A stretch of DNA of 64,000 nucleotides from Veillonella parvula (lineage in GTDB: Bacteria; Bacillota; Negativicutes; Veillonellales; Veillonellaceae): positions 1,841,001 through 1,905,000 of the forward strand of contig NZ_CP138632.1 of the NCBI RefSeq assembly GCF_036456085.1, given 5' to 3'. The notes below the pieces were generated by a model that was not told the DNA's origin, ran no database searches, and worked only from the letters and a program-made list of their open reading frames with translations. The first letter of the stretch is position 1. Every line of letters starts with the position of its first letter. Of this stretch, positions 1-64,000 are shown piece by piece. The position numbers were made by a program, and so were the translations under genes.

Positions 1-113
1 GCCTTACGAAACCGCCAAGTGTGGAACTTTCACTAGCGGTACCATCCTTAGGCTATTGCAAATCTATGGATGAATTGAAATCCAAGTTAGTGGCTCAGTT
101 GAGCGGAAAATAG
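1..113 (+). CDS. ECF transporter ATPase (EcfA), C-terminal end only
   Basis: The window opens inside a reading frame that ends at TAG 111-113. The visible tail (about 36 residues, beginning LTKPPSVELSLAVPSLGYC) resembles the C-terminal end of energy-coupling-factor ATPases, where a 'PP.(V/I)..L' segment is followed by a helical end. No Walker motif is visible because the rest lies outside the window. The assignment rests mainly on the EcfT gene that starts 10 bases later. The ATPase would power vitamin or metal uptake on the cytoplasmic face of an ECF complex. Confidence 0.6.
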   Translation, partial: LTKPPSVELSLAVPSLGYCKSMDELKSKLVAQLSGK

Positions 114-122
114 GAGGGACAT

Positions 123-791
123 ATGGAACGTTTAGTACCGTTAACAAAAATCTTGATGACCCTCGCTGTATCCGTGTGGGCCATCCTGTTGCGCGACTGG
201 GTATCGCTATTGGCATTAGTCGTAGTAGAACTCGGTGCATTGTTTTTGGCAGGTTTGTTATTCAAACAACGCAAAGCCGTGTTGGCATTAACTAGCTTCG
301 CTGTATTCCTTGGCCTCATCCAATTCCTTGGCAGCGGCGATGTAACCTCTGCCATTGTATCCGGCTTACGAATGTTGGCTATGACACTTGTCTTTATAGG
401 CTTGTTGGCAACTACAAAATTACAAGACCTTACGGCCGCGCTCGTAACACAATGCAAAATTCCTTATGAATATGCATTTATGTTCACTGCTGCGCTCCGC
501 TTCGTGCCTGACTTTATTGCTGAAAGCCATGCTGTACAAGAGGCGCAAGCTTGCCGTGGCTTATCTCTAGAAGGCAACTTCATTAAGCGTATCAAATCCT
601 ATGCATCTGTTATTCAACCATTGCTGTTGAAATCCTTGGGACGCTCCGAAACAATGGCATTATCCTTAGAATTACGTGGATTCGGTGGCCCCACACACAG
701 CTTTGCTGCATCCGTAGGATTGAAAAGAATCGATTATACTGTGATTAGTGCTTTAATTGCTATTACAGTACTTTTATTTGTTATTGTGTAA
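123..791 (+). CDS. ecfT: Energy-coupling factor transporter transmembrane protein EcfT
   Basis: 222-residue polytopic membrane protein with five or six hydrophobic segments, the EcfT scaffold that links the ATPase pair to a substrate-binding S component. The cytoplasmic coupling helices carry the two expected Ala/Cys-Arg-Gly motifs: QACRG near residue 142 and ELRGFGG near 180. The first segment is short, as in other EcfT proteins. The start is set by AGGAGGG at 112-118, just upstream of ATG 123, and the gene is probably translationally coupled to the ATPase before it. No S component is present in the window, so the substrate is unknown. Confidence 0.88.
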   Translation: MERLVPLTKILMTLAVSVWAILLRDWVSLLALVVVELGALFLAGLLFKQRKAVLALTSFAVFLGLIQFLGSGDVTSAIVSGLRMLAMTLVFIGLLATTKLQDLTAALVTQCKIPYEYAFMFTAALRFVPDFIAESHAVQEAQACRGLSLEGNFIKRIKSYASVIQPLLLKSLGRSETMALSLELRGFGGPTHSFAASVGLKRIDYTVISALIAITVLLFVIV

Positions 792-929
792 TTTTCTTAT
801 AAATCAAGTAAGAGTATGTTTTTGCTCCTATAGAAATGTATTAGCTCTAATAGTCATAATAAAAAATATGATGAGAGTATATAAGTAAAATAAGAGCTTT
901 TTACTTATATATGCTTCAAAACGTATATG

Positions 930-961
930 CTGAGTGGTAAAATTTACCACTCAGTTTTGTT
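930..961 (+). terminator. Intrinsic terminator after ecfT
   Basis: CTGAGTGGTAAA (930-941) pairs with TTTACCACTCAG (943-954) and is followed by TTTTGTT. It lies in the 343-base gap between ecfT and the acetyltransferase. The rest of that gap is AT-rich and I see no gene in it; a 71-codon frame across the hairpin is not convincing. Confidence 0.8.
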
Positions 962-1134
962 GTATTGGGCATATAGATGTAAAATATGTAATTCTTACCT
1001 CAAAAGATGGAGAAAAGTGAAATGGTATGTTATACGAATAGTTCGTCCTTTTTCTTGCGTATGTGGGCTATTTTTATATATTATGTTAAATAGAAATAAT
1101 ATTTTTAGGATACCTACAGTTTTGAGGAATACTT

Positions 1135-1635
1135 ATGAGTGAGTTAGTAATACGACCAATTACAAGGAATGATATAGCCCCTTGTTTAGATATTTATAAC
1201 TATGAGGTTGTGAACGGCGTAGCCACGCTTGATCTTGAACCCCGCACGTTGCCAGAGTGGCAGGAGTGGTATGAGTCTCATAGTGATGAACACCATCCTA
1301 TTGTGGTAGGTACCATTGATGGGCTTGTAGCAGGCTATGCATCGCTTTCACCATATCGACCTAAAGAGGCCTATAAAAGTACCGTCGAATTATCTATCTA
1401 TATCCATCAAGATTATCGCGGTAGGAGAATCGCTACACAGCTGATGGCTCATATTTTAGAAATAGCAAAAAATGATCCGTTATTGCACAATGTGGTATCC
1501 GTTATTACGGCTGGCAATGAAGGCAGCACCAAGTTACACGCGCGATTTGGCTTTACCTATTGTGGTTTAACGCCTCAAGTTGGATTCAAACATGGTAAAT
1601 ATCAGGATACCGAAACATACGCATTATTGGTATAA
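1135..1635 (+). CDS. GNAT N-acetyltransferase, phosphinothricin-acetyltransferase-like
   Basis: 166-residue single-domain GNAT enzyme. It has the family architecture: N-terminal 'IRPITRNDIAPCLDIYN', an acidic central strand (STVELSIYIH), and the acetyl-CoA pyrophosphate loop around QDYRGRRIATQLM (about residues 92-104). The C-terminal end 'LHARFGFTYCGLTPQVGFKHGKY' fits the Pat/Bar subgroup that acetylates amino-acid-like amines such as methionine sulfone or phosphinothricin. The true substrate cannot be read from sequence. GAGGA at 1122-1126 precedes the ATG. Monocistronic by context, with a terminator upstream and an inverted repeat downstream. Confidence 0.8.
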   Translation: MSELVIRPITRNDIAPCLDIYNYEVVNGVATLDLEPRTLPEWQEWYESHSDEHHPIVVGTIDGLVAGYASLSPYRPKEAYKSTVELSIYIHQDYRGRRIATQLMAHILEIAKNDPLLHNVVSVITAGNEGSTKLHARFGFTYCGLTPQVGFKHGKYQDTETYALLV

Positions 1636-1637
1636 TA

Positions 1638-1678
1638 ATTAGTATAGTAAAAGATAAATATTAATACGTTATACTAAT
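1638..1678. repeat. Inverted repeat between acetyltransferase and histidine cluster
   Basis: ATTAGTATA (1638-1646) is repeated inverted as TATACTAAT (1670-1678) across an AT-rich loop. There is no strong T-tract, so it may be a weak terminator or an operator. A second small hairpin, ATTCGCC (1701-1707) with GGCGAAT (1717-1723), sits directly before the ribosome binding site of the next gene and could influence its translation. Confidence 0.45.
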
Positions 1679-1735
1679 GATGTATAGATTATAGATAAGG
1701 ATTCGCCAGGGGTTAGGGCGAATAGGGGTGATTGA

Positions 1736-2599
1736 ATGAACATGAAAGATGAACGGCAGTTCGTTGGATATAGTAAATATCGTAGCCGTCTCGTGGACGG
1801 TCATGTGCATACGGAGTTGTGTCCACATGGTAGTGGGGACCGAACTGCGATGATGATTGAGAAGGCCATCGAGTTGCGTATCGAAAAGGTATGCCTTACA
1901 GAACATGCACCATTGCCAATAGCTTTTGCTGCAGAATATGGTGGTGATAAAAAGGCCTATGACACAGCGTCTTTGAAATTAAATGAAGTTGATACTTACT
2001 TAGAGTTGGGTCGTCAATTACAACGTGCCTATGGCACACATATCGATATTTCTCTCGGTTTTGAAGTCGATTATATTCCAGGCTTTGAATCAGACATTCA
2101 AGAGTTCTTGGATCGCTATGGTCCGTTGACGGATGATAATATTTTATCCGTTCACTTTATGGAAGGCGTTAATAATGCCTTTTACTGCTTAGACTACAGT
2201 CCTGAAGAATTCGAAAAAGGCTTCGGCCCGTGGATCGAAAAACAATATGAGTTATATTACAAGTATTATTCTACAGTGCGTCAAGCCGTGCGTGCTGACC
2301 TCGGTGAATATACACCTAAACGCATAGGTCATTTTGATTTAATCAAGAAATACCAACATCACTTTGGATTTGAACGTCATTTAGATCGTCGCAATGCGCA
2401 GGTGGTGAGCGATATTTTGCATATCATGCGCGTTCAAGGTCGCGAGCTAGACTACAACATGAGCGGCTTCTTCAAATCAGATTGTCGTGAAATGTACCCA
2501 AGCCGTTTCATTCAAGGCATGGCGGCTATCATTGGTGTGCCATTTGTATTGGGATCTGATGCACATAGCGTGGCAGATATAGAAAACGTTTGGGGCTAG
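1736..2599 (+). CDS. hisK: Histidinol-phosphatase, PHP family (HisJ/HisK type)
   Basis: 287-residue PHP-domain metallophosphatase. Metal-ligand motifs are in order: the HxH pair in DGHVHTELCPHGSG (near residue 23), TEHAPLP (near 62), the conserved GFEVDYIPG segment, RIGHFDLIKKY (near 200) and GSDAHS close to the end. It would convert L-histidinol phosphate to histidinol. The placement supports this: the HisB downstream is a monofunctional dehydratase without a phosphatase half, so a separate phosphatase is required. AGGGG at 1724-1728 supports the start, with a second ATG two codons on. It is separated from hisZG by 243 bases that include a strong promoter, so it may be a separate transcription unit. 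Confidence 0.88.
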   Translation: MNMKDERQFVGYSKYRSRLVDGHVHTELCPHGSGDRTAMMIEKAIELRIEKVCLTEHAPLPIAFAAEYGGDKKAYDTASLKLNEVDTYLELGRQLQRAYGTHIDISLGFEVDYIPGFESDIQEFLDRYGPLTDDNILSVHFMEGVNNAFYCLDYSPEEFEKGFGPWIEKQYELYYKYYSTVRQAVRADLGEYTPKRIGHFDLIKKYQHHFGFERHLDRRNAQVVSDILHIMRVQGRELDYNMSGFFKSDCREMYPSRFIQGMAAIIGVPFVLGSDAHSVADIENVWG

Positions 2600-2634
2600 C
2601 ATAAAATCATTATTATAGTAAATACATGAAATAT

Positions 2635-2677
2635 TAACGGTTCTATTGACAATTCTATAGAACCGTTATATTATAAT
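2635..2677 (+). promoter_or_regulatory. Promoter with overlapping 12-bp palindrome upstream of the his operon
   Basis: TTGACA (2646-2651) and TATTAT (2669-2674) are 17 bases apart, a near-consensus sigma-A promoter. A perfect inverted repeat, TAACGGTTCTAT (2635-2646) and ATAGAACCGTTA (2657-2668), covers the -35 box and spacer. It could be a repressor operator or a weak terminator of the phosphatase gene. No T-box elements are visible in the leader that follows, so histidine control is more likely at the DNA level. This is inference. Confidence 0.65.
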
Positions 2678-2842
2678 TTCATACTTTAATAAAGTAAAGC
2701 GATAAAATAGAAAAGTATCGATATAGGTAAATTTTTTCTCATGGTGTATTGAATAACCACATAACTAGAATAATAGCAAAGGTATATGGCTTTCACAGGT
2801 GTGAGAAATGATATGAATCAATTGATAGAAAGGATGTTTACG

Positions 2843-4447
2843 ATGGTACAGCAGCAATTACCTACTGGTTTCCGCGATGATATAGGGATCGTAGCAGAGC
2901 GCAAGGATGATGTGAGTCAATATGTACTCGGTCTTTGTCGAAATCGTCAATACACAAAGATCTCTACGCCTCTCGTAGAGTACAAAGATGTATTCAATGG
3001 CTATGCAATGGGGCGCGGTCAACATATGTACGAATTCATGGATAGTTCTGATGAGTCCGTCGTAATTCGTCCTGATTTGACGATGCCAATCGGTCGTTTT
3101 TTGGCGACTACCAATATTGAATTGCCTCGCACGTTCTACTACTTGGGCGATGTGTTTATGAAAAATAAAAAGCACCGCGGCGATGTGAACCAAGTGACGC
3201 AAGGTGGCATCGAGATGGTAGGCTACGAAGGGCTTGAGGCTGAGCAAGAGTGCTTCAAGATTATTAAAGAGGTGAACGAAGCTCAGTTGGGTAATCATTT
3301 GTTGCTCGAAATTGGGGATGCTCGGTTCTCTCGTGCTATTACCGATGCTCTTGGACTCAGCGATGATGAAAAGACGGAGCTCTTAGAGGCGTTATTCACT
3401 AAATACTTGCCACGATATAACGAGTTGATTTCTGACTTTAAAAATAGTGCGCTATATCCTTTCTTAACTGTATGGCCTCGCTTGTTTGGTACGGTTCAAG
3501 ATATAAAGGATGAGCTTAATCAAATTATCTTGCCTGCAGCGGCGCAGCGCATTTTAGATAATCTCGTAGATATGGCAAATCAAGTGGAAGCAACGGGGCA
3601 ACGGGTTCGCATTGATGTTTCTACGGAACCACTTCAATCCTATTACACAGGTCTTACTTTTAGAGGCTATGTGGACGGCGTGTCTCAATACATCGTCAGC
3701 GGCGGCCGTTATGATGGCTTGCTATCTAGCTTTGATGGTACGCCGATGCCGGCAGTAGGGATGGCTTTTAATATCGACGTCTTGACTGATATTACCTTGC
3801 AGGGTGAAAGCAAAGCTCAAGATAACGATATATTGCGTATCGCTCTTACGAAGGGGCGCGTAGAAAAGGATTTTATTCCACTCCTAGAAGCATGTGGCAT
3901 TAATTGCGAGCCATTACATAATAAGGCGCGCAAGCTCATTATCTCTTTAGGCGATTCTATGGAGGTAATCCTTGTAAAGGGGCCAGATGTAACGACGTAT
4001 TTGAAAAATGGTGTTGTTGATCTTGGCATCGTCGGTAGCGATGTGCTCGATGAACAAGACGATACGAGCTATGAAATGTTAGATTTACAAACGGGTAAAT
4101 GCCAATTTATCTTGGCGTCCTTAGCGGGCTATGATCCTAAAGAAGGTCGCCGTCAACGAATTGGTACAAAATATCCAACCGTTACGAAACAGTACTTTGG
4201 AGCTCAAGACGTGGAAATCATCAAAATTGAAGGCTCCGTTGAGCTAGCCCCACTTGTAGGACTAGCAGATGCTATCGTAGATATTACGGAAACGGGTACC
4301 ACTTTGCGTGAAAACAATCTAGAAATCTTCGATTGGCTACAGCCCATATCTACACGCTTAGTAGCAAATCCATTAGCATTAAAACAAAAGAGAAATACCA
4401 TTTTTAAGCTCATAGATCAGCTTTTAGAAGCAATTAATAAAAATTAA
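2843..4447 (+). CDS. hisZG: Fused ATP phosphoribosyltransferase: regulatory HisZ + catalytic short HisG
   Basis: 534-residue protein with two known subunits in one chain. Residues 1 to about 320 are HisZ, a histidyl-tRNA-synthetase-like domain (LPTGFRDD, YEFMDSSDESVVIRPDLTMPI, GGRYDGLLSSF). Residues about 328-534 are the short-form HisG catalytic domain (LRIALTKGRV, DLGIVGSDVL, GSVELAPLVGLADAIVDITETGTTLREN). Together they catalyse the first committed step, ATP + PRPP to phosphoribosyl-ATP. In known short-form enzymes these are separate proteins in a hetero-octamer. I chose ATG 2843 because AAAGGA lies at 2829-2834; an in-frame ATG at 2786 would add 19 residues. The frame is open throughout, with no stop at the junction. 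Confidence 0.9.
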   Translation: MVQQQLPTGFRDDIGIVAERKDDVSQYVLGLCRNRQYTKISTPLVEYKDVFNGYAMGRGQHMYEFMDSSDESVVIRPDLTMPIGRFLATTNIELPRTFYYLGDVFMKNKKHRGDVNQVTQGGIEMVGYEGLEAEQECFKIIKEVNEAQLGNHLLLEIGDARFSRAITDALGLSDDEKTELLEALFTKYLPRYNELISDFKNSALYPFLTVWPRLFGTVQDIKDELNQIILPAAAQRILDNLVDMANQVEATGQRVRIDVSTEPLQSYYTGLTFRGYVDGVSQYIVSGGRYDGLLSSFDGTPMPAVGMAFNIDVLTDITLQGESKAQDNDILRIALTKGRVEKDFIPLLEACGINCEPLHNKARKLIISLGDSMEVILVKGPDVTTYLKNGVVDLGIVGSDVLDEQDDTSYEMLDLQTGKCQFILASLAGYDPKEGRRQRIGTKYPTVTKQYFGAQDVEIIKIEGSVELAPLVGLADAIVDITETGTTLRENNLEIFDWLQPISTRLVANPLALKQKRNTIFKLIDQLLEAINKN

Positions 4448-4519
4448 TAAATAAGATGTAGAGTGAATCATATATTTAACAAGCAATACGAATAGCTTAA
4501 GTAGGAAGAAGGATGACAG

Positions 4520-5797
4520 ATGAAAATATATAAGGAATCATTAGATACGATGCTTGCCATCGTACGGAATTACACACAGCAAACCACAGATATGGAAATC
4601 GAGCGTCGGGTGTACGATATCATTGCTGATGTCCGCACTAACGGTGATGCGGCGCTCAAAGCGTATTCTGAAAAATTTGACGGCGTTTCCATTGAAGATT
4701 TCAAGGTGCCTCAAGAGGAAATCAACGCAGCTTATGAGTCTTTATCTGATGATTTGAAAGCCGCATTATTAAAGGCAAAGGCAAACATTACAGAATTCCA
4801 CAGCCGTGAAATCGAGCAGGGCTTTGTGGACATGGATACACCGGGTATCATCCGCGGTCAAAAGGTGATTCCCTTGGCTCGCGTTGGTCTCTACGTCCCT
4901 GGAGGTACAGCCGCGTACCCTTCGACCATTATCATGACTGCTTTGCCTGCAAAAATCGCAGGGGTGAGAGAAATCGTTATGGTTACGCCCCCTCAAAAGG
5001 ATGGCATTAATCCTGCCGTATTAGGTGCTGCAAAGCTTGCCGGCGTTGATGCGGTATATCAAGTGGGCGGTGCCCAAGGTGTGGCGGCCCTTGCTTATGG
5101 TACGGAAACGATTCCAAAGGTAGATAAAATCGTAGGCCCTGGCAATATTTACGTGGCAACGGCGAAACGTCAAGTATTTGGCCAAGTCGATATCGACATG
5201 ATTGCGGGTCCAAGTGAAATCGGTGTTATCGCCGATGACAGCGCAAATCCAGTTCACCTCGCAGCAGATCTCTTATCTCAAGCTGAACATGATCCTCGTG
5301 CGCGCGCTATTATGGTGACTACTAGTGAAAGTTTAGCAAATGCCGTATCCGATGAGGTGGAACGTCAACTTAAATTGTTACCTCGTGAAAGTATCGCTCG
5401 TCCAGCTATTGAAAACAACAGTTATATTGCCATTATGGACAGCATTGAAGACATGTTCACGGTGATGAACGAAGTGGCGCCAGAGCATTTGGAAATCCAA
5501 TTGCCAGATCCAATGAATTACATGAGCCTCGTTCAAAATGCAGGCTCCGTATTCCTCGGCGCTTATGCGTCTGAACCATTGGGCGATTATGTAGGTGGTA
5601 CGAACCACGTATTGCCTACTAGTGGTACGGCGCGATTCTCATCTCCGTTAGGCGTATATGACTTTGTGAAACGTACATCTTTCACACAATTTACAAAAGA
5701 ACGTTTAGAAGAAGTGGCAAAACACATTACTACATTGGCTCGTACGGAAGGTCTCGAAGCGCATGCTCGTGCCATCGAAGTACGATTTGAAAAATAG
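4520..5797 (+). CDS. hisD: Histidinol dehydrogenase
   Basis: 425 residues, the usual family length. It oxidises histidinol to histidine in two NAD-dependent steps with a zinc ion. Visible family motifs are VGLYVPGGTAAYPST, KIVGPGNIYVATAKR, DMIAGPSEI, the zinc/catalytic region DLLSQAEHDP, APEHLEIQ and GGTNHVLPTSGTARFSSPL near the end. AAGAAGG precedes ATG 4520. It lies 72 bases after hisZG and 122 bases before hisB. The gap before hisB holds degenerate AT-rich repeats of 'atagatt' type and nothing coding. Confidence 0.97.
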   Translation: MKIYKESLDTMLAIVRNYTQQTTDMEIERRVYDIIADVRTNGDAALKAYSEKFDGVSIEDFKVPQEEINAAYESLSDDLKAALLKAKANITEFHSREIEQGFVDMDTPGIIRGQKVIPLARVGLYVPGGTAAYPSTIIMTALPAKIAGVREIVMVTPPQKDGINPAVLGAAKLAGVDAVYQVGGAQGVAALAYGTETIPKVDKIVGPGNIYVATAKRQVFGQVDIDMIAGPSEIGVIADDSANPVHLAADLLSQAEHDPRARAIMVTTSESLANAVSDEVERQLKLLPRESIARPAIENNSYIAIMDSIEDMFTVMNEVAPEHLEIQLPDPMNYMSLVQNAGSVFLGAYASEPLGDYVGGTNHVLPTSGTARFSSPLGVYDFVKRTSFTQFTKERLEEVAKHITTLARTEGLEAHARAIEVRFEK

Positions 5798-5919
5798 CTT
5801 ATAAAAAATATTAGAAAATAAATTTGGTATCTATATTTATATGTGTATTTAAAATATACAGTGAAAACATAGATTAGAAATATAGATTATAAAAATAGAT
5901 TTGAAGTATAGAGGTCGTT

Positions 5920-6510
5920 ATGATACGCACAGGTACGGTGCAACGCACCACTCAAGAAACAGATATTACAGTAGAAATTACCCTTGATGGGGCACAAACA
6001 AGCTCCATATCCACAGGGATTGGCTTTTTTGACCACATGTTGACGCTATTGGCGAAGCACGGCCGTTTTGAACTTATGGTAGAGGCAAAGGGCGATACAT
6101 ATGTGGATGCTCATCATACGGTTGAGGACGTTGGACTTGCATTAGGTCAGGCCTTGGTGAAAGCTCTTGGCGATAAGGCTGGTATCGAGCGCTATGGCGA
6201 TGCTTGGGTTCCTATGGATGAAGCATTGACGCAAGTTGTAATCGATTTGAGCGGTCGTCCATACCTCGTTTTCCAAGGGGAATGGAGTACGCCGATTCTA
6301 GGTGGCAACTTTGAAACAGAGTTGGTGGAGGATTTCTTCCAAGCTCTTGCGATGAGCGCTGCTATGAACTTACATGTGCGCAATTTATATGGTCGCAATA
6401 CACACCACATTATTGAAAGCATGTTTAAGGCAACGGGCCGTGCGTTGCGCAAAGCAGTTACTATCAACCCAGATATCCAAGGCGTAAATTCTACAAAGGG
6501 CGTTATTTAA
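5920..6510 (+). CDS. hisB: Imidazoleglycerol-phosphate dehydratase
   Basis: 196 residues, a monofunctional IGP dehydratase without the HAD phosphatase half found in enterobacterial HisB. The manganese-binding signatures are [14 protein letters not shown] (near residue 35), [17 protein letters not shown] (near 65) and [18 protein letters not shown] (near 165). It removes water from IGP to give imidazole acetol phosphate, the substrate of HisC downstream. GAGG lies about 6 bases before ATG 5920. hisA follows after 26 bases. Confidence 0.97.
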
Positions 6511-6536
6511 TACAGTCATTTAATAAAGGAGAACCT

Positions 6537-7259
6537 ATGATTTTTCCAGCTATAGATTTACAAGATGGGCGCAGTGTTCGTCTTTATAAAGGCGATTTTG
6601 CACAGGAAACGGTCATCAACCCTGATCCAGTAGACCAAGCGAAACAATATGAAGCAGCTAAGGTTGGAGCCTTGCACCTCGTTGATTTAGATGGAGCCAA
6701 GGCGGGTAAGCCTGTAAATGTAGACATTGTAAAAGCAGTGCGTGCAGCTTTCACAGGCATCCTTGAAATTGGAGGCGGCATTCGAGATAAAGAGGCCGTT
6801 GACCTCTATTTAGGATTGGGCGTAGATCGCGTTATCTTAGGATCTGTAGCGCTTAAAAATCCGGAGCTTACAAAGCAGGTTATCACTGAATACGGTGCGG
6901 AGCGCATCGTTATCGGTGTAGATGGAAAAAATGGCAAGGTCGCCGCTGAAGGTTGGCTCGACCAATCCGACGTGCCGATGACCGATTTAATTGGTGCCAT
7001 GGTTGAAGGTGGGGCAAAGTATTTTATCGTTACCGATGTAGACCGAGACGGTACGATGCAGGGTGCCAATGAAGAGTTACTTGGAAATTTGCAAAAAGAA
7101 TTCTCTACAGCACGCATCGTTGCCTCTGGGGGTGTTCGTAATTTGGCAGATATTAAATCCCTTGAACAAAAAGGCGTTATGGATAGCATCGTTGGTAAGG
7201 CTCTGTATGAGGGCTCGATTACACTAGAGGAAATCGCCGAGTACAATCAGCAGAAATAA
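6537..7259 (+). CDS. hisA: ProFAR isomerase HisA
   Basis: 240-residue (beta/alpha)8-barrel isomerase that converts ProFAR to PRFAR. The first catalytic Asp is in FPAIDLQDGRSVRLYKG, the second in FIVTDVDRDGTM, and the phosphate-binding glycines are in EIGGGIR and VASGGVRN. The length is normal. AAAGGAG precedes the ATG. It shares the barrel fold and half-barrel repeats with HisF immediately downstream. Confidence 0.96.
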   Translation: MIFPAIDLQDGRSVRLYKGDFAQETVINPDPVDQAKQYEAAKVGALHLVDLDGAKAGKPVNVDIVKAVRAAFTGILEIGGGIRDKEAVDLYLGLGVDRVILGSVALKNPELTKQVITEYGAERIVIGVDGKNGKVAAEGWLDQSDVPMTDLIGAMVEGGAKYFIVTDVDRDGTMQGANEELLGNLQKEFSTARIVASGGVRNLADIKSLEQKGVMDSIVGKALYEGSITLEEIAEYNQQK

Positions 7260-7343
7260 TAGAAATGATTGTGATGCTCTCAAATTAATTATTGATCGCA
7301 ACCAATGGAATATATTGAGTGACACTCGATGGAAAGGAGCTTT

Positions 7344-8102
7344 ATGTTAGCGAAACGGATTATTCCTTGCCTAGATGTAGATGATGGGCGCGTAAAAAAA
7401 GGGGTTAACTTTGTTAATCTCGTAGACGTAGGCAGTCCCGTAGACATTGCGGCCTCCTATGAGCAGCAACAAGCTGATGAGCTCGTATTTTTAGACATTA
7501 CGGCCACCGTTGATGCGCGGACTACTATGCGCGATGTGGTTCAAGAAATCTCCACACAAGTATTTATGCCACTCACCGTGGGGGGTGGTATCAAGAGCGT
7601 TGATGATATGACGGCTTTGTTAAAAGCTGGTGCCGACAAGGTATCTTTGAACTCCGCGGCTCTCGTTAACCCTGAGCTCATCACAGAAGGGGCTCAAAAG
7701 TTTGGCAATCAATGTATGGTGGTAGCCATCGACGTGAAAACCGATGAAAAAACTGGTGAATGGTATGCTTACACTCATGGTGGGCGCAACCGTACAGAAT
7801 GGAAAGCTCTCGACTGGGCTAAAGAGGCCGTAGCTCGTGGAGCAGGAGAGTTGCTAGTGACAAGTATGGACAAAGATGGCACGAAATCCGGCTTTGATAT
7901 TGAACTATATAAGGCTCTAGAGTCCGTCGTAAATGTACCTATCATCGCCTCTGGAGGGGCAGGTAAGGTTGAGGATTTTATAGATCTCTTTAAGCAAACC
8001 AGCGTTACCGGTGCACTGGCGGCATCTATATTCCACTTCGGAGAAGTTAAAATTCCTGAACTCAAACAAGAACTACGAGCTCACGGAATTACAGTACGCT
8101 AA
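7344..8102 (+). CDS. hisF: Imidazole glycerol phosphate synthase, cyclase subunit HisF
   Basis: 252 residues from ATG 7344, chosen because AAAGGAG is at 7333-7339; an upstream in-frame ATG at 7329 lies before that site and is unlikely. Motifs are [23 protein letters not shown] at the N-terminus (catalytic Asp in CLDVDDG), LTVGGGIKS, and a second half with [13 protein letters not shown] and IIASGGAGK. It uses ammonia from the HisH glutaminase to make IGP and AICAR. HisH is encoded four genes further on, so the two subunits are not adjacent here. Confidence 0.96.
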
Positions 8103-8271
8103 AACAGATTTAAAAAATTATTATCTCTCGTAAGTTCTTTACTAGTCTATATGTCCAGAGTTAGTTAAATAGTTTATTTATAGATAAACAGAAAATAGAA
8201 ATAGCAATAGATAGAGACACAAGCTAATATAGGATAACAGATTATTGATTACTTTTAATAAAGGATAGAAT

Positions 8272-8589
8272 ATGAAACCGGATTTTGAAAAAGGAAATGG
8301 CTTGTTGCCGACGGTTGTGCAGGATGCGGAGACAAAGGACGTCCTCATGGTGGCGTGGATGAACGAAGAAAGCTTTCACAAGACACTAGAAACAAGGGAA
8401 ACGTGGTTTTGGTCTCGGTCTCGTCAAGAACTATGGCATAAGGGTGGTACCAGTGGCAATGTGCAGCATGTATTGAGCATGGCTCTCGATTGTGATGGCG
8501 ACACCTTGCTCATTCAAGTTAAGCCTGAAGGTCCTGCCTGTCATACCGGGCGTACAAGCTGTTTCTTTAATGAAGTAGAACGGAGTTAA
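8272..8589 (+). CDS. hisI: Phosphoribosyl-AMP cyclohydrolase
   Basis: 105 residues, the stand-alone HisI form. It shows the metal-binding signatures [31 protein letters not shown] and [13 protein letters not shown], with Asp and Cys ligands in place. It opens the purine ring of PR-AMP. AAAGGA stands 8 bases before the ATG. The 169 bases between hisF and this gene are AT-rich without a recognisable element. hisE starts two bases after its stop. Confidence 0.95.
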
Positions 8590-8591
8590 AC

Positions 8592-8918
8592 ATGGCACAG
8601 CAAACACTGAACGAATTATACGAAATTATTAAAAATCGCAAGGCACAGCCAAAGGAAGGTTCTTATACGAATTATTTATTCGACAAAGGACTTGATAAAA
8701 TCTTGAAAAAAGTTGGTGAAGAGGCTACAGAGGTAGTAATCGCCGCAAAAAATGATGATCCTCAAGAGCTGATTTACGAGACGGCAGATGTGTTATATCA
8801 CTTGCTTGTGTTATTAGTAGAGAAAAATATTCCATACGAAGCCATTGAAGCTGAGCTAGCGAGCCGCGAAGGGGTCGTTAGCAAGACTACGGAGCGCCCA
8901 GAAATTACAAATTTATAA
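8592..8918 (+). CDS. hisE: Phosphoribosyl-ATP pyrophosphatase
   Basis: 108-residue all-alpha MazG-like pyrophosphohydrolase, the second histidine pathway step. The metal-binding acidic motifs are KVGEEATEVVIAAKNDD (near residue 40) and LIYETADVLYHLLVLL (near 60). It is a separate gene that follows hisI by two bases, so the two are surely co-translated, although many bacteria carry a HisIE fusion. A strong intrinsic terminator lies 24 bases after its stop. Confidence 0.94.
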   Translation: MAQQTLNELYEIIKNRKAQPKEGSYTNYLFDKGLDKILKKVGEEATEVVIAAKNDDPQELIYETADVLYHLLVLLVEKNIPYEAIEAELASREGVVSKTTERPEITNL

Positions 8919-8941
8919 TGTATATCCTATTATGAGCTCAG

Positions 8942-8977
8942 ACATATGAGCTCTGGTGGAGTTCATATGTGTTTTTT
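8942..8977 (+). terminator. Terminator or attenuator inside the his cluster (hisE-hisC)
   Basis: ACATATGAGCTC (8942-8953) pairs with GAGTTCATATGT (8959-8970) with one G-U pair, followed by GTTTTTT. An overlapping alternative hairpin, GAGCTC (8934-8939) with GAGCTC (8948-8953), would compete with it. Read-through would be needed to express hisC and hisH from the main promoter. Three short 'gttatatg' repeats follow at about 8981-9009. Confidence 0.75.
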
Positions 8978-9036
8978 ATGTGTTATATGAGTTATATGCG
9001 TTATATGCGTTAAGGAATAGATAGAAAGGATAGCCT

Positions 9037-10113
9037 ATGAAAGAGATAATTCGCACATTGAAACCTTATATACCTGAGGAGCCGGCTGAAGCGGTGAAAG
9101 AGCGCCTTGGTATCGACAGATTGGTACGCTTGTCGGCAAATGAAAATCCATACGGCACATCGCCATTGGTACGGGAGGCTATCCTTAGTTATGTAACACA
9201 TAATGATGCCAACTACTATCCGGATGGCAATGCTACCGATTTGCGCATGAAATTAGCAAATTACTGGCAGGTGCAACCTGAGCAACTCGTCATCGGCGTA
9301 GGTCTAGATGAGGTGATCGCCATGGTCAATAAAACATTGATTACCACTGGTGACTCCATCGTAGTAAGCGTGCCAGCCTTTTCGGAATATGCCTTGAATG
9401 GCCTCGTGGAAGGTGCTGAGATTCGCGAGGTGCCAGCTGATTTTGAAACGGGGCAGTATGACTTTTCTGCTCTCGTGAAAGCTGTAGATGAAACGACACG
9501 CCTCGTGTGGATCTGTAATCCTAATAACCCAACGGGCACCTATGAGTCTGTTGAAGATATCCGCAAATTTGTAGCAGCTGTACCAAAGGATACCTTGGTC
9601 ATCATAGATGAGGCATATGTCGATTTTGTCACTTCTGTAGCAGTTCCTACGGCACGTGCGCTATTGGATGAATTTCCTAATGTGGCTATCATGCGTACCT
9701 TCTCGAAGGCCTATGGCCTTGCTAACTACCGTGTAGGCTACATGATGACATCTTTAGAATTGGCCAATTATATGCAAACTATTCGCTTGCCGTACAATTT
9801 GAATACCTTATCTCAAGTGGCTGCAGAAGCCGCTTTCGGTGATCAAGAATTCGTGGCGAGAACGGTCTCTCAAAATGCAGAAGAGCGAACAAAATGGGAA
9901 AGCCTCTTTGATGAGCTAGGTATTCACTACTATAAAAGCGAAGCAAATTTTATCTTCTTTGCATCGCCTGATGCGGAAGGCCTTGCAGATGCTTGGCTCA
10001 AATCAGGTTACCAAGTGCGCCGAGGTCAACGAGAAGGATGGTTACGCCTTACGATTCCAATGCCTCAAGATGGGGATATTATGCGCAGGATATTAAGAGA
10101 TTTCATGAATTAA
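9037..10113 (+). CDS. hisC: Histidinol-phosphate aminotransferase
   Basis: 358-residue fold-type I PLP aminotransferase that makes histidinol phosphate from imidazole acetol phosphate and glutamate. Motifs are RLSANENPYGTSP at the N-terminus, VWICNPNNPTGTY (cofactor pocket), IIDEAYVDF, and the PLP lysine in MRTFSKAYGLANYRVGY. AGAAAGGA lies 9 bases upstream of the ATG. It sits after an internal terminator and is followed by hisH after 78 bases. A role limited to histidine is inferred from the cluster, since HisC enzymes can also act on aromatic substrates. Confidence 0.95.
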   Translation: MKEIIRTLKPYIPEEPAEAVKERLGIDRLVRLSANENPYGTSPLVREAILSYVTHNDANYYPDGNATDLRMKLANYWQVQPEQLVIGVGLDEVIAMVNKTLITTGDSIVVSVPAFSEYALNGLVEGAEIREVPADFETGQYDFSALVKAVDETTRLVWICNPNNPTGTYESVEDIRKFVAAVPKDTLVIIDEAYVDFVTSVAVPTARALLDEFPNVAIMRTFSKAYGLANYRVGYMMTSLELANYMQTIRLPYNLNTLSQVAAEAAFGDQEFVARTVSQNAEERTKWESLFDELGIHYYKSEANFIFFASPDAEGLADAWLKSGYQVRRGQREGWLRLTIPMPQDGDIMRRILRDFMN

Positions 10114-10191
10114 TTTGTACAGAATAACGTATAATTTGTAATATGTTTTACTTTATCTTATCGTGTTTTACCCTATAGAATGGAGTTTATT

Positions 10192-10818
10192 ATGATTGCC
10201 ATTATAGATTATGATGCAGGGAATACCTTCAATGTCCAGAAAGCCTTAGCTTATATTGGTCTTGAGGCAGTGCTAACGGCAGATCCTGAGACCATACTAA
10301 ATGCTGATGGCGTTCTCTTGCCAGGTGTAGGCGCATATGCGCCGGCGATGGCAGTTCTAAAAGAGCATGGTTTAGTTGATGTCATTCATGAGGTAGTAAA
10401 GCGTGAAATTCCTTTATTAGGTATTTGTTTAGGAATGCAACTTTTATTTGAAGAGTCTGAAGAATACGGCCCAACGCCCGGTTTAGGCCTTATTCCCGGT
10501 AAGGTAAAAGAAATTCCTCGCAACATTGGCCTTAGCGTGCCTCATATGGGTTGGAATAAAAATGTAGTACACCAGCCTCATAGTGCTTTTAGCAATGTAG
10601 ATGATCAATATACATATTTCGTTCATTCCTATTATGTGGATACAGATCCTGAATATATAACATCTACTGCAAATTATGGTATCGATGTACCTGGCATTGT
10701 AGAACGTGGTAGAGTGTATGGAATGCAATTCCATCCCGAAAAAAGTGGTGTCGTAGGTCTAAATTTGTTGCGTACATTTGGGACTATTACAAAAACTTAT
10801 AGAGCAGCAGCAAAATAG
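10192..10818 (+). CDS. hisH: Imidazole glycerol phosphate synthase, glutaminase subunit HisH
   Basis: 208-residue class I glutamine amidotransferase. The catalytic triad is visible: Cys in LLGICLGMQLLFE and His and Glu in MQFHPEKSG. The oxyanion region PGVGAYAPAM follows family rule. It supplies ammonia to HisF. The start at 10192 is supported by AATGGAG at 10179-10185; an upstream in-frame ATG at 10180 overlaps that site. It is the last gene of the cluster, with a terminator about 60 bases downstream. Confidence 0.95.
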   Translation: MIAIIDYDAGNTFNVQKALAYIGLEAVLTADPETILNADGVLLPGVGAYAPAMAVLKEHGLVDVIHEVVKREIPLLGICLGMQLLFEESEEYGPTPGLGLIPGKVKEIPRNIGLSVPHMGWNKNVVHQPHSAFSNVDDQYTYFVHSYYVDTDPEYITSTANYGIDVPGIVERGRVYGMQFHPEKSGVVGLNLLRTFGTITKTYRAAAK

Positions 10819-10880
10819 GGATATAGCTATCTTTCATTACAGATAGGAATAAGTCATTCAGTAACCAATATATCTAGGAT

Positions 10881-10924
10881 AATAACGGCATCTCATAGGT
10901 AGAGGATGCCGTTATTATGCTTTA
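10881..10924 (+). terminator. Terminator closing the his cluster
   Basis: AATAACGGCATC (10881-10892) pairs with GATGCCGTTATT (10905-10916) across a 12-base loop. The T-tract is weak (ATGCTTTA), but the stem is perfect. Confidence 0.65.
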
Positions 10925-10960
10925 TAGTTATACTTAACTTTCAAAATGAGAAATTAATAA

Positions 10961-10988
10961 TTGACACCTTGTTGATTAGTTATACAAT
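10961..10988 (+). promoter_or_regulatory. Promoter of the CstA-type transporter gene
   Basis: TTGACA (10961-10966), 16-base spacer, TACAAT (10983-10988). It leaves a leader of about 105 bases before the start codon, in which I see no recognised riboswitch. Confidence 0.65.
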
Positions 10989-11099
10989 AATGTTGTAAGT
11001 ACTAACATTTTAGGAAGCCATTGTGGCATGGATACGATACATAAGTTTTATCAGTAATATTCATATACTCCATGTCACGTGATTATTGGAGGTGTTTAT

Positions 11100-12932
11100 A
11101 TGGTTATGAATGGTATTTACTTAGTTATTGCCTCCGCGTGTATTCTAATTTTAGCGTACCGCTTTTATGGGGCTTTTATAGCGGCTAAGGTACTGACATT
11201 GGATCAATATCGTCCAACGCCAGCTATGGTTCACAATGATGGTCACGATTACGTGCCAACCAACAAATGGGTAACCTTTGGTCATCACTTTGCAGCAATT
11301 GCTGGTGCAGGGCCACTTGTAGGTCCTGTTATCGCAGCACAGTTTGGGTATTTGCCTGGGGCATTATGGATCCTAATTGGTTCCGTATTAGCCGGTGCTG
11401 TACATGATATGGTTATCTTGTTTGCTTCCGTTCGTTATGATGGTAAATCGATTGCGGATATTGCTCGCGAAGAAATCAGTAAACTTGCTGGTTTTGGTGC
11501 TATGCTCGCTACCTTATTCCTATTGATCATTACCCTTGCTGGTATGGCTGTAGTAGTAGCTAATGCATTGCATAACTCTCCTTGGGGATTCTTCTCCGTA
11601 TTTGCTACCATTCCAATCGCTATTTTTATTGGTATTTATTTGAAATGGTTGCGTCCTGGTAAAATCCAAGAGGCGACTATTATTGGGGTAGCCTTAATCT
11701 TCGCAGCTATCATCTACGGTCCAAATGTAGCGGCTAGCGAATATGCATCTTGGTTTACATACGACTTGCAAACCATTGAAATTATGCTTGCTGTGTATGG
11801 TTTCTTTGCAGCTGCATTGCCAGTATGGTTGTTACTTGCTCCTCGTGACTATTTGTCCACATACCTTAAAATCGGTACAATCGGCGCATTGGCACTTGGT
11901 ATTATCATTGTAATGCCTGAAATTCAAATGCCAGCTGTAACTCCTTACATCTGGGGCGGCGGTCCTGTATTGAAAGGTTCCGTATTCCCTTACATCTTCA
12001 TTACTATCGCATGTGGTGCGTTATCTGGCTTCCATACTGTTATTGCTACTGGTACAACACCTAAAATGCTTACTAATGAAAAAGAAATTTTACCTATCGG
12101 TTATGGTGCGATGTTAACAGAAGGCTTCATCGCTATGATGGCGTTGATTGCTGCTACTGCATTGCATCCAGATGATTACTTTGCGATTAACTCCACAGTT
12201 GAGTCATTCAAAGCTTTAGGCCTTCAAGTTCATGAATTGCCAGCATTGTCTGCAATGGTTGGTGAAGACTTGATGCACCGTCCTGGTGGTGCCGTATCCC
12301 TTGCAGTAGGTATGGCTCATATCTTCTCCAGATTGCCTAATATGGATCACTTGATGGGTTACTGGTATCACTTCTGTATCATGTTCGAAGCATTGTTCAT
12401 CATGACATTGATCGATGCTGGTACTCGTGTAGGTCGTTACTTACTTCAAGAATTATTAGGTCATTTCCATCCTAAATTTAACGACCAACACTGGGCTCCT
12501 GGTGTGTATGGTTGTGCCGCTTTAATTTGTATCTTGTGGGGCTACCTAGTTCTACAAGGTAATATCGGTATTATCTGGCCTCTATTTGGTGTATCGAACC
12601 AATTATTAGGTACCATGACATTGGCCGTAGGTACTACAGCTATCATGAGACTTGGTCGCAAACGCTATGCATGGGTAACAGGTATTCCTTGTATTTTAAT
12701 GGCTATCGTGGCTATCGCTGCAGACTATGAAAATGTATTCTACAGCTATATTCCTGCTGGTAAATGGATTTTAGTAGCATTTAGTGTTGCTATGTTCCTC
12801 ATGATTCTTATCGTATTGGTAGAAGCCGTACGTAGTTGGATCCGCTTGTCCAATATTCCTCAAGATTATCGTACACAAGCTGAAATCGAAGCTGAAAGCC
12901 TTGTAAAATACGGTAAAGAAGTAAAAGCATAA
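11100..12932 (+). CDS. cstA: CstA/BtsT-family peptide or pyruvate transporter
   Basis: 610-residue inner-membrane protein with many hydrophobic segments. The CstA signature is strong: a conserved N-terminal stretch with VPTNKWVTFGHHFAAIAGAGP, then GPVIAAQFGYLPGALWILIGSV and VHDMVILFASVR. Family members are carbon-starvation carriers, shown in E. coli to take up pyruvate or peptides by proton symport. In a lactate- and pyruvate-using anaerobe a pyruvate role is plausible, but that is inference. GGAGGTG at 11088-11094 fixes the start at ATG 11100; a GTG at 11079 lies upstream of that site. It has its own promoter and a strong terminator. Confidence 0.88.
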   Translation: MVMNGIYLVIASACILILAYRFYGAFIAAKVLTLDQYRPTPAMVHNDGHDYVPTNKWVTFGHHFAAIAGAGPLVGPVIAAQFGYLPGALWILIGSVLAGAVHDMVILFASVRYDGKSIADIAREEISKLAGFGAMLATLFLLIITLAGMAVVVANALHNSPWGFFSVFATIPIAIFIGIYLKWLRPGKIQEATIIGVALIFAAIIYGPNVAASEYASWFTYDLQTIEIMLAVYGFFAAALPVWLLLAPRDYLSTYLKIGTIGALALGIIIVMPEIQMPAVTPYIWGGGPVLKGSVFPYIFITIACGALSGFHTVIATGTTPKMLTNEKEILPIGYGAMLTEGFIAMMALIAATALHPDDYFAINSTVESFKALGLQVHELPALSAMVGEDLMHRPGGAVSLAVGMAHIFSRLPNMDHLMGYWYHFCIMFEALFIMTLIDAGTRVGRYLLQELLGHFHPKFNDQHWAPGVYGCAALICILWGYLVLQGNIGIIWPLFGVSNQLLGTMTLAVGTTAIMRLGRKRYAWVTGIPCILMAIVAIAADYENVFYSYIPAGKWILVAFSVAMFLMILIVLVEAVRSWIRLSNIPQDYRTQAEIEAESLVKYGKEVKA

Positions 12933-12952
12933 GATTGATTATTGCAATATAT

Positions 12953-12985
12953 AAAGTGCACTCACATTTGTGAGTGCACTTTTAA
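12953..12985 (+). terminator. Terminator after cstA
   Basis: AAAGTGCACTCACA (12953-12966) pairs with TGTGAGTGCACTTT (12969-12982), a 14-bp perfect stem whose 3' side runs into TTTTAATC. Confidence 0.88.
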
Positions 12986-13026
12986 TCTATAAATTTGCTG
13001 CTTTTTTTATAAAATAGTTAGGTAAT

Positions 13027-13068
13027 GGCGTCTTGCATGCAAAGTTTTCTGTGAGCAAGGCGCTTTTT
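13027..13068 (+). terminator. Second terminator downstream of cstA
   Basis: GCGTCTTGC (13028-13036) pairs with GCAAGGCGC (13055-13063, one G-U), then TTTTT. It lies only 45 bases after the first terminator. It could end a short transcript from the gap or act as a backup; no gene is visible between the two. Confidence 0.65.
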
Positions 13069-13155
13069 GTATGGAAAAGAGTTTCTTATGGTCAATATGA
13101 TTGATACAGTTAACACCGCATGGGTATTGTTATTTGAACATGTTATAATAGGGCT

Positions 13156-14781
13156 ATGAAACATTATATACGTTCTTATTGGACAAAATATAAACAATTG
13201 TATAAGAAAGGCCTAAAAGGCATTGCTGCCTTTCTTGCCATTGGAGTGATTATAGTCTTTGTACTAGCAACCATTGCTAGTCGTGGAATGGGCGTTATTT
13301 TTAATGAGGTTATGGCTCGACAAACTATGATGCGTGGCACGGTTACTGTTGAAAGTTTATCTGCTACACCGTGGGGGACTTTGACTTTTACAGGCCTGGT
13401 TTGGAAAGACCCAGAAGGGCATGAGTTGCTCAATGCACCGAGCGGGAAGGTCCGCGTTAATATGTGGGATGTGGTGACACGTAATTTTAAGCCCTCTGCT
13501 ATCGAGGGTATTGAATTAGATGATGCGGTTGTAGTCGTTGATTTAGACGATAATAATCGGTTAGATTTCGCGCCCATATCTCCAGATGTACATAAACCAA
13601 TTAACGAGATAGAGCCCCGTCCCAAAGCACCTAGAAAGACTACACAAGAACGGCAAGAGGAACTAGGTAAGAAAGTACGTAACTTCAATTGGGCGGGCCA
13701 ACATTTAGATTTGAAGATTAGGCTTAGAAACAGTCAGTTAGAGGTCTTTAACAGAAATCGTCATTATGTGATAAAGGATGTAAACGCTAGAATTGACCTT
13801 GATAGTAAGAGGGCCATTCGTATCGATATGGAGACGGGCAAATTTGGTGGTACCGCCATAGGGGATGGTCTCGTATTAAAAGGTCGTGTAGATTTAAAGG
13901 ATGTTTTAAAGCAGCGCATGCCTCAATTGGATCTACAATTTGATGTGAAAGGGGTGGATCCGTCATCTCTAGGCTTTGGTGAGAATATTCATGATGCCAT
14001 GACCTTGCTTACAAAGGTAACAGGTGATTTTAATCGTCCTTTTGCTAAAGGTCGGGTAACGATGCCTATTTTACGCATCCCTGCACTTACCTTTGAGAAT
14101 GTAGTAGGAGATGTGACGTACCAAGATGGTATTTTGAATTTTGAAAACGTTAGTGCCAATGTATACAGCGGTAAATTGGAGGCTAAGGGTGTATATAATT
14201 TGGACACTCGAGCCTATACGATTACAGGCGTAGCAAAGGATTTAGATAGTAGTGTAGCCCTTAAAGCGCCTGAGTTTCTCGTGCCCGTATCGGCAAATTT
14301 GAACTTTAAAAGCGAAGGCCAACCTCGAGACATGGAGGTATGGGGGAACTTCTGGTCTGGTGAAGGGCACTATATGCTGATTCCGATTCAAAGCATTACG
14401 GGAAACTTTCACAATAAAGGGCGACATTTATCCTTTAGCGATGTGAAAGTAAATACGAAAATCACCACTATTACTACGGATGCTCTGCGCATCGATGATG
14501 GACAGCTCACGATGGGGCCGCTTAATATTACTTCTCACGGGGGTAGTAATTTTATTCTGTATGATGAGTCATTTGATGAAATTGATGCGGATATGGCTCG
14601 AATTAAAGATGGTATGAAACAAGCTAAAGAGAATAGTAAAAGTGCTTCTGAATCAGCAAATGGCATCGATAAGTCTGGGTTCACATCGCCGGACATGAAA
14701 GAATCGATAAAAGACCTGAAGCGGAGTATAGACTCGGCAAAAGATAGCTTAGATAATGTGTCAAAAGGCATCAAGCAATGA
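13156..14781 (+). CDS. AsmA/TamB-like envelope protein
   Basis: 541 residues. A basic cytoplasmic start is followed by one membrane anchor (about residues 22-44), then a long periplasmic region rich in alternating beta-strand pattern, of the AsmA/DUF748 kind ('VTVESLSATPWGTLTFTGLVW', 'GTAIGDGLVLKGRVDL', 'SANVYSGKLEAKGVYNLDTR'). Such proteins form beta-groove bridges for lipid movement to the outer membrane, consistent with a diderm host. The last 60 residues are a polar, probably coiled-coil tail rich in Lys, Ser and Asp. TATAAT at 13144-13149 is only 7 bases from the ATG, so the real promoter may lie further upstream. The exact partner or substrate is unknown. Confidence 0.7.
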   Translation: MKHYIRSYWTKYKQLYKKGLKGIAAFLAIGVIIVFVLATIASRGMGVIFNEVMARQTMMRGTVTVESLSATPWGTLTFTGLVWKDPEGHELLNAPSGKVRVNMWDVVTRNFKPSAIEGIELDDAVVVVDLDDNNRLDFAPISPDVHKPINEIEPRPKAPRKTTQERQEELGKKVRNFNWAGQHLDLKIRLRNSQLEVFNRNRHYVIKDVNARIDLDSKRAIRIDMETGKFGGTAIGDGLVLKGRVDLKDVLKQRMPQLDLQFDVKGVDPSSLGFGENIHDAMTLLTKVTGDFNRPFAKGRVTMPILRIPALTFENVVGDVTYQDGILNFENVSANVYSGKLEAKGVYNLDTRAYTITGVAKDLDSSVALKAPEFLVPVSANLNFKSEGQPRDMEVWGNFWSGEGHYMLIPIQSITGNFHNKGRHLSFSDVKVNTKITTITTDALRIDDGQLTMGPLNITSHGGSNFILYDESFDEIDADMARIKDGMKQAKENSKSASESANGIDKSGFTSPDMKESIKDLKRSIDSAKDSLDNVSKGIKQ

Positions 14782-14852
14782 AAGACATTTAGTAATAAAA
14801 TACATTGAGAAGTAAAAAGCAACAAGAAATAATAACGTATCAAAAATAATAA

Positions 14853-14891
14853 AAAGATGGCAATTCATCAGCGTGATGAATTGCCATCTTT
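14853..14891. terminator. Bidirectional terminator between convergent genes
   Basis: AAAGATGGCAATTCATCA (14853-14870) pairs with TGATGAATTGCCATCTTT (14874-14891), an 18-bp perfect stem with A-rich and T-rich flanks. It serves the AsmA-like gene and the convergent minus-strand gene. Confidence 0.9.
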
Positions 14892-14936
14892 AAGTTATAA
14901 GGTATTACACTGAATTTAGTTATACGAAAGATTTTA

Positions 14937-15668
14937 TTATCTGTCTAATCCGCTAGAACGTTGGTATTCAGTATCTTCTGTGTCTTTGGTATCCGTTTTT
15001 GTATTAGTTCGTTTTACCTTAATAAGAGGTTTCTTTTCTTTGGTTTCCTCTTCTTCGTATGGAATTACTTTATCTCCTTGATCCGGTAAGAATGTTTCGA
15101 TACCGTTTCGTTTGCCTTTTTGCGTGTTAGTGTCAGCGGACAATTGACTTTGTTGTGGAACGATATATATTTCGTCTTTATTGATGGTTACATCATTTAA
15201 CAAGAGTTTGAATGCGTTCGGACTTACATACAGAATTCCGTCTACCATACGTGCTGCAGGTAGCAAAGATTCGGATGTATCGAGGTTGATAATTTGCAAT
15301 TTACCCTTGCGCACGACTTGTTTAGAGTCTGGTTGTACCGCTAATGTAGCAATGTTCATGTCGATCAATGCTGTTTTAGTAGGTGCATCCCAAGATACTT
15401 TGTAACCTAATGCTTCTGATACTTGACGTAAAGCTACGAGTGGCTGACCGTCAACATAGATGACATTTGGCTTCTTATCGATTGGCTCCAATAATAGGCC
15501 ATCTACATTGATGTAATGCTGTGTTGTCACAGATACAGGTCTCTTTAAACTCTGCGTCGGTGCAGGTGTATCCATACCGACAGCTGCCTGTGCAGGCTGT
15601 ACCACTCCGCTTGTGAAAGCAAGCGCCCCTAAGGCTATACCGGATAAAATCAGTTGTTTTAATTTCAT
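14937..15668 (-). CDS. Secreted protein with copper amine oxidase N-terminal-like domain
   Basis: 243 residues from the ATG at 15668, chosen because GGAGG lies 5 bases before it (CCTCC at 15674-15678 on the plus strand). A signal peptide is clear: MKLKQLILSGIALGALAFTS, cleavage near VQPAQAA. The domain at about 45-170 (VDGLLLEPI..PNVIYVDGQPLVALRQVSEALGYKVSWDAPTKTALI) is the Cu_amine_oxidN1 type found in many Firmicute cell-surface proteins, a small beta/alpha fold without oxidase activity. The C-terminal 60 residues are Lys/Glu/Thr-rich and look disordered. No partner gene is near. Function unknown. Confidence 0.8.
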   Translation of the reverse strand: MKLKQLILSGIALGALAFTSGVVQPAQAAVGMDTPAPTQSLKRPVSVTTQHYINVDGLLLEPIDKKPNVIYVDGQPLVALRQVSEALGYKVSWDAPTKTALIDMNIATLAVQPDSKQVVRKGKLQIINLDTSESLLPAARMVDGILYVSPNAFKLLLNDVTINKDEIYIVPQQSQLSADTNTQKGKRNGIETFLPDQGDKVIPYEEEETKEKKPLIKVKRTNTKTDTKDTEDTEYQRSSGLDR

Positions 15669-15819
15669 GGTAACCTCCATTGTGTATAAAACGTAACGAT
15701 AAATCATAATTGGTAATATAACATGGATATATGAATATTATATTATAAATTTTAATTTTACAAAACTAATAAAGAAGAAGGGATGAATTTATTGATTTTA
15801 TATTTAGGCTTAATTTTAA

Positions 15820-17025
15820 AATATATTTATACTAAAGTCTGTTATAGATAGTGCAGCAGACTCTAATAAAAATAAACTATCCACTAAATCATTAGATGTT
15901 AAAGATATTGAAAATACGGCAGAATATACATCTCGTAATATAGGGATGAGTTATAATCACGTAGGTGGTTTTAAGAACCTTAGTAAAGCAGGAAAAGATG
16001 CTTTGTGGAATACATTGGGCACTTTACCTAATTTGTTACCAGATTCTAGTAAGTCTAGTTCTTCCACTACAAAATCTGCTATTTCAAATGGTACAATAGA
16101 AGTACGAGACGCTAACTTTAATATGCAAACACTGTCTCGAGATACAAAAGATAGCTTGAATAAGCTTGATGAAATCTTCGATAAAAAGAAAATAGAAGAA
16201 TGCCAAGAGTTATCTAAATTATTTGCTAAAGAAGCTTTTGGTCAATTACATAATTGGAATCCAACCTCTAAGGAAGGTAAAACTGCGAAAGCAATAGCCC
16301 ATGGTGTAACTTTAAGTTATATTCAAGAAGCTGAAAATCCTTCTTTTGAAAAAATGCAGATGGAAGTTATGCGGTGGTTAGAGCTGAAGGTAAAATGTAT
16401 GATGATGATATGTTTCTAGGCGTTAAAGGTTTAGGTACAAGAATAACCAATAAACTAGGCATACATTATCATGTTACTCTTATGAATAAAGATATATCAT
16501 TAGGTACTACAACAATACTAGATGAGATGGCTACTTTGGCTAGAGCCAAATACAGTAATGGATCAAATAATGAAAGATTTATTTTTGTTGATACATCTGA
16601 TAAAGTGAGTGTAATGCCTGTGTCTGAATCTAAGTCTACATTTGTTTGGACTAAGGATGCTTTAGGAATGTCAGTTCTTCAAAATGTATTATCTGAGGTA
16701 GGAAATCAACCATGGGTTGGATATGTGTATTATGCGGAGAACGCATCAAAATTTACTCGAACTGTAGCGAAAGTTGGAGGGCCTGTTTCAATAGGTTTCT
16801 TACTTAACGATATGCAAAAAAGATTACCAAATGTACAGTGGGCATGAATTAGTAAAGGCCTGGGGAGCTGATTTAATTCCTGTAGCTACTGGATTAGGTG
16901 GCGGACTTGTAGGAAGTAGTGCTGGCCCTGTAGGGGCTTTTGCTGTTGGTATTGCTGGTGCAACATTTGGCGATCGCATTAAAGATGAAATTAAATTTAA
17001 TTTGAAAAGGGATGTAGATAAGTAA
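15820..17025 (+). pseudogene. CdiA-type (contact-dependent inhibition) 3' fragment with two frameshifts
   Basis: An AT-rich, 5'-truncated relic. The frame is open from 15820 with no good start before ATG 15946. Its first part (NKLSTKSLDVKDIENTAEY, then DANFNMQTLSRDTKDSLNKL and EIFDKKKIEECQELSKLF) matches the pre-toxin region of CdiA/haemagglutinin exoproteins. The frame shifts at A6 16349-16354 (one base missing) and again at A6 16816-16821 (one base extra). With both repaired, one continuous C-terminal domain is read to TAA 17023-17025. It ends in a Gly/Ala-rich stretch (ATGLGGGLVGSSAGPVG) and a charged tail, as in membrane-active toxins. The stop overlaps the ATG of the next gene, as toxin-immunity pairs often do. 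No cdiB or full cdiA is present. It could be an orphan toxin module or a phase-variable remnant. Confidence 0.7.
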
Positions 17026-17366
17026 TGTATCAAGATCTGATTATAATACTTGGTATTATATTCCTCATATACAAACTTATTACGCATAAAGGTAAGCTTA
17101 GTTTAGCTCGAATTATCTATACTTTTAGCTTAGTACTCGGGTTTGGAATATTTTTCATACGTAATTTAATATCTCCATTTACTATGTTGTTTTGGTGGAT
17201 ATTTTGTATGGGGATTTCTTTAGTTGGAATGTACTTTATGCTTAAAAATAATGAGTTTGAAAGTGATAAAGTAGAAAAATATCAGTTTAATTTTAAAGCT
17301 GGCGTATATGTTTGGTTATTTCTAGCAGCTTTATACATATATTTATATATTTTGACCTATTATTAG
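17025..17366 (+). CDS. Small four-helix membrane protein, candidate CdiI-type immunity protein
   Basis: 113 residues with four predicted membrane segments (about 4-19, 28-46, 50-71 and 92-112), little soluble sequence and low GC. I recognise no named family. The ATG overlaps the stop of the toxin-like relic (TAATG), so translation would be coupled, the normal arrangement of toxin and immunity genes. A membrane immunity protein would fit a toxin that acts on the inner membrane, suggested by the Gly-rich end of the upstream fragment. That function is inference. The frame is intact, unlike the gene before it, which is what retained immunity would look like. Confidence 0.55.
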   Translation: MYQDLIIILGIIFLIYKLITHKGKLSLARIIYTFSLVLGFGIFFIRNLISPFTMLFWWIFCMGISLVGMYFMLKNNEFESDKVEKYQFNFKAGVYVWLFLAALYIYLYILTYY

Positions 17367-17437
17367 ATACTCTGACCGTACATATAGCAAGATCTATTAA
17401 TTAACGTATAATGCTAATATAAGGTATATGAATCTAA

Positions 17438-17510
17438 AAAAGGACGCTATAGTCTAATCTTCAGTGAGCGGTATTACTGAATGGGTTGGAACCATAGTGT
17501 CCTTTTAGTT
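17438..17510 (+). terminator. Branched hairpin terminator after the immunity candidate
   Basis: AAAAGGACGCTAT (17438-17450) pairs with ATAGTGTCCTTTT (17494-17506, one G-U), followed by AGTTTTT. Inside the loop a second hairpin, TTCAGT (17460-17465) with ACTGAA (17476-17481), gives a branched fold. The rest of the gap up to queF holds a 27-codon frame from 17514 without family character and nothing else I can name. Confidence 0.65.
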
Positions 17511-17669
17511 TTTATGGATTTGATGTTTGAGAGCATGTTATTAGATGCATTAGTTGCTACTAACAGTTTAACTAGACCTGAGGGAGGACTTTTTTAGCAC
17601 TACGTATGATATAATTTATTTATATTGAATGATTTCGCAGAATTTATATTTTATAGAAAGAGGTTCCTT

Positions 17670-18167
17670 ATGGCATCCGGCAGATCTGAAAAAGAGTTAC
17701 AAGGGGTAACGATGTTAGGTCACAAGACCGATTATCCTACTGATTATGCGCCACAGGTGTTAGAGGCGTTTGATAATAAACACCCTGACAATGACTATTT
17801 CGTTAAGTTTAATTGCCCTGAGTTCACAAGTTTGTGTCCTATGACAGGTCAACCAGACTTTGCGACCATCTACATTTCTTATGTTCCAGATAAGAAAATG
17901 GTAGAGTCCAAGTCATTGAAGTTATATCTATTTAGTTTCCGCAATCACGGTGACTTTCACGAGGATTGCATCAACATCATCATGAAAGATCTTGTGAAGT
18001 TGATGGATCCTAAATATATCGAGGTGTGGGGCAAGTTTACGCCGCGCGGTGGTTTGTCCATCGATCCATACGCAAATTACGGCAAGCCTGGTACAGAGTG
18101 GGAAAAGACTGCAAAAGAGCGCCTCCATTTCCATGATATGCAGCCTGAGCGCGTAGCATACCGTTAA
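17670..18167 (+). CDS. queF: NADPH-dependent 7-cyano-7-deazaguanine reductase QueF
   Basis: 165-residue short (unimodular) QueF, which reduces preQ0 to preQ1 for queuosine tRNA modification. The catalytic Cys lies in [20 protein letters not shown], with the conserved Asp following it. The NADPH/QueF motif is [28 protein letters not shown] at 17657-17663 sets the start at 17670; an upstream in-frame start would precede this site. No other queuosine genes are nearby, and I saw no convincing preQ1 riboswitch in the leader. The membrane protein downstream starts one base after the stop. Confidence 0.95.
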
Positions 18168-18168
18168 T

Positions 18169-19029
18169 ATGGCATACGAATATTTAACAATGGTCGCATC
18201 CTTTATTATTTGTTTTATGATGGGTGTGACATTGTCTTTACAACCTGCATCAATAATCGTAGGGACTCACACTCATTTAAGAGAACAAAGTAAATGGACT
18301 CGCTGGAATGGATATATCATGTTTGTGTTGCTCCTATTTGTGTTAGATATGCTCGTAACGAATGGTATATATATTGCGTTTCACGATGTATATGGTAATC
18401 TTTTTAACATTGGTTATCTTGATTTCGATCCTATGGACATGTTCTTTAGTGAAAGTTTTCAAATAGGCGTTATTCTAGTCTTTTCGCTTGTGTTATTTCA
18501 AGTGTTAGGGCTCGTTGATTTAGCTCATGGAGAACGGGATTTATCCTTTTATTATGACCAAGTAGATGTAGGTAAACATAAGCCTTCTTGGATGGAGCAG
18601 TACATGGAGAGTCAAAGAGGCTCTCTTGGAGCGAGCTTGGTGGGCTTGCTTTATATGCTGAGAATGACGATAAAAACAATGTGGCCTTATATCGTGTGTC
18701 TAGTGTGGTTTAAAATCCTAGCCATACTTGTAAATGTACTAGTGTCTCCGAGTATTAACCGAATTATGCATGTTAATAATGAAATGACTACCCTAATCAT
18801 TTTCGACCCATACATTGTCACCTATGTAGTTTCTGGTTTCTTATGGGGCCATGTAGCATTACATCATGATGTAACTAAAGTATCGCGCTTATCTAGTAGC
18901 ATGGCTATATCTCTTATTCCTCGTCTTACAGTTTTGGTAGGAGCGGTTTTCTTTATAGGATTGGCCCTCATCATTATAATGGTACCCATTACATGGGAGG
19001 GGGTACTTGACGCACTTACAAAAAAATAG
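18169..19029 (+). CDS. Polytopic membrane protein of unknown function
   Basis: 286 residues with about six or seven hydrophobic segments (near 7-28, 43-68, 97-118, 162-184, 208-232 and 243-270) joined by polar loops, the longest around residues 122-155. I do not recognise the family. It begins one base after the queF stop and is very likely co-transcribed with it, but nothing in the sequence links it to preQ1 transport or queuosine. No signal for catalytic residues is visible. Start ATG 18169 has no strong ribosome site of its own, which fits translational coupling. Confidence 0.65.
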   Translation: MAYEYLTMVASFIICFMMGVTLSLQPASIIVGTHTHLREQSKWTRWNGYIMFVLLLFVLDMLVTNGIYIAFHDVYGNLFNIGYLDFDPMDMFFSESFQIGVILVFSLVLFQVLGLVDLAHGERDLSFYYDQVDVGKHKPSWMEQYMESQRGSLGASLVGLLYMLRMTIKTMWPYIVCLVWFKILAILVNVLVSPSINRIMHVNNEMTTLIIFDPYIVTYVVSGFLWGHVALHHDVTKVSRLSSSMAISLIPRLTVLVGAVFFIGLALIIIMVPITWEGVLDALTKK

Positions 19030-19083
19030 ATAAAGCTAGTTATTTCCTGTATTTTTAGGGTTTTAAAAGTCGTTCTCATTCTC

Positions 19084-19113
19084 TTGACAATGAAATGATT
19101 CAAATGTTAGAGT
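19084..19113 (+). promoter_or_regulatory. Promoter of cysK leader
   Basis: TTGACA (19084-19089) followed after 18 bases by TAGAGT (19108-19113). It would start a transcript with a leader of about 120 bases before cysK. Confidence 0.6.
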
Positions 19114-19119
19114 ATGGTT

Positions 19120-19216
19120 GTATTAATTGGAATACATAAACGGTTATACCCCGTGTATGGTGAATAACAAGGTGCAATATAATATCGTCCTTGGGATGTT
19201 CCTAAGGGCGATTTTT
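19120..19216 (+). promoter_or_regulatory. cysK leader: candidate transcription attenuator or orphan riboswitch
   Basis: A terminator hairpin stands before the gene: ATCGTCCTT (19184-19192) with AAGGGCGAT (19204-19212), then TTTT. Upstream, CAAGG (19168-19172) can pair with CCTTG (19189-19193), which would block that terminator, so two exclusive folds exist. The stretch 19119-19180 could hold a sensor. It lacks the T-box GGTGGTACC block and I do not recognise an S-box. Control of cysteine synthesis genes by an unknown signal is inference. Confidence 0.55.
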
Positions 19217-19243
19217 ATCATCTATCGCTAGAGGGAGAATTAG

Positions 19244-20158
19244 ATGAGTATAGTAACAAACCAAACAACTGAACTTATCGGTAAAACACCGATATATCAA
19301 TTGCCAAATACCAATATTTATGTAAAACTTGAAAAATATAATGTAGGCGGTTCTGTAAAAGACCGTGCCGTACTCGGTATGTTACAGGCTGCAAAAGAGC
19401 AGGGTCGCATCCATGAGGATAGCATCATTGTAGAAGCCACAAGTGGTAATACGGGAATTGCTCTTGCTATGGTAGGCGCCATTCTACATATTAAAACAGT
19501 GATTATCATGCCTGAAAGTATGAGTAAAGAACGCCGTGAGCTTATTAAAGCGTATGGGGCGCAGCTCATCTTAACACCAAAAGAAACAGGTATGAAGGGG
19601 GCTCTTGAGCGGGCAAATGAAATTTTAGCGAAGTATCCAAATGCTTTCACCTTGGGCCAATTCGTAAATCCTGCAAATCCAGATATGCATTACCGCACGA
19701 CGGGTAATGAAATTGTAGAACAAGTGCCAAATGTCGATGTATTTATAGCGGGTATTGGTACAGGTGGTACTTTCACAGGCGTTATAAGACGATTGAAAGA
19801 ACATAATCCTAATCTAAAAGCCATTGCTGTAGAGCCAGCGGGATCTCCTGCTATTACCGAAGGTAAGGGCGGCCCTCACAAAATACAAGGTATTGGGGCT
19901 GGTTTCATTCCTGAAAACTTTGACCAAAGCTTGATGGACGGCGTGCAAACTGTAAGTGATGAAGAAGCTTTTAGCGAGGTGCAAACCTTTATGCGTGAAA
20001 GTGGTATCTCTATTGGTCTTTCCGCGGGGGCGGCCATTGTAGCGGCAAAACGCATGGCTCGTGAATTACCTAAGGCGAATATCGTTGTTATTGCACCTGA
20101 TGGAGTAGAGAAATATTTATCTCTTTTGGACTTCGGCAATAACGAATACGTTAAATAA
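19244..20158 (+). CDS. cysK: Cysteine synthase (O-acetylserine sulfhydrylase)
   Basis: 304-residue PLP enzyme of fold type II that replaces the acetyl group of O-acetylserine with sulfide. The PLP lysine is K39 in NVGGSVKDRA; the substrate-binding loop VEATSGNTGIALA and the cofactor phosphate loop GIGTGGTFTGV are in place. The length is typical. AGGGAG lies 7 bases before the ATG. cysE, which makes O-acetylserine, follows after 161 bases on the same strand. Confidence 0.95.
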   Translation: MSIVTNQTTELIGKTPIYQLPNTNIYVKLEKYNVGGSVKDRAVLGMLQAAKEQGRIHEDSIIVEATSGNTGIALAMVGAILHIKTVIIMPESMSKERRELIKAYGAQLILTPKETGMKGALERANEILAKYPNAFTLGQFVNPANPDMHYRTTGNEIVEQVPNVDVFIAGIGTGGTFTGVIRRLKEHNPNLKAIAVEPAGSPAITEGKGGPHKIQGIGAGFIPENFDQSLMDGVQTVSDEEAFSEVQTFMRESGISIGLSAGAAIVAAKRMARELPKANIVVIAPDGVEKYLSLLDFGNNEYVK

Positions 20159-20319
20159 TAGATTTTAGATAGATAAAATACGAGATTTTGAATGATAAAA
20201 GAATAGGTTCTATATAGATATAAAGCCTTATATATAGGAATATAGACCAAATATGTTGTATACTAGATATATCTATATTTCTGTAGAATGTAAGTAGAGT
20301 TATTTGAGATGGAGTCACT

Positions 20320-20931
20320 ATGATGCAAGGTTTGCGCGATTTATGGGGCAAAATTCAATATAATATTAAGCGTGTAATGGATTCTGACCCAGCTGCCACA
20401 AGTGTATGGATGGTTATATGGACATATCCACATATTACGGCTTTGTTCTGGCATTTCTTTGCCCACCGTTTATATAAGGCGGGGTGGCCAATCTTGGCTC
20501 GTCGTGTGGCTCTCCATTCTCGTCATGTAACGGGTATTGAAATCCATCCAGGTGCGACGATTGGTCGCGGCCTCTTTATCGATCATGGTATGGGTGTTGT
20601 TATTGGCGAAACGGCTATTGTAGGCGATAATGTAACCTTGTTCCATCAAGTAACACTAGGTGGGATGTCTTCTAAAAAGGTAAAGCGTCATCCGACCATT
20701 GAAGATGATGTACTCATCGGTACGGGTACAAAAATTTTAGGGGACATTACGATTGGGGCGCGCACGAAGATTGGCTGTAATCTCGTTATCAAACATGATA
20801 TTCCTAAGGATATGGTAATCTTTGAAACAGATCCAGAAAATATGTATGTCCGTAAACCTAGTCGCAATGCAACTGCTGCACAAGCAGAGGAGAAGAAGAT
20901 TCCTGATAATTACATAGAATACTATATTTAA
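20320..20931 (+). CDS. cysE: Serine O-acetyltransferase
   Basis: 203 residues. A short helical N-terminal part (DSDPAATSVWMVIWTYPHITAL) precedes a left-handed beta-helix of hexapeptide repeats with the family motif IHPGATIGRGLFIDHGMGVVIGETAIVGDNVTLFHQVTLGG and the catalytic His of FIDHGMG. It is shorter than E. coli CysE, as usual in Firmicutes. GGAG precedes ATG 20320. It makes the substrate of CysK upstream. Confidence 0.94.
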   Translation: MMQGLRDLWGKIQYNIKRVMDSDPAATSVWMVIWTYPHITALFWHFFAHRLYKAGWPILARRVALHSRHVTGIEIHPGATIGRGLFIDHGMGVVIGETAIVGDNVTLFHQVTLGGMSSKKVKRHPTIEDDVLIGTGTKILGDITIGARTKIGCNLVIKHDIPKDMVIFETDPENMYVRKPSRNATAAQAEEKKIPDNYIEYYI

Positions 20932-20941
20932 TATAAAAGCG

Positions 20942-20994
20942 TATTTAATATATAATCATTTTTAATATAGAGTCATATTGAATATAGAATCATA
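20942..20994 (+). repeat. Three degenerate 17-bp tandem units after cysE
   Basis: Three imperfect units of the form 'tttaatata-ga-tcat' stand head to tail directly before the cysE terminator. They are AT-rich and probably slippage-derived. Confidence 0.45.
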
Positions 20995-20998
20995 CAAG

Positions 20999-21036
20999 CC
21001 TCTAACTATTAGATTAACTAGTAGTTAGAGGTTTTT
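20999..21036 (+). terminator. Terminator after cysE
   Basis: CCTCTAACT (20999-21007) pairs with AGTTAGAGG (21023-21031), followed by TTTTTT. The further gap to Dps contains a promoter and palindrome, listed separately. Confidence 0.9.
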
Positions 21037-21173
21037 TATGATTCGTAGAAACATGATTCTGTGAAGTATTGGGTTTAGATTTGGTATGTATTGTATTGGA
21101 TTGGGGATATATTTGATTTAGTATGGTTATAATGTTTTCATTAAACTTTTATACAAAAATATCTATTCATATA

Positions 21174-21226
21174 TTGACATGGAAAATCATTATTGGTAGA
21201 ATATAAACATAATCAATATTGATTAT
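21174..21226 (+). promoter_or_regulatory. Dps promoter with 18-bp perfect palindrome
   Basis: TTGACA (21174-21179) and TAGAAT (21197-21202) are separated by 17 bases. Directly downstream, at the expected start of transcription, lies the perfect palindrome ATAATCAATATTGATTAT (21209-21226). Its size, position and AT-rich inverted form recall PerR/Fur-type operators, which control Dps in many Firmicutes. The identity of the regulator is inference. Confidence 0.7.
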
Positions 21227-21325
21227 GAATTAAATAAACGAATTGATGGCATAGAAGCCAACTGTGTTTGTTCTGCTTTTAGAATAAACTATAATTGAGA
21301 ATTAAGTGGAAAAAGGAGTTTTATT

Positions 21326-21760
21326 ATGAAAAACGTACAACAAGTAAATCAATATTTAGCAGATCTTTCCGTATGGAATGTAAAATTACATAACCTACAC
21401 TTCAATGTAACTGGTCCGCAATTCAAATCTATTCATGAATACTTGGAATCCATTTATGATGAAGCCTTTGAATACTTTGATGCCGTAGCAGAACATGTGA
21501 AAATGCAAGGTCAATTTCCATTGGTAAATTCCGGAGAATACGCAAAATTGACTAAAATCGAAGAATTGGGACAAGAAGACATCCCTCAAGCAAAGGTAAT
21601 TGATATCCTTCTTAAGGATTTTAAATACATGAATGATCAAGCTGTAGCAATTCGTGCAGCAGCTGATGAAGAAGGTGATTTCTTGCTCGTAAGCATGATG
21701 GAAGATCACGTTGCATACTATGTAAAACAAATCTGGTTCATCGAATCTATGCTGAAATAA
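21326..21760 (+). CDS. dps: Dps-family ferritin-like protein
   Basis: 144 residues, the four-helix Dps fold that forms dodecamers, binds and oxidises iron and protects against peroxide. The inter-subunit ferroxidase motif is visible: LHNLHFNVTGPQF (His near residues 22 and 25) and DEAFEYFDAVAEHV (Asp/Glu near 48-52). No long basic DNA-binding tail is present. AAAGGAG lies 7 bases before the ATG. It is monocistronic, with its own palindrome-bearing promoter, and is followed by a tRNA gene. Confidence 0.93.
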   Translation: MKNVQQVNQYLADLSVWNVKLHNLHFNVTGPQFKSIHEYLESIYDEAFEYFDAVAEHVKMQGQFPLVNSGEYAKLTKIEELGQEDIPQAKVIDILLKDFKYMNDQAVAIRAAADEEGDFLLVSMMEDHVAYYVKQIWFIESMLK

Positions 21761-21765
21761 GACGA

Positions 21766-21795
21766 TTGACAATGCCTTATTGGGTATGATATGAT
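21766..21795 (+). promoter_or_regulatory. tRNA-Ser promoter
   Basis: TTGACA (21766-21771), 18-base spacer, TATGAT (21790-21795), ending 15 bases before the mature tRNA 5' end. Confidence 0.7.
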
Positions 21796-21810
21796 TACCC
21801 AGTAAAGCAT

Positions 21811-21901
21811 GGAGGATTACTCAAGAGGCTGAAGAGGACGGTTTGCTAAATCGTTAGGGCGGGTTACCGTCGCTAGGGTTCGAATCCCTAATCCTCCGCC
21901 A
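21811..21901 (+). tRNA. tRNA-Ser (anticodon GCU)
   Basis: Class II tRNA of 91 bases. The acceptor GGAGGAT (21811-21817) pairs with ATCCTCC (21891-21897), then the discriminator G and an encoded CCA. The anticodon stem ACGGT/ATCGT frames the loop TTGCTAA with GCT at 21845-21847, which reads AGU and AGC. A long variable arm and the T-loop GGTTCGAATCC are present. Confidence 0.96.
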
Positions 21902-21904
21902 TGT

Positions 21905-21937
21905 AAAGACCTCACATCACTTGATGTGGGGTCTTTT
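21905..21937 (+). terminator. Terminator after tRNA-Ser
   Basis: AAAGACCTCACATCA (21905-21919) pairs with TGATGTGGGGTCTTT (one G-U), ending in a TTTTT run. It directly follows the tRNA. Confidence 0.9.
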
Positions 21938-22111
21938 TGTATAATATAGTGATTTATTATATTATTTATATAGGCCTTATTTGTGAGGATTCGAGTGAGT
22001 CCGAGGCCTTATTAGTATTGAATGACACAGGTGTGTAAGGGTATAGAGTTGACGTATGTCTAGGGGTTTCATATAATAGATTGTATAAAATGTAATTTTA
22101 AGGAGACTCTT

Positions 22112-22861
22112 ATGAATACAAAACATACACGTCAAATGAATCGTATCCGTCGAGCGTTAGGCATTAGTGCATTGTGCCTCGTTGCGTCTGTTGGCTTTAG
22201 TCATGCTGAAAGTATTGCCATCCCAAGTGCACGGCCTATGGTGGATGGCGTAAGTGCTGATGTAGAGACTGTTAATAGTTCTAGTAAAGGACAACAGCAT
22301 ATAAACTCAGATGTTATTACGCCTAATGATTGGACATATACAGCGTTACAAAGGCTCATTAAACATGGTGCTATTACAGATACTCACGGATTTACTTTTG
22401 ATGGTGCTAGCTATACAAAGGATGAGCTTATGCCGCTTATCGATGAGGTAGTCACAAAACGTGAGCAAATGAACGACAATGATCGAGAGTATGCACTGCG
22501 TATTTACCAAGAAAATATGCGTGATGTAATGGATTACCGTATTGCTCGCGATAAAAAAGCTACTGACGAGCGCCGTCAAAAACTAGATGAAAAGCGTGCT
22601 GAAAGGGCTAAAAAATCTGGTAAGACCTATCAAATATCCAAGGATCAACAAGAAGCCCTTGATAAAGCTGGCGATGAAGTAGCAAAACCGGAAGAACGCG
22701 CTTTAACAGATGAACAAATCAAAGAAAAAATGAAGAAATTCAAAATTGATGATTCTCGCGTTAAGGTAAATAATGAAGTGCGTATTCGTTATGCGGACTC
22801 CAAGGATAAAAAGTCCAAAACAGATGCTCGCATGCAGACGGAGATGACGTTCACTCTATAA
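22112..22861 (+). CDS. Exported SLH-like envelope protein, short porin-like form
   Basis: 249 residues. A signal peptide (RRALGISALCLVASVGFSHA, cleavage near residue 32) is followed at about 70-115 by a single SLH-like segment (NDWTYTALQRLIKHGAITD, then FDGASYTKDELMPLIDEV). A charged helical, probably coiled-coil stretch of Lys/Glu/Arg follows (about 120-215). The last 35 residues (RVKVNNEVRIRYAD and the end MQTEMTFTL) look like one beta-hairpin of an outer-membrane barrel. In Negativicutes, SLH-porins tether the outer membrane to peptidoglycan; this one lacks the barrel. It may be a tether-only or truncated relative. AAGGAG precedes the ATG, and mntH follows after 19 bases. Confidence 0.6.
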   Translation: MNTKHTRQMNRIRRALGISALCLVASVGFSHAESIAIPSARPMVDGVSADVETVNSSSKGQQHINSDVITPNDWTYTALQRLIKHGAITDTHGFTFDGASYTKDELMPLIDEVVTKREQMNDNDREYALRIYQENMRDVMDYRIARDKKATDERRQKLDEKRAERAKKSGKTYQISKDQQEALDKAGDEVAKPEERALTDEQIKEKMKKFKIDDSRVKVNNEVRIRYADSKDKKSKTDARMQTEMTFTL

Positions 22862-22880
22862 CTCTTAGTAAGGGGGTATA

Positions 22881-24140
22881 ATGATTGACTTTTTAAAGAA
22901 ACAATTGTTTACTGTCCATCAAAACGGTAAGCAGCAGGTAAGTGAGGTCTTTAAATATATAGGACCTGGTATAATCGTAACCGTTGGATTTATCGATCCA
23001 GGAAACTGGGCCGCCAACTTGGCAGCTGGTGCTAGTTATGGTTACGAATTATTGTGGGTAGTCACACTATCTACGATTATGCTAATTTTATTACAGCATA
23101 ATGTGGCGCATTTAGGCATTGTACGCGGTCAATGCTTGTCGGAATGTGCCTATGAGTTTTTACCGCGTTATGCATCTCGCTTTGTGCTTAGCACGGCAGG
23201 AATTGCGGCGGCAGCGACGGCCTTGGCTGAGTTTATTGGCGCTGCTATCGCTTTGAAGATGCTCTTTGGTATTCCTATCTTGATAGGTAGCATTTTGACG
23301 GCTCTTATCTGTACGGTCATGCTCATTACGAACTCCTATCGTAAATTAGAGCGAATCATTGCTGGTTTTGTATCCCTTATCGCATTGGCGTACCTTGTTG
23401 AGGTAAATATGGTCAATGTGGATTGGGCAGCGGTTGGTATTGGTTGGGTGGATCCTAATATTCCTCATACATCGATGCTCGTTATTTTGAGTATATTAGG
23501 GGCCGTAATTATGCCTCATAACTTGTTTTTGCACTCTGAAATCATCCAAAGTCGCCAGTTCAATACACAAGATCCAGCGATAATGAAACGGCAGTTACGC
23601 TATGAATTCCTCGATACTTTGTTATCTATGGGGATTGGGTGGATGATTAACTCCGCCATGATTATATTGGCGGCGGCTGTTTTCTTTGCTCATGGTATTG
23701 AAGTAACAGAGCTTGAACAGGCTGAGGAGTTGTTGCGTCCACTCATTGGACCGGCAGCGGGTATTATTTTTGCGATAGCATTGTTATTTGCAGGTTTTGC
23801 CTCATCTGCTACGGCAGGTATGGCGGGGGCAAGTATCTTTGCAGGAATGTTTGGCGAGTCTTACGATATGAAAGACTTCCATACGCGATTAGGCTTGGCA
23901 CTAACATATGTTCCAGCATTATTATTGATCGTGTTTATTACAGATTCCTTCCAAGCATTATTGTTCTCTCAAATGTTCTTGAGCTTGCAATTACCTATCA
24001 CCATATTCTTGCAACTTTACATGACAAGCAGCCGCAAGGTCATGGGAGAATACGCGAACCGTAAATTTACAAATATTCTCTTATGGGGTATAGGTATCAT
24101 CGTTACTATTATGAACATTTACTTATTGATTGTAGGCTAA
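22881..24140 (+). CDS. mntH: NRAMP-family Mn2+/Fe2+ transporter
   Basis: 419-residue proton-coupled divalent metal importer with 11 or so membrane segments. The metal site motifs are DPGNW (Asp39, Asn42) in the first helix and VIMPHNLFLHSE in the sixth. AAGGGGG stands 9 bases before ATG 22881, and the gene probably shares a transcript with the SLH-like gene upstream. No MntR-type site was identified. A 13-bp repeat array and terminator follow. Confidence 0.93.
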   Translation: MIDFLKKQLFTVHQNGKQQVSEVFKYIGPGIIVTVGFIDPGNWAANLAAGASYGYELLWVVTLSTIMLILLQHNVAHLGIVRGQCLSECAYEFLPRYASRFVLSTAGIAAAATALAEFIGAAIALKMLFGIPILIGSILTALICTVMLITNSYRKLERIIAGFVSLIALAYLVEVNMVNVDWAAVGIGWVDPNIPHTSMLVILSILGAVIMPHNLFLHSEIIQSRQFNTQDPAIMKRQLRYEFLDTLLSMGIGWMINSAMIILAAAVFFAHGIEVTELEQAEELLRPLIGPAAGIIFAIALLFAGFASSATAGMAGASIFAGMFGESYDMKDFHTRLGLALTYVPALLLIVFITDSFQALLFSQMFLSLQLPITIFLQLYMTSSRKVMGEYANRKFTNILLWGIGIIVTIMNIYLLIVG

Positions 24141-24182
24141 GAGCATATTTTTTGTTAGTTTCCAAAAGGTTTCTTATAAAGT

Positions 24183-24260
24183 CAACATTAGAATTCAACA
24201 TTAGAATACAGAATTAGAATACAACATTAGAATACAAGATTAGAGTACAACATTAGAATG
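24183..24260 (+). repeat. Six tandem 13-bp repeats downstream of mntH
   Basis: Six contiguous 13-bp units of consensus CAACATTAGAATA occupy 24183-24260, with units 3 and 5 most diverged (CAGAATTAGAATA, CAAGATTAGAGTA). There are no spacers, so it is a minisatellite and not a CRISPR. It lies between the mntH stop and its terminator, so it is transcribed. Confidence 0.85.
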
Positions 24261-24261
24261 C

Positions 24262-24287
24262 AAAGGACCGCTATGGCGGTCCTTTTG
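24262..24287 (+). terminator. Terminator after mntH
   Basis: AAAGGACCGC (24262-24271) pairs with GCGGTCCTTT (24276-24285), then TTG. The stem follows the repeat array directly. Confidence 0.85.
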
Positions 24288-24462
24288 TCATGTTGCTAAC
24301 GTATCTATTATGTAAAACGCGTATCTTTGAATACTCAAGAGGGGTATAAAATATGGTACAATTAAGAATAGTATAATATAAGAATCATATTTTTAAGGAT
24401 AATATAATATCTGTTGGGAGTATTCCTTAGCAGTGTGATATATGGAAAATTAGGAGGCCCTA

Positions 24463-25065
24463 ATGGCAAAGGAAATCAACGTACAAGAGACAATACAATC
24501 TGATTTTAGTGTTGTGGTTAACGACATTGCTGAAGAGTTATTGACGCGCCTCAATATGGATGAGGATGGTTCTGTTATCGATATGTTCCAAACAGGCTCT
24601 TTTGATCCTTGGCAGTTATTCGTATTTTTTGGTGCTTTAGAAAAAGCTCTTATTGAGTTCAGAACGGATAAACGGAAGAAAACAGTTATCGTTCATGCAC
24701 AACCTGAGGCTCTTATCGGCATTGGCCGCGTAGTGACACCTGTATCTACTATGCTTGAGCATGTATTGATGTCTCGTTTGAACGATATGAGTGAAGGTCG
24801 CTTGGAAACAGGCATGCTTACAGTATCTGCTGAAAGCATTGATTATGAAGGTGTAAATCTTAAAGGTCGTCACGTGGTTATCGTATGCGATCTTGTAGAT
24901 GAAGATTCTAATTATCTCAAAGAATGCATTAAATTATGTAAAGAATTGAAAGCAAGCCACGTAGTGGCTGTGCCTCTCATGTTGTGGAACCCTGAATTGA
25001 TCGACAATTTGACAGAGGAATCTATTAAGGCGGAATTATCCCATGAAAATCGTCCTCTCTCCTAG
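24463..25065 (+). CDS. Hypothetical protein, weakly phosphoribosyltransferase-like
   Basis: 200 residues, soluble, no signal. The C-terminal half contains a hydrophobic strand and acidic loop (GRHVVIVCDLVDEDSNYLKE, about 144-163) followed by a helix and a second strand (ASHVVAVPLML). This recalls the PRPP-binding loop of type I phosphoribosyltransferases, but the usual 'DD..TTG' residues are not conserved. I cannot name the family with confidence. The gene overlaps yaaA by 23 bases, and yaaA runs into hydE, so the three form an operon. GGAGG lies 7 bases before the ATG. Confidence 0.55.
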   Translation: MAKEINVQETIQSDFSVVVNDIAEELLTRLNMDEDGSVIDMFQTGSFDPWQLFVFFGALEKALIEFRTDKRKKTVIVHAQPEALIGIGRVVTPVSTMLEHVLMSRLNDMSEGRLETGMLTVSAESIDYEGVNLKGRHVVIVCDLVDEDSNYLKECIKLCKELKASHVVAVPLMLWNPELIDNLTEESIKAELSHENRPLS

Positions 25066-25789
25066 TAAGACAAAAACGATTACCGATGTTGCTAGCAACG
25101 CTGAGGCAGTACATCATGTAGTTCGAGACGGCCAATTTCAGCCGAACATCACGAAAAAGATTATAACTCATGTACAATCTCTCGATGTTGTAACTCTTGG
25201 AAAGGCTTTGAAATTAAAGGATGATAAGGCACAGGCTCTTTTTGATTTTTACCAGTCTTTTGAGGCTCATCCCGTAGGTCGTGCCTGTGAAAGTTATGAT
25301 GGCATTGCTTTCAAATATTTGGACTGGTCGAACCTATCTGACGAAGCCAAGGCTTTTGGTGAAAGCCATCTCGTTGTGTTGTCTGCATTGTATGGTGTCG
25401 TTGAACCTAATATGGGAGTGCGCGACTATCGACTCGATATGGTCGATAAGGTGGGCATTAATCTATACGATACATGGCGTGATGCGGTGGATGTATACTT
25501 TCACAAGGAAGATTGGATCCTAAACCTAGCATCTAAAGAATATGCAAAAATGGTGAACCATCCAAAGGTGGTAACCGTTGAATTTTGGGAATTACGGGGC
25601 GATACGTTTAAGCAGATGAGTACGTCCTCCAAAATGAGTCGCGGTGTGATGGCTCATGAATGTTTAACTCAACAAGTGAAACATGTGCGGGACTTGCCCC
25701 ACGAAATCAATGGGTTTACCTGTGTTACTGACATTGAATCCATTACCATACCAAGCGAATCGATGACGATTCGTTACGAAAGGAAGTGA
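25043..25789 (+). CDS. yaaA: YaaA/UPF0246 family peroxide-stress protein
   Basis: 248 residues. The family pattern is visible: MKIVLSPSKT at the start, the central SYDGIAFKYLDWSNLSDEA, HLVVLSALYGVVEPNMGVRDYRLDM, and a C-terminal VEFWELRGDTFKQMSTSSKMSRGVMAHECL. In E. coli YaaA lowers free iron under peroxide stress and binds DNA. The gene starts inside the 3' end of the preceding gene, with AAGGCGG 9 bases before the ATG, and its stop lies 4 bases before the hydE start. Confidence 0.88.
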   Translation: MKIVLSPSKTKTITDVASNAEAVHHVVRDGQFQPNITKKIITHVQSLDVVTLGKALKLKDDKAQALFDFYQSFEAHPVGRACESYDGIAFKYLDWSNLSDEAKAFGESHLVVLSALYGVVEPNMGVRDYRLDMVDKVGINLYDTWRDAVDVYFHKEDWILNLASKEYAKMVNHPKVVTVEFWELRGDTFKQMSTSSKMSRGVMAHECLTQQVKHVRDLPHEINGFTCVTDIESITIPSESMTIRYERK

Positions 25790-25793
25790 TTGT

Positions 25794-26912
25794 TTGCAAG
25801 TGCAAGACATTCTTGCAAAAGACCTCGTCGGCGATGAATGGCTGACCGAGGAGGAATTGCGATTTCTCATGTCTGTAACTGATGAAGAACAGTTGCAGTT
25901 GATATATAAAAAGGCCTACGAAGTGAAGGCAAAATACGTAAAGCCTGTAGCATACTATCGCGGCCTCATCGAGTTCTCAAACCGATGCATTAAGAATTGT
26001 AATTACTGCGGTATCCGCCGAGAAAACGATAAGGCGGAACGCTTTGATATGAATCGCGAAGACATTATCAAGATGGCGCAGTGGGCATACGACCATGAAT
26101 ATGGTTCCATTACACTCCAATCTGGTGAACGCTGTGATGATGCCTTTGTAGACTATGTTGTGGATTTAATTCGTGACATTAAAGCCATTGGTGATGGTTC
26201 TCTTGGCATAACGATATGTGTAGGGGAACAAAGCGAAGAGGCGTACCGCCGCATGCGTGAAGCCGGTGCGAGTCGTTATTTATTACGCATTGAAACAACT
26301 AATACAGATTTATACCATAAAATTCATCCTCGTGATGAATTGCACTCCTTTGAGACGCGCGTAGAATGTTTACGTCGTTTGCGCCGCGTAGGCTTTCAAG
26401 TTGGCACAGGCGTTATGATTGGCCTACCCGGTCAAACAGAAGATGATCTCGTAAATGATATCTTGTTCTATCGAGATATGGATATCGATATGATCGGCAT
26501 GGGGCCTTATGTGGTGCATCACGATACGCCACTAGGTCAAGAAGCATTGGCGATGGGTATTGATGACGAAGCAGGTAAATTGCGCCGCGTTCAATTGGGG
26601 CTCAAGATGATTGCGTTGACTCGTTTATTCTTGAAAGACGTAAATATTGCAGCTACGACGGCGTTACAAGCACTAGATAAACTAGGCCGCGAAAAAGGTT
26701 TAGCCGCAGGGGCGAATATCCTTATGCCTATCATCACCATTCCTGAACACCGTGCAAAATATTTGCTATACGATAATAAGCCATGCGTGGACGACAATGC
26801 AGAACAATGTAAAGACTGCTTGACACGCCGCGTAATGTCCATCGGTGATACAGTGGGTTGGAAACAAAATGGGGACTCTAAACACTACGGCAAACGGACG
26901 GGAGAATTTTAG
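25794..26912 (+). CDS. hydE: [FeFe]-hydrogenase maturase HydE, radical SAM
   Basis: 372 residues. The radical-SAM cluster motif is C65-x3-C69-x2-C72 (CIKNCNYCGIR), followed by TLQSGERCDD, the substrate-barrel segments RIETTNTDLYHKIHP and GVMIGLPGQTEDDL, and MGPYVVHHDTPL, all characteristic of HydE. A C-terminal Cys cluster (CVDDNAEQCKDCLTRR) may bind an auxiliary cluster. The start is TTG 25794, with AGGAAG at 25781-25786; an in-frame GTG at 25800 is further from that site. HydF, HydG and a hydrogenase are not in the window, so maturation partners must lie elsewhere. The last codons lie in the arm of a long palindrome. Confidence 0.88.
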   Translation: MQVQDILAKDLVGDEWLTEEELRFLMSVTDEEQLQLIYKKAYEVKAKYVKPVAYYRGLIEFSNRCIKNCNYCGIRRENDKAERFDMNREDIIKMAQWAYDHEYGSITLQSGERCDDAFVDYVVDLIRDIKAIGDGSLGITICVGEQSEEAYRRMREAGASRYLLRIETTNTDLYHKIHPRDELHSFETRVECLRRLRRVGFQVGTGVMIGLPGQTEDDLVNDILFYRDMDIDMIGMGPYVVHHDTPLGQEALAMGIDDEAGKLRRVQLGLKMIALTRLFLKDVNIAATTALQALDKLGREKGLAAGANILMPIITIPEHRAKYLLYDNKPCVDDNAEQCKDCLTRRVMSIGDTVGWKQNGDSKHYGKRTGEF

Positions 26913-27186
26913 TATTCTATGTTCGAACTAAATTATTTAGTTGACTATATCTTTGTCCTTAGTATTGCCTATATATAGATGGGGCCCCGTTACATAGCGA
27001 CAACTTAATTAGAAAAGACGGTCTATACTTGCTTGCTCCTCGTTCCTGATGTCGCGGCACAAGTACAGACCGTCTTTTTTATAACTTTGTGAGGGCACTA
27101 GTCCCATCTATATATAGGATATACCGATAAAGTCTTATTAATAATTTAATTAAGTTTAGGATCTACATAGGAATACTAAAATTTTC
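26902..27186. repeat. Long imperfect palindrome (about 285 bp) between hydE and the EF-G-like gene
   Basis: The two halves of the hydE downstream gap mirror each other around about 27044. Paired blocks are 26902-26917 with 27171-27186 (15/16), the 16-mer CCTATATATAGATGGG (26968-26983) with its perfect complement (27103-27118), and 27013-27031 with 27060-27078 (18/19). Less conserved AT-rich sequence lies between. The left arm includes the last three codons and stop of hydE. It may be a MITE-like element or an inverted duplication. Confidence 0.8.
27013..27080. terminator. Strong hairpin at the centre of the hydE-downstream palindrome
   Basis: AAAAGACGGTCTATACTTG (27013-27031) pairs with 27060-27078 (one mismatch), followed by TT. 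It can terminate hydE transcription. The 28-base loop is GC-richer than its surroundings. Confidence 0.8.
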
Positions 27187-27209
27187 GTTATAATTTAGTC
27201 TTATTATAT

Positions 27210-27257
27210 AATCCTTTTTTTCTAAGAAATTTTTCTCAGAAAAAGAGGATTTTTTTA
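27210..27257 (+). terminator. Terminator hairpin in the leader of the EF-G-like gene
   Basis: Positions 27210-27223 pair with AGAAAAAGAGGATT (27238-27251), then TTTTTT. A -10-like TATAAT lies at 27189-27194, just upstream, so this hairpin may be inside the leader and act as an attenuator. Confidence 0.6.
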
Positions 27258-27314
27258 TTGTAGTGTCGAAATGTATTAGCAAAGCCGTAATTTGCCAGTA
27301 AGGAGGCGATTCCA

Positions 27315-29381
27315 ATGAAAGAGTACAGTAGTGATAAAATTAGAAACGTTGCTGTTGTTTCCCACGATGGTGCGGGTAAAACAGCTCTTGTTGAATCCTT
27401 GTTGTTAACTTCTGGTGCGGTTGATTTCGTAGGTAAAGGTCAAGATAATAAACATATTATGGACTTTGAACCGGAAGAAATTAAACGTAATGTAACTATT
27501 CAATTGGGCATGGCGCCATGTGAGTGGCATGACCATAAGGTTAACTTCATAGACACTCCAGGCTATAACGAATTCCATGGCGAAGTTCGTGCCGCTTTGC
27601 GTGCTTGTGATGGCATGTTGATGGTGCTATCCTCCACATCTGGTGTAGAAACTGACACAGTTCGCGCATGGGATTATGCAGTTGAATTACAAATGCCTCG
27701 CATGGCATTTATCAATAAAATGGATGTCGATGGTGCTGATTTCTTTGGCACTATTGAAAGAATGCGGGAGTTATTTGGCAAAGGCATTATGCCATTGCAG
27801 ATTCCTATCGGTGAAGGTGCCGATTTTGAAGGCGTTGTAGACGTAGCGAAAATGACTGCGTTTACTTATAAGGACGGCCAACCAACAGAGGTCGCTGTAC
27901 CAGCTCACCTTATCGAAAAGGCTCAAGAAATTCGGGAAATGACCGTAGAAGCCGCGGCTGAAGGTAGCGATGAGTTGTTGGAAAAATATTTAGAAGGCGA
28001 AGAATTATCCTTAGAGGAAATCCGCCAAGGCTTGCGTGAAGGGATGATTAGTGGCCGTGTGTGCCCAATCATGTGTGGCAGTGCCACATCTCGTATTGGC
28101 TTAGATCAAGTATTGGATCGGATGATCCGTTACATGCCGGATGCAACTAAAAAAGTGATGACCGCAACTGATGCGGAAACCGGCGAACAATGTGTTGTAC
28201 ATGTAGATAAACCATTAACTGCATTCGTATTTAAAACATTGTTAGACCCATTCGCAGGCAAACAAAGCTTTGTACGTATCTTCTCTGGTGAACTGAAAGA
28301 AGGCGATCGCCTTTATGATGTAAACCAAGGTGTAGAAGAAAAATGGGGCAAGATGGTTACCCTTATCGGGAAGCAACAAATCCCTGTATCTGCTGCTAAA
28401 GCTGGCGATATCGTAGTGATACCGAAATTGGCCAATGCTAAGACCGGCGATACATTAACGGCTCCTGACTTTAAAGTGACATACGATGCTATTCGTTTCC
28501 CTCAACCTCTATACACTGTGGCTATGGAGCCAGTGAAAAAAGGTGAGGAGGAAAAATTAGCTAGTGCTGTTCTTAAAGTGGCGGAAGAAGATCCTACTTG
28601 CGTAGTAGTGAAAAATGCTGAAGCTCGCCAATTACAAATCGATTGTATGGGTGAAGTACATCTCGAGCATATCCTCAACAAAATGGACCGTAAATACGGC
28701 GTACAAGCTAAACTTGTGGCTCCATATATTCCATACCGCGAAACCATTAAAGGCTCTGCTGAAACCGAGTCTAAGTATAAGAAACAAAGTGGCGGTCATG
28801 GTCAATATGGTCACGTTAAGATTCAAGTGGATCCATTATATGATGGTAGCGAATTTGCATTCGTAGACAAAATTTTTGGTGGTGCTGTACCTAAACAATA
28901 CATACCAGCAGTGGAAAAGGGTGCCAAAGAAACCCTAGATAAAGGCCTAATTGCAGGATATCCTATGATTGGCGTGCAAGTGACACTCTTGGATGGATCT
29001 TACCACAGTGTAGACTCCTCAGAGTTAGCATTTAAAGTAGCTACGTCACAGGCTATCAAGGATGTGATTCCTAAGGCGAAACCAGTCCTATTAGAACCAA
29101 TCTATGAAGTCAACGTGTTTGCACCAGATGCTTTCATGGGCGACATCATGGGTGATTTGAATAGCCGTCGAGGTCGTGTATTAGGCATGGAACAAAGTGA
29201 AAGAACAGGTATTTCCGTTGTTAAAGCACAAGTACCATTGGCTGAAATGTCCGATTATGTGACTGCATTGCGCTCCATTACACAAGGACAAGGCGTATTT
29301 AACCGTCAGTTCTATACCTATGAAGAGGTTCCCCATAAGCAAGCGGAAGAAATTATCGCTGCTCATAAAACCCAAGAATAA
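27315..29381 (+). CDS. Elongation factor G-like GTPase (FusA2 type)
   Basis: 688 residues with all five EF-G domains. GTPase motifs are G1 SHDGAGKT (residues 16-23), G3 DTPGYNEF and G4 NKMD. The G1 loop differs from canonical EF-G (AHIDAGKT), and the switch region has HIMDFEPEEIKRNVTIQLG in place of the usual 'D..EQERGITI'. This marks the divergent EF-G-like group, not the main translocase. Domain IV is recognisable (GSAETESKYKKQSGGHGQYGHVK). No ribosomal genes surround it. It may act in ribosome rescue or stress; that is open. AAGGAGG lies 8 bases before the ATG. Confidence 0.85.
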   Translation: MKEYSSDKIRNVAVVSHDGAGKTALVESLLLTSGAVDFVGKGQDNKHIMDFEPEEIKRNVTIQLGMAPCEWHDHKVNFIDTPGYNEFHGEVRAALRACDGMLMVLSSTSGVETDTVRAWDYAVELQMPRMAFINKMDVDGADFFGTIERMRELFGKGIMPLQIPIGEGADFEGVVDVAKMTAFTYKDGQPTEVAVPAHLIEKAQEIREMTVEAAAEGSDELLEKYLEGEELSLEEIRQGLREGMISGRVCPIMCGSATSRIGLDQVLDRMIRYMPDATKKVMTATDAETGEQCVVHVDKPLTAFVFKTLLDPFAGKQSFVRIFSGELKEGDRLYDVNQGVEEKWGKMVTLIGKQQIPVSAAKAGDIVVIPKLANAKTGDTLTAPDFKVTYDAIRFPQPLYTVAMEPVKKGEEEKLASAVLKVAEEDPTCVVVKNAEARQLQIDCMGEVHLEHILNKMDRKYGVQAKLVAPYIPYRETIKGSAETESKYKKQSGGHGQYGHVKIQVDPLYDGSEFAFVDKIFGGAVPKQYIPAVEKGAKETLDKGLIAGYPMIGVQVTLLDGSYHSVDSSELAFKVATSQAIKDVIPKAKPVLLEPIYEVNVFAPDAFMGDIMGDLNSRRGRVLGMEQSERTGISVVKAQVPLAEMSDYVTALRSITQGQGVFNRQFYTYEEVPHKQAEEIIAAHKTQE

Positions 29382-29446
29382 GGTAATGGCCACATGCTGT
29401 ATCTAATACAGTTTGAATCATTACAACTGAATAGACAATTGCATAA

Positions 29447-29494
29447 TGTAACAATTTAATACTGTAACAATTTCATAGTGTAATAATTGACGAA
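29447..29494 (+). repeat. Three degenerate 16-bp tandem units
   Basis: Units TGTAACAATTTAATAC, TGTAACAATTTCATAG and TGTAATAATTGACGAA lie head to tail at 29447-29494, before the terminator of the EF-G-like gene. AT-rich, probably slippage-derived. Confidence 0.55.
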
Positions 29495-29524
29495 AGTCAT
29501 AAATTTGAATAGTATTTTACTGAG

Positions 29525-29557
29525 GCCCTCCATATATGTAGCGTATGGAGGGCTTTT
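29525..29557 (+). terminator. Terminator after the EF-G-like gene
   Basis: GCCCTCCATA (29525-29534) pairs with TATGGAGGGC (29544-29553), then TTTTA. Confidence 0.85.
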
Positions 29558-29663
29558 ACATAAGAGAATAGCTAGTTCTTTATGTATATATGTGCTAACA
29601 TAAAAGGTAATATAATTAGTTTATTGTGGTGCCATATCCATAGATATTGTGAAAGGATTGTGT

Positions 29664-30140
29664 ATGTTTTTCTCTAGTATTACCGCAGATTATACAAAAA
29701 TGGGCTATCCTAAAGCCATCGTGCGCGCTTTGGATTTCTTGAAAAACACAGATTTGAAAACATTGCCTGGAGGACGTCATGCCATTGAAGGCGACATGAT
29801 GTATGCTAACGTAGACGATGTAGAAACAAAACTATTTGAAGCTACAAAACCGGAATCGCACCGTAATTATGTAGATATCCAATTTATGGTGAGCGGCGAG
29901 GAAAACATGGGCTTTTTCGTAGATAAAGGTCTCGTTAAACCTGTGGAGTCCTATCCAGATCGAGATTGCTATTTTTATCCTAATGAAGCGGTTGATGAAG
30001 GGCAAATCCATTGCCCAGAAGGGTACTACACTGTATTCTTCCCCTCTGATGTTCATCGGCCTTTGCTTGCTGTAAACGATAAACCTATTAAAATCCGTAA
30101 GGTGGTTGTGAAAGTTCACGTATCTTTGCTCGGTGACTAG
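29664..30140 (+). CDS. YhcH/YjgK/YiaL family protein
   Basis: 158 residues from ATG 29664 (GAAAGGA at 29651-29657). It is a single cupin-like domain of the YhcH/YjgK/YiaL family: GRHAIEGDMMYANVDDVETK near residue 42, ESHRNYVDIQFMVSGEE, and EGYYTVFFPSDVHRPLLAV with conserved His near 135. Relatives sit in sialic acid and sugar-acid catabolic operons, where they are thought to isomerise sugars or bind zinc. Here no sugar genes are near. The next gene, an exporter, starts two bases after its stop. Confidence 0.8.
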   Translation: MFFSSITADYTKMGYPKAIVRALDFLKNTDLKTLPGGRHAIEGDMMYANVDDVETKLFEATKPESHRNYVDIQFMVSGEENMGFFVDKGLVKPVESYPDRDCYFYPNEAVDEGQIHCPEGYYTVFFPSDVHRPLLAVNDKPIKIRKVVVKVHVSLLGD

Positions 30141-30141
30141 C

Positions 30142-31086
30142 ATGAAACAATATGAAGTTATTGGTGTTATTATAACTCTATTAGGGGCTGTTTTATGGGG
30201 CGTATCAGGTGCATCCGTACAGTTCTTAAGCAATTTTAGAGATATGAATTTGGAATGGCTAGTAACTATGCGATTGATTACAGCAGGTTTACTAACTGTT
30301 ATTTATGCATGGTTTAGATTTGGAAACTCTATCTTTAATGTATTTCATAGTATAAAGGATACGCTAGGGCTCATTGTTTTTGGCGTATTTGGAATGGCAT
30401 TATGCCAATATACATACTTCAGATCCATTGCTTTAGCTGGAGCTGGCATTGCAACGGTATTACAATATCTGGCGCCGTCTATGATTATTATTTACCTGCT
30501 GGTTCGCTATGGTAAACGACCATCCAAGGGGGAAATGGTTTCTGTTATACTGGCCTTAGTGGGGACCATTTGTTTAATGGGGAATGGTGATGGTCTTTCT
30601 ATTGAAAGCTTCCCAATGGCGGTTCTCGTATGGGGGCTTTTATCTGCTGTGGGTGTAGCCGTATATAGTATTTCTCCTGTTGATTTACTCTACAAATATG
30701 GCACATTGCCTATTGTAGGGTTTGGGATGCTTATTAGTGGTATTGTAGCCGCTATATTATTCCATCAACCGAATTCATATGCAGTGTGGGACGCATGGAC
30801 TGTTATTGGTTGTTTCAATGTCATATTCCTCGGGACGATAGTATCTTTCAATGCCTATTTAGAAGGGGTTAAACGAATTGGGGCCGTACCAGGATCTATT
30901 TTGTCATCTATTGAACCTATTTCGGCGGCTTTCTTTGGGTGGGCTTTTTTAGGAAATGAATTTAGTCTACTAGGGCTAATTGGTATGGCTATGATTATTG
31001 CCACCGTTGTTATCATTGCTTGGGATAGACAACGAACTATTAAGCGAGAAGTACTGGCAAAACTGAATAAAACAATATTAGAATAA
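30142..31086 (+). CDS. EamA-family (DMT superfamily) transporter
   Basis: 314 residues with ten hydrophobic segments in two EamA halves, including GAVLWGVSGASVQFL at the start, the PSMIIIYLLVRY region, and the second-half signature GAVPGSILSSIEPISAAFFGWAFLGNE. DMT carriers of this type export amino acids or other metabolites. ATG 30142 is preferred; a GTG at 30133 overlaps the previous gene. It is probably co-transcribed with the YhcH-like gene, but substrates are unknown. Confidence 0.82.
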   Translation: MKQYEVIGVIITLLGAVLWGVSGASVQFLSNFRDMNLEWLVTMRLITAGLLTVIYAWFRFGNSIFNVFHSIKDTLGLIVFGVFGMALCQYTYFRSIALAGAGIATVLQYLAPSMIIIYLLVRYGKRPSKGEMVSVILALVGTICLMGNGDGLSIESFPMAVLVWGLLSAVGVAVYSISPVDLLYKYGTLPIVGFGMLISGIVAAILFHQPNSYAVWDAWTVIGCFNVIFLGTIVSFNAYLEGVKRIGAVPGSILSSIEPISAAFFGWAFLGNEFSLLGLIGMAMIIATVVIIAWDRQRTIKREVLAKLNKTILE

Positions 31087-31150
31087 ATTGATAAGAGCAC
31101 ATCAATAAAAATATATCAATAAAATATGTCGACAGGAAAACATCAAGAAG

Positions 31151-31195
31151 AACACATATATCACAGAAAACGTTTCGTGGTATATGTGTTTTTTG
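31151..31195 (+). terminator. Terminator after the EamA gene
   Basis: AACACATATATCAC (31151-31164) pairs with GTGGTATATGTGTT (31177-31190, one G-U), then TTTTG. Confidence 0.85.
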
Positions 31196-31202
31196 TTATA
31201 AC

Positions 31203-31271
31203 ATACAGTATATTTTAGATACTGTATACATGCTCCATTTAGTTGACTATTTACCTATCTATTCATATAGT
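31203..31271 (+). promoter_or_regulatory. Promoter and upstream operator-like palindrome of the amidohydrolase genes
   Basis: TTGACT (31243-31248) and TATAGT (31266-31271) are 17 bases apart. Upstream, ATACAGTAT (31203-31211) and ATACTGTAT (31219-31227) form a perfect 9-bp inverted repeat with a 7-base centre. Its place above the -35 box would suit an activator or an upstream repressor site. The regulator is unknown. Confidence 0.6.
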
Positions 31272-31310
31272 AAATGTATACGTGATTATTAGTTTGTTAC
31301 GGAGGTATTT

Positions 31311-32606
31311 ATGTCTGTAAAAGATTTCGTGCAACAACGGCGCGATGCGTTAATCGCTATGCGTCGAGATTTTCATATGTACCCTGAACCTGCTTGGCTT
31401 GAGTATCGCTCTGCTGCGAAGGTAGCGGATAGGCTTATTTCTTTGGGCTATGATGTGGCGTTGGGGGCAGATGTACTCGATTTAGACTCTCGCATGGGTT
31501 TGCCTAGTGATGAGGTCATGAAAGCTGGTATGGATCGAGCCATCAAAGAAGGTGCTAATCCTGAGCTTGTAGAAAAGATGGGTTATGGTAAAACGGCCAT
31601 TGTTGCAACTATGAAGTTCGGTGGTGAAAGCCCTGTAGTAGCATTTCGTGTAGACATGGACTCTAACGATGTCATCGAAGCTAAAGAGGATAGCCATGTG
31701 CCTACAAAGAAAGGATTCCGTTCTTGTCATGATAAAGCGATGCACGCCTGTGGTCATGATGCACATATGACGATGGGGCTAGGCCTAGCTGAATATTTGG
31801 CTGCGCACAAGGATGAATTCAAAGGAACTATTAAACTCATTTTCCAACCTGCAGAGGAAGGCGTGCGCGGTGCTAAAGCGATGGCGGAAGCGGGCGTTGT
31901 GGATGATGTAGATTTGATGTTCGGCATGCATATTGGGTTTAATGAAAATCTATCCAATTGTTTTGCGTGTAGCGATCATGGCTTCTTAGCGACAACAAAA
32001 CTTGATGCGGTGTTCTACGGCTATTCTGCTCATGCTGGTGGTTCCCCAGAAAAAGCACAAAATGCAATGCTCGCAGGTTGTACAGCGGTTCTTAACTTAC
32101 AAGCCATCGCTCGTCATAGTCAAGGCGCCTCTCGCATGAATGTAGGTGTTTTTGAAAGCGGTACAGGCCGCAATGTGACGCCTGATGTGGCAGTTCTTAA
32201 ACTAGAAACTCGTGGTGCCTCTACAGAAATCAATGACTACATGATTGAACGGTCGAAGACTATTATTAAAGGTGCTGCAGAAATGCACGATTGTACCTTT
32301 GAAATCACAAAACAAGGAGAAACTCCGGCAGGTCGCATCAGCGATGATTTAGCTCGTGAAGTACAAGCTATCGTGGAACCACTTGGGATCTTTAAAGAGG
32401 TTCCCTTCGATTACAGCGGTGGCGGTAGTGAAGACTGTGCGTACTTCTTGAATCGTGTCATCGATCGCGGTGGTAGAGCGACCTATATGGTTGTGGGATC
32501 TGCCATTAAAGCACCGCATCACAATCCGCTCTTTGATATCGATGAAGAAGATATGTTAAACGGTATTGTAGCGTTAGGTACCATTGCAGCTCACTATTTA
32601 AAATAA
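31311..32606 (+). CDS. M20 amidohydrolase, AbgA-like (aminobenzoyl-glutamate hydrolase type)
   Basis: 431-residue M20D metallopeptidase. The zinc motifs are FRVDMDSNDV (in place of the common 'RADMDALP'), HACGHDAHMTMGLGLAEYL near residue 145, and FQPAEEGVRGAKAM with the catalytic Glu pair. A dimerisation lid domain follows, and a C-terminal HHNPLFDIDEEDM with the last His ligand. The long insert before the active site and the altered first motif resemble E. coli AbgA, which cleaves p-aminobenzoyl-glutamate together with AbgB. An AbgB-like partner is not adjacent. GGAGG lies 7 bases before the ATG. Confidence 0.8.
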   Translation: MSVKDFVQQRRDALIAMRRDFHMYPEPAWLEYRSAAKVADRLISLGYDVALGADVLDLDSRMGLPSDEVMKAGMDRAIKEGANPELVEKMGYGKTAIVATMKFGGESPVVAFRVDMDSNDVIEAKEDSHVPTKKGFRSCHDKAMHACGHDAHMTMGLGLAEYLAAHKDEFKGTIKLIFQPAEEGVRGAKAMAEAGVVDDVDLMFGMHIGFNENLSNCFACSDHGFLATTKLDAVFYGYSAHAGGSPEKAQNAMLAGCTAVLNLQAIARHSQGASRMNVGVFESGTGRNVTPDVAVLKLETRGASTEINDYMIERSKTIIKGAAEMHDCTFEITKQGETPAGRISDDLAREVQAIVEPLGIFKEVPFDYSGGGSEDCAYFLNRVIDRGGRATYMVVGSAIKAPHHNPLFDIDEEDMLNGIVALGTIAAHYLK

Positions 32607-32668
32607 GCTTTATATACTAGCATCATATGGTTTGTCAGTAATTGATGTAATAGATTGTGAGGTGTTAC

Positions 32669-33913
32669 ATGATTCAACGAGAGCGATTGGTTAAGGATTT
32701 TGAGGCTATGGCCCAATTGACGGCTCCTGGTGAGGGCATTAATCGCCTTGCTTTCACCGATGCAGATTGGGCAGGACGTCAATATATTATAGATCGCATG
32801 ACTGATGCGGGTTTATCCGTTGAAATAGACGATTTTGGTAATGTCATTGGCTATAAGATTGGTAAGAAACCAGATTTACCAGCTGTTATGGTGGGGTCTC
32901 ATACGGATAGCGTGCCCAATGGAGGCAATTACGATGGTGTGGTCGGCGTGTTATCTGCTATTGAAGTAATTCGTAGCATGATCGACGATGGTTATGAACA
33001 TGATCATACCATCGCTGTGGTGTCCTTTATGTGTGAAGAGTCTGGTCGCTTTGGGAATGCTACACTAGGCAGTAAGGCCATGCGCGGTGAATTGACATTA
33101 CAAGACTTACACCACTTGGTAGATAAACAAGGAATTTCTTTGTACGAAGCCTTGAAAGGTCGTAATTTAAACCCCGATGGGATTGAAACAATGGCATATA
33201 AACGACCTGTAAAGTCTTTCACAGAAATCCATATAGAACAAGGCAAGGTACTGGAGCACGAGCAGAAAACGATTGGTATTGTGACTGGTATTGCCGCGCC
33301 AGAGCGATTCTATGTGACCATTCGAGGCAATGCCGATCATAGTGGAGCTACGCCGATGAACTTGCGTCATGATGCTCTATGTGGAGCCTCAAAAATCATC
33401 CTCGGCATCGAGGAGATTGCATCTATGCAAGAGGAACCACCCGTGGTGGGAACTGTTGGCGTTGTGGAGGTTACACCAGGGGCGATGAATGTCATTCCTG
33501 GTGCTGTGAAGCTAGGGGTAGATATTCGCAGTATTTCTAAGGTAGCTCGTAATTCTGTAGTTACTCTTGTTAAAGAATTTATTGACATTACTGCCGAGAA
33601 ACGTGGATTATCTTATACGATTGAGCCTATTGCACAAGACCATCCAGTAGCTATGCACCCTGCGATGATTCGAGAAATCGAAGAGGCTGTTAAGTCTGTA
33701 GGTGTAGAATATATGACTATGCCGAGCGGTGCCGGTCATGACGCGATGCATTGGGCGGAGGCAGTTCCTACGGGAATGATCTTTATTCCATGTCGCGATG
33801 GCATCAGTCATAATCCTGCAGAATTTGCTGAAATGGATGATATCGTAACGGGTGCAGAGGTGCTTGATAAGGTGCTTAGAAAACTTAGCTTGGAAGAAAC
33901 AAAGCTTGTTTAA
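32669..33913 (+). CDS. M20C amidase: allantoate amidohydrolase / N-carbamoyl-L-amino-acid hydrolase family
   Basis: 414 residues from ATG 32669, supported by GAGGTG at 32659-32664. The family signatures are MVGSHTDSVPNGGNYDGVVGVLSAIE (zinc His and Asp), VVSFMCEESGRFGNATLGS (catalytic Glu), EIHIEQGKVLEHE, GNADHSGATPMNLRHDAL (substrate and dimer region), and MPSGAGHDAM with the second-zinc His. It hydrolyses ureido or N-carbamoyl groups; the exact substrate cannot be told apart by sequence alone. It follows the AbgA-like gene by 62 bases and precedes a DcuC-type carrier, suggesting a small scavenging module. Confidence 0.85.
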   Translation: MIQRERLVKDFEAMAQLTAPGEGINRLAFTDADWAGRQYIIDRMTDAGLSVEIDDFGNVIGYKIGKKPDLPAVMVGSHTDSVPNGGNYDGVVGVLSAIEVIRSMIDDGYEHDHTIAVVSFMCEESGRFGNATLGSKAMRGELTLQDLHHLVDKQGISLYEALKGRNLNPDGIETMAYKRPVKSFTEIHIEQGKVLEHEQKTIGIVTGIAAPERFYVTIRGNADHSGATPMNLRHDALCGASKIILGIEEIASMQEEPPVVGTVGVVEVTPGAMNVIPGAVKLGVDIRSISKVARNSVVTLVKEFIDITAEKRGLSYTIEPIAQDHPVAMHPAMIREIEEAVKSVGVEYMTMPSGAGHDAMHWAEAVPTGMIFIPCRDGISHNPAEFAEMDDIVTGAEVLDKVLRKLSLEETKLV

Positions 33914-34151
33914 TATATTTCTTTATGTATTTATTCTTTATGTATTTATGTAGTTATATAGATAAGTAGTTATATAGTTATATGATTATACTGTATATAA
34001 TTAAGTGATTACTTTTACTATTGTTAGGCCTATTAGGTGTAAGACATAGATAGGACTATTGTATTTAGTGTTGTTAGTTGTGTATTGGATGTAAAGTGTT
34101 TATAGAGGGGATATAGCTATCTTGCATCATATGTACACGGATAGGAGAGTT

Positions 34152-35405
34152 ATGGTTATTACAGGTATTGTTATTGTAGTAGCAACGTTTATCGCTATTA
34201 TTAAACAGTTTGAAACACGGCTCGTATTATTATTATCGGGATTATTGATGTGCTTTATTGGGGGCAACCTTGGAGCTGGTACGACAGCCTTTGTAAAAGA
34301 ACTTACAAATCCAGGTCTTGTACCGACTATCTGTACGGTACTTGGCTTTAGCTACGTTATGGAATATACAAAATGTACGGAGCATATGGTGTATTTCATT
34401 TCCGCAGGGCTTAAAAAGATGACTAAAATCATCATCCCAGGTGCCGTTATTATTACATTCTTAATTAATATTGCACTGCCTACAGCGGCAGGCTGTGCCG
34501 CTGCCGTAGGTGCGCTATTGATTCCGGCTTTAATTCGTTCTGGTGTGCACCCAGCGATGGCTGGTTCTGCTATCTTCTTAGGTACATGGGGGAGCTCCTT
34601 GAGCCCAGGGCTTATGTTCAACCCTCAAGTAGCGCAACTGGCAGGCGTAGACGTAATGACAGTTATTGCGAGCTTCTCCATGCAAGCCATTATCGGTATC
34701 GTAGTGGCCGCTATTTTGCTTAATATCGTTGCTATCGTTAAGAAGGAGCATACAGGGTATGTGATGAAACATGATACTGTAGAGGAAGGTAAAGAGTTTA
34801 AGGTAAATTACTTCTATGCTATTATCCCTATCATTCCACTTGTTATGCTTGTACTTGGTAGTAAACAAGTAGCGGTGATTCCAGAAGTTTCCGTTCCCGT
34901 TTCCATGCTCATCGGTACAGCGATTGGTATCATTGCCGTGCGTCCTAATGTGGCAGAAGCTGTTAAGAAGTTCTTCCGCGGTACTGGAGATGGTATGTGT
35001 GATGTAGTGGGCCTTATGGCTGCAGCAGCATGCTTTACAGCAGGGATGCAACTCATTGGACTTACAAGTGCGCTCATCGATGGTATGAAGAACTCTCAAC
35101 AAATCGCCCAAATCGGGGCAGCCTTTGGTCCATTCTTGTTGGCTGTTATCTCTGGTTCTGGTAATGCAGCAGCTCTTGCTTTTAATGGTGCTGTCACACC
35201 TCATGCAGCAGACTTTGGTTATGGCATTATGCAACTCGGTTCCATGGCTCAATTGGGTGCTGGTATCGGTCGCAGTATGAGCCCTGTAGCTGGTGCAGGT
35301 ATCATCATTGCAGGACTGGCAGGTATTAACCCTATGGAAATGGCGAAACGCAATGCTGTGCCTTGTATTATTGCGACTGTAGTCATTATGCTATTGTTAC
35401 TATAA
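34152..35405 (+). CDS. DcuC-family C4-dicarboxylate/anion transporter
   Basis: About 417 residues from ATG 34152, next to AGGAG at 34143-34147; in-frame TTG 34122 and ATG 34131 are alternatives. About twelve membrane segments, with the DcuC-type features PTAAGCAAAVGALLIPALIRSGVHPAMAGS, GTWGSSLSPGLMFNPQVA and a late GAGIGRSMSPVAGAGIIIAG. Family members exchange or export dicarboxylates such as succinate in anaerobes. Its position behind two amidohydrolases could mean uptake of their substrate or export of the product. The 238-base gap before it holds short 'tctttatgtattta' repeats at 33920-33948. Confidence 0.82.
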   Translation: MVITGIVIVVATFIAIIKQFETRLVLLLSGLLMCFIGGNLGAGTTAFVKELTNPGLVPTICTVLGFSYVMEYTKCTEHMVYFISAGLKKMTKIIIPGAVIITFLINIALPTAAGCAAAVGALLIPALIRSGVHPAMAGSAIFLGTWGSSLSPGLMFNPQVAQLAGVDVMTVIASFSMQAIIGIVVAAILLNIVAIVKKEHTGYVMKHDTVEEGKEFKVNYFYAIIPIIPLVMLVLGSKQVAVIPEVSVPVSMLIGTAIGIIAVRPNVAEAVKKFFRGTGDGMCDVVGLMAAAACFTAGMQLIGLTSALIDGMKNSQQIAQIGAAFGPFLLAVISGSGNAAALAFNGAVTPHAADFGYGIMQLGSMAQLGAGIGRSMSPVAGAGIIIAGLAGINPMEMAKRNAVPCIIATVVIMLLLL

Positions 35406-35465
35406 TTTTATATGGTCTGCCTTAGTGAAAGCCTGACAATCATTATTGTTAAAGTAATTATATAA

Positions 35466-35510
35466 AAGAAAACCCGTCATGATCATTGTGTCATGACGGG
35501 TTCTTTCTTT
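35466..35510. terminator. Bidirectional terminator, dcuC-like gene and LysR gene
   Basis: AACCCGTCATGA (35471-35482) pairs with TCATGACGGGTT (35491-35502), flanked by AAAAGAA and CTTTCTTT. It lies between two convergent genes. Confidence 0.9.
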
Positions 35511-35618
35511 GCATATATTGAGATATAAGGTATAAGTAAAATTTATGGATACTAAAGAAAAGAGCAATTTGTTCTTATTGCAATAAAATAATATATTATA
35601 TGTATTAAAGGAATAGAT

Positions 35619-36488
35619 TTAGTTTCTCGTATTGGCCCAGCTTTTCATAAAGCTGTAAAATGCCTGCACTGGTTTCGACTCAAGTGCACTATGACGTGTG
35701 TACATCCAGGTGTCGCGCGTCATAATATGATTATCTAAGGACTTTAAGGTCTCCTTGTATAAAGTAGGATAATCATTGCCACAGCTTTTGGTTAAAATGG
35801 TAAAACCAAGCCCTTGATTGACGAGCTTCATACAGGTATCGATATCGTTCACCTCGATGGTGCGCATTGGTGGTTGTGAGTAGTGAGAATACCACCAATC
35901 ATCAATAGTTTGTTGTAAATTAGGATCTGTTTGATAGTGAATATACGGTAAATGTGGCAAATCTTCTATTGTGCAAGGTGTTTTATTGAAGAAACAGAAT
36001 GGTTCAGACCAAATATGTTCCTTTGACTCTGTCCAAGTGTGGGCACCGCGGATGATGGCTGCATGTAGGCGCCCTTCAAGGAAGTCATGATACAGCTTAT
36101 AGCTTAGACCTGTATACATGATGATATCGATATGAGGATAAGCCTCTTTAAAGGTCGATAAGATATGAGGAATATGGTACTTGGCGAATACATTGGAGCA
36201 TCCTAGGTTCAAGGTACCCCGTGGTTCAGTCCCCATCGCTAACAACTCTTGACGTACCGTAGTATAGGAGTTGAGCAAATCTTCGGCGTAGCGTACAAGA
36301 CGCTGCCCCTGATAGGTAAACTCCACCCCCCGAGCTTGTCGGTTGATGATGGGACAGTTGAATTCCTTTTCTAATTTTTTTATCCGTTCACTCAATGCAG
36401 GTTGCGTCATAAACAAACGACGCGCCGCATAGGTAATATTATTTTCCTCTGCTAAGGTTTTTAAAATTGTACAATCTTTCGTGTCCAT
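35619..36488 (-). CDS. LysR-family transcriptional regulator
   Basis: 289 residues. The N-terminal winged HTH (NNITYAARRLFMTQPALSERIKKLE, about 14-38) is followed by the linker helix and an effector domain with the RG(T)LNLGCSNVFAKY segment. It is transcribed away from the aconitase-like cluster, the usual LysR arrangement for regulating a divergent operon. In E. coli, ybhD (LysR) is placed next to ybhHIJ, and the present cluster has the same gene types. An inverted repeat in the shared gap is the likely binding site. Confidence 0.88.
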   Translation of the reverse strand: MDTKDCTILKTLAEENNITYAARRLFMTQPALSERIKKLEKEFNCPIINRQARGVEFTYQGQRLVRYAEDLLNSYTTVRQELLAMGTEPRGTLNLGCSNVFAKYHIPHILSTFKEAYPHIDIIMYTGLSYKLYHDFLEGRLHAAIIRGAHTWTESKEHIWSEPFCFFNKTPCTIEDLPHLPYIHYQTDPNLQQTIDDWWYSHYSQPPMRTIEVNDIDTCMKLVNQGLGFTILTKSCGNDYPTLYKETLKSLDNHIMTRDTWMYTRHSALESKPVQAFYSFMKSWANTRN

Positions 36489-36608
36489 AAACTCTCCTTT
36501 ATATATGTATTATTGTACTCTATCCCATAGAGTTGGTACAGATAAGGGGATGCTAGGGCTATACAGATTAGATATAACTAAAGACTGGGGACTAATCAGA
36601 GGAATGAA

Positions 36609-36635
36609 ACTTTCACCAATAATCATCGTGAAAGT
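36609..36635. promoter_or_regulatory. Operator-like inverted repeat in the LysR/hydratase divergent gap
   Basis: ACTTTCAC (36609-36616) and GTGAAAGT (36628-36635) form a perfect 8-bp inverted repeat with an 11-base centre. It includes the T-N11-A type spacing known for LysR regulators. It lies about 50 bases before the hydratase start. Confidence 0.6.
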
Positions 36636-36685
36636 ATAGTGTTTGTAAAGGTTTACACATGCATGAGGTTCATAAGGAGTAAGTC

Positions 36686-38983
36686 ATGGTTGAGTTAATT
36701 TCAAATGGTGTATTTTTATATCACGGTGTAGATATCGTTCCAGCCGATTCTAGTGCTGCTCTTGATCAACAAGAAGTTTTTAATAAAGAGCGCGCCTACA
36801 AGGAAACGATGGCGTACCGTATTTTAATGGACCACCAACAACATGAAGGTGATCAAGATTTACGCATTAAATTTGATGCCCTAACATCTCACGATATTAC
36901 ATACGTTGGTATCATTCAAACGGCCATTGCCAGTGGTCTAGATAAATTTCCAATCCCTTACATTTTGACTAACTGTCATAACAGTTTGGCTGCTGTAGGG
37001 GGCACAATTAATGAAGATGACCATGTATTTGGGCTATCCGCAGTACAACGATTCGGTGGCGTCTATGTACCGCCTCATCTTGCCGTTATTCACCAATATA
37101 TGCGTGAAACTATGGCCGGTTGTGGCAAGATGATCCTCGGCTCCGATAGCCATACTCGCTATGGTGCGCTTGGTACGATGGCGATTGGTGAAGGGGGACC
37201 GGAGCTTGTAAAACAATTGCTTGGTCGTACCTATGATGTACAACGACCAAAGGTTATCGCTATTTACCTCGACGGCAAACCTAAACATGGCGTTGGTCCA
37301 CAAGACGTGGCCCTTGCTATTGAAAAGGCGGTATTCAAAAATGGGTTCGTAAAAAATAAAGTCATGGAATTCGTAGGACCTGGCATTGAACACTTGTCCA
37401 TGGACTTCCGTAATGGCATCGATGTAATGACTACAGAGACTACATGTCTTACAACGATTTGGAGAACAGACAATACTACAAAAGACTTCTTAACACTCCA
37501 TGGTCGTGGTGATGCATACAAAGAGCTAAACCCTGGTGATGTAGCTTACTATGATGGCCTTGTAAAAGTAAACCTTGATGAGGTGGAAAGCATGATTGCT
37601 ATGCCATTCCATCCAAGCAATGTATATACTATCAAGGAAATTAACGAAGGTGGTCGTGATTTATTAGCAGAAATCGAACGACAAGCTGTTGAGCAATTAG
37701 ATAATAAATCCTTGTCTTTACAATTGCCTGAAAAACATTTTGACGGCAAATTGCATTTAGATCAAGGTATCATCGTAGGGTGCTCTGGTGGTTTATATGA
37801 AAACATTATGCAAGCGGCTAACATCGTACGCGGTAAGAGCGTAGGTTCCGGTCGTTTCGCATTTAGCGTTTATCCTTCTAGCCAACCAATTTACTTAGAA
37901 CTTATGAAAAATGGTGCTCTTGTAGATCTTATGAGTGCTGGTGCCATCGTGCGTACAGCTTTCTGCGGGCCATGCTTTGGTGCAGGTGATACACCTAACA
38001 ATACTGGACTCAGTGGTCGTCATGCGACACGAAACTTCCCGAATCGCGAAGGTTCTAAACCTGGTAACGGACAAATTTCTTCCGTTGCACTTCTCGACTC
38101 CCGTTCCGTAGCGGCTACTGCTATTAACGGTGGTGCATTAACTGCGGCTACTGATATCGATTATGATGATGTAGTACCAGCTTACCACTATGATGATAAA
38201 CCTTATGAAAGCAAAGTATATAGCGGCTTCAATGAGCCTAAAAAAAATACTGAACTCATTTATGGACCATCCATTAAACCTTGGCCAGCTATTAAAGAAT
38301 TGACCCCAAATGTATTGCTCAAAGTAGTTGCCTATATCGATGACCCTGTAACGACTACGGATGAGTTGATTCCATCTGGTGAAACATCTTCCTTCCGTTC
38401 AGATCCATATGCATTGTCTGAATTTGCCTTGAGCCGTAAGGTTCCTGAATATGTAGGTCGTGCTAAAACCGTTCGCGATTGGGAAAAATCTCGTCAAGAA
38501 GGTGAAAGTACAGTAGAGTTAGTCGCTGCATACGAAGAGGTTAAGCAAGCTCTTGGCTTGTCAGAATCTGTAGAAGATATGGCTAAGTCTACAGCTGTTT
38601 CCAGCATGGTATATGCTAATCGTCCGGGTGATGGCTCTGCTCGTGAGCAAGCAGCATCCTGTCAACGTGTATTGGGTGGCGGTGCTAATATCGCTATTGA
38701 ATATGCTACAAAACGTTATCGCAGCAATGTAATTAACTGGGGCATGTTACCGTTCGTAACTAGCGAAGAAGACTCTAAAACTATGGTCGTAGGCGACTAT
38801 GTATATGTGCCAAATGTGCGTGACCAATTATTCTCTGACTCCGATGATTACACAGCATATGTTATCAGTGGAGGTGCGAAGAAAGCAGAAATCACATTAC
38901 ATTTAGGGCACCTCAGCGATGAAGAAAAAGATATTATCGCAGCAGGGTGTCTCATCAACTACTATGCAAATTGCAAAGCGTAA
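36686..38983 (+). CDS. Aconitase-superfamily hydratase, YbhJ-like
   Basis: 765 residues. The [4Fe-4S] ligands of the aconitase family are visible: Cys366 in IIVGCSGG, and Cys427 and Cys430 in AFCGPCFGAGD. The substrate motif GSDSHTRYG (near residue 154) and a C-terminal swivel domain with SSMVYANRPGDGSAREQAASCQRVLGGGANI are also present. It is therefore a dehydratase/isomerase of a hydroxy-tri- or dicarboxylate. Length and neighbours match E. coli YbhJ, whose substrate is not known. A PrpF-like isomerase and a DASS carrier follow within 25 and 3 bases. GGAG precedes the ATG. Confidence 0.85.
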   Translation: MVELISNGVFLYHGVDIVPADSSAALDQQEVFNKERAYKETMAYRILMDHQQHEGDQDLRIKFDALTSHDITYVGIIQTAIASGLDKFPIPYILTNCHNSLAAVGGTINEDDHVFGLSAVQRFGGVYVPPHLAVIHQYMRETMAGCGKMILGSDSHTRYGALGTMAIGEGGPELVKQLLGRTYDVQRPKVIAIYLDGKPKHGVGPQDVALAIEKAVFKNGFVKNKVMEFVGPGIEHLSMDFRNGIDVMTTETTCLTTIWRTDNTTKDFLTLHGRGDAYKELNPGDVAYYDGLVKVNLDEVESMIAMPFHPSNVYTIKEINEGGRDLLAEIERQAVEQLDNKSLSLQLPEKHFDGKLHLDQGIIVGCSGGLYENIMQAANIVRGKSVGSGRFAFSVYPSSQPIYLELMKNGALVDLMSAGAIVRTAFCGPCFGAGDTPNNTGLSGRHATRNFPNREGSKPGNGQISSVALLDSRSVAATAINGGALTAATDIDYDDVVPAYHYDDKPYESKVYSGFNEPKKNTELIYGPSIKPWPAIKELTPNVLLKVVAYIDDPVTTTDELIPSGETSSFRSDPYALSEFALSRKVPEYVGRAKTVRDWEKSRQEGESTVELVAAYEEVKQALGLSESVEDMAKSTAVSSMVYANRPGDGSAREQAASCQRVLGGGANIAIEYATKRYRSNVINWGMLPFVTSEEDSKTMVVGDYVYVPNVRDQLFSDSDDYTAYVISGGAKKAEITLHLGHLSDEEKDIIAAGCLINYYANCKA

Positions 38984-39007
38984 GTGGTGAACATAAAGGA
39001 GTAAGTT

Positions 39008-40147
39008 ATGAACGGGTATAAAGAAATTCCTGTTACTTATATGCGCGGCGGTACTAGTAAAGGGGCGTATCTGTTAAAAGATACGCTTCCAACTGACCCA
39101 GCTGCTCGGGATCGTATGATTTTAGATTTATATGGCTCTCCCGATGCGCGTCAAATTAATGGTATCGGTGGTGCCGATCCATTGACGAGCAAGGTAGCTA
39201 TCGTAAACCCTTCTGACCGCGATGATGCGGATATCGACTACGCCTTTGGTTATGTCGGTATCGCTGATGCGGTGGTAGATTACGAAGGTAATTGTGGCAA
39301 TATTTCTGCTGGTGCAGGGGTATTTGCTATTATGGAAGGCTTTGTGAAAGCCGTAGAACCAGAAACAGTGGTTCGCATCTTTAACACAAATACAAATAAG
39401 GTTATCGAAGCTCACGTGCCAGTCCGAGATGGTAAACCTGTTATTGACGGTGATTTTGCTATCGATGGTGTACCTGGTACAGGTGCTCGTATTACATTAT
39501 ATTTCTTGGAACCTGGCGGTTCTAAGACAGGTAAGCTACTACCAACAGGCAATGTACAAGACACAATTACATTGGCTGATGGTCGCACAATCCAAGTCAG
39601 TCTCGTAGATGCAGCTAATCCAGCTGTATTTGTAAAGGCTACAGACCTTGGTTATGAAGGCACGGAATTACCGGCTTTCACAGAAACGGATGGCGGTGTA
39701 TTACTCAATACACTTGAAGATATTCGCACTACTGCAGCTGTAATGATGGGACTTGCTCCATCTAAAGAGGCTGCTAGTCCTGCAGTTCCAAAGGTATGCA
39801 TGGTGTCCGCACCACAAACCTACGTGGCAAGCGATGGTCGAACTATCAAGGGGAATAGTATAGACATCGTGGCGCGTACAAAGGCACTAGCTGTAATGCA
39901 TAAAGCGTATGCTGTTACAGGTGGTATTTGTACAGCTACAGCAGCGCTTATTACGGGTACGGTGGCGAACGAAGTAGTGAGCGAACGTGCTAAAGAAACG
40001 AATCAAGTTACTTTAGCGCATCCATCAGGGAAATTTGATTTCGAAATATGCCTAACCAAAGATAAGGGTTGGCATGTGGAGAAGGCGGGCGTCGCTAGAA
40101 CGGCGCGACCGATTATGAAAGGCATAGCTTATGTTAAAGGAGAGTAA
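39008..40147 (+). CDS. PrpF-family isomerase (4-oxalomesaconate tautomerase-like)
   Basis: 379 residues with the two diaminopimelate-epimerase-like halves of the PrpF family: PVTYMRGGTSKGAYLLKD at the start, GIGGADPLTSKVAIV, and YEGNCGNISAGAGVFA with the family Cys. The second half carries GGICTATAALITGT. PrpF and GalD members shift the double bond of unsaturated tricarboxylates such as aconitate or oxalomesaconate. Next to an aconitase-like hydratase this suggests a two-step conversion of an imported tricarboxylate. Analogous to E. coli YbhH. GGAG precedes the ATG and the next gene starts 3 bases after its stop. Confidence 0.85.
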   Translation: MNGYKEIPVTYMRGGTSKGAYLLKDTLPTDPAARDRMILDLYGSPDARQINGIGGADPLTSKVAIVNPSDRDDADIDYAFGYVGIADAVVDYEGNCGNISAGAGVFAIMEGFVKAVEPETVVRIFNTNTNKVIEAHVPVRDGKPVIDGDFAIDGVPGTGARITLYFLEPGGSKTGKLLPTGNVQDTITLADGRTIQVSLVDAANPAVFVKATDLGYEGTELPAFTETDGGVLLNTLEDIRTTAAVMMGLAPSKEAASPAVPKVCMVSAPQTYVASDGRTIKGNSIDIVARTKALAVMHKAYAVTGGICTATAALITGTVANEVVSERAKETNQVTLAHPSGKFDFEICLTKDKGWHVEKAGVARTARPIMKGIAYVKGE

Positions 40148-40149
40148 GA

Positions 40150-41571
40150 ATGAATAAGCTACTTAAAATTGCAATTATGTTTGCCATTCCTCTGGCAATG
40201 TGGTTCATTACACCGCCAGAAGGTTTGAGCGTTGGAGCTTGGCGACTGCTAGGTTTCTATTTAATGGCTATCGTTGGTCTTGTTGTTAAACCTTGGCCAG
40301 CACCAATTATCTTGTTATTATCTATTGCAGGTTCTGCAATTTTCTTGAATGCTACGAAAAACGTATTGTCTGGCTATGCATCTACCACAGTATGGTTAGT
40401 ATTCTCTGCGTTCTCCCTCAGTGTGGCGTTCGTAAAAACAGGCCTTGGCCGTCGTATTGCGTACCTATTGATTAAATCCTTAGGTCACACTACATTGCGT
40501 CTTGGCTATGTAACTGCTTTATTAGATCTTATTATTTCCCCAGTAACACCTTCCAACACAGCACGTTGTGGCGGTATCGTGTTCCCAATCATGAACTCTG
40601 TAGCAAAAGCGTTAGGTTCTGAGCCTGGTGAAAGCGCTAAAAAAGCTGGTTCTTACCTCATGGTTAACACATACATGGTAACTAAGGTAACAAGCTTGAT
40701 GTTCGCTACAGCAATGGCACCAAACTTATTGGCTGCTGACTACATGAACAAAATCCTCGGTGTAGATATTAACTGGGGCCTTTGGGCATTAGCACTCGTA
40801 GTACCAGGTCTTGTAATGCTTCTCATTACACCTGCTTTGGTATACTACTTAGACAAACCATCTATTCAACACATCGACTCTCATGCGATTGCTGATGAAG
40901 GTTTGAAAGAACTTGGACCTATGTCTGGTCGCGAGAAATCTCTTATTGCTATCTTTATTCTTGCCTTAGTTGGCTGGGCGTTGCCTTCCATCTTGACGCA
41001 AGGCTTTGGCATTAAATTCTCCCTTGATGCAACAGCAGTAGCTATCGTAGCCATGGTAGCAGCGCTTGTAACAGGCGTAATCAAATGGGAAGATATGCTT
41101 GAATCCAAAGGTGCTTGGAACACATTGATCTGGTTCGGTGGTATCATCGGTATGTCCAGTGCGTTGTCCAAGGTTAAATTCTTTGAATGGTTAGCTGACT
41201 TTATGGGGACACACTTCAACTTCGGCGACAACCCGATGTTGGCTCTTATTATCATCGGCGCTATCAGTATCGCTGTTCGTTACTTGTTCGCTTCTGGTAG
41301 TGCGTATGTAGTTGCAATGCTTCCAGTATTCCTTACTGTAGGTAAAGTAGCGGGTGTAAACCCAATGGCGTTGTCCTTGTTACTAGCTGCTACAAACTCC
41401 TACGGTGGTGCGTTGACTCACTACGGCGGTGCAGCGGCTCCAATCGTATTTGGTGCTGGTTACAACACAGTTAAAAGCTGGTGGATTATCGGTGGTATCT
41501 TCGCTATCATGTGCTTCATCGTAAACCTTACAGTGGGCTACGCATGGTGGGAAATTCTTGGTATCCTATAA
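40150..41571 (+). CDS. DASS-family anion transporter, YbhI-like
   Basis: 473 residues, 11 to 13 membrane segments. Both DASS substrate-sodium motifs are present: ISPVTPSNTARCGGIVFPI near residue 135 and LLAATNSYGGALTHYGG near 418. The family (SLC13-related) imports di- and tricarboxylates with sodium or by antiport. Here it most likely brings in the substrate of the hydratase and isomerase genes directly upstream, with which it forms an operon. The precise substrate is unknown. Confidence 0.86.
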   Translation: MNKLLKIAIMFAIPLAMWFITPPEGLSVGAWRLLGFYLMAIVGLVVKPWPAPIILLLSIAGSAIFLNATKNVLSGYASTTVWLVFSAFSLSVAFVKTGLGRRIAYLLIKSLGHTTLRLGYVTALLDLIISPVTPSNTARCGGIVFPIMNSVAKALGSEPGESAKKAGSYLMVNTYMVTKVTSLMFATAMAPNLLAADYMNKILGVDINWGLWALALVVPGLVMLLITPALVYYLDKPSIQHIDSHAIADEGLKELGPMSGREKSLIAIFILALVGWALPSILTQGFGIKFSLDATAVAIVAMVAALVTGVIKWEDMLESKGAWNTLIWFGGIIGMSSALSKVKFFEWLADFMGTHFNFGDNPMLALIIIGAISIAVRYLFASGSAYVVAMLPVFLTVGKVAGVNPMALSLLLAATNSYGGALTHYGGAAAPIVFGAGYNTVKSWWIIGGIFAIMCFIVNLTVGYAWWEILGIL

Positions 41572-41661
41572 TACCTAACTAGAGACAATAGTTATTCTAT
41601 ACATATAGAATGATCATCCCCTAGATAGTGAAAGTTTCTATACTTTTACAAACAACATAAT

Positions 41662-41722
41662 AAAAGAGCTGTTTCGGAATCAGTACACACACATCTGAGT
41701 TCTGAGAACAGCTCTTTTTATT
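41662..41722. terminator. Bidirectional terminator after the DASS gene
   Basis: AAAAGAGCTGTT (41662-41673) pairs with AACAGCTCTTTT (41707-41718), then TTATTT. The 33-base loop has further pairing (TCAG with CTGA). It separates convergent genes. Confidence 0.85.
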
Positions 41723-41774
41723 TGTTTATATAGTTTCTTTAATGCATTTGCACTATTTTCGTTGTATTACGGCA

Positions 41775-42953
41775 TTACTTTAGTTTTAACGCAACCCATA
41801 GTGCAGCGCCGATAAAGGTAAGGCTACATGCCCAGAAAAGGGTTGTGAAGCCAAATTGAGCGGCTACAATGGAACCACCAAAGGAGCCTAGAAAGTAACC
41901 CATAGACAAACAAGACTGATTGTACGAGAATATTTGTCCCGTATATTCCTTAGGTGTTTTTGATGCTAAATAGGTATTGAGCGCAGGTAACATACCACCT
42001 AGCCCAAAACCTTGCAAGAAACGGATAAACCCAAGTACATACACAGAGTCCACATAGGCTTGCGGTATATTGAGTAGACCTACATAGATCATCGAGTAGA
42101 TGAGCACCTTTCTAGGGCCTATACGGTCTACTAATTTCCCGAGTGGAGAGCTACTAAAGAATTGGGCGATACCCATGGCAGAGAACACAGCACCAGAAAT
42201 AAAGGCTATATTTTCCGTATTGCTTGGTAGCATTCCTTTAATGTAAACCGTCATAATGGGGGAGATGGCGGTAACCGAAATGGCATACAGGAAGGAGGTT
42301 GCAGATAAAGCGACTAAACTAGAAAACTCAGGTAAGTGAGTTTTTAGATTTCTAAAGGTTTGCTTCTCAACAAGTGGCTTTGGAACATAGTTTTCATGTA
42401 CCAGCATTGCCGTCAAGCCAAAAGAGATAAGCATAAGGGCCCCGATGATAAAGAAGTCATTTCGAATACCTACTACATCACTGAGATACCCTCCTACAAG
42501 CGGACCGGCTAGTGAGCCTGCAAGGCTAAAGGATCCTATAATCCCTAGAGCCCAACCTGTATGGTTTTGCGGTGTTTCTGACGCGATAAGTGTTACCGAT
42601 GCGGGGTAAAAACCGCTTACTAACCCTTGCAATGTACGAACGAGGAACACACCTTCTGGTGTAGTCTGAAAGCCCAATAATATACTACATATAGCCATAC
42701 CAAGACTAGAGCGTATGAGGGTAATCTTACGTCCCTTACGGTCTGCTAATCGGCCCCAGAAGGGAGCTGCTAAGCAGACAATGAGGAAGGTGATGCCCAT
42801 GGAGGCACCGGACCATTGTGCTATCGATCCTGTATCGCTTAAGCCCATTTCATGGAAGTATAGAGGAAGAATAGGGCTTACCTGACTAACCCCGAGGGAC
42901 ATGAAGAATATGCAGAATGCGCAAATGTACACCGTTCGTTTCCACGTTTCCAA
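41775..42953 (-). CDS. MFS transporter, multidrug-efflux type
   Basis: 392 residues, twelve membrane segments. The MFS loop motif is GRLADRKGRKITLIRSS after helix 2 and is echoed in the second half (GKLVDRIGPRKVLIYS). Helix 5 has the antiporter-type stretch GIIGSFSLAGSLAGPLVGGYLSD, typical of DHA1 drug exporters. It follows the Sel1-repeat gene by 12 bases and is probably in the same transcript; no functional link between the two is evident. Confidence 0.82.
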   Translation of the reverse strand: METWKRTVYICAFCIFFMSLGVSQVSPILPLYFHEMGLSDTGSIAQWSGASMGITFLIVCLAAPFWGRLADRKGRKITLIRSSLGMAICSILLGFQTTPEGVFLVRTLQGLVSGFYPASVTLIASETPQNHTGWALGIIGSFSLAGSLAGPLVGGYLSDVVGIRNDFFIIGALMLISFGLTAMLVHENYVPKPLVEKQTFRNLKTHLPEFSSLVALSATSFLYAISVTAISPIMTVYIKGMLPSNTENIAFISGAVFSAMGIAQFFSSSPLGKLVDRIGPRKVLIYSMIYVGLLNIPQAYVDSVYVLGFIRFLQGFGLGGMLPALNTYLASKTPKEYTGQIFSYNQSCLSMGYFLGSFGGSIVAAQFGFTTLFWACSLTFIGAALWVALKLK

Positions 42954-42965
42954 AGTATCCCTCCT

Positions 42966-45194
42966 TTAGTCTTTCTTTTTAACTTCTTCCCAATCGCTTA
43001 AGTCCGGCAGTTTATTGCTTGTTATAGATTCTTGAATCCAGTAGTTAATAGAGGTTAAGTTGCTAGAATCCCGTTCAAAGCCATATACGATCTCGTCTCC
43101 TATGTCGTCTTCTGTAGTGATATAGAGGCGAATGTGTAAGTTTTTACCTTTTCCGCGCTCGATGAAGTAGCTAATACCCGGATCGTCGAGGTTGGATGGG
43201 CGAACCGCAATGATATCGTACGTGCCATTGGCTACGCCTTCTAAGGCATCCTTAATCATTTGATTGGAAAGTTCATATTGATTGAGGTAGAAAATATCGT
43301 TGTCGCAAGTTAATACATATTCTCGAGGTGGCGTAGTATTTTTGTACTGTTTCTCCCAGCTTTCATCAATCACAGGCAATGTAGCATGATCATAGAATTC
43401 TTTAATTAAACGGAGACCTTCAGAAATAGACATCTCCTTAAAGTCTCTTATTTCATATATCGTAGGCTCCAAGGTTTCATCACATTCCGCAGGATCCTCG
43501 CTGTAGCCGTATAAATAGATATTACAAGTGTTCTTATCTTCATTGTGGAACATAACGATACTGTATACATCGTAAATTACGTTTTCTATGGATTGGCGAT
43601 TATCGTAGATGATAAAACTGAGGTATTTTTGTGTATCCCATTCGCGTTCGATGAACGGCCAGTCGTATTTATTGGTACGCCAACCAGTAGTAGAGTCCTC
43701 GAAAATTTCTAATACATCTACGGAGTTTTGAGGCCATGCAGGTGGCATAGGATTACACGTTGTAGAAGATTGCGTTATCCCTTCTTTGTACTGATAATGT
43801 CCATCAACGAGTTCAAAGGCTTCTAATCGCTCAGATGCTTCGTCAGGAATTGCCAACGGCTCACCAGTGCCTAACCAATTATCGTTTCTTGTGTTGAGAC
43901 GATTGATGCTTTCACGAGCATGCTCGTAGAACGTAACGGCTTGGTCTAAATCGGGTTCTTTTGTAATGGCACCAATTTCGTAGCAATAGCCGGCTGCTAG
44001 TTGCCATAGATGGTCCGCATAGTCATAACTACCGTATCTATCGAAACATTTGCTAGCCTTATTAACGCACTCTATGGCGGTTCTTATGGCAGGGGTATTA
44101 CCTTTTTTGAAAGTAAATACATAAGCGAGATACGGCCAAATCGCATCGAGAGTGTAAATCGCTGGTTGTTGTAATAAGTGAGCGATGCGAGACCAGTCTT
44201 GGGACTGACCATCGATATTCAATGTGCGAAGAATGATGGCTTGCATGGTAACATAAGCATGGTCATTAAAGTCTAAATAATTTGGGCTTATAGCAGCACG
44301 CTCGTAATATCTGAGGGCCTTTTGAATATTCTGAGGGATTCTTTTGTTAGACTCACATGGTTTTGCATAGTACTCGGCAGCTTCACGCAAACACATGCCA
44401 TTATTCATGGCGGCACCGCGCTCAAAATATTCGAGTGCTCGTTCATGCTCCCCGCGAGACTTACAAATATCGCCAGCTAAATACATCATGAGTGGCAAAC
44501 CTGCTGCAGCCCCTTCAAAAATGACTTGCTCTTCCATCTTCCTATTATCTTGCTCTATATAGGTAATGCGCAAGTTGCGGTATGCAATAACAAGGCCTGC
44601 TTCAGCGGATTTACGCAACCATTGCTGAGCAATGGCAGTTATTTTATTTGCGAATCTACGTTGATCTGCTTGGGCAAACAAGCCTTTTAAGAAACGGACA
44701 AAGGAAGATGGTTCACCTTCATTAGCCACCTTTTGAGCCGATGGCAAGATGTGGTAATCCCCCCATTGGAATACATTGGCAATGGCATAGGCACAGTAGG
44801 AACAACCCTTTTGGGCGCCCTCATAGACGCGCTGGAAGGCTTGGTCCTTTGTCATAGGCAACTCTTTTTCAATCGTTGGTGTAAGGGCACCAGAGGTACG
44901 CATAGCTTGTAAAATAGCGATGGCACTGCCTTTGCGAATAGCTGTATGTAAATAACTATACGCCTTTGTGTCATCCTCAGGAAAGCCTGCTTCAATCCAG
45001 GTGAACTGAGGGCCAGAATAGACGCGTGCCAAAATAGCGTACACATCGCCAATACCAGGAATCTTTTGACCTTCCTCGTCAAGTTTCACAAGGGCGTCAA
45101 GCTCAGCCTTACCCTCCCAAGCGATATCTTTATTACATTGATGGAATATTTTATTGAAAGACTGCTGTATTTGATCAGTAAAATAAAAATTCAT
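42966..45194 (-). CDS. Sel1/TPR-repeat protein, large cytoplasmic; paralogue of the gene at 59831-62203
   Basis: 742 residues, no signal peptide or membrane segment. Helical repeat character runs from about 25 to 490, with Sel1-like units such as GLPLMMYLAGDICKSRGEHERALEYFERGA and IPQNIQKALRYYERAA. The C-terminal third (about 500-742) is a different mixed alpha/beta part without repeats, ending LTSINYWIQESITSNKLPDLSDW. The whole length aligns by eye with the 790-residue protein encoded at 59831-62203: shared 'LARVYSGP.FTW...FPED', 'T.EK', 'SLNYWIQ' blocks. I do not recognise the C-terminal domain. The role could be protein scaffolding; that is not shown. Confidence 0.7.
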   Translation of the reverse strand: MNFYFTDQIQQSFNKIFHQCNKDIAWEGKAELDALVKLDEEGQKIPGIGDVYAILARVYSGPQFTWIEAGFPEDDTKAYSYLHTAIRKGSAIAILQAMRTSGALTPTIEKELPMTKDQAFQRVYEGAQKGCSYCAYAIANVFQWGDYHILPSAQKVANEGEPSSFVRFLKGLFAQADQRRFANKITAIAQQWLRKSAEAGLVIAYRNLRITYIEQDNRKMEEQVIFEGAAAGLPLMMYLAGDICKSRGEHERALEYFERGAAMNNGMCLREAAEYYAKPCESNKRIPQNIQKALRYYERAAISPNYLDFNDHAYVTMQAIILRTLNIDGQSQDWSRIAHLLQQPAIYTLDAIWPYLAYVFTFKKGNTPAIRTAIECVNKASKCFDRYGSYDYADHLWQLAAGYCYEIGAITKEPDLDQAVTFYEHARESINRLNTRNDNWLGTGEPLAIPDEASERLEAFELVDGHYQYKEGITQSSTTCNPMPPAWPQNSVDVLEIFEDSTTGWRTNKYDWPFIEREWDTQKYLSFIIYDNRQSIENVIYDVYSIVMFHNEDKNTCNIYLYGYSEDPAECDETLEPTIYEIRDFKEMSISEGLRLIKEFYDHATLPVIDESWEKQYKNTTPPREYVLTCDNDIFYLNQYELSNQMIKDALEGVANGTYDIIAVRPSNLDDPGISYFIERGKGKNLHIRLYITTEDDIGDEIVYGFERDSSNLTSINYWIQESITSNKLPDLSDWEEVKKKD

Positions 45195-45383
45195 GCTCTC
45201 TCCTCCGCATAATAATCAGTAGAAGCTGATAACATATGTAATTTCAGTATACCATTAGTATTTAGAGGAAAACAATATAAATATTCTGAATTTGCTAGGG
45301 GAGTAGAGGGATATTATTTAATTACAAGTGACCATATTAGACGATTGATGAATCTAAGAATAAGGTGAAAGTTAAGATTTTCC

Positions 45384-45413
45384 TTGACTTTCATTCTATA
45401 GAAACATTATAAT
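45384..45413 (+). promoter_or_regulatory. trp operon promoter
   Basis: TTGACT (45384-45389), 18-base spacer, TATAAT (45408-45413), placed directly before the T-box leader. Confidence 0.75.
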
Positions 45414-45424
45414 CAGATTATAAT

Positions 45425-45748
45425 TTTATACTCGCCTAAAAGAAACCGATGAGGTGGAGATAAAAATAGGAAATGCACTCACAGAGAGCGGGATTAGCTG
45501 AGAACCCGTAGTACGCAGCTTATTAAATGGACCACCGAGGGCGCATGGAAAAGAATGAATTTCATTCCTAGTATGGTGCGACGTCACACGAGCGTTAGTC
45601 GTGAGGGATATGTTAGTATCCTGCGAAAGGGGAATGCGCTGCATTCAAACAAGGTGGTACCGCGATTTATAGCATAATACAATCATATTGTAATAATAGA
45701 ACTATAGACTCGTCCTTGACGTTATATTGTCATGGGCGAGTTTTTTTA
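45425..45748 (+). promoter_or_regulatory. T-box leader of the trp operon, tRNA-Trp responsive
   Basis: The T-box antiterminator block GGTGGTACCGCG lies at 45653-45664. The terminator is ACTCGTCCTTGAC (45708-45720) with GTCATGGGCGAGT, then a run of seven T. A likely specifier codon TGG is at 45528-45530 in TTAAATGGACC, on the 3' side of Stem I. Uncharged tRNA-Trp would favour read-through into trpE. Confidence 0.92.
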
Positions 45749-45774
45749 TTGGCAAATGCCAGATGGAGGTTCTC

Positions 45775-47244
45775 ATGATTTTCCCTAGTCTTGACCGTGT
45801 GAAAGCTATCGCACCGGGCTACGATATCGTACCTGTATATATGGAAATTTTATCCGACGTACGCACACCGATTAGTGTGTTGAAAGCATTAAAACAAGTG
45901 AGCAGTCATACGTACTTGCTTGAAAGTGCGGATAATAGTAATCATTGGGGCCGTTACTCCTTCTTGGGCTATGACCCTAAGATTGAGCTCTTCTGCAAAA
46001 ATCATACAATGACTATCAAAGACGGTACAACGCGTACCTTTGAATGCTCTGACCCAGCTGCAGAAATTCGCAATATTTTGAGCCAATACAAAAGCCCTCG
46101 CTTAGAAGAATTACCCACCTTTACAGGTGGCTTTGTAGGCTACTTCGCATGTGAATACATTCGCTACATCGAGCCAACATTGGATTTCCCAACGCCAGAT
46201 GATGACTCTGCTATGGTAAACGATGTAGACCTTATGCTCTTCGATAAGGTAATCGCCTTTGACCATTACAAAAATAAAATCTACTTGATTGCTAACATTA
46301 GTACAAACGATTTAGAACGCAACTACAACAAGGCTGAGCTTGAACTTAAAGCACTAGCTGATCTCGTAGTAAACGGCAAAGAGGCGGACATTCCAAAAGG
46401 CATCCTTAAAACAGAGTTTACCTCTGAGTTTACAAAGGACGAGTTTAAAGCAGTTGTTAAAAAGACACAGCACTACATCAAGGAAGGGGATATCTTCCAA
46501 TGTGTTGTATCTAATCGCCGTGAAGCTGAGTTTGAAGGTAGCTTGTTAAATGCATACCGCGTATTGCGTACGTTGAATCCATCTCCATATATGTTCTACT
46601 TATCTGGTGGCGATGTAGAGCTTACAGGTGCCTCTCCAGAAACATTGGTAAAATTAACGGACGGCAAAATGTATACCTTCCCAATTGCAGGTACTATGCG
46701 CCGCGGTAAAACCGAAGCAGAGGATCTCGCTATTGAAGAAAAACTCATTAATGACGAAAAAGAGTTGGCTGAACATAACATGCTTGTTGATCTTGGCCGT
46801 AACGATTTAGGTAAAATCGCTAAATTTGGTTCCGTAAAAGTAGAGGCGTTACACATGTTACAACGTTTCTCCCATGTTATTCACATTACATCTACTGTAA
46901 GCGGCGACATTCAAGATGGGAAAGATGCCCTCGATGCCATCGGTGCTACATTGCCAGCTGGCACATTGTCCGGGGCTCCTAAGATTCGTGCTATCGAAAT
47001 CTTACACGAACTTGAAAAAAGCCCGCGCGGTGTATACGGCGGCGCTGTAGGTTACATCGATTTCTCCGGTAACATGGACGTATGTATCGGCATCCGTATG
47101 GCTATGAATAAAGGCGGTAAAGTCTATGTTCGCGCTGGCGCTGGTATCGTTCGCGATAGCGTTCCTGCTAGTGAATATAACGAAACCTTGATCAAAGGCC
47201 AATCCATGATTTCCGCAATTACAGATGCACAGGAGGTAGAATAA
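45775..47244 (+). CDS. trpE: Anthranilate synthase component I
   Basis: 489 residues from ATG 45775; TGGAGG at 45764-45769 supports this start and not the upstream in-frame one, which lies in the T-box terminator. It aminates chorismate to anthranilate with ammonia from TrpG. Family motifs: feedback-inhibition LLESADNSNHWGRYSFLG near residue 45, GDIFQCVVSNR, GASPETLVKL, FPIAGTMRRGKTEAED, LVDLGRNDLGKIAKFG, and LSGAPKIRAIEILHELE. The stop overlaps the trpG start by one base (TAATG). Confidence 0.96.
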   Translation: MIFPSLDRVKAIAPGYDIVPVYMEILSDVRTPISVLKALKQVSSHTYLLESADNSNHWGRYSFLGYDPKIELFCKNHTMTIKDGTTRTFECSDPAAEIRNILSQYKSPRLEELPTFTGGFVGYFACEYIRYIEPTLDFPTPDDDSAMVNDVDLMLFDKVIAFDHYKNKIYLIANISTNDLERNYNKAELELKALADLVVNGKEADIPKGILKTEFTSEFTKDEFKAVVKKTQHYIKEGDIFQCVVSNRREAEFEGSLLNAYRVLRTLNPSPYMFYLSGGDVELTGASPETLVKLTDGKMYTFPIAGTMRRGKTEAEDLAIEEKLINDEKELAEHNMLVDLGRNDLGKIAKFGSVKVEALHMLQRFSHVIHITSTVSGDIQDGKDALDAIGATLPAGTLSGAPKIRAIEILHELEKSPRGVYGGAVGYIDFSGNMDVCIGIRMAMNKGGKVYVRAGAGIVRDSVPASEYNETLIKGQSMISAITDAQEVE

Positions 47245-47810
47245 TGGTACTCCTTATAGATAATTATGATAGCTTCTCCTTCAATTTATACCAATTAGTA
47301 GGCTCTATCGACCCAGACATTAAAGTCATCCGCAGCGATGAATTAACCGTTGAAGAAATCCGCGCGTTGAAACCAGACTATGTGATACTTTCACCAGGAC
47401 CTGGCAGACCAGCTGATGCGGGCGTGTACGAAGACCTATTGCGCGAATGCAAAGGCGAATTCCCAATCCTCGGCGTATGCCTCGGACACCAAGCTATCGG
47501 CGAAGTATTCGGCGGCACCGTATCTTACGCAAAACAAGTTATGCACGGCAAACAAAGCGTAGCTAAACAAGTATACCCATCCAAAATCCTTAAAGGCGTA
47601 CCAGAACAATTCGAAGTAGCACGCTACCACTCCTTGGCAATCATTGACGAAACCATGCCAAGCGAACTCATCGTTACATCCATTACCGACGACGGCGAAG
47701 TAATGAGCGTAGAACACAAAGACTACCCAATCTACGGCGTGCAATTCCATCCGGAATCCATCATGACACCGAACGGGGAACAAATGATTCGCAATTTCTT
47801 AGAAAAATAA
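47244..47810 (+). CDS. trpG: Anthranilate synthase component II (glutaminase)
   Basis: 188-residue class I glutamine amidotransferase. The nucleophile Cys is in PILGVCLGHQAIGEVFGG (near residue 79), and His and Glu are in YGVQFHPESIMTP. The N-terminal LLIDNYDSFSFNLYQLVG and LSPGPGRPADAG are typical of TrpG/PabA. Translation is coupled to trpE. It could also serve p-aminobenzoate synthesis, as in Bacillus. Its last four codons are part of a long palindrome. Confidence 0.94.
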   Translation: MVLLIDNYDSFSFNLYQLVGSIDPDIKVIRSDELTVEEIRALKPDYVILSPGPGRPADAGVYEDLLRECKGEFPILGVCLGHQAIGEVFGGTVSYAKQVMHGKQSVAKQVYPSKILKGVPEQFEVARYHSLAIIDETMPSELIVTSITDDGEVMSVEHKDYPIYGVQFHPESIMTPNGEQMIRNFLEK

Positions 47811-48026
47811 ACTACAGCCTAATTTATGTATCGAGGGGCTATTTATAAGTCCTAGAACGATAGAGCGGAAATAAGGTCTCTCGGAACTCCAAGTGGCCAC
47901 CCACCCCACTACGTGGGGCCGCCAAGTCGTTCCTTAAGACCTTATTTCCTGCCAACTCAATCTAGGCAGTATCTAATAATAGCCCCTCTAGAATACAGAG
48001 TTTAAACTGTAGTCATATTTTTCTAA
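47799..48026. repeat. Long imperfect palindrome B (about 228 bp) downstream of trpG
   Basis: The halves mirror each other around about 47911. Paired blocks are TTAGAAAAATA (47799-47809) with 48016-48026, GAGGGGCTATT (47833-47843) with 47978-47988, and GGAAATAAGGTCT (47867-47879) with 47937-47949. The left end covers the final trpG codons and stop. The centre (47887-47929) holds a core shared, in the opposite orientation, with palindrome C: CTCCAAGTGGCCAC (47887-47900), hairpin CCCCAC-TAC-GTGGGG, and CGCCAAGTCG (47920-47929). Confidence 0.85.
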
Positions 48027-48062
48027 AGACATATACGAATCAGAACCCCTAATAAAGGAAAA

Positions 48063-48081
48063 GGTGGTGCGCAGCACCACC
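48063..48081. repeat. Short GC-rich hairpin between palindromes B and C
   Basis: GGTGGTGC (48063-48070) pairs with GCACCACC (48074-48081) around a three-base loop. No T-tract follows. Confidence 0.7.
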
Positions 48082-48121
48082 ATTCCCACCTCTTATAAAG
48101 AAATGACCTGTGCGTTACTCC

Positions 48122-48360
48122 ATATAATGCGCAGGATCATTTGGTAATAGTTTGTTTGAGGGATATCTATTAAATTGGTATGATTTTAGCCGGATAGGTG
48201 CGATTGGGTTATGTGCGAAGCCGACTTGGCGCCCCGCATAGCGGGGGGGTGGCCACTTGGAGGCTGAGTGCATGACCCAATCGGTACCGTCTAGGTAGAA
48301 TGGTATTAATTTAATAGATATCCTCAAAAGGAGATATAAATGATTAAAGACGCATTATAT
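48122..48360. repeat. Long imperfect palindrome C (239 bp) spanning the trpD start
   Basis: The mirror axis is at about 48241. Paired blocks are ATATAATGCG (48122-48131) with 48351-48360, GATATCTATTAAATT (48162-48176) with 48308-48322, and CGATTGGGT (48201-48209) with 48275-48283. The right arm contains the trpD ribosome site, start codon and first seven codons. The core is CGACTTGGCG (48222-48231), hairpin CCCCGC-ATA-GCGGGG, then GTGGCCACTTGGAG (48249-48262). The two blocks are identical to those of palindrome B read on the other strand. Confidence 0.85.
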
Positions 48361-49350
48361 GCAGTAACGCACGGTCAGGATTTATCCTACGACCTTGCTA
48401 AAGATACAATGAACAAGATTATGAGCGGTGATGTAGCCGAGGTACCTATGGCAGGTTTCTTATGCGCTTTAGCGGCAAAAGGCCCTACTGTAGATGAGGT
48501 TACAGCCTTTGCTGAGGTTATGCGCGAGAAGGCTGGTTCTGTACCTCATGAAGGTACTGTTGTAGAAATCGTAGGTACTGGCGGGGACGAAGCGAATACG
48601 TTCAACATTTCAACTACATCTGGTTTTATCATTTCCGCTGCAGGTATTCCTGTAGCAAAGCATGGTAACCGCAGTGTATCTAGTAAATGTGGCGCTGCTG
48701 ATTTGATTGAAGCATTGGGCGCTAAGTTAGAGCTTAATGGTGAACAAAATGAGGCAGTCCTCAACAAAGCAAATATGTGCTTCATGTTTGCTCCTGTATA
48801 TCACCAAGCTATGAAATATGCTGGCCCTGTACGTAAAGCGTTAGGTGTTCGTACTGTGTTCAATATTCTCGGACCATTGGCAAATCCAGCAGGTGCTACG
48901 GTTGAGTTGATGGGCGTGTACGATAAATCTTTGGTAGAACCATTGGCTCGCGTATTGGCTAACCTCGGTGTGAAACGTGGTGCTGTGGTACACGGCTTCG
49001 ATGGCCTTGATGAAATTACGGCTACCAACAAAACGTACGTATGTGAAATTAATAATGGTAGTTTCACAAGCTACGAATTCGATCCTAAGGACTATGGTTT
49101 CGAATACGCTGATAAAACTGAGCTTGAAGGTGGCGATGCAACAGTAAATGCTGAGATTACACGCCGTGTTCTCGGTGGTGAACCAGGTGGTAAACGCACA
49201 GCTGTTCTTCTAAACGCTGGTATGGCGATTTACCTTACAAAAGAGGGTATTACATTAGCAGAGGGCATTGAAGAGGCGAAAAACATGATCGACTCTGGCA
49301 AGGCTCTTGCCACCATGGAACAATTTGTGAAAGCAACACAAGAGGTATAA
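48340..49350 (+). CDS. trpD: Anthranilate phosphoribosyltransferase
   Basis: 336 residues, which transfer a phosphoribosyl group from PRPP to anthranilate. The PRPP-binding loop VGTGGDEANTFNISTTSG (near residue 78), KHGNRSVSSKCGAADLIEALG and VFNILGPLANPAG are family hallmarks. AAAGGAG lies 9 bases before the ATG, inside palindrome C. Folding of that palindrome in mRNA would bury the ribosome site, a possible control point. The fused trpCF gene starts 4 bases after its stop. Confidence 0.96.
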   Translation: MIKDALYAVTHGQDLSYDLAKDTMNKIMSGDVAEVPMAGFLCALAAKGPTVDEVTAFAEVMREKAGSVPHEGTVVEIVGTGGDEANTFNISTTSGFIISAAGIPVAKHGNRSVSSKCGAADLIEALGAKLELNGEQNEAVLNKANMCFMFAPVYHQAMKYAGPVRKALGVRTVFNILGPLANPAGATVELMGVYDKSLVEPLARVLANLGVKRGAVVHGFDGLDEITATNKTYVCEINNGSFTSYEFDPKDYGFEYADKTELEGGDATVNAEITRRVLGGEPGGKRTAVLLNAGMAIYLTKEGITLAEGIEEAKNMIDSGKALATMEQFVKATQEV

Positions 49351-49353
49351 TCA

Positions 49354-50856
49354 TTGATTTTAGATAAGATTATAGAGACTACCAAAATTCGGGTAGCCCA
49401 AGAAAAACAGGTGGAATCGCCTGAGGCTGTAAAAGCAGCGGCGTTGGCGTTACCATCTGATACAGGATTTCCTTTTGAAGCAGCCCTTCGTCAGCAAGAC
49501 TTTAACTTCATTTGTGAAGTAAAGAAGGCATCACCGTCTAAGGGAATCATTGCAGAGCACTTTCCCTATTTAGATATCGCTAAAGAATATGAGGTTGCTG
49601 GTGCTGCGGCTATCTCTGTTTTGACAGAGCCAGACTTCTTTAAAGGTGATAAGAAATACTTACAAGAAATTGCAAGCACTGTCAAAATTCCTGTACTTCG
49701 TAAGGACTTCATCATCGATGAGTACCAAATCTACCAAGCAAAGGTATGGGGCGCTAGTGCGATTCTCTTGATTTGTGCATGTTTAGATGTGCCTACGTTA
49801 ACAAAATTCCGTGAGTTAGCCGATTCTCTTGGTTTGTCCTCCTTAGTAGAGGCTCACGACGAGCACGAAGTACAAATGGCCATCGATTGTGGTGCCCGTA
49901 TTATTGGCGTTAACAACCGCAATTTAAAAGACTTTACTGTAGATGTACAAAATAGTGTGCGCTTACGTAATCTCGTTCAAGACGATGTGATCTTTGTATC
50001 TGAAAGTGGTTTAGAAACACCAGAGGATATCCAAGTGTTGCGGGATAACAATATCGGCGTCGCCTTGATGGGGGAAACGTTTATGCGTTCTCCTAACAAG
50101 GTTGAAAAGTTGGCATATCTTTATGGACCCACATACTACACGCCAAAGGTTAAGATGTGTGGCATCTCTAAAGTAGAAACAATTCCGGCTATTGTAGATG
50201 CAAAGCCAGACTACATGGGCCTTGTATTCGCACCGAGCAAACGGCAAGTGACGGTAGACCAAGCTAAAACATTAGTGGAAGAACTTCATAAACAATACGC
50301 AAAAACATATGGTGCAGTTGAAGTGCCAATGAATGCTGAAACAGCACAAGATAGTAAGGAATTTGTCCAAGAAAATCCTAATTTGGAGAACATTAAAACG
50401 GTAGGTGTCTTCGTCAATGAAACATTAGATAATCTCGTTACAATCGCTAAAGAAGTCAATCTTGACGCAGTGCAATTGCACGGTGATGAAGATGAAGCTT
50501 TCATCCAAGCTCTCAAGGAGAAAACAGATGTAGAGGTTTGGAAGGCTGTTCAAATCTGCAGCCCTGCAGATGCAGAGGCGTGGATCGATAGCAGTGCCGA
50601 TATGCTGTTATTTGATGCGTACCATAAGGATGAACGAGGTGGTACGGGCAAAGTGTTCGACTGGTCTTGCTTAGATGAGTTTGAACGTCCATTTATGCTT
50701 GCAGGTGGTATCGATAGCACCAATGTGGCACGTGCCATTCGCACGGTTCGCCCTTATGGTATCGATATTAGCAGTGGCATTGAAACAAAGGGTGTGAAGG
50801 ATGATGAGAAGATAAAAGCTTTCACCAACATTGTGAGAACAATAGCAATGCCATAA
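49354..50856 (+). CDS. trpCF: Fused indole-3-glycerol phosphate synthase / phosphoribosylanthranilate isomerase
   Basis: 500 residues, two (beta/alpha)8 barrels. Residues 1 to about 255 are TrpC (FICEVKKASPSKGII, LRKDFIIDEYQI, LVEAHDEHE, IGVNNRNLKDF, FVSESGLETPED). About 264-500 are TrpF (KMCGISKVETIPA, VGVFVNETLDNL, VQLHGDED, LLFDAYHKDERGGTGKVFDW, AGGIDSTN). TrpF carries an extra polar stretch of about 30 residues near 313-348 compared with the usual barrel. The start is TTG 49354, with GAGGT overlapping the trpD end. The fusion is known in enterobacteria but is less usual in low-GC Firmicutes. Confidence 0.93.
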   Translation: MILDKIIETTKIRVAQEKQVESPEAVKAAALALPSDTGFPFEAALRQQDFNFICEVKKASPSKGIIAEHFPYLDIAKEYEVAGAAAISVLTEPDFFKGDKKYLQEIASTVKIPVLRKDFIIDEYQIYQAKVWGASAILLICACLDVPTLTKFRELADSLGLSSLVEAHDEHEVQMAIDCGARIIGVNNRNLKDFTVDVQNSVRLRNLVQDDVIFVSESGLETPEDIQVLRDNNIGVALMGETFMRSPNKVEKLAYLYGPTYYTPKVKMCGISKVETIPAIVDAKPDYMGLVFAPSKRQVTVDQAKTLVEELHKQYAKTYGAVEVPMNAETAQDSKEFVQENPNLENIKTVGVFVNETLDNLVTIAKEVNLDAVQLHGDEDEAFIQALKEKTDVEVWKAVQICSPADAEAWIDSSADMLLFDAYHKDERGGTGKVFDWSCLDEFERPFMLAGGIDSTNVARAIRTVRPYGIDISSGIETKGVKDDEKIKAFTNIVRTIAMP

Positions 50857-50898
50857 TATGGTGTGCTAGCAGGAATGGTATATAGAAAGGTAAGTTAT

Positions 50899-52092
50899 AT
50901 GAGTGAACAAAGACATGGCTATTTTGGCTCCTTTGGTGGCCAATTTATGCCAGAAACATTGATGAATGCAGTCATCGAATTAGAAGAGGCGTACAACAAG
51001 TACAAAGATGATCCTGATTTCGTACATGAACTTGAGGATTTACATAAAAAATATACAGGTCGTCCATCCCTTTTATACTATGCAGATCGCATGACAAAGG
51101 ACCTTGGGGGTGCCAAAATCTATTTAAAACGTGAGGATTTAAACCATACTGGCTCTCACAAGTTGAATAATGTAATCGGTCAAATGTTATTGGCAAAACG
51201 AATGGGTAAAACTCGCGTTATTGCTGAAACCGGCGCAGGTCAACATGGCGTGGCAACGGCTACTATCGCTGCGTTGATGGGTATGGAATGCGAAGTATAC
51301 ATGGGTGCAGAGGACTGTGAACGTCAAGCACTTAACGTTTACCGTATGGAATTGCTAGGTGCTAAGGTGCATCCTGTAACAACGGGGACTAGTACATTGA
51401 AAGATGCGGTTTCCGAAGCATTGCGCGAATGGACAAACCGCATGTCCGATACGCACTATGTATTGGGATCCGTCATGGGTGCACATCCATTTCCTATGAT
51501 CGTACGCGATTTCCAATCCATTATCAGCCGTGAAGCGCGTGAGCAAATCCTCGAAGCAGAAGGAAAATTACCAACAGCTGTTATGGCTTGTGTAGGTGGC
51601 GGCTCTAATGCGATGGGCATGTTCTATCACTTCATTCCAGACGAAGGTGTTCGTCTCATCGGTTGTGAAGCGGCAGGTCGTGGCATCGATACAGAAGAAC
51701 ATGCGGCGACAATCGCAAAGGGTTCCGTTGGTATTTTCCACGGCATGAAATCGTACTTCTGCCAAGACGAAGATGGACAAATCGCTCCAGTATACTCTAT
51801 CTCTGCAGGCCTCGATTACCCTGGTATCGGCCCTGAACATGCGTACTTGCATGATAGCGGTCGTGCTGAATACGTGCCTGTTACAGATGACGAAGCAGTC
51901 GATGCCTTTGAATATTTATCTCGTTTGGAAGGTATTATTCCAGCCATTGAAAGTGCTCATGCGGTGGCACATGCACGTAAAATTGCTCCTACTATGAGCA
52001 AGGACGACATTATTATTATTTGTTTATCCGGTCGTGGCGACAAAGACGTGGCGGCTATGGCGAAATACAGAGGGGTGGATCTTCATGAGTAA
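50899..52092 (+). CDS. trpB: Tryptophan synthase beta chain
   Basis: 397 residues from ATG 50899, supported by AGAAAGG at 50884-50890; an in-frame start at 50863 precedes that site. It is a PLP enzyme that joins indole and serine. The cofactor lysine is in [18 protein letters not shown] (near residue 87), the catalytic Glu in [13 protein letters not shown], and the phosphate loop in [16 protein letters not shown]. Gene end and trpA start overlap by 8 bases. Confidence 0.97.
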
Positions 52093-52876
52093 AATTAAAG
52101 ACGCTTTCATAAAGGGCAAGGCATTCATCCCATTCATTAGTGCTGGTGACCACGGTATTGAGAATACAGAACGTTATATTCGTATTATGGTGAAAGCCGG
52201 TGCGGACATGGTAGAAATTGGTATTCCTTTCTCTGACCCAACAGCGGAAGGCCCAGTTATTCAAGAAGCAAGCACGCGTGCGCTTTCTACAGGTGTAAAA
52301 ATCAATGATATCTTTGATATGGTGCGTCGTTTACGTACTGGTGATGATGCGGTGACTATACCGCTCGTATTCATGACTTATTTGAATCCTATTTACGTAT
52401 TCGGTCGTGAAAAATTCTTTACCCTCTGTGAAGAGGTGGGAATCTCTGGTGTTATCGTGCCAGATATGCCATTTGAAGAAAAAGGCGAGCTCGCTAGTGT
52501 GGCTCATAAGCATGATGTTGAAGTGGTATCCTTAATTGCGCCAACATCTGAAAACCGCATCGAAATGATCGCCAAAGACGCTGAAGGCTTTGTGTACTGT
52601 GTATCTTCCCTTGGCGTTACAGGCATGCGCAGTGAAATTAAGACGGATATTAAATCCATCGTTGAAACGATTCGCAAATATACAGATATCCCTGTCGCTG
52701 TTGGTTTCGGTATTTCCAAGCCAGAACAAGCAGAAGCTATGGCGCGCGTATCCGATGGAGCCATCGTAGGCTCTGCTATCGTTAAAATCGTGGCAGAACA
52801 CGGTGAACATGCGGATCAAGCGTTGTTTGATTACGTACAATCCATGAAACAAGCTGTTCTAAAGGCTGGCGCATAA
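52085..52876 (+). CDS. trpA: Tryptophan synthase alpha chain
   Basis: 263 residues from ATG 52085, inside the last trpB codons, with GAGGGGTGG at 52072-52080. The barrel enzyme cleaves indoleglycerol phosphate and channels indole to TrpB. The catalytic Glu and Asp are in [35 protein letters not shown] and [10 protein letters not shown] are family segments, and [10 protein letters not shown] binds phosphate. Last gene of the operon, followed by a terminator. Confidence 0.96.
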
Positions 52877-52923
52877 CATAATAACTCATATAGCCTTGGG
52901 AAAAATTATATCGGGGATAACAC

Positions 52924-52957
52924 AAAAGGACGTTATACAATGTATAACGTCCTTTTC
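52924..52957 (+). terminator. Terminator of the trp operon
   Basis: AAAAGGACGTTATACA (52924-52939) pairs with TGTATAACGTCCTTTT (52941-52956), a near-perfect 16-bp stem. Confidence 0.9.
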
Positions 52958-53017
52958 ATTGGTTGGTTAATTTAGTTTTGTGTTTTTAGGGCTAGTAATA
53001 TGTATTATGCACAAGGC

Positions 53018-53308
53018 TTAGTCATTAGAGGATTCAGAACGTTGATGTCGTTCACTGCGTTTTGCTGTTGCATTTTTATCATGCTTTTCACGTTTAGATA
53101 TTCTATGTTTTCTGTGCTTTTTATCATTTACTTTGTACCATGGATGATCGCTGCTATCTACTGTGCCATCATCATTTTTTACCATGCGATGATTTTCACC
53201 GATTTTGAAGTGGTAATCTTTAGCTTGGGCTACATTGGTACCAATACCAACTGTTAAGAAGGCACCTAAGCTAGCCAAGGCTACTGCTTTCATTAATTTA
53301 GCTTTCAT
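53018..53308 (-). CDS. Small secreted basic protein of unknown function
   Basis: 96 residues from the ATG at 53308 (AGGAGA precedes it on the minus strand). A signal peptide is clear: MKAKLMKAVALASLGAFLTV, cleavage near NVAQA. The mature part is about 66 residues, extremely rich in Lys, Arg and His, with no Cys and low complexity at the C-terminus (HRKHRISKREKHDKNA). No family is recognised. It could bind metals or polyanions at the cell surface, which is only a guess. It lies convergent with the trp operon and divergent from the DUF805 genes. Confidence 0.6.
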   Translation of the reverse strand: MKAKLMKAVALASLGAFLTVGIGTNVAQAKDYHFKIGENHRMVKNDDGTVDSSDHPWYKVNDKKHRKHRISKREKHDKNATAKRSERHQRSESSND

Positions 53309-53471
53309 AATTATCTCCTGTATAATTGATTGTACGAATTTTAGTTGTAAGAAATATATCTGTAGTATAGGCATATTTCATGAACAAAAAATGAATCAAA
53401 TAAGTTGATAAATCATAGTATAATAGGAATATCTATATATGTTTATTATCTAAGATTATGGTAGGAGTTTT

Positions 53472-54359
53472 ATGAAACAGAGAGTATACGAAATCCTTTA
53501 TCGTGAGCTAGTGGAAAACTATGCAAACAGTAAAGGACGTACAAATACAGCCGATTTTTGGCTCACCATAAGTGCTATATCCTTTGTATATGGCTTAATT
53601 ATATGTATTACAGGTCTTGCAACCTACATACCGTACGGATTTCTTTATGCTGTCTCTATCGGTGGCGGCGTATTAGTTGTATTGTCCATCCTGTTATGCT
53701 TGCCGAAGATTATGCTAATGGCAAGACGGCTACGAGACTCTAATAATGATCCAATGTTGATGATTTTACTATTGGTTCCTTTTTTAGGCTGGCTTGCATT
53801 ATTGTATCTATTCTGTAAGCGCACATCACCTATATCTAATGAATTAGAGGAAAAACGTTCCGTATCGGGCCTCTTTATTGTGGCCATATTAGTATTAGGA
53901 TGCCTAGCCACTAGTGCAGGTAGTACAATGATTAATCATAATTTTATGGTAGAAGAGACTGCTTATGGCAATTTGGAACCTAGTTCGTTAACGAAACAAG
54001 CAAATCGTCTTTTACAAAGTGAAGCGGCTACAACAGAGGGGCGTACTGTGGTAAGTAATTATTATGAAGCCCTCAATAAAAAGGATTATCGTGGTGCATA
54101 TCGTTATTTGAGCGCTCGTGCTATGGAACGATATGGTACCTTTGCACTATGGGAACAAGCCATGACTAAGGACGAGGTTCCTAAGGTGAAAACGATACAG
54201 CTTGACTATGTTTCTCAAGACCAAGATGATGATATTGTTGTAAACTATATGGGCTTTACCGTTACCTTTGAAGATAATCTAGAGCCTCTATTAGTTCGTT
54301 TGCATAATGAAGGCAAAGGCTGGGGCATTGTTGCTATTGAAGCCGCGGAGGAGGATTAG
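53472..54359 (+). CDS. DUF805-like membrane protein with C-terminal NTF2-like/DUF4878-like domain
   Basis: 295 residues. The first 130 residues are a diverged DUF805 unit with four hydrophobic segments (ENYANSKGRTNTADFWLT, MARRLRDSNNDPMLMILLLVPFLGWLALLYLF). It has lost the 'GRASRSEYW' core seen in its neighbours. A fifth membrane segment (about 137-155) leads to an external domain (about 190-295) of NTF2-like character (VVSNYYEALNKKDYRGAYRYLSARAMERYG). The function is unknown. The next DUF805 gene starts 4 bases after its stop, so they are co-transcribed. GGAG precedes the ATG. Confidence 0.65.
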   Translation: MKQRVYEILYRELVENYANSKGRTNTADFWLTISAISFVYGLIICITGLATYIPYGFLYAVSIGGGVLVVLSILLCLPKIMLMARRLRDSNNDPMLMILLLVPFLGWLALLYLFCKRTSPISNELEEKRSVSGLFIVAILVLGCLATSAGSTMINHNFMVEETAYGNLEPSSLTKQANRLLQSEAATTEGRTVVSNYYEALNKKDYRGAYRYLSARAMERYGTFALWEQAMTKDEVPKVKTIQLDYVSQDQDDDIVVNYMGFTVTFEDNLEPLLVRLHNEGKGWGIVAIEAAEED

Positions 54360-54362
54360 GTT

Positions 54363-54932
54363 ATGTCAACCATAAATATATATGATTTGAACTATACTGA
54401 TGCCTTCAAATTAGGCATTAGAAATTATGCTAATTTTAACGGTCGTGTTAGCCGTAGTGAATATTGGCGATTCGTGGCAGGCGTTACCTTGATACAAGGA
54501 TTACTTGGAATTTTAGCTTTACTTTGTAGTACCTTGGGCTTCCCTAATTATGAAACACTTATTGATAATATTGCTGTAGGGGTATCTCTTTTCTTTATAG
54601 TTCCCAATATAGCTATCACAACACGGCGTATGCATGATATTGGCCGGAGTGGTTGGACGCAGCTAATCTCATTTATTCCTGTTATAGGCTTCTTTATATT
54701 CCTCATTTACGAATTGCGTCGTGGCGATGAAAGAGAGAATTCATATGGTGAAAGAACCGGGTACACGCCTATTACTCCTGAGATCAGCAAGGCTACAGGA
54801 CTAGAAGAAACTCCATCCCGTCGTCAAGATTGGGCGATGGGGATTGCCATCTTTATTATCCAATCTATTATTATTGCCGATATCATTAGAGAGATATTAT
54901 GGTATGGTATTAATGGGAATGGATACATGTAA
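54363..54932 (+). CDS. DUF805 family membrane protein
   Basis: 189 residues. DUF805 hallmarks are NYANFNGRVSRSEYWRF near residue 22 and TTRRMHDIGRSGWTQLISFIPVIGFFIFLIYELRRGDERENSYG near 90. Four membrane segments, plus a fifth near the C-terminus (IAIFIIQSIIIADII). The polar stretch with TPEISKATGLEETPSRR is shared with the other copies downstream. The function of the family is not established. It lies second in the array and is coupled to the preceding gene. Confidence 0.75.
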   Translation: MSTINIYDLNYTDAFKLGIRNYANFNGRVSRSEYWRFVAGVTLIQGLLGILALLCSTLGFPNYETLIDNIAVGVSLFFIVPNIAITTRRMHDIGRSGWTQLISFIPVIGFFIFLIYELRRGDERENSYGERTGYTPITPEISKATGLEETPSRRQDWAMGIAIFIIQSIIIADIIREILWYGINGNGYM

Positions 54933-55150
54933 TAGATACCTGTATTTATTAACAATCTCATTATTTTATTTTATAAAAGTTTAACATCTCCTTTATAGAC
55001 AATATAACACTTTATAGTAAAATGAATTTCAGATGAATTTAAAAACTTAGATATTAATAAATAAAGAATATCTTAGTTGTTATATGTGTTAAGTACAGCA
55101 GGACATCGTAATCTTTGCTGATTTCTGTTTGTAGCTAGAAGGAGTTTATT

Positions 55151-55786
55151 ATGAAATCTTGTCCCTATTGTGGACATGCAGTGTTGAAAACAGATTGTTA
55201 CTGCCCAGAGTGTGGGCATGTTAGTAGACCACAAATCTCGTTAGATAAATACAATCTAGGCTTGATTGAAAATTTTAAACAATGTTTGGTTTATAAATAT
55301 GCTGATTTTGATGGTCGTGCAAGTCGTAGTGAATATTGGCATTTCTTGTTAGTCTATCAATTGTTGTTTGTGGCTATTCTATTTACTTGTGCTTTTTTGA
55401 GCTATATTAGCCCACTATCTAGCGTAGTAGGCGTAGGTTTTGGTTTGGTCATCCTTGTCCTCTTGTCCGTGATTATGGTTATCCCTGGCGTGGCCGTTTC
55501 AGTGCGACGTTTACACGATCAAGGCCGCTCAGGGGGCCTCGTATTTATTGGATTCATCCCTGTAATAGGGACCATTATTCTGTTGATCCTTATGGCTCTG
55601 CCTGGTGAAAGCCAATTAAATCGCTTTGGGCCCCCTACAGGTCAAGTGGTCGTAACAAAACAAATGGCCCGTGAATTAGGTCTTATTGATACTACGCCAT
55701 CTATGGGACTAACAGCAGGACTATTCTGCGCTATCTTTGTACTCTGGTTCTTGGTAGATAAACTACTTATGACTAGTGCGATGTAG
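55151..55786 (+). CDS. Zinc-ribbon DUF805 membrane protein
   Basis: 211 residues. An N-terminal zinc ribbon with two CxxC pairs (CPYCGHAV, then CYCPECGH, residues 4-22) is fused to a DUF805 unit: KYADFDGRASRSEYWHF, then VRRLHDQGRSGGLVFIGFIPVIGTIILLILMALPGESQLNRFG. A fifth membrane segment is at the C-terminus. AGAAGGAG precedes ATG 55151. It is preceded by a 218-base AT-rich gap in which I see no feature. Function unknown; third in the array. Confidence 0.75.
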   Translation: MKSCPYCGHAVLKTDCYCPECGHVSRPQISLDKYNLGLIENFKQCLVYKYADFDGRASRSEYWHFLLVYQLLFVAILFTCAFLSYISPLSSVVGVGFGLVILVLLSVIMVIPGVAVSVRRLHDQGRSGGLVFIGFIPVIGTIILLILMALPGESQLNRFGPPTGQVVVTKQMARELGLIDTTPSMGLTAGLFCAIFVLWFLVDKLLMTSAM

Positions 55787-55925
55787 TTTATGATGTATCC
55801 TATAATGAAATATAAAGCATAAGTTATTCCCAAAACATATAGACATTCATTTTCAAAATCGTCAACAGTAATGATATAATATTTTCAAGAAGAATTTATT
55901 TGTTATTTCTAGAGGAGAGAAGATT

Positions 55926-56450
55926 ATGACTGATTTGTCTATCAAAAATCTTTCGTATGTAGATAATTTTAAACATACGATTATGGGTAATTATGCTAAT
56001 TTCAAAGGTCGTGCAAGCCGCAGTGAATATTGGCGTTTCTATGGTATCACAATTGTTATTGCTGGTATCTTCAATGTATTGAGTGCTCTTGTAATGGATA
56101 CTGCGCTAGCAAGTGTTGTAGGTCTTATTTCCATAGTATATAATCTTGCAATTCTATTGCCTTCCATTGGTCTTGCTGCTCGTCGTTTACATGACATTGG
56201 TAAAAGTGGTTGGATGCTTTTGATTAGCTTGATTCCATTTGGTATTATCTATGTTATTTATCTACTCGCTCAAAAGGGTGATGAAGGTGATAACCAATAT
56301 GGATCTCCAATGAGCTATGAAGTAATTACTGCTGAAGAAGCTGCTCGCACTGGTCTTAAAGAAACTCCAACTGACGACATGGATCGTAAATTTATGTACG
56401 TGTGCATTGCAATTATTATTCTTGAATTAATTCTCATGAGTGCAATCTAA
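55926..56450 (+). CDS. DUF805 family membrane protein
   Basis: 174 residues. NYANFKGRASRSEYWRFYG near residue 21 and AARRLHDIGKSGWMLLISLIPFGIIYVIYLLAQKGDEGDNQYG define the family; the tail TAEEAARTGLKETPTDD and a last hydrophobic segment match the copy at 54363-54932. GGAGAGAAG stands before the ATG. Last gene of the array, closed by a terminator. Confidence 0.75.
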   Translation: MTDLSIKNLSYVDNFKHTIMGNYANFKGRASRSEYWRFYGITIVIAGIFNVLSALVMDTALASVVGLISIVYNLAILLPSIGLAARRLHDIGKSGWMLLISLIPFGIIYVIYLLAQKGDEGDNQYGSPMSYEVITAEEAARTGLKETPTDDMDRKFMYVCIAIIILELILMSAI

Positions 56451-56466
56451 TAATTGTATATACAAT

Positions 56467-56492
56467 AAAGCCTACGTAAGTAGGCTTTTTCT
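56467..56492 (+). terminator. Terminator after the DUF805 array
   Basis: AAAGCCTAC (56467-56475) pairs with GTAGGCTTT (56480-56488), then TT and a further T-rich run. Confidence 0.85.
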
Positions 56493-56540
56493 TTTGCTTA
56501 ATAGGGGATGTAGGTTCTGTTAAATTTAGAAATGAAGTAT

Positions 56541-56570
56541 TTGACAATTTCCCCGTTTGAGTCCTATAAT
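56541..56570 (+). promoter_or_regulatory. ileS promoter
   Basis: TTGACA (56541-56546), 18-base spacer, TATAAT (56565-56570). Both boxes match consensus exactly. Confidence 0.85.
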
Positions 56571-56584
56571 TATCTATTATATGA

Positions 56585-56898
56585 ATATTGCGTTGAAAAA
56601 GACGGCATGTCTCAGACGGATTTTGTAGAGATCAAACTCATGGGCTGAAAGGTTTGGAAATCTAGAGATGTGCGGATCACTTTGGAGCAAGCGGCAACGC
56701 CGCCGGTGAACACCGTTATATGTCTAAGTGGCTTTCATAGTTTACGTGATGAGTTGCGTCTTATGTGTTACAATCATGTGCTAGCATGGTGTGACAATCG
56801 CAGAAATGCGGTGGCGCTAGCTTTCACAAGTAACGAGAGTCAGTAGGGTGGTACCACGGATATGACGTCCGTCCCTTCGGGGACGGGCGATTTTTTTA
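56585..56898 (+). promoter_or_regulatory. T-box leader of ileS, tRNA-Ile responsive
   Basis: The T-box block GGGTGGTACCACGG is at 56846-56859. The terminator is GTCCGTCCC with GGGACGGGC (56868-56888 region, one G-U), then seven T. The likely specifier codon ATC is at 56676-56678 in CGGATCACTTTGGAGC, a usual T-box context on the 3' side of Stem I. Confidence 0.92.
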
Positions 56899-56915
56899 TG
56901 TAAAAGGAGCACAGC

Positions 56916-59750
56916 ATGGATTACGGTAAGACGTTACATTTGCCTGAAACAGAATTCCCAATGCGCGGCAATTTGCCTAAGCGCGAACCAGAAATCTTAA
57001 AATTCTGGGAAGACAACAAGATTTATCAAAAACGTTTGGAGTTGCGTAAAGATGCAAAGCCATTCATTTTGCATGATGGCCCTCCATATGCGAATGGTAA
57101 ATTGCACATCGGTCATGCCCTCAACAAAACGTTGAAGGATATCATCATGAAATACAAGACTATGACTGGTCATTATACTCGCTACATTCCTGGTTGGGAT
57201 ACGCACGGTTTGCCAATCGAGCATGCGGTTATCAAAAATACTGGTCTTAATCGTCATGAAATGGCGCCATTGGACTTGCGCAATAAATGTAAGGAATATG
57301 CATTGGAGTGTGTAGAAACACAAAAACAAGATTTCATTCGCTTTGGTGTATTAGGCGAATGGGACCGTCCGTATTTGACATTGCGTCCTGAGTTCGAAGT
57401 AAAACAACTTGGCATCTTCGGCGAAATGGCAAAACGCGGTCACATCTATAAAGGTCTTAAAACTGTATACTGGTGTACGCACTGCGAAACTGCATTGGCA
57501 GAGGCAGAAATCGAATATGCTGAGAAAAAATCCTTCTCCATTTACGTAAAATTCCCTTATGTATCCGAGAAAAAGGTAACATTGCCAGCTGGCGTAGATT
57601 CAAAACAAGCATACTCTGTTATTTGGACAACTACTCCTTGGACAATGCCTGCCAACGTAGCAATCTCCGTTAACCCTGATCTTGAATATGGCTGGGTAAA
57701 AGTAGGCGAAGAATATTACTTGATGGCTACTGAGCTAGTTGATGCGGCGATGAAAGATATCGGTATCGAAGACTACGAAATCGTAAATCGCTTCTCTGGT
57801 GCAGATTTAGAATTGGCTGAATTCAAACATCCATTTGTTGAACGTAATGCTACAGTATTGTGTGGTGACCATGTAACACTTGAAGCAGGTACTGGTTGCG
57901 TACATACAGCACCTGCACACGGTGAAGATGACTTTAACATCGTTATGCGTTATAACAAGGAAGGCAAAACTGAACTTCCTATCGTATCTCTTGTTAATGA
58001 AACTGGTAACTACACAAAACAAGTAGACGACAACCGTTATGGCGATACTGAATTTCCATTGGCTGGTGTAGAAATCCACGATGCAGAGGTGCCTGTAATC
58101 AAAATCTTAGCGCACAACAATGCATTGCTTCACAAATCTAGCTTGCGTCACCAATACGCTCACTGCTGGCGTTGTAAAAATCCTGTAATCTACCGTGCCA
58201 CAGAACAATGGTTCTCCTCTGTAGATGGGTACCGTCAACAAGCTCTTGATGCAATCGACAATCAAGTGCAATGGATTCCTAAATGGGGTCATGACCGTAT
58301 CTTCAACATGGTTCGCGATCGTGGTGACTGGGTAATTTCCCGTCAACGTATTTGGGGCGTGCCAATTCCTATTTACTATTGTGAAAGCTGCGGCGAGCAC
58401 ATCATCAACGATGATACTATCAAAGCATTACAAGAAAAAGTAGCCGTAGAAGGCTCCGATGCTTGGTGGGCTCATAGTGCAAAAGAATTGTTACCAGAAG
58501 GTTTCAAATGTCCTCATTGCGGTCATGATGAGTTCAAAAAAGAAACAGACATCATGGACGTATGGTTCGACTCTGGTTCCTCTTGGGCTGGCGTACTCGA
58601 AGTTAATGATCTTGATGTACCATGTGCTATGTACCTTGAAGGTTCCGACCAACATCGCGGCTGGTTCAACTCTTCCTTGTTAACTGCAGTGGCAACAACA
58701 GGTAAGGCACCTTACAATTCCGTATTGACTCACGGCTTCGTCGTGGACGGCGAAGGTCGCAAAATGTCTAAATCTGTAGGTAATACAGTAGCACCTAGTG
58801 ATATCATCGATGTATACGGCGCTGATGTTATGCGTTTGTGGGTATCCTCTGCAGATTACCAAGCAGACGTACGTTTGTCTAAAGACATCGTAAAACAATT
58901 ATCCGAAGTATATCGTAAGATCCGTAATACATTCCGCTTCTTGCTCGGCAACTTGGATGACTTCAATCCAAATACTGATAAAGTGGCTTACGCAGATATG
59001 TCCGAATTCGATAAATGGGCATTGTTGCGCTTAGAAGAAGTGCGTCAAAAGGTTACTGATGCGTACGAAAATTATGAATTTCACATGTTATACCATGCAA
59101 TTCATAACTTCTGTACCGTGGACTTGAGCTCCATCTATCTTGATGTAATGAAAGATACTATGTATGCTGAAAGCAAAAACAACGTAGCTCGTCGTTCCGC
59201 TCAAACGGCTATGTATGAAATCTTGAAAACATTGGTAGCTATGGTATCTCCAGTGCTTTCCTTTACAGCAGAAGAAGTTTGGAAATACATGCCTAAAGAA
59301 GAGGGTATGCGCGAATCCGTTATGCTTCAAGATTGGCCACAAGGTCATCCTGAACACTTCAACCAAGAATTGGCTGACAAATGGAACCAATTGTTAGACT
59401 TGCGTACATCCGTACAAAAAGCTTTGGAACTTGCGCGTCAAGACAAAACAATTGGTCACCCATTGGATGCATCCGTTACGGTATACGCTGAAGGCGCTGC
59501 ATTTGATGCATTGAATGCTCTTGGTGAAGAAGGCTTGGCTAAACTCGTTATCGTATCCGAAGCTCACATCGTGAACGGCGCTGCACCGGCAGAGGCTGTA
59601 AAAGACGAAGAAACAGGCGTAGCAACAGTTGTTGTTGCATCTAATCTCGAAAAATGTGAACGCTGCTGGATCCACCGTGATACAGTAGGTCAAGATAGCG
59701 AACATCCTACACTTTGTGCGCGCTGTGCCAGCGTTGTAAAAACACTATAA
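56916..59750 (+). CDS. ileS: Isoleucyl-tRNA synthetase
   Basis: 944 residues, class I synthetase. HIGH motif in HDGPPYANGKLHIGHALNK (near residue 65), editing domain with VIWTTTPWTMPANVAI, DVWFDSGSSWAGVLE, and the KMSKS motif in GEGRKMSKSVGNTVAP. The C-terminal zinc site has CERCW and CARC pairs. This combination is the bacterial zinc-bearing type. AAAGGAG lies 9 bases before the ATG. Controlled by its own T-box, monocistronic. Confidence 0.98.
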   Translation: MDYGKTLHLPETEFPMRGNLPKREPEILKFWEDNKIYQKRLELRKDAKPFILHDGPPYANGKLHIGHALNKTLKDIIMKYKTMTGHYTRYIPGWDTHGLPIEHAVIKNTGLNRHEMAPLDLRNKCKEYALECVETQKQDFIRFGVLGEWDRPYLTLRPEFEVKQLGIFGEMAKRGHIYKGLKTVYWCTHCETALAEAEIEYAEKKSFSIYVKFPYVSEKKVTLPAGVDSKQAYSVIWTTTPWTMPANVAISVNPDLEYGWVKVGEEYYLMATELVDAAMKDIGIEDYEIVNRFSGADLELAEFKHPFVERNATVLCGDHVTLEAGTGCVHTAPAHGEDDFNIVMRYNKEGKTELPIVSLVNETGNYTKQVDDNRYGDTEFPLAGVEIHDAEVPVIKILAHNNALLHKSSLRHQYAHCWRCKNPVIYRATEQWFSSVDGYRQQALDAIDNQVQWIPKWGHDRIFNMVRDRGDWVISRQRIWGVPIPIYYCESCGEHIINDDTIKALQEKVAVEGSDAWWAHSAKELLPEGFKCPHCGHDEFKKETDIMDVWFDSGSSWAGVLEVNDLDVPCAMYLEGSDQHRGWFNSSLLTAVATTGKAPYNSVLTHGFVVDGEGRKMSKSVGNTVAPSDIIDVYGADVMRLWVSSADYQADVRLSKDIVKQLSEVYRKIRNTFRFLLGNLDDFNPNTDKVAYADMSEFDKWALLRLEEVRQKVTDAYENYEFHMLYHAIHNFCTVDLSSIYLDVMKDTMYAESKNNVARRSAQTAMYEILKTLVAMVSPVLSFTAEEVWKYMPKEEGMRESVMLQDWPQGHPEHFNQELADKWNQLLDLRTSVQKALELARQDKTIGHPLDASVTVYAEGAAFDALNALGEEGLAKLVIVSEAHIVNGAAPAEAVKDEETGVATVVVASNLEKCERCWIHRDTVGQDSEHPTLCARCASVVKTL

Positions 59751-59754
59751 TAAA

Positions 59755-59832
59755 AAAAGACCATCCTGTTGAACTTCACTTCCCAAAATTGTGTCCAATT
59801 TTGGGGGAGCAGCTCACTGGGGATGGTCTTTT
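59755..59832. terminator. Nested hairpin terminator between ileS and the Sel1-repeat gene
   Basis: The outer stem AAAAGACCATCC (59755-59766) pairs with GGATGGTCTTTT (59821-59832). Inside, CCCAAAATTG (59782-59791) pairs with CAATTTTGGG (59796-59805). It is about 78 bp, works in both directions, and overlaps the stop of the convergent gene. Confidence 0.85.
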
Positions 59833-62203
59833 ATGTTTGTAAATCCTTTGGCACTGTTAATTGTTTCCAATTATCTAGTTCAGGAATTTCCAAGGTATTT
59901 ATCGTTTTTTGAATCCAATAGTTTAAGGATACTTCGTTCCCCACATATTGTTCGAATAAGTAGGTCTTACCAGGCGTGTCTTGTGGGTTTCCATCGTCAT
60001 CGATGGTATGACGGGCAGATTCTTTTAGATAGAGCTGCACTCTAAATGGAGTCGACTGATTGCCTTTAAAAATAAAATAGGATGGGCCCACAAAGTCATG
60101 GGTGCGAATATTAATTTGTTCGTATTTTTTCTCTTTCAATCCTTGCAAGGCAGTCTGAATCATAGCATTCGCATCGTCGTATTCCTCTAACAAGAATGGC
60201 TGTTGATCAACATCGAGCACGTAGTGCCAAGTCGGCTTTTCTTCATTCTTTTCGATAGACCAGTTCTCTTCGAGGCTAGGCAACTGACGATTATGGTAAA
60301 GCTCTTTTAATAGACTTAAGGTATTTTCTTTGTTGTATACGGCCTTATAAACGATTTCATGTCCTTCTGTTGGATCATAACCGTGCAGTCTTACTTGATA
60401 ATTATTTCGTAGCATCCGCGTTACATCGAGCTTGAAGATATTGCGCAATGCATCTGGAACGGATAGGAAACGATTGTAAAAGCTGAGCTTCATTTCTTCT
60501 TGTGACTCTAAGGCTGTTTCAATGGTTTGCCAGTCATACAAAGTTGTATCCCACAGGAAGTCGTCCATAGTCACAGATAAACGGGCCGCATCTTGAGGCC
60601 AGGTGGCAGGTGCAGGGCGCACCGTAGTGGTGGATTCGGCAACGCCTTCTTTGTATTGCCAGTGACCATCAACCTCTTCAAAGGCAGTTAATCGTTCTTC
60701 TGCTTCGTCATCGATGGGAATATCCTTTAGCTCCGGATCTAAATTGGCTTTGTGAGACAAGATATATTGATGGGATTGCTCGTAATAGGATACGGCTTGA
60801 TCTAAATCTGGTTTGCCTGTTACATAGCCTTTTTCGTAGGCATAGCCTAAGGCAACACGTGTTAAAGCGCGCGTAATATCGTAGAAAAGAACGCGATCTT
60901 CTTCTTCGAAGGCACGTTGCTCTTCATCTAAGACACGCAGTAACGATTGTACACCGAAGCGAATGTTTTTCATCACCCCTAAACCGTGGATTCGCATGTA
61001 ACCGATATAGGGCAAGGCGAACATAAATCGATCTTTTGTAGCCGCCATATGTGTTAAGTCTGCTATGAGACCCCAGTCGAGAGGCAGGTGGCCTATGTGA
61101 AAGATATATCCAAAGGCCGCCTGTAAGGCGGTGTAGCCCGCATCACTAAACTCTTTCGTTGCAGCGCGGCGGTAGAGACCTATGGCTTTTACCGGATCGT
61201 AGGGGATAGTACAACGTAAATTTTTGGCATCATAGAAATGATAGTAATAATCCGCTAATTCTGCGATGCTTTCAGATTGACCTAAGGCGGCACCTTTAGT
61301 GAACCACGTGAAAGCATCCTCGAATTTACCGTTTTCATGGCAGTCGAGGCCTGTATATAGCATCATGGCCGGGTTGCCAAGCTTGGCCGCAGTCTTGGCG
61401 ACGCGGCGCGCATTGGAAAAGTCGGCTTCGTCGATATAGATATTGCGCAAGTTTCCTTGGAACATGGCAAGACTGTTGTCGAGAGCCTTATTAAACCATT
61501 CTTTCGCCAGGTTAGATGCATTTTTTTGCAATTTTTCGTCTGGCACGGTGCCTTGTAAGGCGGCGATACGATCCTGTACAGAGTTTGCTGTAAGGCTTCT
61601 TTGAATGCGTTTAGTCCAGCTCATGGGCGGTGGTGTTAGCATAGCTTCAGCGGAGTCGATGCGATTATCATCGCGCCAGAAAAAGACATTGCCTATAACA
61701 TATTGGCAATAGGCATCGCCTCGATTCGCATGGTCATAGACAATGCGGAAAGCATCATCGAAGGAGATTTGCATATCCTTCTCGACGGTAGGTGTGATGG
61801 ATCCTTTGATACGCAAGGCTTGTAATGTACCGATAGGGCTACAACGGCGAATGCTATCGTGTAAGCACTGATAGGTACGCATATTGTCTTCTGGAAAATT
61901 AGACTCCTCCCAGGTAAAGCGAGGCCCTGCATAGACCCGTGCCAAGAGTGCATATGCATCACCTAACTCTCGGGTCTCTGGATCGTTGGCTATTTTGAGA
62001 GCATCTTCTTTAGTATCTATATCACTTTCAAGAAGGGTGGTCATATCGTTTCGCAAGGCACGATGATCAGTTTGTACTGTCCCTTGCTGATTATTGACGA
62101 TGAGTTCTAACTGACGTAAGCCTTCTTGAGCCATTTTTTGATTATAGGATGTAAAAATCATGTGGAAGACCTTTTGCAGGCGTTCCGTAAAATACTGTGC
62201 CAT
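59831..62203 (-). CDS. Sel1/TPR-repeat protein, large cytoplasmic; paralogue of the gene at 42966-45194
   Basis: 790 residues, no signal peptide. Helical repeats dominate from about residue 80 to 520 (KLGNPAMMLYTGLDCHENGKFEDAFTWFTKGAALGQSESIAELADYYY; DPVKAIGLYRRAA). An unrelated alpha/beta C-terminal part of about 250 residues ends EVSLNYWIQKTINTLEIPELDNW, nearly the same closing motif as the paralogue. It has an N-terminal insertion of about 45 residues relative to that protein. AGGAGG precedes the start on the minus strand. It stands alone, closed by the shared terminator with ileS. Function unknown. Confidence 0.7.
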   Translation of the reverse strand: MAQYFTERLQKVFHMIFTSYNQKMAQEGLRQLELIVNNQQGTVQTDHRALRNDMTTLLESDIDTKEDALKIANDPETRELGDAYALLARVYAGPRFTWEESNFPEDNMRTYQCLHDSIRRCSPIGTLQALRIKGSITPTVEKDMQISFDDAFRIVYDHANRGDAYCQYVIGNVFFWRDDNRIDSAEAMLTPPPMSWTKRIQRSLTANSVQDRIAALQGTVPDEKLQKNASNLAKEWFNKALDNSLAMFQGNLRNIYIDEADFSNARRVAKTAAKLGNPAMMLYTGLDCHENGKFEDAFTWFTKGAALGQSESIAELADYYYHFYDAKNLRCTIPYDPVKAIGLYRRAATKEFSDAGYTALQAAFGYIFHIGHLPLDWGLIADLTHMAATKDRFMFALPYIGYMRIHGLGVMKNIRFGVQSLLRVLDEEQRAFEEEDRVLFYDITRALTRVALGYAYEKGYVTGKPDLDQAVSYYEQSHQYILSHKANLDPELKDIPIDDEAEERLTAFEEVDGHWQYKEGVAESTTTVRPAPATWPQDAARLSVTMDDFLWDTTLYDWQTIETALESQEEMKLSFYNRFLSVPDALRNIFKLDVTRMLRNNYQVRLHGYDPTEGHEIVYKAVYNKENTLSLLKELYHNRQLPSLEENWSIEKNEEKPTWHYVLDVDQQPFLLEEYDDANAMIQTALQGLKEKKYEQINIRTHDFVGPSYFIFKGNQSTPFRVQLYLKESARHTIDDDGNPQDTPGKTYLFEQYVGNEVSLNYWIQKTINTLEIPELDNWKQLTVPKDLQT

Positions 62204-62413
62204 TAGGCCTCCTTTTATACTATAAAATACATATTTATTATATAACGAACGCTAGGTACCGTAAAAGAGGCAATGCTAGTATAACTGTATGTCTTCTATT
62301 GATATCATATTTTGATATCGTTTAACTATTCTCACAATATACTAGTTTATTTCTAATATGCCCGTATGTAATACAATTTAATACGGAAGCTTTAGTATGT
62401 GTTGTATTAAAGC

Positions 62414-62484
62414 GCAAAAAATCCCCTCTAAAGAAGATCTGTTGTCACAAATTTTATGTGATGTCTGAAATCTTTCAGAGGGGT
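62414..62484 (-). terminator. Terminator of the binding-protein gene
   Basis: On the minus strand CCCCTCT (62483-62477) pairs with AGAGGGG (62429-62423), with added pairs in between and an inner hairpin TCACA/TGTGA, then TTTTTT. The remaining gap 62204-62410 shows only AT-rich sequence and a GATATC pair near 62310-62330. Confidence 0.8.
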
Positions 62485-62515
62485 TATTATGTATCCTAGT
62501 TCGTAGGAATACATA

Positions 62516-63298
62516 TTATTTTTTGTTGTAATCGCCAAACCATTTGTTGTAGATTTTTTGGTAAGTGCCGTCTTCTTTAAGTTCTTTAAGAGCTTTATTA
62601 ACAGCTTCTTGAAGAGCTTTGTTGCCTTTTTTTACACCAAGCACTGTGCCAGGGGATTGTGTAGGTTCGCCTACGAGTTTAAGGTCTTGGTCAGCACCTT
62701 GTTTGAGGTAGTACATAGCTACAGCGTTATCGATGATAGCGCCATCAATTGTACCGGCTTTCAATTCCATGAAGATATTAGCGTTGGAATCGATTTGTTT
62801 TACAGTTGTATTAGGAATTTTTTGAGCCATTTCAACAGGGATTGTACCGATTTGAACACCTACAGTTTTACCTGCTAACTCGTCCATGTTGTGGATGGTA
62901 GTGTTGTCTTTACGCACAACTGTGATGAAACCGCCTTGATCAAAGTACACATCGGAGAAGTCCAATACTTTTTCACGTTCTGGAGTAGCGTTGATGCCTG
63001 CAGCGATCATATCGATATCGCCAGATTGAACAGCTGGAATCAAAGCGTCGAAGCCCATGGATTTGAATTCCATTTTTAGGCCGATTTTTTTAGAAATTGC
63101 TTCGGACAAATCAACGTCGAAGCCAACATATTTGTCGCCTTCAGTGAATTCGAACGGTGGGAATGTAGTTTCAGAACCTACACGCAATACGCCTTCTTGT
63201 TGTGTCATTTTAGGTTTGTCGTTGCCACAACCAGCCAATAAACCCATTGCTGCTACCGCTACGAGGGCGATGGCTGTCAATTTTTTGAACTTAAACAT
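62516..63298 (-). CDS. Amino-acid ABC transporter substrate-binding lipoprotein (family 3)
   Basis: 260 residues from the ATG at 63298 (GAGGAGG precedes it). It has a lipoprotein signal with lipobox LLAGC near residue 22. The family 3 binding fold is typical: LRVGSETTFPPFEFTEGDKYVGFDVDLSEAI, IDMIAAGINATPEREKVLDFSDVYFDQGG, AGKTVGVQIGT, and a C-terminal ALKELKEDGTYQKIYNKWFGD. It would capture a polar or aromatic amino acid in the periplasm. No permease or ATPase gene is in the window, so its membrane partners are elsewhere. Divergent from an M20 peptidase gene. Confidence 0.9.
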   Translation of the reverse strand: MFKFKKLTAIALVAVAAMGLLAGCGNDKPKMTQQEGVLRVGSETTFPPFEFTEGDKYVGFDVDLSEAISKKIGLKMEFKSMGFDALIPAVQSGDIDMIAAGINATPEREKVLDFSDVYFDQGGFITVVRKDNTTIHNMDELAGKTVGVQIGTIPVEMAQKIPNTTVKQIDSNANIFMELKAGTIDGAIIDNAVAMYYLKQGADQDLKLVGEPTQSPGTVLGVKKGNKALQEAVNKALKELKEDGTYQKIYNKWFGDYNKK

Positions 63299-63418
63299 AG
63301 TATCCTCCTCAAACATCCATATACATGGTTTATACATTTCTGTTTATATTGTACGGAATTTTACACCAATAGGCAATAACATTGTATAATTAAGAGTACA
63401 TGAGTTTCATATTTAAAA

Positions 63419-63449
63419 ATGGATTTCATTTAATATTGTTTAAATCCAT
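63419..63449. promoter_or_regulatory. Inverted repeat in the divergent binding-protein/M20 gap
   Basis: ATGGATTT (63419-63426) and AAATCCAT (63442-63449) form a perfect inverted repeat with a 15-base AT-rich centre. It lies midway between the two starts and could be a shared operator. Confidence 0.45.
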
Positions 63450-63489
63450 CGATTTGCACACATTTTTGATTATATCTATTGGAGGCGCT

Positions 63490-64000
63490 ATGAACCTTAT
63501 GCATACATTTTCCGATCTTTGTAAAAGCTTCGCACCAGATGCTTTTGCGGTGAATTATACATTAGCTAAAAACCCTGAGATTTCCAGTCAAGAATTCGAG
63601 TCCGTCAAAACCATTGGTGCTGTTCTCGAAAAATATGGTATGGACGTAACCTATGAATTCTGTGATTTACCGACTGCCTTCAAGGCCTCTGTTGTGAAAG
63701 TAGATAACCCTCAAGGTCGTTTAGCGATACTTTGTGAATATGATGCACTGCCAGAGGTAGGCCATGCATGCGGTCATTCCGCCAGTGGTTCTATGAGCGT
63801 GTTGGCTGCATTGACACTACATAAAATGCAAGAAGAGGGCGTAGCTTTCAACATGGACATCGATATTATCGGCACACCAGACGAAGAAGCGATGGGGTGC
63901 AAGGTGGATATGTGCAATGCAGGGGTGTTTAAAGAATACGATTTTGCCATCATGGTGCATCTCGACGGCGAGGAAACACGGCCTAATTCACAATTTTTGG
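63490..64000 (+). CDS. M20D-family amidohydrolase/peptidase, N-terminal part (cut by window end)
   Basis: 170 residues are visible. GGAGG (63481-63485) is 4 bases before the ATG. Metal-site motifs are present: LCEYDALPEVGHACGHSASGSMSVLAALTL (Asp and His ligands) and GTPDEEAMGCKVDM with the catalytic Glu pair. The 'YDALPEVGHACGHS' form is that of the ACY1L2/AbgB-like branch of M20D. It is the third M20 enzyme in the window. A transporter binding protein lies divergent to it. The C-terminal half is outside the window. Confidence 0.85.
   Translation, partial: MNLMHTFSDLCKSFAPDAFAVNYTLAKNPEISSQEFESVKTIGAVLEKYGMDVTYEFCDLPTAFKASVVKVDNPQGRLAILCEYDALPEVGHACGHSASGSMSVLAALTLHKMQEEGVAFNMDIDIIGTPDEEAMGCKVDMCNAGVFKEYDFAIMVHLDGEETRPNSQFL

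Follow-up and report, generated by a model that had tools for sequence, protein, structure and literature searches.

The palindrome analyzed here lies behind hydE in a 64,000-nt stretch of the Veillonella parvula genome (contig NZ_CP138632.1, positions 1,841,001 to 1,905,000), which we call the window, and its features are collected in Table 1. The first-pass annotation of the window had described a 285-bp palindrome overlapping the hydE stop codon, and this proved to be real: the stop codon (26910-26912) falls inside the left tip, the tips are complementary at 15 of 16 bases, and the 285-nt stretch is predicted to fold as DNA to -51 kcal/mol, compared to -19.7 (sd 3.5) for shuffled sequences (z -8.9). 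The RNA fold reached -104 (z -9.7), and none of 200 shuffles was as stable with either type of folding. The annotation had also reported a 16-mer perfectly mirrored about 120 bases away; we located CCTATATATAGATGGG at 26968-26983 with its perfect mirror at 27103-27118, 119 nt apart. Its further proposal, that pairing is held in selected islands, was supported by our results, as the islands are present, including an intermediate one (26926-26951/27126-27151) that is 77% complementary, and pairing is kept by changes in both arms.

Table 1. Features of the palindrome behind hydE and of its neighboring genes (positions in the window)
Feature	Positions	Strand	Remarks
hydE, gene reading into the element	25794..26912	+	TIGR03956, 326 bits against a cut-off of 254.6
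Whole palindrome	26902..27186	+	Oriented with the loop reading GCTCC...GTCGC
Outer tip, left	26902..26917	+	Last two codons and stop codon of hydE; 15/16 complementary to 27171-27186
Middle arm, left	26962..26983	+	Carries the mirrored 16-mer; 91% complementary to 27103-27124
Family core	26975..27116	+	Covariance model R1 match, 134.9 bits, E 1.2e-26; by construction (window sequence is in the model), copies outside the model also match
Conserved box GATGGGGCCCC, 5' side	26978..26988	+	Core alignments; by eye in many divergent Veillonella copies
Inner stem, left arm	27013..27031	+	Starts with A tract 27013-27016; 18/19 paired
Loop, 28 nt	27032..27059	+	Conserved GCTCC (27035-27039) and GTCGC (27051-27055)
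Inner stem, right arm	27060..27078	+	18/19 paired with 27013-27031
T tract 3' of stem	27075..27080	+	Together with the 5' A tract, resembles a terminator on either strand
Conserved box GTCCCATC, 3' side, past T tract	27101..27108	+	Core alignments and sequence
Middle arm, right	27103..27124	+	Partner of 26962-26983
Outer tip, right	27171..27186	+	Mirror of the hydE end
Next gene, elongation factor G family	27315..29381	+	NF009381

We found that the hydE palindrome is one copy of a dispersed, multi-copy family of palindromic repeats. BLAST searches with the element showed that its core recurs elsewhere in its own genome and, at E <= 1, matched 13 of the 14 Veillonella genomes, with many short or weak alignments among the matches. 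We made a covariance model of the core from 14 sequences (R1) and applied it to sets of 14, 61 and 300 genomes. At E <= 0.01, R1 matched 13 of the 14 Veillonella genomes, G007 being the one without a match, and at least 12 places in the genome of the window after removal of reverse-strand duplicates. Seventeen of 61 genomes of the order matched, all within the same family, as did 16 of 300 in a sample of the class. The loop pattern TTGCTCC-N(8-22)-GTCGCNGCA occurred at 41 places in 12 of the 14 Veillonella genomes, and the reversed pattern occurred nowhere. These results support the suggestion in the first-pass annotation that the palindrome is another member of a family of palindromes and answer its question about copy number in Veillonella genomes; the opposite outcome, a single-copy sequence with unconserved paired blocks, was looked for and did not occur. 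Rfam gave no match to the element, either for the window at gathering thresholds or for six loci and the gammaproteobacterial locus L281 at E <= 1. Reports of such a repeat family were not found among the titles and abstract openings that searches of open-licence literature brought up, and a hairpin repeat family with a conserved loop and covarying arms is apparently undescribed so far.

R1 was also run across 81 locus sources (L082, L090, L107, L124, L125 and L127 were omitted), and the resulting alignment holds 150 of the 161 matches; early alignments covered fewer loci, and one omitted two spurious matches. The 112 aligned elements represent chosen loci and are an incomplete census. Ninety-nine of them fall in clusters of at least two members, mostly the same locus across species and in some cases neighboring copies. 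Locus clusters number 53, 42 or 34 in the different analyses, which used differing criteria, and they are drawn from related genomes.

Two other large palindromes in the window, B and C (47867-47949 and 48110-48372), have loops that by eye carry CTCC and AAGTCG around a GC-rich stretch, and BLAST matched the region, in whole or in part, in 11 of the 14 Veillonella genomes. The architecture that the annotation described as common to the three palindromes was compared by eye. Neither R1 nor the inner-hairpin model described below (R2) reported the palindromes at 47867-47949 or 48161-48323, in agreement with the earlier statement that the hydE palindrome lacks the core of B and C. We left B and C apart, since the models do not join them to the family, and they are possibly a sister family. 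The window also holds a surprising match on the minus strand (40588-40840) to RF02851, a Yersinia antisense sRNA family (97.6 bits), which is perhaps a conserved coding stretch, and tandem repeats of a 13-bp unit (about CAACATTAGAATA) at 24170-24273 between two open frames.

The family has a regular order. From the outside in, locus-specific arms are followed by the GATGGGGCCC box on the 5' side or the GTCCCATC box on the 3' side, often by a CTACA/TGTAG block inside the boxes, then by an A tract and a stem of about 15-20 bp. In the loop, GCTCC (or GCTCA) and AAAGTCGC (or a closely similar sequence) enclose a variable insert, which spans from a few nt to about 35 nt and by eye can often form a mini-hairpin; the other stem arm and a T tract complete the inner hairpin. 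Stem sequences differ between loci and the loop is conserved; boxes or tracts are missing in some subfamilies. The hydE copy fits this conserved-loop type, with GCTCC/GCTCA and AAAGTCGC held in a covarying stem (R2 match 65.5 bits, E 2.3e-15, the copy being included in the model), and it has the GATGGGGCCC/GTCCCATC boxes flanking the stem, a trait of the Veillonella branch.

We analyzed the pairing of the arms in 20 diverse inner hairpins, and all 18 pairs of the stem changed on both sides, the pairing-preserving substitutions for which the annotation had proposed to look. In these hairpins 91.9% of cells were paired compared to 32-51% in slid controls, with a covariation score of 1.02 compared to 0.24 for shuffled alignments; the 360 cells comprised 183 with the commonest pair, 145 with two-sided changes, 3 with one-sided changes and 29 unpaired. 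Similarly, 87% of cells were paired over the 36 pairs of the 14 cores (slid controls 35-48%; covariation score 0.418, shuffled 0.134), with 94.7% in the inner helix and only 63% in the middle helix. Among 901 pairs from 53 stem clusters, mismatches were G.T in 23 cases and A.C in 29, so that there is no wobble excess, in a count that left out the 3 of 112 elements lacking a recognised motif and placed some clusters in the wrong register. The outer arms are locus-specific. In 17 of 42 clusters their pairing lay above the 99% mark of a cross-locus control; a stricter anchored alignment showed this for only 18 of 112 elements, with a score of 1 for the hydE copy. Both controls include some inflated pairs (maxima 23.5 and 238) and are the stricter for it.

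The history of individual loci was followed in the available stretches. Directly behind hydE, the element is present in genomes G000 and G008, and G011 retains the left part only. There is no element behind hydE in the stretches of G010, G013, G003 and G007, and the remaining genomes have another gene there; in G012 (L130) a gene that resembles a DNA cytosine methyltransferase by eye lies behind hydE at the place of the palindrome. No consistent target-site duplication was seen by eye when hydE sites with and without the element were compared. G010 and G013 have a terminator-like hairpin (by eye) behind hydE in place of the element, suggesting that termination does not need the element. By eye, the hydE-side outer arm is nearly identical between G000 and G008 and the opposite arm has diverged, which suggests that homogenisation of the arms is not complete. 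At a second locus the whole element is present in G008, G012 and G006, G010 retains a half that breaks off within the loop, and nothing but the side with the GATGGGGCC box remains in G000. In G009 the copy at the hcp locus has its core turned round relative to G004, with the flanks on either side still colinear.

The position of the copies is consistent with a role in termination. Of 34 locus clusters, counted with mechanical open frames of at least 90 aa, 27 have a 5' neighboring gene that points into the element, and in 22 of these 27 the two are at most 62 nt apart. Where the flanking genes, also mechanical open frames, run in the same direction, the element is in sense orientation in 19 cases and not in 4 (binomial p 0.0026). 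The flanking genes include hcp, dnaB, glmM, hisJ and bioD. One family member (L209), which has a close relative in L205, lies between rnpA and dnaA as read by eye, near a likely replication origin. In the core alignment an A tract precedes the stem in 12 of 14 rows and a T tract follows it in 11 of the 13 rows that can be read, the 14th row stopping before the tract. The hydE copy has the sequence expected of an intrinsic terminator, a stable stem directly followed by a T tract; a terminator scan restricted to loops of 3-8 nt did not list it, the 28-nt loop being too long for the scan. On account of their position, mostly close behind stop codons, and of the A and T tracts, we infer that the Veillonella copies most likely serve as strong intrinsic terminators in both directions.

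We searched beyond Veillonella with a loop scan of one genome per species (84,980 species), which gave 51 stretches. A stem was present in 11 of them, namely in each of the 10 from Veillonella and in one from a gammaproteobacterial metagenome-assembled genome (G300). The inner-hairpin covariance model, R2, was then applied to six named genomes and, in one class, to 369 genomes. Since bare perfect hairpins of the window score 23 bits with R2 and the reverse strand of the hydE element 27 bits, matches below about 30 bits, which include some of those in the named genomes, were not counted as members. Three genomes of another genus of the Veillonella family had 8, 5 and 7 matches, and G047 had a single weak one. 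In G300 there were 7 matches at E <= 0.1, of which the three inspected carry the loop; one of these has a perfect 23-bp stem a few bases behind what by eye is a stop codon. In the class of G300, 3 of 369 genomes matched at E <= 1e-4, namely G300, G548 (10 matches) and G668 (5); the L281/L443 match arises by construction, as R2 includes L281, which does not apply to the other copies of the three genomes. All 15 copies of G548 and G668 carry the loop or a near variant. Inspection of gammaproteobacterial copies by eye did not reveal the GATGGGGCCC/GTCCCATC boxes, and in G548 and G668 the orientation relative to neighboring frames was mixed (by eye).

The first-pass annotation had raised the possibility that the palindrome is a MITE. 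Our results do not support this for Veillonella, where we found no clean empty site with a target-site duplication and, in a search for PF01797, no associated transposase, and where most elements lie in the multi-member clusters described above. The G548 copies are MITE-like, 95-99 bp long and fully palindromic, with the same type of loop and with shared ends (AGGACTTACG...). Shared terminal inverted repeats occur only in the G548 copies and not in those of Veillonella. Among the 10 G548 copies kept from 13 candidates after duplicate removal, we counted 43 symmetric changes, 14 changes in a single arm and 3 unequal changes in two arms, and nine copies had no consistent duplication of the flanks (by eye). 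G548 also has a palindrome without the loop (L481, 12148-12208), in which two 30-nt arms stand one base apart. Phage and plasmid records had no match to the window element, plasmid records had none to one G548 element, and the exact G548 loop was absent from viral records. A viral scan with a looser loop pattern gave at least 120 stretches, and none of the 80 examined had a stem; two tighter scans gave 5 stretches each, judged to be near chance, with stems tested in a minority.

The symmetric changes, the inversion at the hcp locus, the partial copies, the absence of a wobble preference and the boxes and pairing past the T tract suggest that these repeats are maintained at the DNA level. PMC8604942 describes template switching that homogenises arms and inverts spacers. 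In the explanation that we propose, the DNA would fold back and one arm would serve as the template for the other, and such template switching could account for double changes that are symmetric, for the inversion of a core at its site and for arms mirroring the end of a neighboring gene. Template switching does not conserve a loop, so the loop must do something. We infer that the loop and the GATGGGGCCC/GTCCCATC boxes are under selection and are probably contact sites for a putative factor that would act on the hairpin now, or would have acted when the element spread. Taken as a whole, the proposal of conserved-loop, free-stem repeats that are likely bidirectional terminators, with arms kept complementary mainly by template switching and with the loop and boxes selected, is one for which we consider the balance to be even. 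More tentatively, the repeats may represent a class of foldback DNA elements in at least two phyla, recognised by their loop rather than their ends, whose stems diverge almost always symmetrically by arm-templated copying or repair; we regard this generalization as possible but on the unlikely side.

Compensatory selection could yield the same two-sided changes, and compensatory selection on RNA is the main rival of template switching. The repeats could be structured RNAs at the 3' ends of mRNAs, in which GCUCC/AAAGUCGC would be read by an RNA-binding protein or an RNA and the stems would stay paired through selection alone, an explanation that accommodates the sense orientation behind stop codons, the strong covariation and the conserved loop. 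It does not readily account for G.T mismatches being no commoner than A.C, and these counts lower an RNA-only reading; moreover, the GTCCCATC box and the outer arms past the T tract would be absent from a terminated transcript, and the element has no match in Rfam. We consider structured RNA unlikely, though the likeliest of the rivals.

The elements could also be hairpin sites for recombination or transposition, which an enzyme would recognise as a folded single strand through the loop and by which they would have spread. Integron integrases recognise folded single-strand attC sites in this way. The multi-copy presence is patchy, in genera of the same family and in the three genomes of the gammaproteobacterial class, and the MITE-like copies of G548 point in the same direction. 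Furthermore, neighboring copies converge (+ then -) in 23 of 23 loci that hold at least two of the 112 elements, which by eye correspond to about five independent places, and in G000 palindromes upstream of bioD are separated by 2.4 kb of sequence (L179, 2237-4682) that includes two longer open frames and is not found in the stretch matched from G008. However, convergence is not universal, as shown by a weak extra R1 match in L210 and by two copies in G060 that have the same direction as their neighbors. No associated enzyme was found in a search for PF01797 only, there was no clear target duplication, the Veillonella copies fall largely in multi-species clusters, and the stretches examined from the looser viral scan had no stem. 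We consider a recombination or transposition site improbable.

Mobilization by a Y1 transposase, as for REP/RAYT-type repeats, would agree with palindromic, intergenic units that lie downstream of genes and in opposite orientations, as REPs do in the available text of PMC3733652. It was rejected, since PF01797 does not track the family: this domain has no match in G008 or G001, where R1 gives 20 and 13 matches, and G007, where R1 gives none, has 14 PF01797 matches, many of them fragments. In addition, the stem varies here and not the loop, and we consider this origin highly improbable. Were the region palindromic by chance, an ordinary terminator would explain the A and T tracts, and terminators are common behind genes, but the fold (z -8.9), the loop and boxes conserved across loci and genera, the covariation and the multi-copy R1 matches refute this reading and leave it hardly any probability. 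The intrastrand triplex repeats of PMC4666352 were also set aside, as their motif differs in the available text.

A conserved loop between free arms has implications for how such repeats are found and read. Repeat finders seek conserved sequence, so that repeats with arms that differ by locus are easily missed, and it took the loop and a structure model to bring most of this family into view. A functional RNA is usually regarded as proven by covariation, and the strong covariation found here, without a wobble preference and together with signs of copying at the DNA level, calls for caution. The family is natural material for measuring template switching, and either its loop has a binding partner that can be looked for, or distant bacteria share a recurring terminator design in which a long loop is fixed.

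Several known systems share features with the family. According to the available text of PMC3733652, REP/BIME repeats (the GTAG and CGTC families) are, like the repeats described here, palindromes behind genes and often in opposite pairs; REPs are 20-40 bp long and high-copy, with an unpaired tag at one end. The present repeats differ in having a conserved loop, a free stem, a length of about 100-300 bp and a low copy number, and in not being tracked by the Y1 transposase; inspection by eye for an unpaired GTAG or CGTC tag showed CTACA/TGTAG blocks that stand opposite each other and are paired in part of the copies. ERIC is a single long stem-loop, and stem-loop families of this kind, which are largely intergenic and are defined by profile HMMs as repeated sequences, are expected to have a conserved stem; Veillonella was not found in the available text of that survey (PMC2267715). 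By contrast, the stems of the present family share little sequence between loci. The repeats resemble MITEs in being short, non-coding and palindromic, a likeness that is closest in the G548 copies. MITEs retain their terminal repeats, whereas the outer arms of the Veillonella copies vary by locus and the center is conserved. Integron attC sites have variable stems with conserved structural features, behind stop codons and in one orientation, as here, with conserved boxes at their ends that carry AAC/GTT triplets; the conserved part of the present family is instead the loop. Finally, bidirectional intrinsic terminators have the same A tract, stem, T tract and place behind stop codons, and the family is set apart from them by its conserved loop, 28 nt in the hydE copy, and by the conserved boxes and pairing that continue past the T tract.
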